A DNA stretch of 64,000 nucleotides, taken from positions 74,229,554 through 74,293,553 of the forward strand of contig OX485803.1 of the NCBI GenBank assembly GCA_950295325.1. Direction: 5' to 3'. The position numbers and the translations under genes are program-made. The notes beneath the pieces are model-generated. The model saw only the letters and a program-made list of their open reading frames with translations. It had not been told where the DNA came from and did no database searches. Below are positions 1 to 64,000 of this stretch, piece after piece; the stretch's first letter is position 1; each line of letters opens with the position of its first letter. The DNA is from Polytrichum commune. Lineage: Eukaryota > Streptophyta > Polytrichopsida > Polytrichales > Polytrichaceae.

Positions 1-44
1 AACACAAATTTGATGTACATATTCTCTTGAAAACTTGTTTGCAG

Positions 45-1958
45 ATTGAGGTAGAGACTGTTGACAAAACAGGAACTTTCTTGGGGAGCGTTTGGGAAGG
101 AAAGGAAAATGTCTCGGCATCTTTGCTTGAAGCTGGTTTAGCCAAGCTTCATCCCATGTTTTCCACTGACCGAACCACTGAAGGTCATTTACTGGTTCAG
201 GCTCAGGAACGTGCAAAGAAACAGAATCTGAAGGTTCCTTTTCTATTCTTATCTAATTGGGTTCCATGCAATGCTCTCCATCACGCGTTTGCCCTTGTCT
301 TGCATGTGAGTAGAGTCCAAAGTTCTGGGTTGGGAAACTATTCAAGAGTGTTCTCATTTCTACTTGGTTTTCTCATCTTACTGAAGCTTTAGCATCATCT
401 TCTGCTATTTCTGATAGCATGTCCACTGCATTGTCTTAGGAAGTTATGACTCTTTGGAGGTATTTTCTTCAATTTGTTTTTATGTTGTTTCAGGTATGGG
501 AGGGATTTGTGGAGGGTCAAGAGGAAGAGAAAGCAGCTGCTGCTGGGGCCAAGTCAACAGATGCAAAATCCAGCACTGTAAGCTTCCATGGTTGTCACCA
601 AAGAAGGCGATTAGTAATACTTCAGTGTGCATTGTTGTTTTCCAGAAATTGGACAATATTGTGCCAGCTGGTGGTATTATTCTGATGCATAGTTTTTTGT
701 GTATTTAGGTTCGTGTGACTGATGTCCTTGGTGGCGGTAAGTTCTACGTTCAGACAGAGGAAGCCCGTGTGGCTTCTATACAGCAAACATTGGAAAGCTT
801 AAGGCTCAAAGACAAGCCCTTGCCACCAGGCGCTTTTGTACCACAGAAGGGTGACACTGTCATTGCTCAGTTCTCAAGCGACGACTCGTGGAATCGGGCC
901 TTGGTAAGTGAATGGGGAGCTTGCATGAAACTTTTGATGAAAATCTCCCATAAATATATGCTCATTTGTTGAAGTGATTCATGAGTAGTATGGGTTGTAG
1001 CTTTTATGAACTGTTGCTTGATTTGATACTTATTGCCTTCAAAAGAAAGTGTTCTGACAATATTAAGTTCTGGCAATTGATTTTGTATGTCTAGGCAACT
1101 TCTAGTTGGAATATAACTTGGGCATCTTCTGTGTCTGTAGATTGTAAATGCTCCACGAGAAGCAGCTGCATCAGGTAAGGCAGAGTATGAAGTATTCTAT
1201 ATTGACTACGGTAACCAGGAAACCGTACCATTGTCAAGGTTGCGTCCACTCGACCCATCTGTCTCATCCCCTGCCCAGGGTCTGGCTCAGCTGTGCAGTC
1301 TTGCACACATCAAAGTTCCTGAACTAGAAGAAGATTTTGGTCAGGAAGCTGCAGAGTTCCTGTCTGAGATGGTGGGTAACAAAGACCTTCTTATGAAGGT
1401 TGAGGAGAAGGATACCACTGGTGGAAAGGTCAAGGGCCAAGGAACTGGGCCTCTCATGATCGTCACTCTTATTGAGAAGACGTCAAGCAAGACCATCCAA
1501 TCGCTTATGCTAGAGGTAAGTGTTCCTCATTTTATGATTGCAGTGCCAAACTCAATACCTTTGTTTTGTGATTGAGGATTGGGTTTGGCACTAACTCTGC
1601 TGTTGTTGCAGTCTAAAATTGTCCTCGTGCAGATCTTTTCTCTGTTATTCACTTTTCAATTTCCTATTATGTTTGTCTTGGCTTTTTTGAAATTTCATTC
1701 TTTGTTGGGTATGCTAGTTCTACCTAATATGTTCTGACTATATATATGTATGTATGTATGTTTCTGTTCATTATGCAGAATGGATTGGCAAGACTAGAGA
1801 AGCTGAAGAGATGGGATGCTCCAGAGAAAAAGGAAGCTTTCAAGAAATACGAGGAGTTCCAGGATGAAGCAAAGAAAAGCAGACTCAATATCTGGATGTA
1901 TGGAGATGTGGAGTCTGATGAAGAAGACACCCCGAGGCGGCCTGCGGGACGTCGTTGA
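45..1958 (+). CDS. TSN: Tudor-SN ribonuclease/RNA-binding protein, C-terminal part (5' end outside window)
   Basis: Exons 45-233, 494-577, 709-903, 1141-1515 and 1779-1958 join in phase 0 throughout, giving the last 340 residues before a TGA. Seen: the end of a staphylococcal-nuclease-like (SN) domain (FLGSVWEGKENVSASLLEAG, then AKLHPMF), a linker with VWEGF, a Tudor domain (GDTVIAQFSSDDSWNRA ... EVFYIDYGNQETVP), and a last partial SN segment ending in the acidic-basic tail DEEDTPRRPAGRR. This domain order is that of plant Tudor-SN (TSN1/2), a cytoplasmic nuclease-fold protein of stress granules and P-bodies involved in mRNA stability and decapping; the Tudor aromatic cage binds methylated arginine partners (known for the family). 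All splice sites are GT-AG. Only the N-terminal SN repeats are missing, because the gene starts left of base 1. Identification is firm; which TSN paralogue is unknown. Confidence 0.95.
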
Positions 1959-2230
1959 GGATTAGCCTTTCCAGTTTAGCGAGGTCCTTTCACATGCGGG
2001 AGCAACTTGCTAGTTTCCTTCACTGTTTTGCCTTCACTTCGAAGGCTTGTTCCTGTCATGGAACAAAGTGATTGAGTTAATGGGACTGTCCCAAGTTATT
2101 CCAATTTTCACCTGGTCATTTGATTGTTCGAGGGAGCCAGTGTCAAAGACTCTCTAATGTCCTCATTGAGCTAATGTGAATTTATTGATGAATACATTTT
2201 TGGTCGTTTTGGATCATCAGAGAATACTGG
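1959..2230 (+). other. Probable TSN 3' UTR
   Basis: T-rich non-coding sequence follows the TSN stop. A possible poly(A) signal variant (AATACA, about 2190) lies 230 bases after the stop. No second reading frame is supported here. The end is a guess. Confidence 0.4.
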
Positions 2231-2526
2231 CATTGCAAACGATTGTGACTTGCTAAGTCTTTTGGGATGCATCTGTGGGCTGTCTTTGTCGATCTCTATA
2301 CTCTTCTTTTTCATATTATGGGCTTCTCCATCACATGTAAGGTTCTTGTAGGTGCAACCCCAAATCTATGCTACACTAATATTTTTCCTCAAGAAGTATA
2401 TGGCTTTCAAGTGTTGAAACTTATGATATCAAATGGACAAGGATCTGCTTCACAAACATCGGCCGCTCATTTCCAAACTGGAGTGACCAAATTTTTGCAA
2501 GGTACGCATGAAGCATTCACCAACTA

Positions 2527-2881
2527 CACTCAATATGGTATTTAATGTCACTGTGGTAACTTTTCGGATTTCACTTATGAATAAGTGAAACAAATGTTGT
2601 CATGGATGATGGATGAGTTCATTCATTGGTCAAAACTCTACCTTCTCTTGTCAGCAACTTATGATGAAATATTGTTATGGATGATTGAAATTCGGATGAA
2701 AAATCACTGGGTCAGTGCTAATAATTGCACACACTCTAAGTTTACAATCCCCCCCAAATAGTTGCAAGGAATGACAAATCATGTTGGGTTAAAATTTAGT
2801 GTTGGTGACATTATACCGCGTGTTACAATTAGTATTGAGCAAGATAATTAGAATTGGTGATACTAAATATCATATTTAGTG
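2527..2881 (+). mobile_element. TA-type MITE, family A (long form), copy 1
   Basis: The element starts CACTCAATATGG and ends CATATTTAGTG, between TA dinucleotides. It is non-coding. Its interior (CATGGATGATGGATGA, GCAACTTATGATGAAAT, TTGAGCAAGA) recurs in inverted orientation at 36104-36478 and 40741 on, and in direct orientation at 37511-37786. Ends CACTAAATATNATATTTAGTG are themselves near-palindromic. TA duplication suggests mobilisation by a Tc1/mariner-type transposase, although the tips are not the usual Stowaway CTCCCTCC. Confidence 0.8.
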
Positions 2882-2884
2882 TAG

Positions 2885-4351
2885 TTTTCTTTGAAATCCG
2901 TTGCAATGAGCTTTAATTGCTCACAGGGAATGAAGGTACAACGGATGGAGATTCTTATATTTTTCAAAAATAGATGGATGTAAGTAGCTCTGACTAAGAC
3001 GAGGTCACTAAGGCTAGGTCACTTGAGCAAAGAAGCAACCTTGCATCTTGGTCATTGTAAGTATTTCAACAGTTGGGCAACACTCCAAATATGCTCCAAA
3101 GGTAGCATTCAAGTTCAATACCGGTATAAGAGATCCATCATCTAATGAATGAACTTTCACCACCTTTAGAAGAGAAGATGGTTATCTATGGACAATTCGG
3201 ATTGCAGTTAATGATATGGTGTTCAAGGGGTGGGGTTAAACCCCAGGTTTCATGGAAAGTCGGAGCTCCCTAAGGCCGAATTAATACTTGGATTAACTTA
3301 TGTATTCCCTTAACCTCCATTGCAAATTTTGCCAAGCAATTGTGGTGCCAAAGTTTTCCGTTCTTTCAGGTGGCTTCTGATTGCATAAATGCCAACATCA
3401 AGACTTTGTACATGGGTATGGTAAATAGGTCTTCAATGATTAATTTTTTCCCAGCTAGCTTACTTCCCCTAGGACATGAAACACGTAAATAGTATGCAAT
3501 GGTCAACAAATTCAAAATTCTGGCCATAGCTGCTTTCCTCTTAATTTTGGAGGTCGTGTGAATGCTGTACGTCGTTCATTGTATAAGTAAGTTCCTCGTG
3601 CTTGATTAATGGCCATCTAAGTTCCCCGCAATTAGGTTGACTACTGAACCTAAAATGGTTAGCATATTTTGAATGCGTTGTTCAATCTCTTTTCAATACA
3701 TGTCTTTTTGGTTTTAGCCTAGTAACCAATTTAGCCCTTCCTAAACTTAAGGATTGATGCTTATGTGCAAACAGGCCCTTACCTGGATAAAAGATGGAAC
3801 TGTCTATCCCAGAATGAAAGACACAAATTCCCCTGACAATAGGATGAAGAGTGTTGGAAAGCAATCTTGGAGCATAAGATTCGGGTGCTAAGGAAGTTTT
3901 CTTATTAGATCAAATCAGGAAAAACCCTAATCTGTGCACAGCCTGATGTCAAATAGAAAGATGCACAGCCCTCCCATCCGTGTAACAAAACCTCCAAAAA
4001 TGCATGCAAGCACATACCTTACTTTGGCCTTGGGCCCTGATCCTTGACCTAGAAATAATCAGGACAATAAATGCCATCCAAACAAAGTATGTAGCATATT
4101 TCTTAACCATGTTACCTTTCTCACCTGTGCTTGTTGTCTACAAGAAGTGACCCAATCTCTTTCAATTCTCACTGACTACAATCTTTTACCTAGAGTGTCA
4201 ACAAATCTCCAAACTCAACCTTGCTTGTGTCCGAAAAGCGGCCAACTTAAGGGTGTCCATCCCTTGATCTCATAATCTGTAGCTTAGGACTTAGTATGAT
4301 GGGACCCAAAGTGCAAAATTCTCAATGTTAATGGAAGTGAGTTCACTTCTA
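2885..4351. other. Intergenic stretch between convergent TSN and YCF54
   Basis: No coding region recognised on either strand; the short open frames here have no family signature. The right end presumably includes the 3' UTR of YCF54, which is transcribed towards it. Confidence 0.4.
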
Positions 4352-7300
4352 CTACTCCTCCTTGTACAAGAAAGGAGTCCACCAATCGCCCTCGTACTTG
4401 GGGTATGGGGCAATCCACTTCTCGGGTCTTTCAAACTTGACAGTAGTGAGGTTCCCTAACAAGGCCTCCTTTGGGGAGTCGACTGTGATTTCGCCCTTCA
4501 GCACTCGGTCCAACCTCAGCTTCATGAACCTGATCAATGACAAACAATCAAACCACAACGTCAGCAAATTTGACCTAAACCTTTGTTGCTATTGCAAATA
4601 TTTAAAGAATTCTTTTAAAATAAAGTACATAAAAAATCATGTGATTATATGAAAGTTTCCACTACCAAAGGTCTGTTTATCGGTTTAAGTTCGAGTTTGG
4701 TGCTTCATAGAATAGATACAATACACTTCACCATGTGTAAGACAACAGAAAAAAGTGAAGTGGAAATTCTAACATGCTGGTTCGAGGCTACCCTTCGGTT
4801 TTGATCTGTTCAGAAGTCATACAACTTATCAAAAATCATGTGACTCTATGAAAGTTTTAACTACCACAGGTCTGTTGTCGGTTTAAAATGAGATGACCTA
4901 CAATTTAACAGAAACCATGTGATTCTGTAAGAGTGTCCACTACCAAAAGTCCTGTTGTCAATTCAAATTCGAGTTTGGTGCTTCAAACAATAGATACAAT
5001 CCACTCCACTTCACCATGATGTAAGATGACAGAATCAGTGTAGATGAAATTCTAACAAGGCTGTGTTAACTTTTGATCTGTTGAGAAGTTCCTTCATTTT
5101 CTTCAAAAATGTAATATCTCGGTAAACTTACGTGATCCAAACTTTATCAGTTGAGACAAGAGCCGCGGCTGGCCTGTTAAGACGGCTGGCAACCTCAGGG
5201 TGCTTGTCAAGAAACTGAGGCTCAATGACCATCCAGAAATCTTGCTCCTTGTTTCTTTCCCCATACATACGCAATTTCTCTTGCATTTGCTCCTGGAAGT
5301 GCTCTTCGTCGTCCAACATGAACTTGGCATTGGCGATAATGTAGTAGTATGTCGTTTTCTATATGACAAAAATACACAGAGGTAATTTTCAGAGGCAAGG
5401 AAAAGAATGATAAAATTGAGCAATCATGACTCATGAACAGACAATCCTGCAACAGTTCTGCTGGCACTGCCTCAAGTCCCATACTCAATTTCTATCACCT
5501 GTTTGGTCAAAACTACTATCCTATTAGTGTGGGTGGGGAATTAATGTGGAAATAACTAATGTGGGTCACACTTGTTGTCTAGTCAGGGTGGAAATAATGT
5601 GGGCCCAAGAGCCCAGGTCCTCCCTTAAATCTCCCTGGAGACTTCCGACCAACACCTGTATTCATTGAAGCACAAAAGTAGCATGAAGTACAATAGTCAC
5701 CCACATCAATTTCCTAGAAAGGCAAATCTAATGTGGCCCAAATTAATTTCCTAGAAAGGCAAATTTAATGTGACCCACATTAATTTTAAGCTAGAGATTT
5801 GGCATAGGTTGAAAAATTATGTGGGTTCTAGAAAATTACTGTGGTCCACACCAATAGGACTATTTAGTGTAACTTTTTGTTAAGAACATGTTGATGTGCA
5901 TTGACCACTCCAGACCACTGCAATATGACTGACAGTCTTGGAAGCCCAAAGTTTTGTTAAAAACCACATCTACAAGTTTAGTAACACAGATACAGACTTA
6001 GCAGCTTTCCCCTTGAACTATGGCAATAGAAGTACTTTCACTTAGTAAATGGTACGTGGAGAAAGTGGTGTACAGACCTAAAGATGTAATTAACCACACC
6101 TCTCTACAGTCTTCCAAAGTGCAACCCAGAGCTACTATCCAGAAATCACTCAATAATCCATATCATGACATTTCCTAAGAACTTTCCAGAATTCCTTGGA
6201 ATCTTGGACTATGGAATGTACAAACCTGAGCAGTTGCAGTACTTGAAGACTCATTAGAACTGCAAGAAAACAAGACATATGGATATGAGAGGCAAGTAAG
6301 AGATATGCTAGATAACATGGACATGATGCTTGATCTAGCTAAGCTGGAGCCTCAGCAGTGCCATTGATAGCCTGCATTTATTATTGCCTCTAGAACAACA
6401 CAGTATCCATTCTATTTCACACTGTATTGTTAATCGAGAACCAGATTTCATACTTCTGCAAGAAAATTGAGATCAGACATCATTACAAGCCCCATTTCGA
6501 GATTTAAATCATAGGCAGGGTCTATCCGAGAAACATAAAAATCAGCGAAGGTCACACATAATATGCACACCAGAAGAATGGCTTTTACCACTTTAAATGT
6601 TCTTTCTCACCAAAGTGAAGTCTTCAGAGTACAAAAGTGCTAAATGAAGCATATAGACATCCAGGAGGGAACATACAAGGATTTTTGAATGTATGTGAAG
6701 AAATATGTGAGTGACTCAACCGAGAAAAAAAATTCATTGAAGGCCACACATGATATGCACATCAGAAGAATGGATTCTGCTCCTATGGATACTTATTCTC
6801 ACCGTAGTGAAGTCTTCAGAGCATCAAAATTGCTCAATGAGGAATACAGACAGTCAGGGGATAAACATACAAGGATTTTTGAGCTTAAATGAAAAACTAT
6901 GTGAGTGACTCGCAAGATTTTGAGTTGCGGGAAAATGTAACGACTAGTGGATTGTAAAGAGAGACGTACGTAGCAAGTTCTTTCTCCGCAGCTTGCACTG
7001 CCACTTGCTGAGAGGTCCTCATAGATATGGCCACTCCTTGCCTGCCGCCAAACACATTTCCCTGCAATTCCATCTACCTCATTGAGTGAGCCCTACGTTA
7101 TATGTCAGAATCACAACTAATTTTCCAGGAAACACATGCTTAAGAGTAACAATGCGGGATGGACGAAGCCAAAATAATGTAAGGGCTTCCTCGGTTGTGT
7201 AATGCGAACAGATAAGGTATACAAAAAGCATCAATTGTTCCACTAAGTCATGTTTACCCCTTACAAAAGAGAAAACCTTCTGAAGCAGAAAAGAAACATG

Positions 7301-7953
7301 TCCCAAGAGTTTCATTTCCTTACCCCAGCAGGAAGCTGTGAGGCTTTGGCTACTTGAAGCGGCTGCATCCTGGTGCTTCGCACAGCGAGTTTCACATACC
7401 CATTACTCTTTACAGCTACACCAGAGCTAAACCTCGAGCCTGCTCACAAAAGACAAAAACACCAATGCATCTATACATCATAATACGGAAAGATTGACAC
7501 GTAGGCCGTGAAACCCTTAACTTAACCCCCAAACCCTTCCAGCAAGCAGCCCAAACCTCTCAATTCTAGAATAAGCTCTTCATCGAGTTTTAAAGCAGGT
7601 TGAGTTCAACGGACACAAACTGTCTAGCACACAAACCAGAAACTATGAACCTAGCCAATGCAGGTACTCAGCTTCACATTCTCGACAATTAGGAGGAAAA
7701 GCCACATCGAGGCCCAATTTCCATGAAAATTAGGATAAGCGAACCATGGGAAGAAAACTAACCCCACATCCCAGCACATGGCCATTTGCGACCCTCATCC
7801 ACACATGAATCTGAATTCTTTTAGAGAGAAGCCTACCAAACTACATATCGTGGGGAATTTAAAAAAGGGAAGTGGAGGCGGGGTTTTAACAAACCAACCA
7901 TTGAGTGAAGAAGCCGCAGTTTGAGCCACAGTGGCTGCAGAGGTGCAAGCCAT
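4352..7953 (-). CDS. YCF54: YCF54-like protein (LCAA), subunit of Mg-protoporphyrin IX monomethyl ester cyclase, chloroplast
   Basis: Six coding exons on the minus strand: 7953-7899, 7439-7324, 7061-6970, 6259-6226 (only 34 nt), 5358-5132, 4529-4352. They sum to 702 nt, 233 residues, with phases agreeing at all junctions. Residues 1 to about 99 are a Ser/Ala/Arg-rich extension starting MACTSAATVAQTAASS, typical of a stroma transit peptide plus linker. From residue 100 the Ycf54 domain runs to the end: KTTYYYIIANAKFMLDDEEH, QEQDFW-type motif (KEQDFWMVIEPQFLD), RPAAALVSTD, FMKLRLDRVL, WIAPYPKYEGDWW. Family knowledge: Ycf54/LCAA is needed for the aerobic cyclase that makes protochlorophyllide's fifth ring, with CHL27/AcsF. 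It is divergent from OHP1, 542 bp between ATGs, and shares its first two exons with it. Introns 4 and 5 contain a MITE and tandem repeats. Start chosen because it matches the OHP1 start MAC(A/T)SAATVA. Confidence 0.93.
4633..5060. repeat. Diverged tandem repeat in last YCF54 intron
   Basis: Phrases such as AATCATGTGA(T/C)T, GAAAGTTT(C/T)(C/A)ACTACCA, GGTCTGTTGTCGGTTTAA and GAGTTTGGTGCTTCA recur with unit starts near 4633, 4830 and 4913. The last two units differ by internal deletion. Non-coding. Confidence 0.75.
5516..5869. mobile_element. TA-type MITE, family B, inside YCF54 intron 4
   Basis: Left end ...CCTATTAGTGTGGGTGG and right end CCACACCAATAGGACTATTTAGTG form imperfect inverted repeats next to TA. 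The same ends flank a larger copy at 44134-44722. The interior contains a short direct repeat (AATTTCCTAGAAAGGCAAAT, twice, about 5708 and 5743). Left tip is worn. Confidence 0.7.
6519..6912. repeat. Tandem duplication (about 195 bp unit) in YCF54 intron 3
   Basis: Two adjacent units share CACACATAATATGCACA/CACACATGATATGCACAT, CAGAAGAATGG, AGTGAAGTCTTCAGAG, AACATACAAGGATTTTTGA and TATGTGAGTGACTC. The copies lie about 6519-6718 and 6719-6912, directly upstream of the 34-nt exon's acceptor region in genomic order. The short frame that crosses the second unit is not considered a gene. Confidence 0.8.
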
Positions 7954-8495
7954 AGCCGAGAGTAGACCTTATTGCGTCGATGAGCTTCCGAAGCTTGGAC
8001 GTTGGTTGTGCACTCGCGCAATTGATATGGAATTCTCGCAGACCAGACTTAACTTACTGGCGGTGGGAGGGAGGGATGGGAAAGGCCTTCAAGTGGCCTT
8101 TGTGGATGAGACAGTCGCAGATGGGAGAGAGATTTCGGTTCTCAGGATTGGCTGAGGATATTGAAAGGGCCCCACTAACCCCTTCCGTAAGGCCCTCAAA
8201 TCTGTAAGGGCCCTTCTATCAAATCCTCATCTTACATAATGTAAGGTTCTGGGATGACCCATAATGCTCAAAATCCTTTTCACATGTGTGACATAGTCAC
8301 TCTTGGGAAAAGAGAAGCCAATTAGGGACCACATGTGTTTTTTGTCATCCACAAACTCTTCAACTTCCAAGGAAGGAAAGGAAGGAAGGGCGCCTTTCTC
8401 TCCATCTTCTGCCACCATCACCACAATTCCTGCCCAATTCGGAACCAACAGGACTGCAAAGCTCTTCGCAGTTTCAACGATAGGAATTAGCAGCA
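7954..8495. promoter_or_regulatory. Bidirectional promoter region of YCF54 and OHP1
   Basis: The 542 bp between the two start codons must hold both promoters and both 5' UTRs. Seen: GGGCCCCAC at 8167-8175, which fits the TCP-type element GGNCCCAC; a perfect palindrome AAGGGCCCTT at 8206-8215; a 15-bp palindrome CTTACATAATGTAAG at 8231-8245; and two CACATGTG E-box/G-box-like cores (about 8281 and 8331). GGCCC/TCP elements are common in promoters of co-ordinated housekeeping and organelle genes (known). Binding here is inference. Confidence 0.6.
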
Positions 8496-11245
8496 ATGGC
8501 GTGTGCATCTGCTGCCACAGTGGCGGGCATGGCTGGGGCACATCAGCTTGTGAGCCAATCTAAGGCTTCCTCATCACTCGGTGTGTAGACATCTTTTAAT
8601 TTCGTTCTCTTTCTACCTTGGTGTTGGTTTGTGTATCTTGTGTATTCAGGCATGTTTTCAGTCGGAAGGGGATTCATCATATTGTGAGGTTGGTTTATGT
8701 GAAGGAGGTTATCGTAATTTAATAACTCAAAACAAGAAAGATTGGCTCCCTATTCTTGCTTTTGTTGTAAGTTGTCGGGGATTTGAAGATGCTAGCTGTT
8801 GACCACTTGCAGTGGTTAAGTGTATAACTTTGTGGATAGGTAGGACATTTTCTTCCTTCTCGGTTTCAATTGTACTCAACTCACCCAATACGCCGGAATT
8901 CGAAGAATTGTTTTATGGAATTGAGAGTTCGGGCTCCCTGAGTGGTTGGGTTTAAAGAGTCGACTCTTGACTTCCGTTCTCTTCACCATAGTGTGGGTTA
9001 TATATATCTTTTGTTTCGTTTCATGTGTGAAGTTCGGTGTCGGAAAGGGATTCATATGTGAGGTTGGGTTATGTGAGGCAGCTTAGCGTAATTTGATTAT
9101 TTAAAACAAGAAAAAGTTGCTCTTTGGTCTTGGTTTTGTTGGAAGTGTCGAGGGATTTGAAGATGCTAGCTGTTGAGCACCTGCATTGATTAGGTGTAAA
9201 ACTTTGTGGTTTCAATTGTACCAAATCCACCCAATTTGCCGGAATTTGAAGAAATGTTTTATGGAATTGAGGTTTTGGGCTGCCTGAGCGGTTGGGGATT
9301 AAGAGTCTAGGGATAATGAATCATCCCAGTCGCAGACACGGCAGTGTTGGGATCTTGATGATTGTTGATGACTTTTTTGGATTCAGGCTCGAGGATTAGC
9401 CCTGGTCTAGCTGTGAAGAGCAATGGTTACGGAAATGTGGCCATACAAAACTCGAGGAGGAGGATGGTTCAACCGCCCAGAGCTGCAAAACTTCCACCTG
9501 GGGTAAGAAAATCTCTCGAGCCCTACACATTCTACAACAATTGGTGTCTCACTTGACTCCTTCAATTCTTTAATCCTTCAATTTTTGTATGACATCGCTA
9601 ACCTTTATGAAGAAAACCACCCGTCATGTTTAGTCACATATTTAGGGTTCGTATCAGGCGTCTTCTTGCAAAATTGGCGCAATGATTTTCCAATATCAAA
9701 ACACCACATGTAGAACTCGTTGTCATTAGAAACTACCTGGGGTAGTTTCCATGAGTGGCAGGAGTCTGATATTTAATGTATACTGATGGTGGTTATGCAC
9801 ATAGCAAACTCTAGATCTCCTATGGACATGGGTTACCAAAAATTGTGTAACAGAGCATTTTTACTGAGAATAAGGACAGATACTCATCATTAAAAAAGGC
9901 TTGTATAATTCGTCTTCTCACTTTAGGTTTGGGTTTGAAAAAAGAGAACAACTTTACTCCAATTTCATGTGTTTCCACATAAGCTTAAAGTAACGGACTG
10001 TCTGTTTTCAAGGATAAATTGAACAGAAGATGTATGGTATAATCACAAACAAAATCCAGTAAATGAATCCACATATGAGATGGACTTCATCACCTCACTG
10101 TGGCTTTCCAAATGAGAGGGTGTGGAATTAACCTCATGTGCTATACCACGTTGCAAGATTGGGTGAACAAACCGTTGACATGTGCACTTTGGAAGCATTT
10201 AGTTTTTTTTATTTCTTTGCGACTTCTAACGTGGCAGCGACCTTGCAGGTAGGGGAACCTAAGGAGGAGCCCAAATTGCCTGTGTCACTCTGGGGATTCA
10301 CTGAGAATGCAGAAGTCTGGAACTCACGTGCAGCTATGATAGGCATTTTCGGTATTGTGATTGTGGAAGCTGTAAGTACCTGTAATAATCTGCCAAATCA
10401 TTCTACTGTGATATATTTTTATTATTCATAGCATTCCTATTGAGTAATCTGGTGAAATCTAAGTTTAGGCATGTTCACATGGCATCAGATTTCACTTGAT
10501 TGTTCCAATCTTATACTACCTTCAGTTATGTAAGTATGGGCCAATGTGTTTTTTGGGTGGCTATATAAAGGCAGAAACCGGTAATAAGTTCAGAGCTTCC
10601 CTCTTCCTTAAGGAATTACCAAGCGATAAAACCTAAATATCTGCTCAAGTGAATCATAACAGAGGTAGATATTTGCTCATTATAACTGTAACTGCGCCAA
10701 GGTTTGCCATTGGTTAAACTTATGGTAGACTATCTATACCTGTGAATGTATAAAGGTTTTTGTACCCAGGAAGTCCATTGGTCAACGAGCCCATAAAAGG
10801 ATTTTTTTTCTTCTAGAAATTCATGTTCGTTCTAGTTCCATGGCCACCTTAGTTTGTACAAAAACTACTGTAAAGAATTTGAGAGAGCCACCCTAGCCAC
10901 AACTTTGTTTCGCAAAATATGGCATGAAAAGGTCTGAAGCTGGTCGTATCTCATATCAATTTCAGAGAGCCACCCTAGCCACAAGTAGAAAAATTTAGAT
11001 AAGACACTGGTGTGGTCAGCTACAGATACGCGTAGAATGGTTCTATGAAGCCGCTTATAAGTAAAGTGTCTGAAATCCCGTAAAATACTTCTGTTGTTCT
11101 TGTTGATGGAAGATCATTTCAGAAAGTGCTATCAGGAATGGAGCCCTGACATTGTCGACATGGCGTGTGCTTGCAGATCATCAACCGAGGAATCCTACAA
11201 GTGATTGGAATTGAGATTGGAAATGGCCTTGACTTGCCACTGTGA
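8496..11245 (+). CDS. OHP1: One-helix protein 1 (OHP1/LIL2), high-light-induced-protein type chlorophyll-binding protein
   Basis: Exons 8496-8580, 9387-9502, 10249-10371 and 11177-11245 give 393 nt, 130 residues. Residues 1 to about 60 are the transit peptide (MACASAATVAGMAGAH...). Mature N-terminus likely follows AAKLPPG. Exon 3 has WGFTENAEVWNSRAAMIG, containing the LHC-superfamily ExxNxR motif (E89, N92, R94) at the start of a single membrane helix (about 94-112). The end GIEIGNGLDLPL is the OHP1 signature. Family knowledge: OHP1 with OHP2 and HCF244 (the plant Ycf39) binds pigments and helps build photosystem II reaction centres, at thylakoids. Length is slightly above the roughly 110 residues of Arabidopsis OHP1, because of the longer transit region. 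Neighbour: divergent YCF54 with homologous exons 1 and 2. Confidence 0.95.
8600..9315. repeat. Tandem duplication (about 360-380 bp unit) in OHP1 intron 1
   Basis: Copy 1 about 8600-8965, copy 2 about 8985-9315. Shared strings include ATTTGAAGATGCTAGCTGTT, GTCGGAA(A/G)GGGATTCAT, GAGGTTGG, TTTATGGAATTGAG and (G/A)CCGGAATT(C/T)GAAGAA. Both are non-coding and diverged by perhaps 15-20 percent by eye, so the duplication is not recent. Confidence 0.85.
9503..10248 (+). other. OHP1 intron 2
   Basis: AT-rich intron without coding signals; ends in a polypyrimidine tract and TTGCAG before exon 3. I see no repeat or RNA gene in it. Confidence 0.6.
10372..11176 (+). other. OHP1 intron 3 with a short direct repeat
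   Basis: The intron holds two copies of GAGAGCCACCCTAGCCACAA, about 10881 and 10964, 83 bp apart. Nothing else is recognised. Confidence 0.6.
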
Positions 11246-11875
11246 GTGAAGGCGGCTTAGGTTTTTTATGTGTGCTTTGTTGTGCTCACTATGTATTGAG
11301 AGATTAGACTTGTGTATGTAATTCTTTTGTAATGAGCACCCGAGTTCTGCAGCACACTTTCTTAGATTTTCAAAAATGCTTAAGTAGAGCAGTTTCAATT
11401 CATTCACTATGGCCAAATGCCTCGGTGTTTCTGTAGTGTGTCCTGTACTTTTCAAGCAGCCTAAACAAGTGGAAATCTCAGCTCGGCCGAGTTGGCTTCA
11501 AGTGGCTGAGTTTGCATGATGAAATTCAGATCAATCTAGCTTATGTATTTTTATCCAATCGCACATCTATACAACAGGCGTGGGAGTGCCACTTGAATGT
11601 GATTATCAAATTAGATGGCTGATAGTAATTTCTATAAAATCAAAACTAGAAGTATTTATATGCAACAATCGTATTAAATCCATAGTCACACCAAAAACTC
11701 AACGAAATAGAAGAAATAAGGCTAGTAATATGTGTTGCATAAGAGATGGGAAATGGCAAAAGATATTGGATCAATGATTTCGTTACGTCCTTCATATAGT
11801 AAGGTCTATGGCAACAGAAACAGTTGGGCTTCTCAGTGTAAATTGTCCATTAGAAAATACTAAATTACTTGCTTA

Positions 11876-12407
11876 TGGGGCATTCCCACCTGACATTAGT
11901 TAGAAGTAGTTTTAGTCTAAAAGCGGTTTTAGTTATCTAGGTTTCACACATACGGCTCTTTTTAGTGCCGAGCCTAGGTGGACAATGATGTGGCATGGCT
12001 TAAAAGTGGAGGTTTTAAGCCTCAGCCACCGACCCTCCCATCGGTACCTAAACATGAGGCAAGAATATAGGAACTTTAAAAGTGTCGCCTCCCATCCTTG
12101 TGATTGGTTGCTTTTTAGTCTTAGCTATGAGGGCACGAGGAGCTTCATTAACAAAAACCGATGGTTAAGATAGGTGAGTAGTAAGGCATTTGGGGATGGG
12201 ACAAAAACTACCCAACATTCATTGCTGGGTAGATAAAACCATGAACATGTGTGAAAGCTACTTAACTAAAACCTACTTGAAAATCTCCGGAGCAAGTTCT
12301 TGTAGGTGCATTGGGATAGTTGGATGCCTCTGCTATAACCGAGGGAGCTTTACCCGGTTTTTAGGAAATACTTTGGGTCTTAACTAAAGTCAGGTGGGAA
12401 TGCCCCA
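11876..12407. mobile_element. Tourist-like (PIF/Harbinger) MITE, 532 bp
   Basis: Near-perfect terminal inverted repeats TGGGGCATTCCCACCTGAC and GTCAGGTGGGAATGCCCCA, bounded by TTA on both sides (11873-11875 and 12408-12410). A 3-bp TTA duplication is the hallmark of PIF/Harbinger. No transposase is coded, so it is non-autonomous. Well-kept ends suggest a fairly young insertion. Confidence 0.9.
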
Positions 12408-12410
12408 TTA

Positions 12411-14150
12411 GGTGGGGAGATAAGAGAGAGACGACTCCAAATTTGCCACCGGCTTGAATTATGGTGTTGCTTTGTCTTCAAGGTAGTCCCAATCTATATT
12501 TAATTTTGAAAGGTACATCACAAGAGTTGGAGGGACCTTGAAGATTGTGGATTCATGTCAAAGGTGGACACATTGAATGGGTGTGAACAAGCCAACATGC
12601 ATCTAATTTCCTTGAGGGCAAGCCCCTAGGTTCTCACATATTTGATCGAAAGTATCGGGTACACCTGAATATCCCCTATATGATTAGAATATATATATAA
12701 TTCCCCAATATCGCAATTTGGCAACAAATTGCCAAAATCAAAATCATTGATATGGGTTCTCATCAGGCCAGCATACCATGCAACCTCGGGGCAATACAAG
12801 GTGCATAATAGCACTATAAAATTTCCCTTCCACCAACAAAGATTTTAACTTGAGTGTAGTAAGAGGACATAGTAACATCTAGGCTATCTCCCTTCTCTCC
12901 GACGGACTTGTTAGTTGACATGGATAAAAGATTTGAAAATGTCAATGAAGTGGCGGGGATTGTGGGGTTCATGTCTCCCGAGGCAACACTTTCTTACACC
13001 AAGTCAGGGGGAGCCCATCTAACAATGTGTGAACTTCTAGACGATTAGTCGCATGTTCATTCCAATTAGAAATTGGTCAAATCATAATATTCTTTATTAC
13101 TTGACAACATCTTCTTGGACAACCACTAGTGCAATGGCAAGCCAAATGTTTATTCTTAGGAATACTCATAAATTTGCTTGTCCACATGCACCATGTTCAA
13201 GTGTTATCGAAGCACTTCAGATGCCAAGGCAACAAAGGGACCCAAAAATATTTCAACATAATTCTCATACAACAATAACATGTTTGAAAAGCTTTTCCTC
13301 ATACTTTGCTTGTCTCATATGCAAACAAACAAACAAAATTGAATATCTATATACCATAACAATTGTGATTGTAATTAACATGCCGATATTCATTTAAATA
13401 TGTGTCTCTATTGTGAGCACTTCCAACTCCATAGACAATTTTGACTATTGGATTGGATCGGAATTATTTGCACTTACCACAGGTTCTCACTTGCACCATC
13501 TAATTGGCATGGACTACAGGCCAGCGGGCCTTGGATTGAATGCACTTGATCATGTTTCCAGGAGCGAGTGGTGCGAGCAACCATGACGAGAGTTAGATTA
13601 GTAGTTAGAAAGCCCAGATTCTATCCCTTCAAAATTTGTGAAAAGTGGAGGTCTATGTTGCTACAGGAGTCAATCCGGAGTGAAATAAAGTCAAAGAATC
13701 ATAAAGTTAGTCTCCGAGTTCACCAACCATTGAAGTCAAACACAGTTGAATAAGTCCAACACTTACTAACTCAACTTAGCTTCACCAGTCTGGGGATGAA
13801 GCTTCTCATGCTGCATGACAAATTCGCACTTGCCATGCAATTCTGTACAAAATGTTAGAGACATGAATTCAACTGTTCCCTGGGATGTGACTATGACAGT
13901 ACCAAGGTCTTTGCGATTCTTCTACTGGATTCCAGGTTGTGCATTGATCAAATCCATGGTAGCCCTAGAGTGAAGCAAATGGCTCTCCAACAAGCTATGC
14001 TGCTGGAATCACAATTCAAAGGGAAGTAATTAGCTTACACCAAACGATATCAAGATTGCCAAATGTTTTAACCCATGAAGCGTTGGGCACAGATGATGAA
14101 AGGGGCAAGAGGAGACAATGTCAGAAACAGATGTTTTTGAATATGAATTC
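12411..14150. other. Intergenic stretch without recognised genes
   Basis: Open frames up to 114 codons occur but carry no family signature and no splice-consistent extension. It is AT-rich, ordinary plant intergenic sequence. Confidence 0.4.
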
Positions 14151-14560
14151 CACTTTGAAAACATGTTTTTGAGCCCTTCAACATGAATAAGCAATGGAAA
14201 GCAGATTATGCAGAGCACCCTGGAAATAATGCATAATATGAGGATGTACATCATAATTGTACAACTTACAGCCACCTCTTATTGACATAGATTTTCTGTC
14301 TGTTATCCTTCTGAAGTAAGTGATGGGAGGATTCAAAACTGCGACTCGTGAACAAGTAATGAAAGCAAGTTATACATAAATCCTGGCAAAAATATCCACA
14401 TCCATAAACATATATGTATATGTACATATATATATATACATAAAATTTAACCCAAAATATGAGGGCATATACATCACAATTGTACAACTTATAGTCACCT
14501 CACCTCTCATTGAGATGGATCTCTGTCTGTGATCCTTCCGAAGGACATAAATGTATCATA
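14150..14560. repeat. Diverged tandem duplication with AT-microsatellite
   Basis: Two units, about 220 bp apart, share ACATCA(T/C)AATTGTACAACTTA and GTCTGT(T/G)ATCCTTC. A TATATGTATATGTACATATA type microsatellite sits in between (about 14407-14441). It lies 370-780 bp past the ERF stop. Confidence 0.65.
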
Positions 14561-14928
14561 TACGAGAGACCTCAAGACTCTGACTCAATCACTCAAGTTT
14601 TAGACTCGACAAAAAAACATGAACACCAAAATTGGGTCGTCTTGCATCTAGGATGCATCACGTGGAATTTCTCATATGAAATCATTGAATGCGTGTACAT
14701 TGCTAATGTGCATGTACATATAACCACTCTCACTTTCTCCTATGTACAGCGTGTTGCCAGGACATACTGAACTAACAAAATTAAACCCTCATCACCAGCA
14801 CCCCTAACCCTCAATATAAGGAGAAGAAACAGCATCCTTTCTTAATAAATGCTGTCCATTAAGCTATGTCGACTAATATACACCAAACTCAACAAGAAGC
14901 AGACAGAAGAGAGAGAGCACGACTCGTA

Positions 14929-16665
14929 TCACGCGATCTCGGGAAACATCGAGAAGCATACTTCGAAGTCGGAGGGAGGCGAGAGGGGTCGCGAGTCTGG
15001 CTCAGGATGTGACATCGACAGGAGCTGCTCCAGGTAATCAGTTCCAAGGTCTTCCACCTCCAGCTGTAAGCATGGCTGGGACATGGCCATGACCATGGTC
15101 TCTTCGTTATGGCATTGCTCCGAAATCCGGTTTGTTGAATCGCCGATGCTGTCGGTCAACAGCGATGGCAAGCCACTCAATTCTTGTGCGGTTTCGAGTT
15201 TCGGCGATGTTGGAGCAGTTTGTGAGGATTCGCCTTGAATTTCTATTAGTGTTGGTGTGTCTGTGGGAGTTGAATTGGAAAGAGAAGAAATGGAAGCTCG
15301 AAGAGGGAAATTGAGGAGAGCTCTGCACCCTCGCATCTTAAGAGCAGCCGCATCGTATGCAGTGGCAGCTTCCTCCGCAGTGTCAAATGTTCCCAGCCAA
15401 ACCCGAGCTCCTTGTCTTGCAGAGTCTCGAATTTCGGCTGCAAATTTACCCCAGGGGCGATGTCTGACACCTCGGTAGTGCGGAGTGCTCTTCACTTTGA
15501 TCGGGTCATATTGCTGCCATTCGCCACCATTTTCCATATCCTTGTTTGCGGAAGCGGGATCCTTGCGTCGTTGGAACCCCATAGCTGCTGCTTCGGGAAA
15601 CGCGCGACGAACTGTCTTCCGTGGCATCTGTTTTGGCATAGGATTCGGATGATTCGGATGATCGGCGGATCCAGATGACCCCTGCTGCAGCACATGACTG
15701 AACGGAGTCTCTTCGGAGTCATTTTCGTTGGATGGAAGCTGATGCTGCGGTGGAGATGGCCCATGCTCCTGCTGCAACGGATGTGGGAAATCTGGTAGAG
15801 ATGTTTCCCATGGCTGTTGATGCTGATGGTGTACATGGCTTGTTGGCCATGGCAAGAGTTCCTCCTTCACTACAGTGGCAATAGCTTCGGAAGGTGGAGG
15901 AGTGTGAGAATTAGATGCTTGCTGCGACATTGCAACGCTCTCATTGCTACGTCTCGACCAGGACTCCATTGACGATGCCAGTGCCCCTAGGGCCGCCTGT
16001 GCTTCAGGCATATTCTTGAAGATGTCCTCCGAGAATTGTCGGTGTCGGCTGTCAAAGGTCTGGAAATCAGGCTCCCATTTAAACTGCTGCTGATGAGCAG
16101 CAGCAGCGGCCATGGAGCTCCCCGCCTGCTGCTGTTGCATTACAACTTGAGCTGAGCGGCCGAGGGTTTCGCGAATACACTCTGTAATATTTGGGCCGTG
16201 TAATTGGCGCAGTTGGTTGCCTAGGAAGAACGTTCTCTGGTAGTGTTTCTTCTCCAGGGGCTGCTGCTGCTCTAGTAAGCGGCCCACCCCTATTTCATCC
16301 GACCACGACCGCTTGTGTAAGTACTTCCCCGAGGAGCTCGAGACGGTGGTTTCTTCATCGTTGCCGCCTCCATGCTGCAGCTTCGGAGATGACAGACAGG
16401 GGAAATGGTGGTTAGCATACGACGTAGTAGAAGATGGCGAGGGTTTGGCAGCAAGGGCGGCAAGAGGGTCACAATCCTGAAATTGCGCTTTGAATGAGTC
16501 CAGAGATGACGATGTTGATGATGGTGGTGATAATGACAATGAGGACGAGGATGGTTGCTGCTGCTGTACCGTGGTGGCTATGGAGCTGAATTCCGCACCA
16601 CCACCAGATGTGCTGGGCGCTATTTCTGCCTTTCTCGCGCGCTTCGAAAAGCTGAAAATATTCAT
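14929..16665 (-). CDS. AP2/ERF-domain transcription factor, intronless, 578 aa
   Basis: One uninterrupted frame begins [19 protein letters not shown] single AP2/ERF domain lies at about residues 395-453: [20 protein letters not shown], then [20 protein letters not shown] and [13 protein letters not shown]. The Ala and Asp at the WLG-proximal positions (AEIRDS; A and D of the ERF type) mark the ERF rather than the DREB branch, closest in wording to group IX/ethylene-response factors such as ERF5/ERF6 (inference). The nuclear protein binds GCC-box promoters. The rest is low complexity: Ser-rich and Gln-rich runs in the first 60 residues, Gln/Ala tracts near 175-195, His/Gln/Pro runs near 280-315, a basic patch ([12 protein letters not shown]) and an acidic C-terminus ending [14 protein letters not shown] that may activate transcription. 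It is longer than most angiosperm ERFs (200-350 aa). Confidence 0.9.
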
Positions 16666-16704
16666 CGTCTTCCTGACACGCTTCTCACCAACGTCACTAA
16701 ACTC

Positions 16705-16759
<55 letters not shown>

Positions 16760-17280
16760 CAACACATACAAATCTTTACTCACCCGAGTATTATCTCAAC
16801 CTGTCCTACAAACACAGCATATTCCATACTGCTGTCCGATCGTCCCCTTCAAACACTCGACAACCTTCCCCTGCATGTAATAATCAAGAAGCAAAACAGA
16901 CACACAGCTCTCATCTGCCAACTTCGGATGCTTTAGTCGGTAAACCGCACTGCTTGCTTGCAGAAAATTCCTACGCCTCCAATCCTCTGTAAAAGAAAAC
17001 ACTTCCTCTGCTCCAAATGCACGCCGCTTCTTCTGCTTCTTCTTCCTCCAAGCAAGCTCGATTCCTTCACCCCCCCCAGAAGCTCTGTTTCTCTACATCC
17101 GAAGCCCCTAAAATCTCACAAACTCTGCACTAAAACACTCCGTTGGCACCACATTTGCAAAACCGAGGATGAATTTCTGGCTCTCACCACATGGACAGAC
17201 ATAAACACACGATTCTCGAGTACAATCTTAAAACGCGCGAGCAGCGAAGGAGGATCTGAGTAATAAAGCTGATGAGGTGC
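16666..17280 (-). promoter_or_regulatory. 5' leader and proximal promoter of the ERF gene
   Basis: Upstream of the ERF ATG, in the minus sense, lies a (TG)n(AG)n tract (CT run about 16704-16727 and CA run to about 16757 on the plus strand), only 40-90 bases before the start codon. The GC content is higher than in the distal intergenic DNA. Frames reading through it on the plus strand are repeats in translation, not genes. The transcription start is not visible. Confidence 0.5.
16704..16757. repeat. Compound microsatellite (CT)n(CA)n
   Basis: About 12 CT units run straight into about 15 CA units. It lies in the presumed 5' UTR of the ERF gene, where length changes could affect expression. Confidence 0.95.
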
Positions 17281-17684
17281 CAGCCTGCAGATGACTCAAA
17301 GGCTGTTTTGGTTATATGAACCAGGCACATACCCGGCACTGTCACCTCCATACCCGGTCAAAGGACCGTGGACTGGCTCTTCCGTAGGCCCTTTCGTAGC
17401 CTTGCCCCCCTTCTAACACTAGGGCTCTGCCTATTTCCGCGGATTCCCTCACTGCACCAACACAGGAGGCTGTCCGAACATGTCACTGTATACTGGTCTC
17501 CCTCTTTAGAGCAACCCCAGTCGTCCCTGGATCTGCATCCGGGAATGAAAAGTGGCCTCCATCCATAATGCAGATCCAGACCCAGGCAAAACTGCCACTC
17601 ATTCTGCATTGTTTTCATCAGAATTTCCTCTAAAATGATTTGTAGTTTTCTGAAGTCATGAACTTCAACTGCTTAGTTCTCAAA

Positions 17685-17960
17685 CTCATCTGTGCTTCAT
17701 GCGTAACTAGTATTTTTTTCCCTGGTTTACTCTAGACTATAACTGGTTATTTTCAAGCTAATCCATGCTTCATGCGTAACTATAATTATTTCTTGGGTTA
17801 CCCTAAACCTCAACCGGTTATTTCTCAAACTCATCCGTAATTTGCACGTAACTAGAATTATCTCCTGGTTTATCCTAAACCTCAACCAGTTATTTCTAAA
17901 ACTCATCCCTAATTTTGTGCGTAACTAGAATTATCTCTTGGTTTACCCTAAACCTCGTCA
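17685..17960. repeat. Tandem array, 4 units of 72-73 bp
   Basis: CTCATCC(G/A)T-like unit starts lie at 17685, 17758, 17830 and 17902. Each unit holds GCGTAACTA, a TTTACCCTAAACCTCAAC-like string and GGTTATTTCTCAAA. Related CCGGTTATTTCTCAAACT phrases occur in dispersed repeats at 21.2, 32.0 and 47.8 kb. Confidence 0.85.
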
Positions 17961-18204
17961 TTCACTAGAACCCTACCATATTGAGTTGTCTTTAGTTAAA
18001 AGCCACCATGAAGTTGTTTGTCCTTAGCCGATAGCAGGTTCCCTGCATATCTCGACGAAATGCAGGGAGTCCTGCACTTCCTGTATTATTTTACATCCAA
18101 TTTTAGCAAATAGCAGGGTGACTGGGCCAGTATCCTACATCTGCATCCGCATCACGTATGAAAAAACGCAAATGCAGATGCAACTGCAGGGTCACTGAGC
18201 TTGC

Positions 18205-18976
18205 CCTTAGTATGACATGTTTGGGAAACACACAGAAGAAAAAAATTAAATTTTACAAAAAATCGTATTATCAAGGTCTCATCTTCTCATTCATATGGCA
18301 AATGGCGTAAAGTTGTCGTATTATTGAGGGAATAAAAAAACATAAGTAATATGAGCTTGAAAATATATACAAAGAGGTTAAGCAATATAGATGGTATGAA
18401 ATAATACCTTATAGCTCCAAGCAAATACGAATCTTTTTAAGAACTCTTGAAAGAGAAGTCCAAAGATCTCTGGTGTTGCCTACCCAAGTTAGCAACTGTC
18501 ATCTTATCTAAACTTCCTACAACTTTTGAAAATTAGTAATTTCATTAACACCAAAATATAAAGAGTTCTCTAATAAGAAACTAGACAATATTGATGCATG
18601 ACATTTAGCATCAAGATATTGGTGATATTATATCACATGTGTACAAGGCAACACACTAGGCAAGAGGCCACTCTAACCCTAACCATGTCCATTCTACACT
18701 AGTAACCCTAATTTTCATTAAGTTCCCAATGATAAGTGAAGTTCGCAAGTAGTTGCCAAGTGAAAATGAATGTATTGCAGATGTACATTACATAGATGAA
18801 AGGAATTTTAGCATTAACTACCGCTTTACTATGACAAAACAGAGATTATAAATGTCGCATTATCGAGTGTCGTAGTCGTATAAAAGAGGGAGTTTTGAAC
18901 TAAAAAGTTTGGTCTCGCAAAAAATGTGTCGTAATATTGAGGGTATTGTATAAAGGAGTGTTGGATTAACGAGGTT
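18205..18976. mobile_element. Dispersed element family F, copy 1
   Basis: It is nearly identical in layout to 26822-27556 (begins CCTTAGTATGACAT, contains AGCAATATAGATGGTATGAA and CAAGGCAACACACTAGG, ends TTAACGAGGTTAGAC). Ends form weak inverted repeats (CCTNNTTAATATGACA). Related motifs (ATTATCGAGTGTCGTA, GTCGTATTATTGAGGG) recur inside. Non-coding and non-autonomous; class not settled. Confidence 0.7.
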
Positions 18977-19735
18977 AGACTTTTATAGCTTACTACGCCG
19001 GCACCGTTCCCCAAAACCCGACGGACCACGTTACTATGATTATGTAGTCGGAACCCGACTGTGCTAGTGTGCACTAATTATCCCAATTAGTGTGTATGGT
19101 CGTAATTCCTAAAACACACACTATTTTGCCGACTCTCAAAATTGGTAGTGAGGGCTGAACTTTTTATTGAGTGATACTAAATTCATGAATACATGCTCAA
19201 GTACCATACATATTCAAGAAATTTTATGTGTCCTCTAAGGTGCTTGTAGAGTGATAAATAGTTTTTGTTTGCAAACACATGCTTGTCAGTGGATAGTGTC
19301 ATGATGAACAATGTTGCTGTGGATATTATTTTCCATGGATGGTGACATGATGAAAAGTGGCAATACTTTCTATGAATAATGTTGCTATGGATAGTATTTT
19401 CAGTGGATAGTGTTGAGGTGGACAATGCTCTCTAGATCTTTGGGTGGCACTAATTATAGTATCATTTTCATTAATGTCCCGCACACACTATTTGCCCTCC
19501 CTCACCAATTGGGGTAATCGATGTAGTTACAAATGAACCGATTGAGTTTTAGAAATAACCGGTTGAAATTCAAGACTTTAGGAAAATTACCCATCATTTT
19601 AGAGAAATTTAGAGATTATTTCTTAAAATAATAAAGAAACAAAAGATGTCAACATGTAATTGATTGGACTTGGGAACACTAGGATTTCAACTGATTATGC
19701 CCAAAAATCTCCCCAAGCACTGTATGCTTATGATA

Positions 19736-20008
19736 TTCATGTGAGGGGCTTGGGATTTGTGGCGTCCATGTAAAGTCATCCATTGGCGATGAAAGGGCTC
19801 TAGTGAAAACAAGTCCCTTATACAATTGAGGGTTGATTCTGTACGGCTAGACTCCACTACACTACTATGGGTGGGACTTTGATGCTATTCCGGAGTCAAA
19901 TCATCTAATTATAGTTGTTTTCAAGTTATAATATGATTCGGTGTGTTTTAATCTATGCAATGGAAGAGTTTACGTAGACACTACGAATCCCTAGCCATGG
20001 GGGTGGGG
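19736..20008. repeat. Dispersed repeat family H, copy 1
   Basis: It matches 24785-25052: GGCTTGGGATT(T/C)GTGGC, TCTAGTGAAAACAAGT, GCAATGGA(A/T)GA, TTTACGTAGACA(C/T)(T/C) and CCCTAGCCA. Non-coding; class unknown. Confidence 0.65.
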
Positions 20009-20024
20009 AGCAACTACGTACTAA

Positions 20025-20393
20025 GGGTGAGTTTCCATGTAGGCCGCTCGCCCACTAGGTTCTAGATAATAGTGAGTTGCATGTGTTTGCACAAGCTGCC
20101 AACCAACCACATTCTAGTGGCCTACTACTAGAATGTGGAGGGCCATGGACTCATGCTGCTAGACTTTCATGTGCCCACTAAAACACTTTTTAACCTACAA
20201 GTGCCAGTCACTAAAGGATTGAAGATTAGTTTTAGAAGGAGGAGGTTAGTAGATGGGTTTGGATTTGAGATGATGAGAGGAGCTAGTTGGCACATACAAA
20301 CCCTGCTCCACCAGATTCCATCTACATTTGGGCAAGTTTGGCCTTATTCCCACTAGAATCTACTCGGTGAGCAGTGTATATGGAAACTCGCCC
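20025..20393 (-). mobile_element. PIF/Harbinger-like MITE, family C, empty-site copy
   Basis: Terminal repeats GGGTGAGTTTCCATGTAGGC and ...ATATGGAAACTCGCCC are bounded by TAA on both sides (20022-20024, 20394-20396). Read on the minus strand it aligns with 35981-36776 and 58324-58965 but lacks the TA-family MITE those two contain; the corresponding site reads GTGCCAACTAGCTCC. Confidence 0.88.
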
Positions 20394-21028
20394 TAACTAC
20401 TCTACTCCCTCTTTAATTATAACCACATGTCATCAAATATTATGCTGCTATATTTTATTGGACGCAAGTCACAGTGTTCGACTTAGGTCACACACAAGCC
20501 AAGAGCCGTGACCATGAAATTGTGAGAACCCAAAAGAAGTGTCTAAAGGCCGTCCCAAGACACTTCCAAAATCATGTAGTGTGGTCACAAGCCTTCAAGT
20601 GTAGAGTAAAAGTCATATGTGACCGGGCCCTCAACCAAATGCTATTCATGCGGGGTCCTCCCACATGTTAAAGTATAATAAATCAACGGTTGTGAACATT
20701 CGGAATGCCATCGTCTCCCAGTGTTGTCTTAGGCCTACCTCCAAGAGGCGGTTTCGAAAATAATCCAAATAGCCAAAAAAAAAAAATGATCCATTTGATG
20801 CCATGTAGGAATCCGTGTACACTTTGCATCCATCTTACATTCACTCACATACTCCGTTGGTCCCTCAAGCATAGTGTGAAGCGAACTTGGACCGGCTCCG
20901 CCTTTTCCACCAATGAGAGTGCTTGAAATGCAATGGTCACGGGCCCTCAGTCTCGTGTGTGAAGTGGCCCTCATTACAAGGTAAAGATTATAAGGCTTTT
21001 GAAGCTTCTTGAGAAGGTATGATAACAT

Positions 21029-21245
21029 CAGTGTCCGGAGAGATTTTTGAAGTTACATAATTGGTCAAGATCCTAGTGTTTCCAAGTCCAACCGGTTGCA
21101 TGTTGTGATATTAATTTGAGGTATATTCCATAGATTCCTCTAAACTGATGGTTAGTTTTCTTGAAGTCTTGAACTTCAACCGGTTATTTCTCAAACTAAA
21201 CCGGTTCATCTCTAACTAAGTTAGGGGTCGGTTCTCCCCAATCAT
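21029..21245. repeat. Dispersed repeat family G, copy 1
   Basis: Starts GTGTCCGGAGAGATTTTTG and ends GGTTCTCCCCAATCATTGG. It shares GGTCAAGATCCTAGTGTTTC, GAGGTATATTC and CTTCAACCGGTTATTTCTCA with copies at 30.2, 31.8 and 47.7 kb. No coding content. Class unknown; no clear target duplication. Confidence 0.65.
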
Positions 21246-21463
21246 TGGACGGGATGCTTCTTCATCACATTCATCCCTTGTTGAAGGATGTTCCATGGGC
21301 CCTTGTAATCTAGAAGGCGGAAGAAGGTGAGAGAGTGGGAATTCTTGCATACGGGTGTACCTCTTATCCATCCAACATTCTAAAATGGTAAATAAATAAA
21401 TAAATAATACATGATTAATGTCAAATGACCTCAAGCTTACTAACTCGGGATCTTTGAAAACTA

Positions 21464-21799
21464 CACTAAATATGATATTTAGTGTTTGATTGGATTTAGT
21501 GTTTTACCATCCTACTTTGCTCAACACTAATTTTCAATTCTTTGATAATTAGTGTTAGACATAAATGCGCCGTTGCCGCCTTCCTTGTTGCCACCTCTTT
21601 CCTGGAAACAATCAATCACCTTCCTTGTGCCACCTCTTTCCTACTAAACACTAAATTCGTGCATGTAACTTTCACATATTAACATAGATGATATTTAGTG
21701 TTTGAGTTTACATTTAATGTTACTTACTTTCATAGGGTTAGTGATATTTAGTGTAGTGTTCGTATTTAGTGTATCTAACACTAAATATCATATTTAGTG
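21464..21799. mobile_element. TA-type MITE with family A ends, distinct interior
   Basis: Ends CACTAAATATGATATTTAGTG and CACTAAATATCATATTTAGTG lie between TA dinucleotides. The interior differs from the other copies and repeats TTTAGTG-containing palindromes several times, plus a direct repeat of CACCTTCCTTG(T)TGCCACCTCTTTCC-type units. Confidence 0.85.
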
Positions 21800-21809
21800 T
21801 AGTTCCGGT

Positions 21810-24780
21810 GTGAAATAGACTTAGAAAAGTAACTTTAGGGTAGTGCATGAGTTTCTGCGGATGGGGAATAGAAGGAAGGGCCTTTAAGACTTGTAAATGA
21901 TGCTCTTTTGCTCTCATGGGAGCCCTAAGTTGACATACAAAAACTACTTATAGTAGTTTTTAAATTCTCCTTGAAAACATTTCCAGTTCAAGATGGAGAA
22001 CACATGAGATCTTGGGGATGTAGCAAGGATGTGACATCACTAAGCCTCATGTTATCTCACCCATTCTAGGTTAAAAGTTCTTATGCTCCATTGGGCCTTT
22101 CTATGGCACTAAGACTGTAGTTGTTGTTTTTTAGGAATCGCTACCATATTGATATGATCTTAATGTCATTAGCAACAACTCTCTTGTTTGTGTACAAAGA
22201 TTTGAGTTCTAGGAAGCTTACTTTTTGGAACAACCTAATGAAACCACAACACGCTCCAGGATGTTAAGGATTAAGTTTCAAATAGTTTGGCAGATTAGGA
22301 TTGAAAATAGCTTGCTAGATAGGATTTGAAGAGCTATAGAAATGACCCATCGTTTGCTTCAATTGAATGAGATGTAAGCAAGTTAAGAACATGTAAGGAA
22401 GGGACCCCAATGTGGCATGTGTTGGTACTACGTGGGTGGGAAAAGAGTATTTCAATGAAAGTTTGGTTTACTAAGCATTTATATAGGATGTCTGGTGTTT
22501 CATCTACTTTCATTGAAAGTTAAATGAGGTAATATGAATTATGGAGGAGAGGTGCGTGTGCACTAAGCCCCCCCCCCCCCTGGTTTCTCACAAGAGAAGA
22601 TTATTTCATACATGTATACCTTATACTTCTAGAAGTTCAATTGTTCTATGAAGCAATATTCGTCATCCCCGTGCCATACTTCAATGACTTTGTCATTAAC
22701 GTACTTTACGAGCATGTATACAAGGAACGCCCAAATTGTTTCCAATCAGTTATATTTTGTATATATAGTTGAGGCAATTTCCTTCCATATTTTAGGGTTC
22801 CCGTGTACATACATTCAATGCTTTAACGTGTTGCATTCAATTTTTCAATAGCTTTCTTGAATTGTTGATGAATTTAGTGAAGAATCTCAAATAAGCCTTT
22901 CGAAGTGCTTTCATTCAAATAAACAAATAGTTCATCACTCCGACGATGGCCAAGACTCACTACTACGATACTACCTCCAATAGCGCCACCCAATGTGACA
23001 TGATAGACATCAATTAACATATACACGATGGCTACTTGTTCCTAGAGCATTTGAACGGTGATAACCTTTTTAAGTGTCCATTGTCTGCAGCAACTTGAGA
23101 GGTTACTTCGTGGACATAACTCCTCCCATTGCACTTAGACGAGGTGACCCCATGAATTTTGAAAACATGCTCTTCCAAGCAATGGAGGTGATGAATCTAG
23201 GAGGCAATCATCTAAGTCTCACCCTAAATTTCCGCACAAGTTGTTCACAAATTTCGAAGTTGAATCATATTCATTTGCCAACACCACCTTCCAGTATTGC
23301 CTAAGGGGTATTCTTCCAAAACTGTCCAAGTGTTCTTGCAATGCTTGAAAGATTGGGGCATGCCACTTTATTTCTAATTTGGATATATGTAACAAGGATA
23401 TAACCAGGTTTAAAGCATAGGGAGGGAACTCTTCTTTGAGAGTTCAAGCCATGTGCGTGCAAGACCCCTTATTAACCACCCCCCCCCCCCACGTTCATAT
23501 AAAATTTACATGACCAAAAAGAAGACTATACATACAAATCATTGACTACATAAAGGTCTCATGTATGCACACATGAAAGTTTGAGATCCTGAAGTAAATT
23601 GCCTCAATTTTGTAGACAAAATATAACCAATTGAAAACAAATTGGGCATTCATTGTATATATGCTCATAAATCACTTTATGTTGCCAAAGTCATTGAAGT
23701 GCGACGCGGGGAATGACAAACGTTGGTTCGTAGATGAAAACATTTGAACTTTAGGGGGATGTAAGCTATACATGGATGAAATGATGTCCTCTTCTGAGAA
23801 ACCTTAGGTGGCCTAAGGGCACACTTGCTTCTCTCCATAATCTATACTAAGTAATTTATTTCTACAAAAATGTATGCAACAACAGGCATCCCATATGTGT
23901 ACTTTGTAAACCAAACTCTCTTTAAGTGATCTTTTCTACACCCACGTGATATTGTACAGGCTACAATGTGACCTTCCTAAAGATTGAAGTAATTTTTTAC
24001 CTTTGCATGAATTTAAGACATAACAAAATTGTATATGTTCACTTGTACCGATGGACACACATTTTAGTTGCCAACACACTATGTTGTTTGTGAAACATTC
24101 ACCTCTATGATGATCAATTGACCACATTGCTTCTAGAAGCATGTATATAGAATAAAGGTTTCCATCATGTTCTTTTATCTCCCCCTCAAAAAAAATAAAA
24201 ATGTTTTGCAACGCTCAAAGTCTTGATGGTGCACAAAATGTTCCCATATGCATTATTATTTTAGGAGGAGGTTTTTTTGTCTTCTTATATTTACCCAAAT
24301 ATTAATTATAAGTACTCCTTGACCAACCACAAAGCCCACATATGGAGTCCAATTTTAGAAATTGAGTTACCCACTTGTGTCTATTCATGTATTCGACTAT
24401 AATATCACAGAGGATGGATGAAAAAATGAACATTCATCTTATCACCCCATATTTGGAAATTCAAAAAATAAAAAATAAAAAATAAAAACTCCAAAACTCC
24501 AAAACTTCAGTGTTACCCAAAATTACAAACATGTAGTTCAAAGAGAGGTGACAATCTCAAATGAGATCCAAATACCACATAAGATGTGTTAGTGTATAGG
24601 TTTTTGGACTTGGGCTATGTACTCCAATTGAATTAACAAGATTTTGTATAGAGGAAGTGCCTCACAATGGCCAAAGCATAAGACAACTACTTAAGCTTGG
24701 ACAATTAGGGCATGTGTTAGACTACATTGTTTATGGTAAATAGTGTGGGCATACTTGAAGTGTGATTTATCTTTGATGCA
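21810..24780. other. Repeat-poor intergenic stretch
   Basis: AT-rich sequence with homopolymer runs (C10 near 22570 and 23483) and an (AAAAAT)n-like run near 24466. No gene, RNA gene or bounded element recognised. Confidence 0.4.
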
Positions 24781-24784
24781 CTAT

Positions 24785-25052
24785 AGCATGGTTGGCTTGG
24801 GATTCGTGGCATCTCTACAAACTCATCCAATATGGATGGAGGGGTTCTAGTGAAAACAAGTTTCTTATAAGGTTGAAGACGTATATATACATTCCAGTTA
24901 CACTCCGCTATCATGATTTGGAAATTTTGATGTTGTTTCTGGAGCGACATTTTCTTGAAATATTAATTTTGCATATTGTAATGTAATTTGCAGCGTTTCA
25001 CCTCTGCAATGGATGACTTTACGTAGACATCGCAAACCCCTAGCCACGGATG
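24785..25052. repeat. Dispersed repeat family H, copy 2
   Basis: Counterpart of 19736-20008; see shared strings there. The short frames inside have no recognisable domain. Confidence 0.65.
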
Positions 25053-26273
25053 CCCATAGCATACACTATCATATACACAATAAAATAATGTGGAACCTTA
25101 TACTGAAAGGGAATTTGGAATTGTTTTTGCATCAATCTCTCCACGCATTTGAAGTTCACGGATGTCCTCTTTTTGAGAACTTATGTTTAATAAAGGAAAA
25201 ATGGTTTTCCTTAACTTGATTGAAATTTATTTTTGGAAATATATGAAGTACCTTAATTCTAAATTTAAAACCATGTTTAGCACATATGAATTGGACCTCA
25301 CATTGTTTCTCAACTGCACACTATTTTCCATTCACATGCAATAGCATGGCCTATGACATAGACCTTTGATATAATACATTACTTGTGAGATTGAATACAT
25401 TGTGCACCTACATTATTATCTAATATTTTTTTAGTATCGCTTTCCTCGTATATAGTGTAGCCCACAATACTAACCATGAAAAATGTATGTCATTGTAGTC
25501 CATGACCACTTTTGCTCTATTCCCTCAATTGTTCATATCTTATTGGGGGTCCCACTTCACTTTACACAAGGTCACCAAAAACATGGTTCAACACCCTAGA
25601 TGATAAAACGACACAGAGTCCTACGTGTCCAAAATTGGATGGTGTTTGGTGGTGACCTAAATTTTGTGTTGAGATAGTCCAAATGGGTTGTTTCATTAAG
25701 AAAATGAGGTGACCATAGAAAAATGTTAACATCTATTTTGTTAGGCAATCCATAGCTCGGGTAGTGTGTTTCTTAACATTTCATTAAATACACTACATCC
25801 CAATCTAAGTATGCTTTACACTATATCGTGTAACCAACGCTTTAAAAAAATACTTATGGTTCTTATGGTCATCGCTTTGGACTCGTGTCACAATGTGGGC
25901 AGATTAGTGGTCAAACATTAATATATATTAGTGTTCAATAGTACTCACAACATGTAGTAGTTTTGTTGATGAGTGGTAATCTTTTACTTTAGTTATTTGT
26001 TCTCGGTTAGCTAAGAACCAATGGGTTGGTGGTACTTTTGGTTAAGACCCAGAAGGGGTAGGTAGAGAAAGTTAGAGCCACTTTACACTACGCTGGAGAA
26101 TTCCTTTGGTCAAGAATTCTAGGGGAATTCTGAAATATGATTGGCCAAGAGTGACACTCTTGTCCAGTGGTGGTTTACACTACAGCCAAAGAGTCCTTTG
26201 GTGGAGAACTTTGTACATGGCTGAAATAATGACATGATTGGCAACGTGGCCACACTTTTTCCAAGGGGATAGA

Positions 26274-26341
26274 GTTCTCCGGAGGTCAAGTTTCTTGGGC
26301 AACCTCAAAGCCTCGGACAACAAACTTGGCCTCCGGAGAAC
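26274..26341. repeat. 24-bp-arm hairpin
   Basis: Arms 26274-26297 and 26318-26341 (GTTCTCCGGAGG and CCTCCGGAGAAC at the outside) pair with two mismatches around a 20-base loop. Confidence 0.9.
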
Positions 26342-26821
26342 TCCAACTTCAATAAAAATATTTCTTCCTTAAAGAAATCTCTCAGGGGGTGCACTCCATT
26401 GTCAAGTTGAACACCACATGCGATAAATAAAATCTACTTTCTACATAAAGCATCACCAAAATGGGTCAAAATTTTATCAGTTTTTTTTTCATGAGTAGAT
26501 ATACACGGTATCTATTACACAATAAAAAATAATAACCAAAATTTATGATTTTTTTTTATCAATTTTATAAAACATACTGTTTCTAACTAGAATGATGCAA
26601 AATTGAACTAAAACAATTACTACAGAAATTAAGATGCTCGCAAATTTCAAAAAAATTCAAAAAATATATATTATCAATGGTTATGCATATGTAGAAAAAA
26701 TATCATAATTTTCAAAATTATATATGGCATATAATATAGGGTAGCAAACTTTTATCGCACGTGGTTATGAAACGTAAGGGGGTGTAATCGCCCCGAGAGA
26801 AATCTTTGCACTATTGCTCTC

Positions 26822-27556
26822 CCTCTTTAGTATGACATTTTTGGGAAATACAAAAACGTCGTATTGTCGAGGTGTCATCTTCTCATTAGTATGACAAATG
26901 ACATAAAGTTGTCATACTATTGAGGGAATATGAAAACATAAGTAATATGAGCTTAAAAATATATACAACAAGTTCAAGCAATATAGATGGTATGAAATAA
27001 TAACTTATAACTCCAAAAAATTACAAATATTCTCATGAACTCTTGAAATTAGAATCCAAAGATCTTTGTTGTTGCCTACCCAAGTTAACAACTGTTATCT
27101 TATCTAAATTCCCATTTAACTTTTGGAAACTAATAATTTCATTAACACCAAAATATAAAGAGTTCTCTAATAAAGAAACTAGACAACAAGGATGCATGAC
27201 GTTTACCATCAAGATACTGGTGATACTATATCACCCGTGTACAAGGCAACACACTAGGGAAGAGGCCACTCTCACCCTAACCATGTCCATTCTACACTAG
27301 GAACCCTAATTACCATTAAGTTCCCAACAATAAGTGAAGTTCCCAAGTAGTTCCCAAGTGAAGATGGATGTATTTTAGATGTACATTATATAGATGAAAG
27401 GAATTCTAGCATTAACTACCTCTTTAATATGACAAAACGGAGATTATGTATGTTGCATTATCGAGTGTTGTAGTCGTATAAAAGAGGGAGTTTTGAACAA
27501 AAAAGTTTGGTCTCGTAAAAATGTGTCATAATATTGAGGGTGTCGTATTAACAAGG
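26822..27556. mobile_element. Dispersed element family F, copy 2
   Basis: Begins CTCTTTAGTATGACAT and ends GTCGTATTAACAAGG. It aligns with 18205-18976 over its whole length. A third, partial copy lies at about 38256-38430. Confidence 0.7.
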
Positions 27557-27999
27557 TTGGACTATACCAACATGTTATTTATTTGAAAATCAATAAGAAG
27601 ATAATGTTACCTACTTATTTGCCTTAATTTGGATGTATTATAAAGATGGAACATTTTCAAATAAATTATTATCATGAAAGAAATTCTAAAACATTGTCTT
27701 ATACATTTTATTTTATTTTATTTATTTATAAATATCAATACAATGGTCATTTAGGGGGTAAGGTTTCTACTATGGCCGGCTTTGACCGTTTTGTGAAGTA
27801 GTCCAGTACACTTCTCCTCTAGGTGGTTACACTACGGCTGGTCAAGACTTGTTAAGGCATTATTTTATTGTCTTGTCATCTTCTCCGGCATACCATCCCT
27901 CGCCTCAAACAACCATGTCTTGGGCGAAAGTTCTTGACCGACCGGTGCACTTCTCCACAGTAATGTAAAGCAACCCTTAGTTAGGGTCCCCATGCTTGT

Positions 28000-28900
28000 G
28001 AGTGTGCCTGAGATAGCAATACCTTAAAGTAACACCTTCTTTTTGGTGACATCTATTTTCATCCTTAAGCCATCAATAAGTGAGTGCATCGGTGCCATCG
28101 AGTGAGTCGTTGTTGAAAGTGAATAATCATATGTGGCATTAAGTACACAATAGCAACGCTTTGGCCATCCATAGTAGTGATGTAAGAAGGATGAAAGAAT
28201 GGTTTCAGGAAATCACAACGGCTATTTGAAGAGTTATCTGCTCAACGAGGCGGTGTAAGAAGTGATCCACAAAAGGGGGACACCGCCTTCATTCAATAGA
28301 AGACTCTCACCCGCAATAAGATTGCTCTGTGGTGCTTCTCAACTAGCAATACAACATCAGTGGACCCCCTACTGGAGAGTAAAAGGCTCAGTTCTTAAAA
28401 CCCCTTTGTAAAATTTTGCAGGTTGCATATGAATTAGCGTCCGGGTATATTTTTGGGCATAGTTGTGAGCCCAAAATGGTGCCCACATGTGGTGATTAAC
28501 TCTTCGAAACCAATTTTAGTTTGACTTTGAGGTGTTATGATTATTCACAAAACATAAAAAGAGTGAAGTGTGGTGTGGATTTAAGTTTAGACATTAGAAT
28601 GTGTTGGGTGGTTATTTCAAGGGTTGAGTTCAATAGGAGAATGCCTTGATTATGTGAGTAAGGGGTAAGGTGAGGCAAGGTGAGCTCCGCGGGTTAAATG
28701 CCCACTTTTGGATCCATCTTGTTAGTTTAGGAAGAAGGAAGCTTGGTGGAAGGGGATTAGTCCCTACTTTGAAGGTGAAGGTTAAGGGATTGTGATTGGA
28801 GGTGCTAATCCTCCCACCCTATCCTCACTTTTCTCTCCCTCTCTCCCTCTCCCCCTCTCTCCCTCTTTGCTACTTAAGGTGTTTTCTCTCTCATTTTCCT
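28000..28900. other. Unclassified non-coding stretch ending in a pyrimidine-rich tract
   Basis: No frame of note. A CTCTCCCTCTCTCC-type tract covers about 28832-28912. Confidence 0.4.
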
Positions 28901-28914
28901 CTCTCTCCATCAAG

Positions 28915-29095
28915 CGCTCTCAAGGGAGCAAGCTCCTAAGAGCTTGAGCCACGTGTGTGGATTGTTAGTTTTCTAGTGAAGTTAGTTAGTTAAGCTCTCT
29001 CTCTCAATTCACCCCATGGGAGTAAGCTCTTATAGCTTGAAGGCCACATGTGTGGATTAGTTAGCCTTAGTGATGTTAGGGAGTTAGTTTAGTTA
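28915..29095. repeat. Tandem pair of about 90 bp
   Basis: GGGAG(C/T)AAGCTC, AGCTTGA(G/A), GCCAC(G/A)TGTGTGGATT and AGTTAGTTAG recur in two units (about 28918-28998 and 29018-29093) right before the 29.2-kb minisatellite. Confidence 0.7.
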
Positions 29096-29259
29096 CTTAT
29101 TCCAAATCATAGAGACCAAGTAGAAAAGTATTTGATTAGAAGGTAGAGTCACCAAATTAGTTTGTAGTTTGAAATCCCTTAGGTAGCCTCCTAATTTGTG
29201 TGTTAATTTAGGGCCATTAAGGAGCTTGGCCAAACCTTAGTGCAAATATACTAGGCTAT

Positions 29260-29735
29260 GCCCATCAGACTGAGCTTATGGTTGGGCCAGCAGACGAGCT
29301 TACGGTTGGGCAGCATATAAGCTTACGGTTGGGCAACAGACAAGCTTAACCGGTTGGGCAGCATATAAGCTTACGGTTGGGCCAGCAGAAGAGCTTACCG
29401 GTTGGGCAGTATATAAGCTTACGGTTGGGCCAGTAGACGAGCTCACGGCCGGGCAGCAGAAGAGCTTACCGGTTGGGCAACATATAAGCTTACGGTTGGG
29501 CCAGTAGAAGAGCTTACCGGTTGGGCAGTATATAAGCTTACGGTTGGGCCAGTAGACGAGCTCACGGCCGGGCAGCAGAAGAGCTTACCGGTTGGGCAAC
29601 ATATAAGCTTACGGTTGGGCCAGCAGACGAACTTACGGTGGGGCAGCAGACAAGCTTACCGGTTGGGCAGCATATAAGCTTACGGTTGGGCCAGCAGACG
29701 AGCTTACCGGTTGGGCAGCATACAAGCTTACTTGG
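29260..29735. repeat. Minisatellite with 119-bp higher-order period
   Basis: Basic unit about 24 bp: (A)AGCTTACGGTTGGGC(C)AGCA with alternating tails GACG or TATA. Two unit types alternate (ATATAAGCTTACGGTTGGGC and GAGCTTACCGGTTGGGC). The string GTTGGGCAGTATATAAGCTT recurs exactly 119 bp apart (29401 and 29520), showing a higher-order unit duplicated about twice. Confidence 0.9.
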
Positions 29736-30224
29736 CCAAACTGTAGTGCCATCATCCTAGCGACTTAGAATTAGGACTTAGGGAAAGGACTTAATGAAAT
29801 TAGTCAATGTGTGAGTTGTGTGGTTAGATAGCTAGGGTGTGGGGTTTTTACAAGCAACTATATTTGAGGTTAACCATTGAGGGAGTGTTTTTCAACACTT
29901 ACATCCTTGTTGGTAAAAAAATCAATCACTTATATAACAATGGAGAGGGAGGAGGACTCTAGCATTGGCAAGGTGAAGGAGAGGATAATCAAAGGCGCAA
30001 GGAGAATATCCTTGAGAGCTTGTGTTGCCAAGGCTGCCGGTTGGACTCTTGAGAAGGCCAATTCGGTCACAAGCCAAGAGGTCATTACTAATAAACAAAG
30101 TGATTCAAAATGACATGTATGCCTTGGGATGCAAAGAGATCATTCTTTTGATACGAACAATACATGTGATTCTCAACACCATCACCCGGACTAGGACGCC
30201 TAAGGGGGGTGGTTTTGGCCTCAC

Positions 30225-30405
30225 AATAGTCGGTCAAGATCCTAGTGTTTCCAAGTCCAACCAGTTACATGTTGACATCATCTGTTTTTTTAATATCAAT
30301 TTGAGGTATATCCTATAGATTCCTCTACATTGATCCGTAATTCTCAATAAAGTGTTGAACTTCCATCATTTCATTTATAACTAGTGGTCAGGTTCTCCTC
30401 ATGCA
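30225..30405. repeat. Dispersed repeat family G, copy 2
   Basis: Shares GGTCAAGATCCTAGTGTTTC, CAAGTCCAACC and TTTGAGGTATAT with 21029-21245. Right end is diverged. Confidence 0.6.
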
Positions 30406-30557
30406 TTGATATAAATCAATCATTTTTTGGAAGTAAAAAAATTGTAGACTCAGTATAGGTTTCTTAATCTATGATTTTTTTGGGACATTTTTCCATGCAA
30501 TTTAACATGCCTGAAATAGGAAAAGATATTTGATAGTGTCCTTTTTAAGCTCAACTA

Positions 30558-30773
30558 CACCATTTATGGTGTTTAGTGTCACTTACTATTTGGATTTACA
30601 TTGTGCTATAATATGTTCCTATGGATCTCATTTTTTTTACCAACAAAGATCAAGTTGGTTGTTTGGACACTATATAACACTAACATCTCTACTTGGTAAG
30701 AATTTACATTAGCAATAAATTGTTATAGAAATGTGTAATTCCAAATAGTAAGTGACACTAAATATCATATATA
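30558..30773. mobile_element. TA-type MITE, family A short form, copy 1
   Basis: Left end CACCATTTATGGTGTTTAGTG after TA, then TCACTTACTATTTGGA. The right side AATTCCAAATAGTAAGTGAC is followed by ACTAAATATCATAT. Same interior as 54475-54675 and 58435-58652. Right tip is eroded. Confidence 0.75.
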
Positions 30774-30939
30774 AAGTACCTGAAGCTTATATAATTTAAC
30801 TTATGTACATTTGTGCTATTGTTCATGCTGGTTCCATTACTATCATTGGAAGAATAAAATTCAGGCTTCAATTATGGCAATGAACTATGTGTTTGAGCAA
30901 AGATAATACGGATGTAGTACCCCATTGGGGCTCAACAAA

Positions 30940-31035
30940 CATAGCATTATTGAGATCCACAACAATATTATGTGGGACTGACAATATTCCACATAGTGTT
31001 CCTAACGTTGTTTTGGATCTCAACAATGTTATGAG
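30940..31035. repeat. Foldback sequence related to the 41.3-kb hairpin
   Basis: CATTATTGAGATCCACAAC faces GTTTTGGATCTCAACAATG in inverse. The centre has GTGGGACTGACAATATTCCA, which also occurs at 41349 with one change. Short frame across it is not a gene. Confidence 0.7.
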
Positions 31036-31799
31036 CGTAGTTAGGAGAGTAAATATTGTTAAATATTATATGATCAACTAAGAGAGGGGGATTTTTTTTT
31101 TAAAAAAATTAAAAAAACTTTCTTAAAACTTAAAATGAATGCTCTTGTCGTTTATAAGATATCCATATATGGGGTCTGAAAATTACAAGGATTGTGGCTA
31201 TGACCTCAATTTTGGTTTGCAAATCATCTTGTGCTAATCGTATGTATGACATCTTATGAGAAGTTTGGCTAATAAGGGGAGAAGAAAGCATTGATTTCAA
31301 GACTCGCCTAGTACCGTAACAATGGACACGACTATAAATTTACTTTGTGTTGAGCAAAAGGACATGGAATAAATCCTTAGTGGTCCATGCTTCCATTAAA
31401 TTACGAGGCCAACACGATCAAAACCATCAAGTTCATGAGAACAATGCTACCTTACCATAATCACGATGGCCGTATTTGGATTCCAAAAGTCAATATTCTC
31501 AATGAGACTTTCTACAATTCTATTATAAGGCTGACCAACTTTGAAGGTTGTTACAATTCCAAGTGGTTGAGTTCTAGGCAGTTGCGCCATATTTTTGGGT
31601 CCTTCTAGAATATATTCATGGGAGAATTTTATGTGTGTCAATAAATAAACCATTAAACGAAGTATATTGATTGAAAAGTAGTCCGTTACAATTCCGCGAA
31701 GCTTTGTTGTGTCTATTTATACATAGGTGGTGTGGAAAAACACCGTTTTTGTGTGTCACTATGGCACAATAACTAAGATATTGCTTCACGATGCACTTT

Positions 31800-32035
31800 G
31801 GTCCGTTGTTGGGGGAGATTCTCGAACGTAATCGGTCAAGATGCGAGTGGATTCCAATTCCGACCGGTGGCATGTCGACATCTTTCGGCATTTCTTTACG
31901 AATTTGGGGTATATTCTATAGATTCCTCTCAAATGATGGGTAACTTTCTTGAAGTCTTGCACTTTGACCGCTTATTTCTCACACTCAATCCGTTCATTCA
32001 TATATAACTAGAGGTTAGTTCCCCCCCCCCCCCCG
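31800..32035. repeat. Dispersed repeat family G, copy 3
   Basis: Contains ATCGGTCAAGATGCGAGTG, GGGGTATATTCTATAGATTC and GACCGCTTATTTCTCA; ends in a run of 17 C. Matches copies at 21.0, 30.2 and 47.7 kb. Confidence 0.6.
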
Positions 32036-32539
32036 TTTATTACGTTGGTCAAGGGTTAAGGCCCGACTTCTCTCTCGGATGGCATTGGATGGGTGAGGGT
32101 TTAATTTGGAGGAGAATGCGTTTTTTTTGCGGTGTCGCCGAATCTTTAAAATTCTTAGGAATCTAGTGTTGACATTTTGCGTTCATTTGACTCTCGCGCT
32201 TCCGGATGCGTGGGCAAGGCATGGCATGTCGTGTTGCAGGCATACATGAGAGAAAGTTCCCGCTGACAAGCATATCTCATTTTAAAAAAAATTCTAACAT
32301 AAAGAACAGAAGTGAAAGAAATGTCGTTTTTGATTGATTTGACATTGGAATCAGCTTCAATGACCTGGGATTCATGTAGACCAAGTCATTTGAGATAAAT
32401 GTGCACCAAGCCTATAGGGGGGTCAATTTTTTTTTTTATGTTGGATAGTGGAGAGGTGTTCTGGAATGTGGGAATTTTCTATGACCTTTGCCCACGTCCC
32501 AAGAAGCCTTGCCCACACTTAGCTGGGAAGTGCACATCT

Positions 32540-33560
32540 TCATGAAGAGTTGCATTTCAAAGCCTATTTCAAAGCTTTAACTTCCTCTTTTCAGAGGCCA
32601 GATCCTTCGAGAAAATTCTTCATTATAAGCAAAGGAGGGTGGGTGAGATCGTCCACTAGACACACATCAACTCAACATTCATTGCTTGACTTGCTTGAAT
32701 ATGTTTTGTTTGTGATTTGTATGTGTAGAGCTAAGGAGAAGGAAATGCAAATATGAATTGTAGGCTAGTGCTATGCATAATCGATGCTTGTGTAAATCTA
32801 AGCAGTTTGCAAGCATTGAGTAAGTTTAGTTTATGCAAGAATGACCCCATTGCATTTTACATGATGGGTTTAAGTATATTCAAATTTGTTTCGCTGCAAG
32901 TTGTTGCAAAAGATATAAGCTTTTAAGAGGTTGTTAGCATTATTTGCCTACAAACCCTATATATATATGCTAAACTTATAGTCTAAGTAAGACTTGTTGG
33001 TACCATATCATATGTAGGCATCTCATGACTAAATTGATTTTCTTGAATTTCAAATGATGAGATTTGACATTGGGCAAATATGGTTTGCTCCTAGATGACA
33101 CATGTGGACTTAAACATATTGGTGATATGACATACTTGCTTTACAATGACTAGTATGTTTCAAGGTACAAAATAATTATGTTGAGGGATGTCAAATCGGT
33201 ACTATCAACTTACATTTGTTTCTAAATTTCTTTGCAAGGATGTAAAGATGGCACCGGTTTTCATAATACGATTGTAACCAACAATGACATGTTTGAGTTG
33301 AACTTCTCATATCTTGTATTTGTGCAAATGGGCGACATGTCATACCTAATTGAAAACAAAATGTCCTTTCCTCCATTATGAAGGTGCTTACCAAGGTAAG
33401 TTCCTTCTAGTAACAATCGTACACATAGCATAAAGTATGAAATAACAACAAACAAATTATTGTATGTATGCATATTGTGAAGGGTGTGCCTCACTTGCAC
33501 CCATAAAACCCAACATCATTGCAATGAGGTTAGTTCTCGCATGCAAAGTGAATATCAACA
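32540..33560. repeat. Long dispersed repeat family K, copy 1
   Basis: CTTCCTCTTTTCAGAGGC, TTCTTCAT and AAGGGTGGGTG-like strings near its start and GCCTCACTTGCACCC near its end also occur, in the same order and similar spacing, at 63180-63930. About 1 kb, non-coding as it stands. Class not determined. Confidence 0.5.
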
Positions 33561-33735
33561 ATATCTAGTTGTCACCCATATCACACACTCACATCATATT
33601 ATAAGTTTATTTTTGGATTTCAAATCCATTCAAAGCTCATTACAAGAAAACGCTCATTAGCCGTGTTGAGCTCTCTCAAGTTGAGAGCCCTCATGTCAAT
33701 TTACCCTAAGTGTTCCCACACTTAGCATGTATCTA

Positions 33736-34348
33736 CAGTAATCTCCCACTTAAGTATGCACTTTGAACCAGAGCCATAATGTGCACTTAGTTGGTAGGTG
33801 CGTACTTTACTCATATCGCTTTCTAGACCCTCTGATTCAATGAATTGCAATGGGAAACATATGAAACTTGAGGCAACCCGCTTGACCGAAGCCCAACGTT
33901 GTGAAATCATTGCAAAGTTGAGAAAGCCGAATGCGTTGAGCAAGCTTGCGCTAGGGACGAGTATGAAGTCAGTGAAGACGCCATCTACAAAGTCTGGAAC
34001 AATCGGGAGAACAAACTGCAACGAAATCCAACCTATTGAGACATTTGTTGAATTTGAAGCTCTACACAACACTGTCCTCGACATCGACAACCAATTGCTT
34101 TGCTCTGATGTTCAAATGGAAGCTGGATGGATGTATGATGAACTGCGATAATCGTTTGAGACGTTTCAACAAAACTTTAACGAATTGACATTTAATGTCG
34201 AGCATAAAAAAAATAATGCATTCGTGACAATTGTCTCTCCATGATGTGTTCAAAACATAACATATGAACCCTAATTTTTGTCAAAAAAAAATCGCACTTA
34301 ACCATGATGTGTACTTAAACGGGTGCATACTTAAGCGGGAGATTATTG
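33736..34348 (+). mobile_element. Internally deleted pogo/Tigger-like DNA transposon
   Basis: Inverted ends CAGTAATCTCCCACTTAAGT and ...ACTTAAGCGGGAGATTATTG sit between TA dinucleotides (33734-35, 34349-50). Sub-terminal GTGCACTTAG/AAGTATGCAC motifs repeat. Inside, the frame 33855-33960 reads LTEAQRCEIIAKLRKPNALS, and after one shift of frame near 33960 EYEVSEDAIYKVWNNRENK. Together this resembles the CENP-B/pogo-type N-terminal helix-turn-helix of a transposase. The catalytic DDE part is absent; 613 bp in all. It is a deletion derivative. Confidence 0.75.
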
Positions 34349-35366
34349 TACATCCTTAGTAAGTATAAACAATGTGAGCAGAGTCTCTTACTCTTACTCC
34401 ATTAGGGTTCAACCTCATATTGGAATACCTAGGTAAGGTTAGACCCTAGTAACCTTAATATGTTAACCCTAGTCTAGTAGTGCGGTTACGCTTCTAACCA
34501 TGGTTGACTACCCTAATTGGATATATTTCTATCATGAACTATGACATGGTAGATTAATTCTTTCCCAAAATGTCTAGATATGCATAGTAGTAGCACTTCA
34601 TCTCAAGATTTATGCTTAGTAAATTAATTTTGATATTGACATGCTTGAATTAAAGCTCATGGTTTGAAAATGAACTTAAAGGGGGGGGGGGGGGCAAGAG
34701 AGAGACTCTATGATGACAAAGTTGGCACCCACCACTTGTGTTGGTGTAAATGAGGGGTAGTACATGTAAATCATAGCATTAATTCATAGTTCACATAGCA
34801 CCGCTATGGGACAAGTGCTATTGTTTCCTTTCGGAGATGGTCCCTTTTGGTGTCCGGTTTCAAAGGGGCCTTAGGACTACCGTCAGGGGTTGGGGCTTGA
34901 GTATTGTTGAAGTGTGTGCTTATATGTGTATCCCCAAGTTGGGTGTGATGAAAATGTATCTTTACTTGGTTCAACATGTGTGAGGTTCTATGCCTAGGTT
35001 CGACATTGGGTAGTTGTCTAGCCCTTCAACTGAGCTAATGGAGTTTGGGCACCTTGTTGTAAGATTCAAACTTGGGATTTTGATACTCAAGGTTGTGTCT
35101 TTGGGTGTTGGGTTTAGGTGGGAACTTTGGGGAGTTGATAGTTTTCTAGTATTCTTTATTGAGTATGAGTAAGGTGAGATAGTTAATGGCTATTAACTAG
35201 ATTTGTTGCATGCACACATGGACATGCATGAAGGAAATGTAACATTGTTTGAATATTTTAATTGTAGTGTCCCTATGGATGCCCCCCATCCTCAAGGATT
35301 TACAATGTTGGGAACACCTGGCACCGATGGTAAAGTGGTATGATTTTACTAAGATGTACAGTCATA

Positions 35367-35569
35367 TGTGCAATTAGGTTGTCTTCTTGGTTCTTGACTT
35401 ATGCAAATTACTTTGGCCCAAAATCAGATCACAAAAACTTATACATACGTTTCTTCATCCGTAAATAAACTATAATAAAAAATTAATTTATGCATTTTGT
35501 TATTGCGGTAATAGATATTCAAAATAGTATGGAATGCTGATATATGAGTGTGGGGAACCAAATTGCACA
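35367..35569. mobile_element. TA-type MITE, family E, copy 1
   Basis: Ends TGTGCAATTAGGTTG and AACCAAATTGCACA lie between TA. Interior ATGCAAATTAC, CAAAATCAGATCACAAAA and TATTCAAAATAGT are shared with 43335-43568. Confidence 0.75.
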
Positions 35570-35980
35570 TAATAGTGTAGCACGTTTCTTCAATTTGGAA
35601 TGAATATCTAGGAGTGTCATAAATAGTAACAATTTTAAGAAAATCGTGCATTTCAGGCAATGAATTAAACGGGAGAACCGACCGCTAGTTACATGTGAAC
35701 CCTGTTGAGTTTGAATAAACTATAAACTTGTAATAGGTCAAGTTTTTATGTTGGATGGATGTCCGAGGTGGCAACTTCCGGATGATATGTAGGGAGCATC
35801 GGCATTGAAACAAATATGGGATTTTCTTCAACCTTTAAAAGAACATGTAATATGGAATTTTGAAATTTTAGAGTTTGGCTTTACTTTCTTATCAATAAAA
35901 AATGATCAAATGGACATTTGGAATTATCAAACAAAAGGCCACACAAGTTCAATGTGGACTTTATGTGCCCACATTCCTTA

Positions 35981-36776
35981 GGGTGAGCTTCCATGTGGAC
36001 CTTAATTATGTGGCCACTCACTCACCGATTCTAGTGTGAATAAGGACAAACCCGCGCAAAAAAAGAGGAAACCTAGTGGGGTAGGGTTTGTCTATACCAA
36101 CTACACTAAGTATGATATGTAGTGTCATCAATTCTAATAATTGTCTTGCTCAATACTAATTGTAAATTGCGGTGTAGTGTCACCAACACTAATTGTTAAC
36201 CCAACATTATTTGTCACTCCTTGTAAATTTTTTGGGGGATCGAAGATTTACAGTGTTGCAATTACTATCATTTACCAAGTTTTTTTTCATCCAAATTTCA
36301 ATCATCCATGACAATACTTCATCACCAGTTGCTGACAAGAGAAGGTAAGGTTTTGGCCAATGGATGAACTCATCCATCATCCATGACAGTATTTGTTCAC
36401 TTGTTCATAGGAAGTGTCATCCGAAAAGTTACCATAGTGACATAAAATACTATGTGACACTAAATACCATATTTAGTGTAGCTACTCCCAAAGCGGGCCC
36501 ACCTCCTCCTCCTGGTTAGCAAGGATAGAGGTCTAGACCAACATTGGTTCGTTTGAGTCTTCAACCAGTCTTAATCCTTTGGTGACTGACACTTGTAGGT
36601 TAAAGATCCTTTAGTGAGCGCATAGAAGTCTAGCGGCCTTTGTCTACGGCCCTCCACATTCTAGCAGATTGCTAGAATGTGGTTGGGTGGTGACTTGAGT
36701 TTCATTACATGCGAACATCTCCAACCCATTATTGTCTAGAATCTACTGAATGAGTGGCCTACATGAAAACTCACCC
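35981..36776 (+). mobile_element. PIF/Harbinger-like MITE, family C, with nested MITE
   Basis: Ends GGGTGAGCTTCCATGTGGAC and CATGAAAACTCACCC; flanks TTA (35978-80) and GTA (36777-79), one base different. It is interrupted by a family A MITE at 36104-36478. Outside the insert it aligns with 58324-58965 and, in inverse, with 20025-20393. Confidence 0.85.
36104..36478 (-). mobile_element. TA-type MITE, family A long form, nested in family C
   Basis: Begins CACTAAGTATGATATGTAGTG, ends CACTAAATACCATATTTAGTG, TA on both sides. It is the inverse of 2527-2881. Confidence 0.85.
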
Positions 36777-37510
36777 GTAATTGGACAGTTATATTCGAGT
36801 GGTATATGACAAAGCTTGTTGTGAAGAACAGACACCAGAAAGACATGTGGCACGACGAGATGTAGATGACATGTGGTACCATATCAATAATATAATATCT
36901 TATATTTTAATATAATAGGAAGACTTCATTCTCGGCTCCCATGTTGACAAAATTGGGAGCATATATGTGATCAATAGCTATATCTAGGGGAGGTTCACAA
37001 ACCCAAAGTTGAATCTTAACATATTTCACTAGAAAATAGTACTTTGAGCATAATGGAATCCAAATAAAAACTTCATTTTGTTACAAGTGGAAACATCATA
37101 GGAAGGTCAAAGTGCTTTTAAGAAAGTGAGCTCACATTTATTTTCAAAAAATGTTACACGAATCCTCCTTCACAAACAAGCTTGAATAAGTCATGGGCAA
37201 AGAGTTAGAGGAAGGATAGAGAAAAATTGTCGGTTCATGTTGCCACTTCAAATTAACAACACATGTTTGATTGAGCTTCCCCAATCCAACTTGCAATTTC
37301 ATTACATTTCCAAGAGTAAACTCCAATAGAACTCGGAATGGGACAAAACAACCACCAAAAGAAGTGAAATTTCAAGAGCTTTCCAACAATACCTAGATCA
37401 AAACAATACAATAAATAATAAGTTGAAAAAACTTGAAAATAGACTATGCACCTTGGTTTAAAGTTTAGGTGAAAACTGTTGTGAAAGAGACAAAAGCTCA
37501 TGAGTCTCGT

Positions 37511-37786
37511 GATTAAGTGCACAAATATTGTCATGAATGATGGATGATGGCCAAAACCCTATCTTCTCTTGTTAGCAACTTGTGATGAATTATTGTCATG
37601 GATGAAATTTTTTCTTGGTAAGTGACACTAATTACAAAATTGTAAATCTATAATCCCCAAAAACAATTTACAAGGGAGGACACAAATGTTGGCTTAACAT
37701 TTACTGTTGATGACACTATACCGCGGTTTACAATTGGTATTGAGCAAGACAAAAAGAATTTGTGACACTAAATATCATACTTAGTG
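37511..37786 (+). mobile_element. TA-type MITE, family A long form, 5' truncated
   Basis: Shares TTGTCATGAATGATGGATGA, CTTCTCTTGTTAGCAACTTG and TTGAGCAAGAC with 2527-2881; ends CACTAAATATCATACTTAGTG before TA. Left terminus missing. Confidence 0.75.
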
Positions 37787-38255
37787 TAATTCTCTTAGTT
37801 CCCATGTTTTAACATCATTATTATACATTAAAATTTTCCTTTATCCACATTTCATATGTGAAAGTTACATAAATTTAATATTAAATATGTACACTCTAAA
37901 GTCTGTAATATCGTGCTTGTGGCAACCAAAGTGCACATGATAATAAAGTGTTAACATGGATGCGTGATAAGAGAGAATTAGTGTAGTGTGTGAGATTATG
38001 GATGACACAATGTCAGCATTGCATTAATGACAATAATTGCAATGAATACAATGTAATGCATGCGTGTGTGCGGTTTGTGTTCTTTGGTGGTTTGATTTAA
38101 TGGCGAACCCCATGATATATGGGAGGGAAACGTGAGATTTTAACTCAAAACAAATATTCCCTAGGATTTCAAGATATAAGAGAAGGAGTGCCATGAAGGA
38201 GGTTGATATTACGAAATTTTAGTGTACTTATACAAGTATGGGACCTGTCATATAT

Positions 38256-38430
38256 GCAGTTATGACCTTTTTATTATGACATTTGGTAGGTCCAGGATTG
38301 TCATATCAACAATGCCACAATCGTATTATAGAAGTAGATTTTAACTAGAAAGTTTGGTTTACAAAATTTGTGTCACTATATTGAAGTTGTCGTATTATCG
38401 AGTATCATATCAAAGAGGTAGGAGTGGACA
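38256..38430. mobile_element. Fragment of element family F
   Basis: Holds TATTATGACATTTGG, AACTAGAAAGTTTGG and GTCGTATTATCGAGT, which are the outer parts of the family F copies without the interior. Confidence 0.6.
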
Positions 38431-39029
38431 ATTAAAATGCCATGACAACAACAACTACAAGATGTGTAGTTTACATCTATCCCTACTTTTGCCGATTTTG
38501 TCGGCTTATTGAACGATATGTGCATAATTTTTATATATGTTTGGAGGTCAAACATGTGTATTATAAGTTTGTTTCATTCCTGGTTTGAATGCCTTACACA
38601 TGATGACATAATAGGGAAAATGGGAAATGGGAAAAAAGAAGAAGAATAAAAACTATATCCCTTGCATCACAAGGGAGACTATAATAACAAATCATTCTCA
38701 TACGGCTTTTGATTTGTGGAATGTGCACTTCTCAAGTAAAGTGGGAGATTCACATTCACTCACATATAGGGTAGCTATAATTTCAACTTCTCACTTATGT
38801 AGCCATAGGATATGTTAGTCATTCTACACAATGCAAGTGGTGAATATGAATTGTCATCATCGTGTGACTTACAAAATTTATTAAGATTATAACAGTTGAC
38901 CAAAAGGACATGGTTGACCACCAAAATAATCGGCCCTTTCATTACATTTACCACTACCATTTGCATTCCATGATGTTTTTTTTTTTCATTTGAACTTTGC
39001 CTACATGTGACAAAGCGTAAAGCTACAAT

Positions 39030-39260
39030 AAATATTGTTTTTAGTGCCACCACTTCTATTTTTCTTGCTCAATACAAATTGTATGCCGCCCATGTAGTTT
39101 CGCAAACACTAAATGTAAACTTAACATTTATTTGTCATTCAAAAAAATCGGGCATTTAAGAGTTATGATGTTGCTATTATGAAGAGATTTTTTTCACTTA
39201 CTAACATTTACTGAGTGGTTTTTTCTTCCAAATTTCAATCCTCCATGACAATATTTGATT
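39030..39260 (-). mobile_element. Eroded family A MITE
   Basis: GCTCAATACAAATTGTA, TTAACATTTATTTGTCATTC and TTTCAATCCTCCATGACAAT match the inverse of the family A interior. Both tips are worn. Confidence 0.6.
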
Positions 39261-40740
39261 ACAACCAATGGTTGGGGACCATTGTCCGTTCAAATTCTTT
39301 ATTCTACCAACAATCACAAGAAACAACCAGGGTACCGAATAAGCACCATACTATTGTCTCTTGGCTATAAAGGCGTGAATCTCCCTTTGGTTTTTGCACT
39401 CATACTACATCATTGCATATCACAACGGCATTGTTTTTAAAGGCAATCGCTCCTCTCTAAAATTCTAAAAGACTATATCTTTACTACGCTAGTTTCCTTA
39501 TATTCTTCACTCAATCCTTCATTAATTAGCACTCATGACTTGATGTTCAGATCCTTTAGGTTTCTCTCAACATCACTTAACAAATAAGATCATATACGGT
39601 AATTGTTCTCAATCAATTCTCCCTGAATCTTAGTAATTATCAGGAATTCTCATATTGAGAAGATCCATCTTAATTTTTCCTTTGTCTCTCCTTCCATATG
39701 ATCTACACACTATCAAACAATCATACAATCGCCTTTGAGATATGAGACTATGGTGACGTCAAATGGTATTCACCTTTAATAATTTCATCCTCTAGGAGTC
39801 CCGAAAGTAACTTGTCTCTAGGGCATATACTCGGGTATATTATTCTACCAAACCATGGACTAGCAGGTTAAAGTTTGACAACTAAAATCTCATTTCACCA
39901 TGTAGTTGCATACAATTTTAGATGCACCGCATGCCGGCGCCATCGACTTCATATTACTCCCAACACAAAGTGCATATTAATCATAATGACTAACTCACAG
40001 CATAAGCAAGACATTTGGCTAGCAAGCACAACCACTCTTGTTGTCCTTATTTTATTCATTCAAGAGCCAACCGATCCAGCCTCTCTGTGTGGAAATTAGA
40101 CTCATCCATACGGCAAATAAGAAACCATTGACTTGTACATAGAAGCTTTTACAAAATTCATTCCAAAGTAAAGTTCTCAATTGTACACAAAAACAATAAG
40201 ACAATGACTGGACAATAACTTTGTGTCCACCAAACCCGCTAGCCTTCACACACTAGGGTGCATTTCATTCACAAAGGGTCAATCTCTGATCCTTTGTAGA
40301 TAAAATCATGGTCTAAGACCCTTTCTCGAGAAATCCACCACTTATATATAGGAACAACAAGACATGTGCTTATTGTGCATGGTGGTGACTACTTCTATCA
40401 TTCCATAGCTTTCGACAATCTCTTTTTCTTCATAACACCTAGTCTATGGCATGATTTATCACATGCCAATAAAATGTTATGTTTTAATTGGCATTATTTC
40501 ACATTGCTTTTCTAATGAAAAATAAAAAATAAAATCCACAAGTGTCATCAGAAAATCTACCACAATAAAAATACCGTATACCAGTTCCTATCACTTCCTT
40601 GGGTTCCAACTTCACTGAATATCATGTGAATCATTCTTGCTTCTTTTAATGTAAGGGTACGGCTACATAATACAAATACAAAGGCATGTATACAAACACA
40701 TACAACATAACCATAGGAATGTAACTTATAAAACTAACTA

Positions 40741-41085
40741 CACTAAATGTTGTATTTAGTGTCACCAATTCTATTTGTCTTGCTCAATTCCAATTTTAAA
40801 TTGCCTGTGTATTGTCACCAAATACTAAATGTGAACCTTAAATTATTTGTCATTCCTTGTTTAAAATAAAATAAAATAAAAAATGGACATTAGAGATTTA
40901 CAATGTTGCAATTATTGTCACTTATTGAGTGATTTTTCATCCAAATTTCAGGCATCGATCTCAACTTATCATTATAAAAATGCTAGGATGCAGATATACA
41001 AATTCTGCACCCTAACATAATCATCCATGACAAGTACGTGTAAACTTATTCATAAGAACGGTCATTAGACAAAGTTACCCTAGTG
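40741..41085 (-). mobile_element. TA-type MITE, family A long form, with internal insertion
   Basis: Begins CACTAAATGTTGTATTTAGTG after TA, then follows the inverse of 2527-2881. About 60 bp of foreign sequence lie near 40965-41025 before ATCATCCATGACAAG resumes. Right tip lost. Confidence 0.7.
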
Positions 41086-41332
41086 ACGTTCTCAAGCATG
41101 GGATTCTAACGTAAAGAGGGCCTTTACCCTCATGGCATACCGAACAACAATGGAATTGGTTGTCGATTGGCTATGTTTAATCGACATGAACTTCACATGT
41201 TTAGTTATGTGCAAGGTGTGGTGGACACATCATGCTTAAGTTTACCGTCTTATCAATTGTTGATGTTTTCATGAAATTTTTCTTTTTCTTTTGAAATTAG
41301 GTAGAAGTTGTGGACATAACATTACTCATATT

Positions 41333-41453
41333 CATAACAGTGTTTTGTGGGACTGCCAATATTCCATGGAATATTCCAGACTATTCCCCACACTCGGGGT
41401 GAATGTGGGGAATATTCTATGGAATACTATCAGTCCCGCAGAACATTGTTATG
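41333..41453. repeat. Long imperfect hairpin (121 bp)
   Basis: Arms of about 55 bases, with an 11-base loop at 41393-41403, include CATAACAGTGTT/AACATTGTTATG, GGGACTG/CAGTCCC, ATTCCATGGAATATTC/GAATATTCTATGGAAT and TTCCCCACA/TGTGGGGAA. Pairing is nearly continuous with scattered mismatches. Confidence 0.85.
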
Positions 41454-41929
41454 GAACAAGTTTGCCCTTGTTTTGTTCTTGTTGATGAAGTGAAGATATG
41501 TAAAAACACTAAAACCTATCAAAGAATGCGTAGTCACCATAGGGAACCTTGAGAAACCTTGGAGAACCATGTGAGCATGTTCCTTCAATACAAATGTTCT
41601 TTCATACTCATACATCTTCATTGTGTGAACAAAACGACAATGTACATTGAAATAAGCCACTTGTTTTTGGAAAACGTTGATAGTATAACATTTGGAACCC
41701 TAAACGTCCTACCAACGAGAATACGTCATTCGAATAATACGATACTTTTCCTTCCGCGACGACACATGTCATATTAAAGAGACGGAGAACAACATATGGC
41801 GATATGGACTTGACCACAAGAGTCACCGTGCTCGATGAACTACTACTACAACATAGCTTTGCGAAGACGATCATTCGTGTGCCTTTTTGGGCATGATTCC
41901 CCAAAGCCTTTGTTTTTTCCTTTATAAGT

Positions 41930-42330
41930 AGGTGATTGGGGTCGGGAGCGCCTATTTAATATAGGGTGACGAGCCGGAGTATTATGTAGGCCCTACTTGG
42001 ACGTAAGAGGCTCACGTCGTCACATGATACATGCCATGATGTCATCCGTACCCCATGACGTCGTGCTTACATGGCGGGTGACATCACTCCGTTTGGGCCA
42101 CACGTGCGGCTCATTGCCAAAGGGTGGGGGCGTGAGGACTCGGGAGGGTTTAGGGTTTTAGTTATAACTTTTGGGGGGCCCCCGATACCCTATATCATAT
42201 TCATGGCCTTGGGTGGTGTCGGGCCTTCGTTGGATCACGGAGCGAGCAAACCGATGCAAGAGCTTTTAGGTCGAGTTCTTTACTCGGGTGATATTTACGT
42301 TGAGTTCTATACTCGGGTGATACTTATTGT
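41930..42330. other. GC-rich patch of unknown nature
   Basis: This stretch is clearly richer in G and C than its surroundings (GGGTGACGAGCCGGAG, GTCACATGATACATGCC, CATGACGTCGTGC, GGGGGGCCCCC). It contains several ACGT and TGACGTC-like cores. No confident frame; the 90-codon plus-strand frame at 42071 has no known domain. Confidence 0.4.
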
Positions 42331-42988
42331 TCGTGTTCTTTGATCGAATGAATGAGAGTGAGTCCGAGGGAAGTTGCCGATTCTCGTGGGAAAATGGATG
42401 GTGGGCTCTTCGCAAGAGTGGAACGTCGGGAATGATTTCCAGGCCTAGTTTGTTTGTTAGGGTTATCGCGGAATCTCGTGAAGGTGAGACTCGAAAGTGA
42501 AAGTGAAAGTGGAAGTGGGGCATAGTGTGTGTTCGTTGCCAACGTGTTGGAGTTGACTTTGACCCTATATATCATTTGGCCACTTCAAATTTGGAGGTGA
42601 GGCACCTACACTTAAAAAATTTGGGTCATTGGTGTGGACGACCACTATATAACATCCATGTTACGCAACTATTGTTGTGATATCAACTGTAATATTGGAC
42701 CAAAATCACTTTGAAATATAATACTCTGGAAGCAAACAAGAAAATGGTAGAACCGTGAGGCTCTGTCCTTTACTATGAAAGACTATAATTGTAGTTGTCC
42801 ACTTTGCTCATGCCAATCCATGATTATTCACTATACCAAACCTTTCTTGGATTGTGGGCACCTTCTTCTCAAATGTGGGTCAAGGATTGAAGCTACTCAT
42901 TTATCATTCAAATTTTTTTAAATGAATAACCAAGAACTGCCGAAATAACTACAGTTGATTAGATTTCTTTCAATGTATTTTAGGGAGC

Positions 42989-42992
<4 letters not shown>

Positions 42993-43051
<59 letters not shown>
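42993..43051. repeat. Compound microsatellite (TA)n(GA)n
   Basis: About 15 TA units followed by about 14 GA units. Confidence 0.95.
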
Positions 43052-43053
<2 letters not shown>

Positions 43054-43334
43054 ACATAAAATAAAGTGGACCAAAAATAACAAGAACAAGTAACGTCCAA
43101 GTGTGAACGCAAAGTGGTTAGGAAATTTGCTCTTGAAACGAAGAAGTTGATGCATAGTCTCTGTCCTACAGACAAAGCCAATAAAAATATGTAGACACGT
43201 TCACACAACTCCACGTGTCGGAAACTGGAATCGACGTCCTCTCAAGGACTTGGAGCCGTAAGTCAATGCAATCAGTCACTCTATTTAAAAGGGCACACTA
43301 GGTAATGATCACCCCTATTTATTATACACTGGTA

Positions 43335-43568
43335 TGCGCAATTAGGTTGCCTTTGCCAATAAATAAACTTTTTATCCATGCAAATTACCTTTCATCAAAA
43401 TCATATCACAAAACTTTATGACTTTGTTTTATCACTCCATATGACAAGCACGGTGACCCAAATAATAAGAATAATGAGAATAATCATGTTGGATTTTGTT
43501 GTTGTGGTGACAAGTATCCAAAATAGTGTGGCTTTTGATAAATTAGAGTGGGACTACCTAATTGCACT
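43335..43568. mobile_element. TA-type MITE, family E, copy 2
   Basis: Ends TGCGCAATTAGGTTG and CTACCTAATTGCACT between TA; same family as 35367-35569. Confidence 0.75.
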
Positions 43569-44133
43569 TATGATTGTTTGCATCCTTCAACTTGGTGGCC
43601 TCCAGGCCACTTTACATGCATGAAATGCCCAGTAAGAAAATAACTCCACAATTTGACGATTTTTTAAATTAGGTTAAATTCAATGTGATAAAGTCTTGAT
43701 CTCCTACTACTGTAAGGTTTGTGGGGTTATCATGGGCACTCCCAAATCAAAGGATATTTTTGGCCGTTGGATCGGATCAAAAATTGGTTCATTTGATTAG
43801 CAATTGTGCATTACGAAGATTGTTATTTCTTGTTTGAGAATCGGAGTTGAGAAACAAAAGTTATAGGAGGTCAAAGTGAAGATTTTTTTTTTGTTTTTCA
43901 ACGATCACATATGTCCTCATTATGTACTGTCCTAGATCATTGAACCAACCACTGTTTACGTATCATTCATGTTGTGCCATGTGTCCATATGGTGATTGTT
44001 CAAAAGTACGAGCTTTGTCGTATACCATTCAAATATAGGTATATGGTTAAAAAGATTGACCACATACATCCCAAATACTAACCAAGAAGAGTGACCACAT
44101 AAGGCCCAAATGAACAGGGAAAGTTGACAACTA

Positions 44134-44722
44134 CACTTAATAGTCCTAATACTATGGGCCCTAGTAGTTTCCTAGAGCCCTCGCTAAGTCTCATAATGAG
44201 ACTTCATGTGGGCCACACCAATTTTCAAGCCACGCTAAATTTCCAATAGGAAATAAGCGTGGGCCACATGATTTTAATTTTTTTAATAGAATTTTAGTGT
44301 GGATGAATATTTTATTATGTGCTACTTATGTCACGTACCTCATATTCAATGTGTTGGTTGGTAATCTTCATGAAAACTTAGGAGCCAATAATTCAGTTAT
44401 TATGAACTTTTGATGAACATTCGTGCTTCAAGTATTGTTACTTGTACTCACCATTTAGCCACTAAGTAGGCAAGTGTATATAAAAGACTGTGGACGTGAT
44501 GTGCACAACTTTTTCGACATCATTGTGGAGATATTAAAGCGGGCGTGTGGCAACAATTCAGTCTGGAACTGACCAAAAAGTTCAAGATTATCTAAATAGA
44601 AGTTAAAAAGAAGACCCGAGTCTTGGATCCATATTAATTCCACCTTGACTTCAAAATTAGTGTGACCCACACTAATTATCTCCACGCTAATTTTCCACCC
44701 ACACTAATAGGACTATCTAGTG
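44134..44722. mobile_element. TA-type MITE, family B, 589 bp
   Basis: Ends CACTTAATAGTCCTA and TAATAGGACTATCTAGTG, TA on both sides. Sub-terminal GTGGGCCACAC(C)A and GTGTGACCCACAC motifs match 5516-5869. Confidence 0.8.
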
Positions 44723-45069
44723 TAGCTACATTCGAGCCAATTCATTTCCCCAAGATTACGATTCCAAACCAATACTTTAGATAGTTTGCAGCCCGAAGTT
44801 TCTATTTCAAGTCAAAACTCTTTAAAAAATGCCATGATGTTGCCATAATAAATAGCCAATTGATGTTTTTTAATTTCCATTTTTTAAAAAATAAAATTTA
44901 TTGGACGAATGCACGACATAATCATGACACCCGAACCATATAAAGAGACTTGCTCAAAAAGTGGCTCAAAAGGGACTGTGCCAAAAACCCAAAATACTAT
45001 CGAAGGCCGTAACATGACAATTAACCTAAGAATTAAAGAGCCAGCGATTAAAACTGTGGAGGGGTAACC

Positions 45070-45300
45070 AGTATGTGGGTGTTATTGAGTTTGTTTTTTA
45101 ATGTCTCTAAATTCTATGGATTAGATTTACACCATGAAACTTGTGTTACATTAACAAATCTATGATGAGATGAAGCATCGACAAAAGTTGCATTGAAAAT
45201 TAGACGTCTTCCGATTAATGACGGTCTATTGAAAGTGCATGTTTGTTGATTTCCTAAGTGAACACATAACAGAGGTGCATTTTTCCGATCAGGACTCCAT
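45070..45300. repeat. Dispersed repeat family I, copy 1
   Basis: GTGGGTGTTAT, AAAATTAG(A/G)C and GTGCATGTTTGTTGAT strings also occur at 47432-47670, and in inverse at about 58130-58262. Non-coding. Confidence 0.6.
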
Positions 45301-45369
45301 TGGCAATCTTTGGAGTACTGTAATTGGGACTAAGCTTCAATCGAGTGGGGATCGAATTTCGATCAGGCC

Positions 45370-45660
45370 GGAACCAGTAGTGCCATGACAAATGTCCTGG
45401 ATTTGAGTGCTAAAGTGAGGAGGCATGAGTGGTTAAAATGAGTGGTTTTGGTAGATTCTAGACATATGTTCAGGCCAAACTTTTGGCTTCAAAAACTCAT
45501 ACTAATTCCAATGTAAGGAATAAGGTTATTGAAAAAATTGCAATCCTCCTCATTTCTATCTTCCTACACGGGAAAAAATTGCACCACCTTATGCTTCTCC
45601 ATATTTGGTGCAGAATCTCTTAAGTGATTGTTTGTGGACGCCTCTACTCTATAGATCCTC
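45370..45660. repeat. Dispersed repeat family J, copy 1
   Basis: AGTGCCATGACAAATGTCC, TTTTGGCTTCAAAAACTCA, ATTTCTATCTTCCTA and AAAATTGCACCACCTTAT are shared in order with 59420-59700. Confidence 0.7.
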
Positions 45661-47431
45661 CCATTTGTGTGTGTTCACTATTGAATGTGGAGTAATACAT
45701 AAAATTTAAAGTCGCAAGTAATTTCTTATGAACACACATCTTTAAGGTGTCATATTAACCACACATGAATTCAACACAGGTGTCATATTAAGTAACCGTA
45801 ATAACACCCGCATACCTTAATCTTGAAGAAGATGTCACACAATAACCCACTCCCCCCCCCCCCCAACTTGGTGATCGAGGGACCATATTTCCTTGTTAAG
45901 ACATTGTTTGTTGCTTGTACGTAATTAGATCACACATAGTGGAATTCCACGAAGGAGATGCGAGATGGCATTGAGGTTGGTGAACTCCGAGGAAAGTGAG
46001 TCCCCAAAACCACATTTTTGCTCAAGAACTTTCTCAATTATGAAGGTGATTTGTATTTGAAGCAACCATTGACCCCACTACATGCAAAATCATTGTTGTT
46101 TACCGCACCTCAAATCAAGTACACCAATCCCTAGAGATAATAGTTTATGTCACTTTTGCTCTCACAATGTACAAGACTGACCCCTCTATAAATCCATTTC
46201 CTTTCCTATTTTCAAAATGTAGGCGACTAGGCAGTCTCAAGTCTTTCTTCCAATCACACCACAAAGTTGATGTTAGCCACTATCTCATAAAGGCCACTGC
46301 ACTCCATCTCATAGTGGCCACTTCACTCCGTTACTCTAAGGAATAACTTCTTTTGGATACCATGTTCACATTACTTTTAGTCACATAAGCATTTTGGATT
46401 CCCGGACCTTTAAATTGATTTCAATTTCAATTGCCATGTCATGTGTTTCCAAGGGCCTCCGCATGAAATCCTCAAAGCTATCCTAAGGTTAAGGGTGCTA
46501 TAACCAACACCCCACCCAAAACCAACGCATGCACACACATTCTAATCCAATAACAGGGCACACCTTAAACTGTCTAAATGTCTCTAAAGCAAAGCGGGAC
46601 AATTTTGGGAGACTGTTGAGTTGGCTTTGGGCGAAAGTAGGATTAGATTTGGGCACGCATCAAAACCTATCGGGTGGGTTATTTATATGTTTTACAAGGG
46701 CCCCGCATGAAAAAGCTATAAGAGTTCATCTTTTTTTTGTTGGGTGGAGTGTTGGTTTTAGTGGATGCATGGTTTAAAGAGAAAGCAAGGTTGATTATGG
46801 ACAAGTGTTGGGGCGGTTTTGGGAGCCACTTGCAGTGGAAAAAATACGGGTCTAGGAAGGGATTCACAAAGCTAGATTCTAGAGTTATAGTATTGTATAT
46901 TCATATGATGTGTAATTTAATTCATTTTTGCTTCTACGACGTCTAAGCCGACTTTCCAACCAAATCATGCATACCACTGATCCAAATAGACACCAAAAGT
47001 TGGCTAAATCACATGAAGTGTTGGTTTAAGCACCTCCACTTTATACACAATGTTGATGGACCATTGCCCAACAATTTGAGCTGAGTGCAATGCCAATATT
47101 ACATGCACACCATCGTCCAAAGTGTCATGGCCACAACACTTCATTGTAGATGACACTGTGGAATATACCTCAAAATTAGTAAACACAAACCCAAAAATCA
47201 CAACATGTAACCAGATGGACTTGGAAACACTCAAAGAAAATTGCGTTTTAAATACATTTGTCTTTTTATTCTCTACGTGTGCATGTGTTCTTGAATATTT
47301 GATGATGTCATGCTTCGTCGGGTATTAGAAATCAAGTTTCCTTTCAATACTTTGACCCCCTATGTATATAATACACAATGCTAAGGTAGGTGTGTCTAAT
47401 CCGGAGTCCGATCTTAAACATGCACCTAACG

Positions 47432-47650
47432 TGTGTGGGTGTTATGTGGTTTGTTATTCGTTTTCTCCAACTTCTATCGAATAGGTTTACACAACATAAC
47501 TTTTGTTGCTTCGGTAATCAACTACAATGCATCAACAAGTTTCGGGTTTAAAATTAGGCCTCCCCTTGTTTAGTTACGGTTATCAAAAGTGCGTGTTTGT
47601 TGATCTTTAGGTGACTACATCAATCTTCCTGATTGTGTTCACTATTGAGT
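47432..47650. repeat. Dispersed repeat family I, copy 2
   Basis: See family I at 45.07 kb. It is followed at once by a family G copy. Confidence 0.55.
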
Positions 47651-47654
47651 GTGG

Positions 47655-47882
47655 AGTAGTGTCCGGGGAGATTTTTGGGCATAATCGGTCGAAAGCCTGG
47701 TGTTTCCAAGTCCCAACCAAACACATGTTGTGATCTTTTGATTTTTTTTGTATTATTTGAGGTATATTCTCTCAATTCCTCTAAAATGGTCGATAATTCT
47801 CCTGAAGTCTTCATCTTCAACTAGTTATTTCTCAAGCTCAACCGGTTCATCTATTACTAGCGGATGGTTCTCTCCGTTCATT
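47655..47882. repeat. Dispersed repeat family G, copy 4
   Basis: GTGTCCGGGGAGATTTTTG, GTGTTTCCAAGTCCCAACC, TTTGAGGTATATTCTC and TTATTTCTCAAGCTCAACCGG. It is the best preserved left end of the family. Confidence 0.65.
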
Positions 47883-47999
47883 GGTGTGGAGTAGTTAATC
47901 AAATTTGAAGTCTTTGTCCAATCTTTTTAAAGCATGTGTCTTTTGGTGTTTGTTCTTTCATACTCACTAAACCACACACCAATCAACTATAGGTGTTAG

Positions 48000-49600
48000 A
48001 TAAAGTAAGATAATAACACATGCGTTCCTTGTATGAGTGGTGTATGGTTTGGTGTGGATCTAAGAATGGACACCAAAAGGATTGCATGTTGAAAAGAGAT
48101 TGCCAACACCTTCAAATTTTGATAAATGAATTTGACATAAATCAAGCGAATCTACATGGCCATTTGATAACTCAAAAGAATCTTCACTTTGCCAGTGAAT
48201 AGGATATTCGTACAAACTCCAATTTTATGAGGAAAGCGGCTATGGGCACGATTTGGATTTGCCAGTCATCTTGCACCAAATGCATGTTTCGTATCCTACA
48301 AGAAATGAAGGGAGAGAGAAATCTGTCCATTCAAGACCTACTCACCTTAGCTGAATTTAAAATGTTTTCATCGGAGCTTCAATCATGCCCCAACCACCCA
48401 CTTCCCCTCTTCACAAGCAAAGGAGGCTTTGGCAGCTAGAGATGCTACTAGAGATACACCAAAGATATTGGCGTTGGATTATTTCGCTTAAAGGACCTAC
48501 ACATGGGTGGGTCAATCATTGAATCATAGACAGAAGTTGAACAACTTAATGGATGAGTTTGCACAAGATTCTTTGGTTGTGCTACAAAAGCATGAGGTGG
48601 TTATAAAGGGGACAAGTGATTGAGCAAATTGGACTATGCACGACTATGCACGACTCATGCATGGTTCACCAATTGGCCAAGCTTACAAAAACTCAGGTGG
48701 TGAATGTTAGTAATCCCCTCTAGTACGACATACGAGTGTGAGGTTCCTCCAAGCAAAACTTGATCAAGAGCCATCTACAAGTGATGCATTGATGAATATC
48801 TCATTGGCAGAGATTCCTATTGCTGAAATTGAGTGGGATGATGTCATATTGTTATTGAGAACTATGAGGGACCAACTAATCAACCCTATTAAACGATAGA
48901 GTGAAATGATAAACATGGAAGTTCGTAACAACATGCAGATAGAAGTTCATAGCAGAATATGTGTTAATATTCAATCAAAAAAGTTGCTTGTAATACACCC
49001 AGACACCAAAAAACAAATTCGAGCACATCCCAAAACCTGAACACTGGTGTGCGAAAAACCACCACTGCCGTGAATTTTTAGTCAGAAAATTTGTGAGAAT
49101 GCTTGTACAGACAACAAGAATCAAAAGTGCTAATGGAAGTCAACATTCTGAAAATAGAATGAAAATTAAGGGCAGATAAGTGGATTTCAAGGAGATAGGA
49201 GATCATACAGGATTCTTCCCCAAACAACCTACTACTCATTGGATATTATAATCTGTTGCAATTTTGTTGACCAGAAAGTGAGATTCTCTTATCTCCTTCC
49301 TACTGTCGTTGACAAGAGGAGGCTTTTATGTATGACACTGAGTGAATTTCTCACCTCTCAAAAAGCTGTCTTAGTTTTACCAAGTGACCAGACAAACAGC
49401 AGCAGAAAGTAACCAGGAGATAAACAACCTAGGCGTCAAATAGTTCCACAATTTGCAGGTGAACCTGGAGTAGCGGGTGTTTATCCCTGCCTACACTATG
49501 ACTGTGACACTAAAGCCTCACCCATGATATCTCAACCTAAGGGGAAGGGGCGTAAGGAGCCGTTTAAAAAGGGCAATCCAACGCAACAAAGCAAATTGCA
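48000..49600. other. Intergenic stretch with coding-like scraps
   Basis: Open, non-repetitive-looking frames occur (60 and 70 codons at 48020 and 48227, and about 46 codons, 48760-48900, reading PSTSDALMNISLAEIPIAEI). I recognise no family in them, and stops separate them. They could be decayed gene or element remains. No gene is called. Confidence 0.3.
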
Positions 49601-49665
49601 ACTTTGGAAGTGCATAATTCACTAATCCAAATGGATGTAGATTCTAGAACTACAGAAATCTTAAA

Positions 49666-52600
49666 CTATGCCAGCATGCTAAAGAAGTTGTTTGCATACT
49701 GCATTGGTCTCACATTTGGATGCCCCTGCAACATGACAACAGCAAGGTTGAGCACTAAAAAATGTTTACAAGGTATTAAACAAGTTAATACCAAAGGTCT
49801 ATACTTCACATGTGCAAACAAACACAATGCCTTCATAGACCAAAACTAACTGTGGAGTTGCATGTAAAAAGGTCTACTTTGTGTGCTGAACTCAAATAAG
49901 ACCAGACACAATCATAAGTAGAGGTGAACACTTACCACTGCATTGAATTTTGTAAACTGGGGTTTCATCTCTGGAGCCTGAAATCGGATAAAGGCTCCCT
50001 TGTTGCCCATCTGTGAAAGAATTGCCACAAAGTGTACATGAGTAAGGTCGAAGCAACCAGAGTCGACCAGGTCTGTTTAACCGCTCAGTAGGGTAATGTA
50101 ATGCTGACATGGATGAGATCTATATTTTTTAGGCAAAAGGAGTTAAGGTTTATGTGGTGGCGGCTTGTAATTGATTAAGGTAGAGGAATCCATAGTCAAC
50201 TAGGTCCATATAACCACTCACTAGGGTCATGTAATGCCAACATGGATGAGATCTACATTTTTTAGGCAAACAAAGCTAAAGTTCATGTGATGACGGCTTG
50301 TGATTGATTACCCTCATAAGAGTTTTGACAATTGTTGTAGCCAAGGGCTAGCATTGAGATGAGCAATTTTGGGTTAACATATAGATCAACTATGTGTAAC
50401 CCTAAAACTTAGGCTTTGAAATCTGTAGCAATTTCCATATTCATGATTTTATTTTATTATAATTCCTTGCATTCCCCTTAGAATATGTTTCCCTTTGAAA
50501 GAAAAATAATTCCCCGCTATTACTCCCCCTAAACAGATGCAGACTCTTATTTTATAGATTATAGATGCCACAACCTTGAATAGCGGGCAAAAAACGCCAA
50601 CTCACCGCAGCAAAGAGAGTGCATAATGAATTACCTGGTCACAGTAGTTGGGGGCAGAAAAAACAGTGATCAGTTTGCCATCATGGTCCACTTCATAGCC
50701 TTCGTCCTTCACCTCATGTGACCTGACCACCAAATCTGTTCCAAGATCACCAATCAAATAAGCTTCTTTACTAGAATGAACTGTCAGAAATCCCCCTGAT
50801 TAAGATACACAGAGCAATAATAGAGAAGCCTACTAGAAACTTGTTATTGCTGATATCTAGAGAAGAGCTTGTATTTACCTGACATAAGGCCAAAACAGCT
50901 AAAAAGTACACAAACTAGCCAGAAAAGCTGTAGCAAAAGAGTATAATATTGTACCAAGATTGTTCTCTTGCAAAAACCGATGAGTGACATCAGACCCAAA
51001 AGCAACACCCACTCCTCGTTTGCTTGGTGCTCGACCCAACCCTGGATGTGGGTCACTCCATAGCAGTTCGCACATCAAGCCTGGAAGCACAAAATAATTT
51101 TATACAAACACAGTGAATAGATATACATTGTGGACAACAACCAAATTCAACACAAAGATTGGAGGTATTCAAAGGGAATGGTGACACAGTTGACATGACA
51201 TCATTAGTGATCATTGGTGCATGGGCCTTTACCTCCCATCACCTATTTTTTCAAATCAACATAAGTATCATAGACACCTCACTATACAGATACAAAAGTT
51301 TCAAAGCTGCACTAAACAACAAAAGCTATCACTATCACATCCTACAAGTCCAATTCAAAATCAAGCAATGTAAAGAATCCAACCAAGGATATGTCAAGAA
51401 AGAACACAAGACCAACTTACCTTCATCAGGAGGCTCCCTGAAGCGATCAATTGCACGTATATCAGATAATTTCACACCATCACTGCTGAAAAGTCCCCCA
51501 TGGACAACAAACACTTTCTCGTTCAAGACATTGGCCAAGGGTAAGCAGCAGAAGATGTCTGCAAACAGCTCAGCCATGGTATCACTATACTTTGTCTTCA
51601 CTTCCCCATCAAAACCATAGATCTTGTTCATACTCTTGCTTTCGTGATTGCCCCTGGAAAGATACAATCCTGTTGAAAGAATGCCAAGTACTTGAATCAA
51701 AAGACAGTCCGAGGAAACAGTGGAGTGGAGAACTATTATACACACCCAATACCAAGATTCTTCAAAGCAACAGATCTAACTCACAACACGTGCAAGCAGG
51801 ATAAACGTGACTTGCTCCTGTGCAACCTACTCGAAATAGTGTAAATTGCAAAGTTGACTATTCACAATAGTCCTGTGCACTCCAGATACCCAGACACTTC
51901 TTGTAGGCATCTAGCACATTCATTCCAAAACTTCAAGAGGCAGCACAGATTTAAAATGGTCTCCTCCACTGACCACAACAACCAAGCTCAATTATATTTG
52001 TTGACATTTACTTACAAAATTCAGTGCTTATGAAGGGGGGCTAGACACCATATTTCACCACTCTTAACGAAATAAGTCATGGGTTCTAATCAGACAGCCA
52101 CTAGTCCTTCAAAACTTGTAAGAATACTTGCAGAAAGGATACACATTGGAAATGATTTCCAATAAGCATCAGCAACTGAGTGACCTATCCTCCTAAAGAA
52201 CAATGCAACATCCACAAAGCCTCAACATCGATTACTTAGATGTCATCACAAGAGCTAACCTGTAGGGTAGAGGCACTTGAAAGCAAATAATGTGAAAATA
52301 ACCTCCACCGAGAAAGAGCCGCGATCAACAAAATCACCATTAAAGAGATAGGGATTCTCTTCAGAAGGAAGACCATTCAGCTCAAATATATTAAGCAAGT
52401 CATAATACTGCAAGACCACAATATGAACAATTAAACAATGCTCTCAGCATTCCAGTGTAATGCATCTTACAAATCTAGCCTATAAGCTGACAATAAATGT
52501 GTCCACTTGACAACTGCCTTTTGCAAGTAACTGGCCAATGAGAAAAGAAAAAATTGAATGGGAACCATGAGACCCCATCAGGTTTTCTGAGTTCATGATT

Positions 52601-55600
52601 GAAAAAGAGATCATACCTGCCCATGTATGTCCCCACAAACAGTAAAATGACCTTTCTCTGGCACTGTGATGTCAACCAAGGTGGGCGAAGCTAACAGCAA
52701 TTCCCGAGTTTGCAAAAGTATTTGGTAAGCATATCTGAACCACATTGCTTTCTGTGTAAGTGATACTTCAGATAATCTGAGTGCTCAGAATGGAAATATT
52801 CACTACCAATGCAAGCTGCTGAGACATAATTAAAAGAGGTCATTCAAGGAAATTATTGAAGGGCTTGCATATGTTAATCTGCTTGAAAAGCCTGTTTTGT
52901 ACAGGAGGAACACCTTTTATGTACACTGCGCTGATTTTTAAAGTCATCCATCATCTGCTTGACGAAGTCCAGTGTGATATTATCCCCTTCTAGTCTAGCC
53001 CCTTGATATGAATCCTCCACCTCTGAAATACAACCCAACCAGATCCATCAGACTTTCTGTTAGAAACAAAATGCTCCTGCTTGATGGGAATAGTCATGCA
53101 ACAAAACATAATAGAACAAGGGAACAAGAGGGAGTTTTACTCGAGCTCAATTCATCCGACGGTATTCTTGCTTGCTTCAGCGTTGGACTGCCAGTAAATA
53201 GGACAGAGTACTTCACTGGAAGAAGCTTCAACAAGGGGTACACGAAAATCGCCAAGAGCAGACAGATGATTGGCATTAAGCGGAAACCCCTTTTCGACAC
53301 AGTTGACCTGGTGGAGTCCACGCTGGCGCCTGCCAGCGGGGCACCACTGTTACAATCTGGGTAGCATGACCTAGCTCCACCAGGCCTTTCTCATTACACA
53401 TTTGAAAAGACTCCTTTCAAGTCATCAAAGGTAGTTGCATAGGCCTTCAAGCTATGGCCTTTGAACCCTTATAGCACTGCCCATTTACAAATCCTAAGCC
53501 TCCCAGATGACACTCAAAAGACATATTTGCTCTACCATTTGCACTAGTCACTGTAGACCCTGGACTTAAAACGATCTTCAAGAGCAGGATGAAGGACACT
53601 GAACATATGCTGCAAGGCCACTAGCAAGATGGCCAGACAGAGTACAGAAAATGAACCACTACAATAGGTTGCAATGATCAGGAAGGCATTGCTGAAATCA
53701 CAAGAATGATACAAAATTACACAACAGGGTACATAACAAGTTTCAACTGGGACACTAAATGTGAGTACCTATGGAACGGAAGTCCAGAGATTCAGCAACC
53801 GAGTGTCTTTCATGATCCTCATTGGCAATTGCCTCTTCAAATCTGATTTTTGTGACCGCTTTTTCACATTCCTTTAGTTTCTTAGTTGCATCAGGATCCT
53901 TTGGCACAATCCTTTGGACCTGGAACAAAAAAAAACCTTGTGTCTTAACAAAATGCCCCATAACAAAAACTGCATATGGAGCTCTCACTGGAGGCGATAA
54001 CCTAATGTACTGCTTAAAACAATGAAAAATGATGCAAGTAAAATGATGTAAGTTACTGAAGTCACAGAGAGGAAGAATTTCTGAAAAAAAAACTCAAATA
54101 GCCTATGCACTAGAACCTCGTGGCCAGGAATAAAAGCTCCAGATTTTATCTTTCACATTTGTTTCATTTTCTTTTGCATCTTATGTCTGATTGCAGTTGC
54201 TTATCTATTTTACTTTTTAGAATCTCTATGAAATAAAGGCAAGCTCAACTTGACCACTAAACTCTAGAGAATCTAGATAATTTTATTTTTCCAAAATGAC
54301 TATAAACACATGTTGGTTTTAACTATTCATTGTTTTATGACTTTTAATGTTATCTCCTATAAAACTTATCTTTTATAATTCCTTAGACTTTTGCCACAAA
54401 CATACGTACTTGGCTTTACCACTAAACTCAAAACTCTAGATAAAATCTAAAGAACAATCAAATCTTGATCACTACACCGTCTAGTATTACTTGCTATTCA
54501 GAGTTAGGCAATAATTTTTGCTGCGAATGTGAGATTTTACCAAGTAAAGTCATTTATGTTGTAGTATGTCCGGATATCCTATTTGATCTTTATTAATAAC
54601 AAATGAAATCTATAGTAACAAGTTATAGCATGCATGACTCCAAATAGAAAGTGACAATAAATTCCATAAATGGTGTAGTGACAACAATTGCCTGCATACA
54701 CAAGTAACCTATCACAATTAACATGTTCAATAATGTCAACACAATACACATACCAAGAAACCTCACCAGCTCAGGACAAGAGATGAGCAGATCTTGTGCC
54801 AAAACCGAGGGATTGGCTGGACAAAGTTGAAGTACACTTTCCCAAATTCCCAAACATTTCACAAAGCTTCCACCCTGTATCAGGTCATTTACTGCACTCT
54901 TTCCATACTCAGTGAATGCAGCCATCCATCAGACCAGTAAATGACCTGGCACAACATGCTCTGAACAAGGTAAGATAGAAACCTGTTTAAAGTCTTTCAG
55001 TGCCTCCTTGAATTTTCCCAGAGCCAAATAGGCTGCACCTCGTCTGTAATAACCCTGTAATCCACACAAAACTGCCTTCAGGATGTGACAGATACTGGCA
55101 AGCCTTTCACCACATAATGGATAGTAGCTAACTATTTTGATAACCTGCACAAGGGTCAACGCTTGTAACTCAATAATTTAATAGCTCCAAACCCACAATA
55201 CTATATGTTCACTAACCTTCACATATTTTGGATCGACTTCAATAGCCTTTGTAGCATCCTCAATGGCACTTCCATATGATTCCATTTTAGTGTGCGCAAA
55301 TGCGCGATTTGCCCAATAAACTGCATTCTGACTATTCAACTCAATTGCTTGGCTATAAAGTTCTACTGCAGAACTGAATCTGTGGGCTGCATCCATACCA
55401 AACACATTACAATTTTGTCAATCAACAATCACCACCGTAAATCTGCAATGCTTTTTCAAGTTACCAAAATTCTCACCACTATTTCAATTCCAGAAAATCC
55501 CGCAACTTCTATTGACAACATCCAGATTTTCAAAAAGTCAAAATCCTTACAAGTGACGACATGCATCAAAAGCTGCACAGGTCCATTGCCACATACTTAC

Positions 55601-55688
55601 CTTGAAAAGCCGCATTGGCAGCAGCCTTCAGTTCCTCAGCCTTGTCTACATCAGAAGTGGTATTGCCGTTCATGGCTATGGCAGCCAT
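49666..55688 (-). CDS. PP5: Serine/threonine protein phosphatase 5 (TPR-containing)
   Basis: Twelve coding exons, minus strand: 55688-55601, 55386-55217, 55054-54983, 53919-53769, 53022-52914, 52734-52617, 52407-52260, 51669-51421, 51080-50955, 50735-50635, 50010-49936, 49725-49666. Total 1467 nt, 488 residues, all phases agree. Three TPR repeats (about 12-115; [29 protein letters not shown]) bind the Hsp90 C-terminus. The metallophosphatase core has GDIHGQ (231-236), GDFVDRG (260-266), GNHE (292-295), VVHGG and [11 protein letters not shown]: the metal and catalytic residues of PPP enzymes are all present. Plant PP5 acts on phytochromes and in Hsp90-linked stress responses (known). The end reads [10 protein letters not shown] rather than the usual NNFLRMF. 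Two in-frame starts (MAAIAM and MNG): an acceptor CCATAG just before the second would make MNG the start if the 5' UTR is spliced there. Confidence 0.96.
50064..50325. repeat. Tandem duplication (about 130 bp) in the PP5 intron
   Basis: CATGGATGAGATCTA(T/C)ATTTTTTAGGCAAA, GGCGGCTTGT/GACGGCTTGT and the string around TAACC(G/A)CTCA occur twice, in the intron between exons 50735-50635 and 50010-49936. Confidence 0.85.
53023..53768 (-). other. PP5 intron without further features
   Basis: A plus-strand frame of 118 codons (53008-53364) overlaps it but lacks any domain and starts inside an exon on the other strand, so it is not called. Confidence 0.6.
54475..54675. mobile_element. TA-type MITE, family A short form, in PP5 intron
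   Basis: Begins CACCGTCTAGTATTACTTGC and ends GACAATAAATTCCATAAATGGTG, between TA dinucleotides. ACTCCAAATAGAAAGTGACA matches the right sub-terminus of 30558-30773 and 58435-58652. Confidence 0.75.
54767..54874 (-). other. Candidate 108-nt cassette exon of PP5
   Basis: Within the 1,063-base intron between TPR exon 55054-54983 and exon 53919-53769, a stretch in the sense strand is bounded by an acceptor (GATACAG) and a donor (GTGAGG). It is open in the PP5 frame, 36 codons, phase 0 at both ends: [18 protein letters not shown] ... DLLISCPEL. Splicing in would add 36 residues between TPR and phosphatase domains without breaking the frame. Plant PP5 genes are known to make a longer membrane-bound isoform by alternative splicing in this region, but I do not see close similarity to the known insert. 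It could also be a scrap of another gene. Confidence 0.45.
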
Positions 55689-57484
55689 AGCCCAGAAAAA
55701 AAAGTCTAAACAGATTGGCTTCTTATAATATAGATAATCAGTGCTACTTGTATGTACTGAGGCCAATGTCCAACTGGATAACCATTCAAATTGCTTCCAA
55801 CACTTTTTCTCACTGCTTGACAACACATATCAATTGCACACACAAGTAAGTATTCCTGCTATTACACAAGTAGCATAAGAGTAAAATTCCTACAATTTAT
55901 TAGTGAAAACCCAAAAATGTACAGGTGACTGTTCTCAAAAACCACTACGCTTAGGCATATTTACACTTCAGTATGAGCCCAACTCAACCAAAAGGTAACC
56001 CAAATCCACGATTGTCGGACCTTGTGTAACCAAAACAGAAAGACCACTGGACTTTGTAGAGCTTTCCTTCCTTTTTGGAAACTAAATTATGCCAAAGGAA
56101 CGCTCATCCAGTAGGCAGAATCCACAAATCATCCTCACATTGCCAAGAAAGGGTCATATAGCAATATGAATTGAACATGTATCCTAATAAATGGAGAGAG
56201 TGAGCACAGCAAATGCAGCTGTGGAGAATGTACCTTTGCAGCATCACATTGCTTTCACTTCAAAGGCAAGTATTTGCTCTCTGCAAAAAATAAATGTAGA
56301 AAGAAACAAGTTATTTTGTGATACAACTAGATCAACGCCACAGGAATCACATCGATATTGTACCACTCACCTAGAAACTCTAAATTATCAACAACATGCA
56401 CAAGGTAAGAGTTTAAAACCAAAAAATCCTCCAATAGGCTGTCTGACAGAGTTCAACAGAAAATTGTCGGTAATGGTTAACAGAAAATGGTTAATGTCGG
56501 TATCAGCCAAGTGATTGCACTTGTTTTCTTTCAATCTCTGAGTCACCATATTTGTGCGAAAACTCTTAAATACGAAGTATAAAATTTCTGAGTGCGATAC
56601 AAACTCGGGCCTATTCTAACGTAATTCCCCGTCAAACCCAACATGTGGCAACTTTGGCGAGCATAAGTGTATGTCCTAACCAACCTCTGTAAGAATCTCC
56701 CATGCAAAAGTCAAGATAGTTCCTCAGCTTAAAGTACTCACTGATATGCTTTGACACTTAACAAGAACCCCAGAAATACACTTTTTAAAATCCAAACGAC
56801 TGCGTAATACATAGTTCCCCATATAAATGCAGAATATGATTGCCCCCACATTCAAAATCGGTACATCAAATTTTACCAATTCCAAGCGCATTCCCGTACA
56901 AACCTTCAGAGATATACTGTGTCTTTTATCGTATAATGTATCGCAGAATCCCTTTGTAAAGACTATTGCAACAGATAAGTCAAACTATTCACAGGTGTGC
57001 AAAAATCTCAACAACGGTCGATTATGAACTCTCCAACCGCTCGGGAAACTCTCATACCCCAGCCAGACATTTACAAACAAGAACGGCCACCACGATCGCA
57101 TTGTTACAGCAAATACCACGAAACATCAAAACAGAATAATCAACCGCCCAGCCATCATCCTAACCTAACATTCATCTGAAAGCCCCATGATATTCGACCA
57201 AGAGTCAGACAAACCACTACATGAAAACAACAGAAACCTCGGATCGCAAAATCTAAGCCTTCACACACAAACCAAAACCCGAATTTGCAATACCGACAGA
57301 AAAAACCCCACTTCTCCGCCAACGTAAGAAATCCCGTAGACACGTATAACACTTCCTCAAACCCTAGTAACAACCTGGAACCCTAAATTAAAACCCTCCA
57401 ATGCTATCCGCTCCGTACCATAAAGATTCTCTCGGCAATAAGTTCTAAGACATAAATGGACATCCCCAGGGGCTGATGCTTACA
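55689..57484 (-). other. Probable PP5 5' UTR intron
   Basis: On the minus strand GGTGGCAT is followed by GTAAGC (57485-57480), a good donor, and TTTTTTTTCTGG...CCATAG precedes the start region (about 55680). No gene is recognised inside. If true, the first exon is non-coding. Confidence 0.45.
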
Positions 57485-57670
57485 TGCCACCGAACGATGG
57501 ATTCACGCCCGACCTTCCAGAAACCCTAGCACCCGAACACTGGATCGTTTTGCGAGCGATTTGCGTCACCGGTTAGGATGCACGACTGCGGCCTGCCTGC
57601 AGAGAACGAGAAGAGACGTAGTGAAGGCTACGATGCTGAGCTTTGAGAGACGGCGATGGCTATGATGGCC
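57485..57670 (-). promoter_or_regulatory. Likely PP5 first (non-coding) exon and core promoter
   Basis: A GC-richer patch with CTCTCAAAGCTCAGCATC, TTCACTACGTCTCTTCTCG and GCTAGGGTTTCTGG, the style of plant 5' leaders. It ends at the GTAAGC donor. No cDNA proof. Confidence 0.4.
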
Positions 57671-58129
57671 ATGGCGGATCCCACACAGACACCACAGGCG
57701 CGTTAATCTTCTCCTCCGTTAGGGCTTCGGGGCTTCTCGAGGCTCGCCTCCCTTGACCACAACGGCCCCACTCGCTCGCCACGCTGGCATGGAACTGGGT
57801 CTTCGCCAATACGTGAATGGCGCGTGGTATCCAGGTGGGCAGATTTTCTGGGTCCGTGTATCTGTTAGTGGGAGAGTGGGCCAAGTGGTGGTAAGCATGA
57901 TGATAAGCTTGCTTCTATCATTCTTCTTTAGACAAGGTGTGTGTTCCTATGAAGCCCTTAGCCGACTAACGTATGCCGGTGTTATTTGGTTCCATTGCTT
58001 AATTGGACGGCTATATTTGATTGGGATATGGTTCGATGAGGATCAAAGAGCAAGCACCATAAAGACATACGTATTTTGAAGAGATTGGACTATGTTTTCA
58101 AATATTTTTAACTACTCTACATTCAATAG

Positions 58130-58262
58130 TGAACACGACTACTGGGAGGACACATGTATTCAATTAAGATGCACTTTCGATAATCATAACCTAAATTAAG
58201 GGAGGTTTAATTTTCAATCCAGTTTTTGTTGATGCTCCATTATAGATTTACTAATGCAATGC
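58130..58262 (-). repeat. Dispersed repeat family I, inverse partial copy
   Basis: ATTCAATAGTGAACAC, TGCACTTTCGATAATCATAA and AGGTTTAATTTTCAAT are the inverse of strings at 45.1-45.2 and 47.5-47.6 kb. Confidence 0.55.
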
Positions 58263-58323
58263 AAGTTTTATTGTAGAAATTTAATTAGTAGAAATTGGAG
58301 AACATGGAAAACGAACCAAATAA

Positions 58324-58965
58324 GGGTGAGTTTCCATGTGGGTTGCTCGCCCATTATATTCTAGTGTGATATAAGGATAAACCCATCAAAATGCAAAGGG
58401 AATTTGGTGGGGTAGGGTTTGTATGTGCCAACTGCACTAAATATGATCTTCACTGTCACTTACTATTCGGAGTCACACATTCCTATATCTTCTTATTAAT
58501 AATGTAAAATTCCACCAAGCACAAATGTTAGTGTTCTATAATGTCCAAACAACCAATTCGACCTTTCTTTGTAAAAAAATGAGATGTACAATAAACAATC
58601 ATAGTGTTGCGTAATTCCAAATAGTAAGTGACACCAAATATCATATTTAGTGTAGCTATTCCCATCTCTCAAATATGGGCCAACCTACTAACCTCCTCCT
58701 CCCGGTTACCAAGGATGGAGTTTTAGACCAACATTGGTTCTCCTGAGTCTTCAACCAATCTTGATTTTTCAGTGACCAACACTTGTATGTTAACGTTTCT
58801 TCAGTGGGTGCATGGAAGTCTAACGGCCCATATCCACAACCCACCACATTCTAGCAGACCGCCATAATGTGGTGGATGGCGGTTTGTGCTTAAGTACATG
58901 TGAACACCTCCGACCCACTATAATCTAGAATTTGGTGGGCAAGCAGCCTACATGGAAACTCACCC
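58324..58965 (+). mobile_element. PIF/Harbinger-like MITE, family C, with nested short MITE
   Basis: Ends GGGTGAGTTTCCATGTGGGT and CCTACATGGAAACTCACCC; flanks TAA and TGA (one base different). Interrupted by a short family A MITE at 58435-58652. It aligns with 35981-36776 outside the inserts. Confidence 0.85.
58435..58652. mobile_element. TA-type MITE, family A short form, nested in family C
   Basis: Begins CACTAAATATGATCTTCACTG and ends CACCAAATATCATATTTAGTG. The left flank is TG (a worn TA), the right TA. Interior like 30558-30773. Confidence 0.8.
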
Positions 58966-59304
58966 TGACAACCCACATATCTTAAGGGACTCCTCCCAAG
59001 CTCAACCCGTCCCACTCTTAGAGAGTAGGTAAGTTTTTAGGAAAGCGGAGAGTGGGTGACACTGCACACTCATATTTGTAAGTTCATAACCCATGGTTTA
59101 ATATAATGTGGGTCAAGAGGTTGGGGGAGGGGGACTATGTGCTTGAAGACTATGTTCGTTGTGCATAGTAGAACTACATGTTCTTTATCATGACCTCATT
59201 GGTAATCTATATGATGCCAAAATTTTCGATGAAGTTAGGACCGATTTCAGTGGTTTCTTTTCGCAAGGTGGTTAGAATAAGGCTCCATGATTCATGGTTT
59301 CTAA

Positions 59305-59381
59305 GGGTTAGTTTCCATGTGGTGGCATCTATATTTCCACTAGAATATGGTGGGCGAAGCGGCCTACATGGAAACTAACCC
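59305..59381. mobile_element. 77-bp miniature of family C
   Basis: GGGTTAGTTTCCATGTGG and GGCCTACATGGAAACTAACCC are joined with almost no interior; TAA on both sides (59302-04, 59382-84). Confidence 0.9.
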
Positions 59382-59419
59382 TAATTCTCCAACTTCGTTC
59401 ATGTATCACCAAAAAAATC

Positions 59420-59700
59420 GATAGTGCCATGACACATGTCCCCAGTTTTGAGTGCTAAAGTGAAGAGAATTTCATCTCAAAATAAATGTTATGGCTAACT
59501 CTAGACATTGGTAATGTGTTTGGACCAACTTTTGGCTTCAAAAACTCACAATAATTTCAAGTTAAGAAATAAAATTACCAAAAAATTGCAATCATCATGA
59601 TTTCTATCTTCCTATGTGGGGAAAAATTGCACCACCTTATACTTCTCCATATCTTATGCAAAATCTCTTAAGTGATCAGTTATGGTTGCCTCTACTCTAG
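59420..59700. repeat. Dispersed repeat family J, copy 2
   Basis: See 45370-45660 for the shared strings. Confidence 0.7.
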
Positions 59701-60125
59701 TTGTAGGCAATTTAACTAGGACATATTGGAAACTAAGAGTTGGACTTGCTTTAGTTGTAAGGGAGCATTTGTCCACTTCGGACATCCCCAATCCATAGGA
59801 TGGCCTTAGTTGTTGTAATGGGCCCCACAACCAAATTGGAGTGCAAGGGTCACGGTGTGGGAACTTATTTACAAATTTTGTGTTGGCAAGGAAAGTAATT
59901 ACCTCCCCCCCTTTGAGGGATTATACAAGCAATAAATTTTATGAGAAAGAAAAGAAAAGAAAAGAATAATAATAACATTCCTTTCCTTCTTCTTAGGAAT
60001 TTGGCAAACTTTCTCAAGGTAGGAGAGTCAATTCCATTTTTAAAGTCTCTTGTGAGCACAATGGGTTTTAAAGACTCTCCCGAGGGTGGGAGCCCAAGTA
60101 TGGGTCTTTATCAATTGATGCATTA

Positions 60126-60290
60126 TCTCAAGGGCCTCACCGCACGTAAAAACCTTGCCTAATTTTATGGATATCCTATCTTGAGGGCCTCACCGCATGA
60201 TAATTTTTTGCCTTGATTTATGGATGTTGTATCTTGAGGGCCTCGCCGCATGTAAAAATATTGCCCTAGTTTATGGGTGTTTCCACATGT
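60126..60290. repeat. Tandem array, 3 units of 53 bp
   Basis: TCTTGAGGGCCTCACCGCATG-type unit starts at 60126, 60179 and 60232, each followed by a TTGCC..TTTATGGAT string. Confidence 0.9.
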
Positions 60291-60299
60291 TTAGGTGGC

Positions 60300-62900
60300 A
60301 ACAACACAACCTCTAGGCATCCTTGAAGTGTTGGTATGACAGAGCATGAGTTATGGAAAATCGTAATGCCCTCCAAAATAATCCCATAGAGATCACACAA
60401 CACGAGGTGCCATGTACTAACAAACATAAATTAGGGCCAGGTCTTTGCGTGGCTACATTTCCAATCGTCCTCACATGAGAACCCATAGAAAGTCCTTGTG
60501 AAGTGCAATATAAAACTTGGTCATTGAAGTGTCGAAGTCTTTAAGTTGGATTCAACATAGCTACAATGACATGGATGCATTAAATTGTGCACATGGACAT
60601 GAATTGTGCATGATGAAAGCCAAATCAATGCTATAGAACGTATCAAAGTGCGCAATCATGGCTCAACATGATTTGAATGCATCAATATTGGCTATCACAG
60701 CTTGTGCAAACTTCAATGCCGAGGAAAAGGCTCTTTGGACTAAATTTGATTGACTATTATCTCTTACAACTCAAGATAATCACTTGAGAAATTAAATGGT
60801 CCATTGAGGAGATTCAAGGGGAGGAATTTGAGTGTGGGATCTCCGAGAATGTCTTTGATGGATGTTTTAGATTTCTCCAATGAATGCCGTCTAGTCCAGT
60901 TTAATATATTTCAGTGTTATTTTTAAGAGAAACCAAACATATTGTGTAGTTTTTTTTTAAACCAATTATTTTCAAATAAAGATACCATCGTTTTTGAAGT
61001 CACATGTGATGGTTGTAGAACATGATCATGACACTCACTCGATGCCCTTTGGGAATTCAGTTTTTTGCTACTTTCCATAGTTATTTTATAGATGTCAAAA
61101 CAAACAGTGAAAAACTATGTATGTTTGGGAGCAAAAAAGGGTATTTGACATTGCACAGGCGATCCACATGTTACATTACATATCATGAATTTCAATCGTG
61201 AATTTCGTCATGAACATGGTATTGAGCACATTTCCTTTGAGAGGATCCACAAACAATCTCGCACTCATTCTTGACACATTTATTATTGGATTAATGAATT
61301 GTATTTACGCACCAAAAAGAAAATGAAACAACGAAGGCTCCATGAGAAGTAGTATACTTGGTTCCACTACATTAGCAAGTCCAATTCACAACATACGATA
61401 TTGTTGCATGCGTATGCCAAAGTGATGCACCATAAAACAAACTTAAACCTAACACCGCAATGTATGAAGAGTTGCAACAACCTCACAATTTAGAAGATCA
61501 TGAACCAAATCCACACCGATGACAAAAAGAAACTCTTCATTGCCACCACTATTATAGCTCAAAAATTGTGCGAACAATGAGAAACCTCTAAAATGAGGCA
61601 AGTTCACAACGTGACACAATTTATGCATAGTCACACGAGTCACAATGCATTTGATTTCCACATGTGTATTATCTTTTGAGCTTGGGGATGCATTCTATGA
61701 AACATGTTCAAGTATATGTGAGTGCACAAAAGGGACATTAAATTGAGCTTTGTTGTACTACATATATGTTCGTTATGCAAATTATAACTTATGATTATGT
61801 ACATGCACAAAGGAGATTCGAAAAAGTATACAACATTTGTACTTGTATGGTAATGTCAGTTGACTTTATAAAATGTGTACAAAATTTGGTAATTGTTGGG
61901 TGCAGTATAGTGGATCTGATTGACTTCATGGACCGTCCACTAAACATGCAAGATTGGCTTATGTTGGTATCAAAAAGAAATCAACAACAAGTGGACATAC
62001 AATCTTACTGATCTCTTGGCAGTAGATTAGGAAACAATAATTGCATAATTAGTTTTTGTGACATATATTAGAGAGTTAGATGCTTCCGAGTTACATCCAA
62101 GGGATGAAAAAATCTTCAACTACTTTATTTACAAATGCTAGGGTTTTGCAATATACATATGACATGGGTTGATTTGTTATTAACAGTATATTTGTCTATT
62201 GATGTCAACGACTACATGTGAATGTCATTTTTGTAATATAGACATATTGTCACTTGTAATTTTATCATTAAAATTGTACATATATAGCTTCAATTAAATT
62301 TTAACTAGAATCTAAAAAGAACTTGTATGTAGTGGTATTTAGAATCTAATGCTCAATGATCACATGCAATTTCATCCAACTCTTACAAAATAACGCGATC
62401 ACACAATTCAGTTACAACATCAATTGAGCTCTAGTACATAATTGTTTTGTGATCTTTCAACAATACCAACTAGAAGCGAGTAGTATGTCGTTGTATATAT
62501 ACGATTATACAATCCTAAAAAAATGAATGTACAAGTTGCATTCAACAAACTCATACATATAATGTCTATGGGACTCCCTCCAATTGTGGGATGTCCACCT
62601 TGACATCTAATGAACATGGACAAAATTGAAATATCGTTGAATGTATGAAACTCCGATGGATTCAACCAAGTTAGTGCAACTTCCAAACAAGAGGTTGCCA
62701 AAATAACAAATATTTAATTAAAATAAGACATTTTGAATGAAGGTTGCACTAAATTAGCAATAGGTTACTAAAATGTAGGGTTTAAAATAGTAGATCAATA
62801 ACCTTAATTCACCTTCAAATGTAATTAACAAAGAGTATTAACAATAGTTAATAAGTATAATATAGAGACAAAGCCTAAATAACATGTGCAAATTTTTGGA
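60300..62900. other. AT-rich intergenic stretch
   Basis: No gene, RNA gene or bounded element recognised; short frames (70-93 codons) lack family signatures. Confidence 0.4.
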
Positions 62901-62919
62901 TGCATTATGAATTGGGAGG

Positions 62920-63125
62920 TCTCCCCATCTTAATATGGAATATTTTTATTATAGTTAATCACATATTAGGGAGACCTCTCCGCTCATAATTAAAATACAC
63001 ATTGAAGTACATTTTGAGCATATCTCACGGTATCATTGGGAGATCTCCCGGTGTGGCTCCAAAGGTCAATATTGGAGAATCCACTTGTATCACCTCCAGA
63101 GCGACATCAAGAGATCTCTTGATAT
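62920..63125. repeat. Cluster of short palindromes
   Basis: GGGAGGTCTCCC (about 62925), GGGAGACCTCTCC (about 62970), GGGAGATCTCCC (about 63039) and CAAGAGATCTCTTG (about 63108) lie within 200 bp. Confidence 0.75.
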
Positions 63126-63179
63126 CATACCCAATGACAGTGCAAACAAATGAAACCATGACTTCATTTTAGAGAGAGA

Positions 63180-63930
63180 GTTGTCTTTTTTTCAAAGTTT
63201 TTTTCAAAGCTTGATCTTCCTCTTTTCAGAGGCATTTTCCATGATATTCTTCATCAAAATAAAGCAAGGGTGGGTGGATGGGATTTTCTCTCATCACAAG
63301 TCTATTACTCACCAAAACATAGTATATGTCATTGTAGCCATGAATGTAGTGATATGTTCTACATCATATGAAGTAGTTTGAACTTTCAACAAGGAATGTG
63401 TATTCTCATTATAGTGGTTATATATGTTATCAAGTTTCCTTGCTTTCAAATCAAAGTTTGATAGCATAAAGTACTGACATGTAATGATGTGTGTCATATT
63501 CACAAAAACACATTACATCTGGCAGCTAAGTTCTGAACATAGTCTAGTATGTCACTACATTGTGCATAACAACTATTGTTACAACCAAGTAATAAGTTAA
63601 GGATGTAATATGTAAACTTACATACCTTACTTAAATGCATTCTCAATATCTCAACTACTTTCTAGAATTTGTGTACATATCAAGATACTAGTTCAAAGTA
63701 AAACAATCATTTTCACAAGTATAAGATCATAAAGTGAAAGAATATCCAAACACGAATAATGTATTATTGTTGGTGTTGAAAATGTGAAGAGCTAGCCTCA
63801 CCTGCACCCGTGCCAACCCAAACATACAATTGTGTGTTAGAAAGGCGTGTGTCAAGTGTCTTCAACTAAACTCAGTTGCAATCCATGTCACACATCTACC
63901 TCACGTGTAAAGCCCATTGAATGTTTGTAA
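63180..63930. repeat. Long dispersed repeat family K, copy 2
   Basis: Counterpart of 32540-33560; may continue beyond the window. Confidence 0.5.
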
Positions 63931-64000
63931 ATACCAATACTCACTACAAAACAATGAGTATACAAACTTGTTCTTTTGCCATATTGTGTAACTTCTTGGA

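Follow-up and report, generated by a model that had tools for sequence, protein, structure and literature searches.

Introduction

In Populus and other Malpighiales, the transit-peptide part of the plastid-protein gene rpl32 is that of SOD1, a nuclear gene for Cu-Zn superoxide dismutase that had been duplicated (PMC8018952). Recruitment of a transit peptide by recombination in a phase-1 intron has been proposed for chl-fus, the gene for chloroplast EF-G (PMC4522979). A short upstream region common to divergent genes is described for At5g06290/At5g06280, a head-to-head pair with 351 bp between the genes, one of which encodes a plastid protein, and with the two directions active in different tissues (PMC2772851).

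The 64-kb stretch of DNA analyzed here (the window, in which all positions are given) contains YCF54 on the minus strand and OHP1 on the plus strand as a head-to-head pair with start codons 542 nt apart. Like rpl32, YCF54 appears to be a gene for a plastid protein that carries the transit-peptide part of another nuclear plastid-protein gene after duplication, and the event is of the kind in which exon shuffling captures a transit peptide, unusual here in being inverted. The cases differ in that rpl32 was a new arrival from the plastid in need of a first transit peptide, whereas YCF54 had probably been a nuclear gene for a plastid protein even before the capture; furthermore, donor and chimaera here adjoin each other head to head, and the copy, which retains intron 1, is inverted. 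As in chl-fus, a targeting exon is thought to have been gained by intron recombination, but the joint proposed for chl-fus is in phase 1 and the accessible text of that report names no donor, whereas here a phase-1 intron was apparently copied along and the joint is in phase 0. The locus resembles the Arabidopsis pair in its divergent genes and short common upstream region and is unlike it in the shared exons, none being mentioned for the Arabidopsis pair in the accessible part of its description.

Results

The gene models are predictions from sequence. Exon 1 of YCF54 (minus strand, 7899..7953, 55 nt) encodes MACTSAATVAQTAASSLN plus one base and is followed by intron 1 (7440..7898, 459 nt), exon 2 (7324..7439, 116 nt), the phase-0 intron 2 (7062..7323) and exon 3 (6966..7061), the 3' border of which is uncertain, the exon 3/4 border requiring the weak donor GTCTCT. 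Exon 4 (5132..5358) contains the Ycf54 domain and exon 5 (4352..4529) the plant-type C-terminal extension and the stop codon. OHP1 (plus strand) is comprised of exon 1 (8496..8580, 85 nt), intron 1 (8581..9386, 806 nt) with an internal tandem duplication (8661-8961 / 9039-9307), exon 2 (9387..9502), also of 116 nt and common to both genes, exon 3 (10249..10371) and exon 4 (11177..11245, stop included). Since the exon 1 lengths each leave one base over, intron 1 is in phase 1 in both genes, and exon 2 has GT-AG borders and a phase-0 donor in both. The exon coordinates, the 116-nt exon 2, the phases and the peptides of the original prediction were all confirmed on the sequence.

The first 165 residues of YCF54 matched Pfam family PF10674 with an E-value of 1.1e-26 and 93.4 bits (cut-off 25), and the match to solved structures was to cyanobacterial Ycf54 (5m2p, E 7.9e-22). 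A second Pfam match of E 0.062 was under that family's cut-off and was set aside as chance. In green algae and plants YCF54 has a C-terminal extension with nine conserved residues (PMC7319587, where the Physcomitrella YCF54 is XP_001756877), of which eight were found at the listed spacing, the final tryptophan being replaced by F. The predicted protein thus combines the Ycf54 domain with the C-terminal extension, as expected of a plant YCF54. OHP1 matched PF00504 with an E-value of 6.8e-4, yet with 20.6 bits, under the family cut-off of 22.3; its matches to solved structures were RedCAP (E 3.2e-10) and HliD (E 3.7e-4), and exon 3 encodes the LHC-superfamily motif of a chlorophyll-binding helix. 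From RAAKLP to its end, OHP1 aligns with what we take to be the sequence of Arabidopsis OHP1. Mature YCF54 and OHP1 belong to different protein families according to Pfam. By family, YCF54 acts in chlorophyll synthesis and OHP1 in photosystem II assembly, both proteins are expected to work in the chloroplast, and their N-termini are putative transit peptides; the 5' peptide of YCF54 (84 residues) had no match among solved structures up to E 10. Scans of genome_contigs with YCF54, and of viral_contigs with both mature proteins, found no relatives.

Comparison of the YCF54 5' part with the whole window by blastn gave an E-value of 6.5e-13 over 129 nt at 71% identity. An ungapped alignment of exon 2 from the two genes has 80 identical bases among 116 nt and 18 identical residues among 38 (tblastn E 1.9e-9). 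Exon 1 by itself gave tblastn E-values of only 0.026 and 0.10; nine of its first ten residues match, and the exons are alignable once a gap of 30 nt and two of a single base are allowed. Across both exons, the protein score was reached by none of 5000 composition-keeping shuffles. The similarity peaks near the beginning of exon 2, at 86% over 43 nt, and although identity in the last 72 nt of the exon is just 43/72, this too was reached by 0/5000 shuffles. The proposal that YCF54 exon 3 is a further copy of exon 2, raised by a shared 9-mer, was not supported: the DNA score was reached by 236/2000 shuffles and 162/2000 real segments, and the protein score by 234/5000 shuffles.

Homology of intron 1, absent from the original prediction, is the best evidence for a shared origin of the two 5' parts. 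The interior of YCF54 intron 1 aligned to OHP1 8945-9375 with a global score of 550 compared to 327±29.5 for 1000 dinucleotide shuffles, none of which reached the score in global or local alignment, while the reverse-complement control was not raised (785 and 904 of 1000 shuffles). With each of three scoring schemes and in both directions, the score was reached by 0/1000 real segments of the same window, and by 0/300 shuffles in a separate test; when the comparison was made with the first tandem unit of the OHP1 intron, 4 and 6 of 1000 shuffles reached it. Comparing intron 1 of one gene with intron 2 of the other, 112 and 277 of 300 shuffles reached the score. Similarity between the genes ends approximately 10 nt inside intron 2, and homology extending along that intron was not supported, the score being reached by 238-350 of 1000 real segments for the 212 nt past the first bases and by 261/300 shuffles for the whole intron. 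Homology of the two 5' parts covers exon 2 and intron 1, is inverted in orientation and ends just inside intron 2. An inverted duplication of exons 1 and 2, as originally proposed, is therefore better supported than had been argued, intron 1 and, more weakly, approximately 200 nt of upstream sequence also being related. Dating of the duplication was dropped because gapped alignment inflates intron identity and the 48 codons that gave a dS of 0.87 are too short a stretch.

Between the start codons lie 542 nt (7954..8495), in which approximately 200 nt beside each ATG appear weakly alike in inverted orientation, less so than intron 1. The outcome varies with alignment method and length: the global score for 200 nt was reached by 7/1000 shuffles and 0-5/1000 real segments, that for other lengths by 21 to 109 of 1000 shuffles and up to 116/1000 real segments, while local alignments of five lengths were not raised (64 to 413 of 1000 shuffles) and looser local scores were reached by 10/300 shuffles. 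With 542 nt, the spacing between the divergent genes is short, as in bidirectional promoter pairs; the words TATA[AT]A, CACGTG and GATAAG do not occur in this region on either strand. The "one promoter region" of the original prediction is a matter of position only, and promoter elements may be common to both genes.

Over the initial 24 codons compared, pS was 0.55 and pN 0.07 (Fisher p 5e-5), and over all 48 the values were 0.52 and 0.22 (p 0.0016). Counted separately for the first, second and third codon position, differences in the initial 24 codons number 4, 0 and 10, of which the opening 10 codons of exon 1 contribute 1, 0 and 6 and the opening 14 of exon 2 contribute 3, 0 and 4; the entire exon 2 had 14, 8 and 14. 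The claim that early differences are mostly in third positions holds for the first 24 codons, mainly through exon 1. Selection to keep the peptide is likewise clearest in these 24 codons and weak in the remainder.

Discussion

Exons 1 and 2 and intron 1 are related while the mature families differ, which argues for an inverted copy of the 5' part of one gene. The favoured account, with a probability of roughly 0.8, is an inverted duplication of the OHP1 5' part, the copy of which became linked to the main part of a nuclear YCF54 gene within a phase-0 intron. The source segment would have run from OHP1 exon 1 through intron 1 and exon 2 into the very beginning of intron 2, probably with approximately 200 nt of upstream DNA as well; its length as measured on the YCF54 side is approximately 0.8 kb. 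The joint is placed in YCF54 intron 2 because similarity ends approximately 10 nt inside it. YCF54 would accordingly be a chimaera with an OHP1-type transit peptide ahead of its own exons 3-5; the shared peptide would import the precursor and be cut off in or before exon 3. The tandem duplication in OHP1 intron 1 would be a separate, later event.

OHP1 is the likely donor, as originally predicted, because the AAKLPPG that closes its exon 2 opens the mature region of the OHP1 protein. The support comes from Arabidopsis OHP1, which we take to have RAAKLPEG at the corresponding place and likewise to continue; in the window, exon 2 ends in RAAKLPPG and coding continues into exon 3. Most LHC-like genes are intron-scarce (PMC3020630), and the accessible parts of PMC5253381, PMC3020630 and PMC3017844 give neither exon borders nor an N-terminal sequence for OHP1. 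Similarity by itself carries no direction, and the 5' part of YCF54 might instead have been copied onto the body of OHP1; this is improbable, as the coding of OHP1 mature residues at the end of exon 2, judged by the presumed Arabidopsis sequence, would then be a chance match. Equally little probability attaches to a third gene as the source of both 5' parts, or to transit-peptide exons that form a family dispersed through the genome. There are known cases of other genes with targeting exons in common (PMC8018952, PMC4522979) and the copy search covered the 64-kb window, so that further genomic copies are possible; however, no third copy of exon 2 was listed in the window up to a blastn E-value of 0.1, and two independent captures do not predict neighbouring mirror-image copies. 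An old head-to-head pair with first exons kept alike by gene conversion, compatible with an older duplication, is similarly a small minority prospect. Inverted repeats are able to convert each other and similarity is highest near the exon 2 start, but conversion requires prior similarity and could only add to a duplication, and the three first-position and four third-position differences in the first 14 exon 2 codons are indecisive. Linkage inherited from cyanobacteria left no sign in a simple pattern scan, the hli-like ORF pattern (proven on the window OHP1 only) being found at 0 of 80 ycf54 loci kept of 183, many of which ended early at contig ends. Finally, likeness of unrelated transit peptides, generally rich in S and A, through composition and a coincidental 116-nt exon has a negligible probability and was rejected, since intron 1 is related as well and none of the 5000 shuffles reached the protein score.

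The captures in rpl32 and chl-fus, as presented in the accessible text (PMC8018952, PMC4522979), concern genes that left the plastid. In the inverted duplication of OHP1 favoured here, a gene that was probably nuclear already appears to have taken the whole 5' end of its neighbour, intron included, and the same event would have made the pair divergent. Because both copies persist side by side, the joint, the intron and the upstream sequence are all open to comparison, and close relatives can show in what order the events took place. Judged by family, the products function in chlorophyll synthesis and photosystem II assembly, making the question of shared expression directly testable. Caution on co-expression is indicated because the two directions of At5g06290/At5g06280 are active in different tissues, and it is a tentative and rather doubtful suggestion that the capture went beyond an exchange of targeting signals and, since promoter-proximal DNA of OHP1 was copied together with the targeting exons, matched both the expression and the import of a factor for chlorophyll synthesis to those of a chlorophyll-binding factor for photosystem II assembly. 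If true, the genes would represent an evolved pair through which, in one plant lineage, the supply of chlorophyll is tied to the assembly of photosystems.

Structure and identity of the two genes

Introns, YCF54, OHP1 and an AP2-domain gene mark the window as plant DNA. Evidence on the gene pair was drawn from the window sequence, protein families, solved structures and published papers. The minus-strand gene (exons 7953-7899, 7439-7324, 7061-6966, 5358-5132 and 4529-4352; 223 residues) was identified as YCF54 based on a match to PF10674 in the protein family search (E 1.1e-26), matches to solved Ycf54 structures in the structure database search, and a plant-type C-terminal extension with 8 of the 9 residues listed in PMC7319587, which also assigns YCF54 to the cyclase. 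In this model the end of exon 3 (6966-7061) requires the weak donor GTCTCT; a better-looking donor, GTACGT, lies 4 bases before it in a phase incompatible with exon 4. A different exon 3/4 border or a small additional exon is possible. The large third intron contains a 37-nt unit repeated 2.4 times (5699-5786).

The plus-strand gene, OHP1 (exons 8496-8580, 9387-9502, 10249-10371 and 11177-11245; 130 residues) encodes a protein with the chlorophyll-binding motif of the LHC superfamily, scoring slightly under the family cut-off for PF00504, and its matches among solved structures include RedCAP and HliD. The sequence can be aligned with Arabidopsis OHP1. The partners of OHP1 in photosystem II assembly are OHP2 and HCF244, according to PMC12142464.

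A pattern scan of 80 of the 183 cyanobacterial ycf54 loci found, using a pattern checked on OHP1 only, revealed no nearby hli-like open reading frames; within the limits of so simple a pattern, YCF54 and OHP1 do not form an inherited cluster. The pair was undescribed in the titles and abstract beginnings among the matches listed, a coverage with most subscription journals outside it.

Elsewhere in the window, a Tudor domain followed by a sub-threshold nuclease-like match (1141-1575) is arranged as in Tudor-SN proteins. A long uninterrupted reading frame on the minus strand (14929-16725) encodes an AP2/ERF-type transcription factor with one AP2 domain and an N-terminal part that is glutamine- and serine-rich by eye. 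An array of ~24-nt units (AGCTTACGGTTGGGCAGCAGA..), with periods given as 48, 71 and 119, occupies 29273-29731, and parts of a PPP5-type protein phosphatase gene with Metallophos and PPP5 matches lie at 51335-54093 (minus).

Homology of the 5' ends

The shared 5' parts of YCF54 and OHP1 were confirmed, the coordinates, exon lengths and intron phases of the original prediction all being correct on re-reading the window sequence. The second exons align ungapped with 80/116 nt and 18/38 residues identical, a match with an E of 6.5e-13 against the whole 64-kb window, in which no third copy was listed up to E 0.1. Aligning the first exons takes one 30-nt gap, equal to ten codons, plus two single-base gaps that compensate each other; exon 1 by itself gave a tblastn E of only 0.026.

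The interior of YCF54 intron 1 aligned with OHP1 8945-9375 with a score of 550, compared with 327±29.5 for dinucleotide shuffles, none of 1000 reaching 550. Random real segments of the window likewise gave 0/1000 in both directions under three scoring schemes, and the reverse-complement control was not raised (785/1000 shuffles). As judged from these alignments, intron 1 of the two genes is homologous. The inverted duplication of exons 1 and 2 first proposed is thus borne out more strongly than claimed, the relationship of the introns having gone unnoticed.

OHP1 intron 1 itself contains a tandem duplication of ~300 nt (8661-8961 and 9039-9307, 75% identical). The match of YCF54 intron 1 to the first unit (8590-8961) was weaker (global 4/1000, local 6/1000). 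In a three-way alignment the grouping of the two OHP1 copies is backed by 106 sites and the alternative groupings by 32 and 24, which places the tandem duplication after the inverted one.

The 200 nt preceding the start codons are alike in global alignment (7/1000 shuffles, 0 to 5/1000 real segments) and share an 11-nt word, 156 and 151 nt ahead of the respective ATGs. Global similarity was weaker at other lengths (up to 109/1000 shuffles and 116/1000 real segments) and local alignments were not raised (64 to 413/1000). Together the upstream comparisons suggest that this DNA is probably related. At the other border, similarity stops ~10 nt inside intron 2 (arms 7314-7451 and 9375-9512), past which it is at chance level, 238 to 350 of 1000 controls scoring as well.

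The proposal that selection has kept the shared peptide holds for the first 24 compared codons, 10 from exon 1 and 14 from exon 2 (pS 0.55, pN 0.07; Fisher p 5e-5), but the later part of exon 2 is much less constrained, since dS is 0.78 and dN 0.52 over its last 24 codons. All 48 compared codons gave pS 0.52 and pN 0.22 (p 0.0016). The common N-terminus may serve to import the precursor, and the genes may be co-regulated.

Origin of the YCF54 5' end

The 5' parts of the two genes are inverted copies of each other, covering exon 1, intron 1, exon 2 and, probably, upstream DNA. With 200 nt upstream included, the copied piece measures ~0.8 kb in YCF54 and 1.2 kb in OHP1. The alike 5' ends trace to exon shuffling rather than to convergence: an entire 5' end was transferred, its joint to the YCF54 body lying within a phase-0 intron.

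OHP1 exon 2 terminates in RAAKLPPG, continuing into the helix exon, and the aligned YCF54 residues are QLPAG. Since Arabidopsis OHP1 reads RAAKLPEG at the same place, OHP1 is likely the donor of the YCF54 5' part, as originally proposed.

Transit-peptide capture as such is already known (PMC8018952, PMC4522979). YCF54 exon 3 has no detectable relation to exon 2 and, in our judgement, appears to resemble the final part of a transit peptide. In barley, Ycf54 is encoded by three exons, and the mutations assigned to exon one fall where the mature protein begins, as stated in PMC13221752. By analogy, the five YCF54 exons of P. commune could be two added to three.
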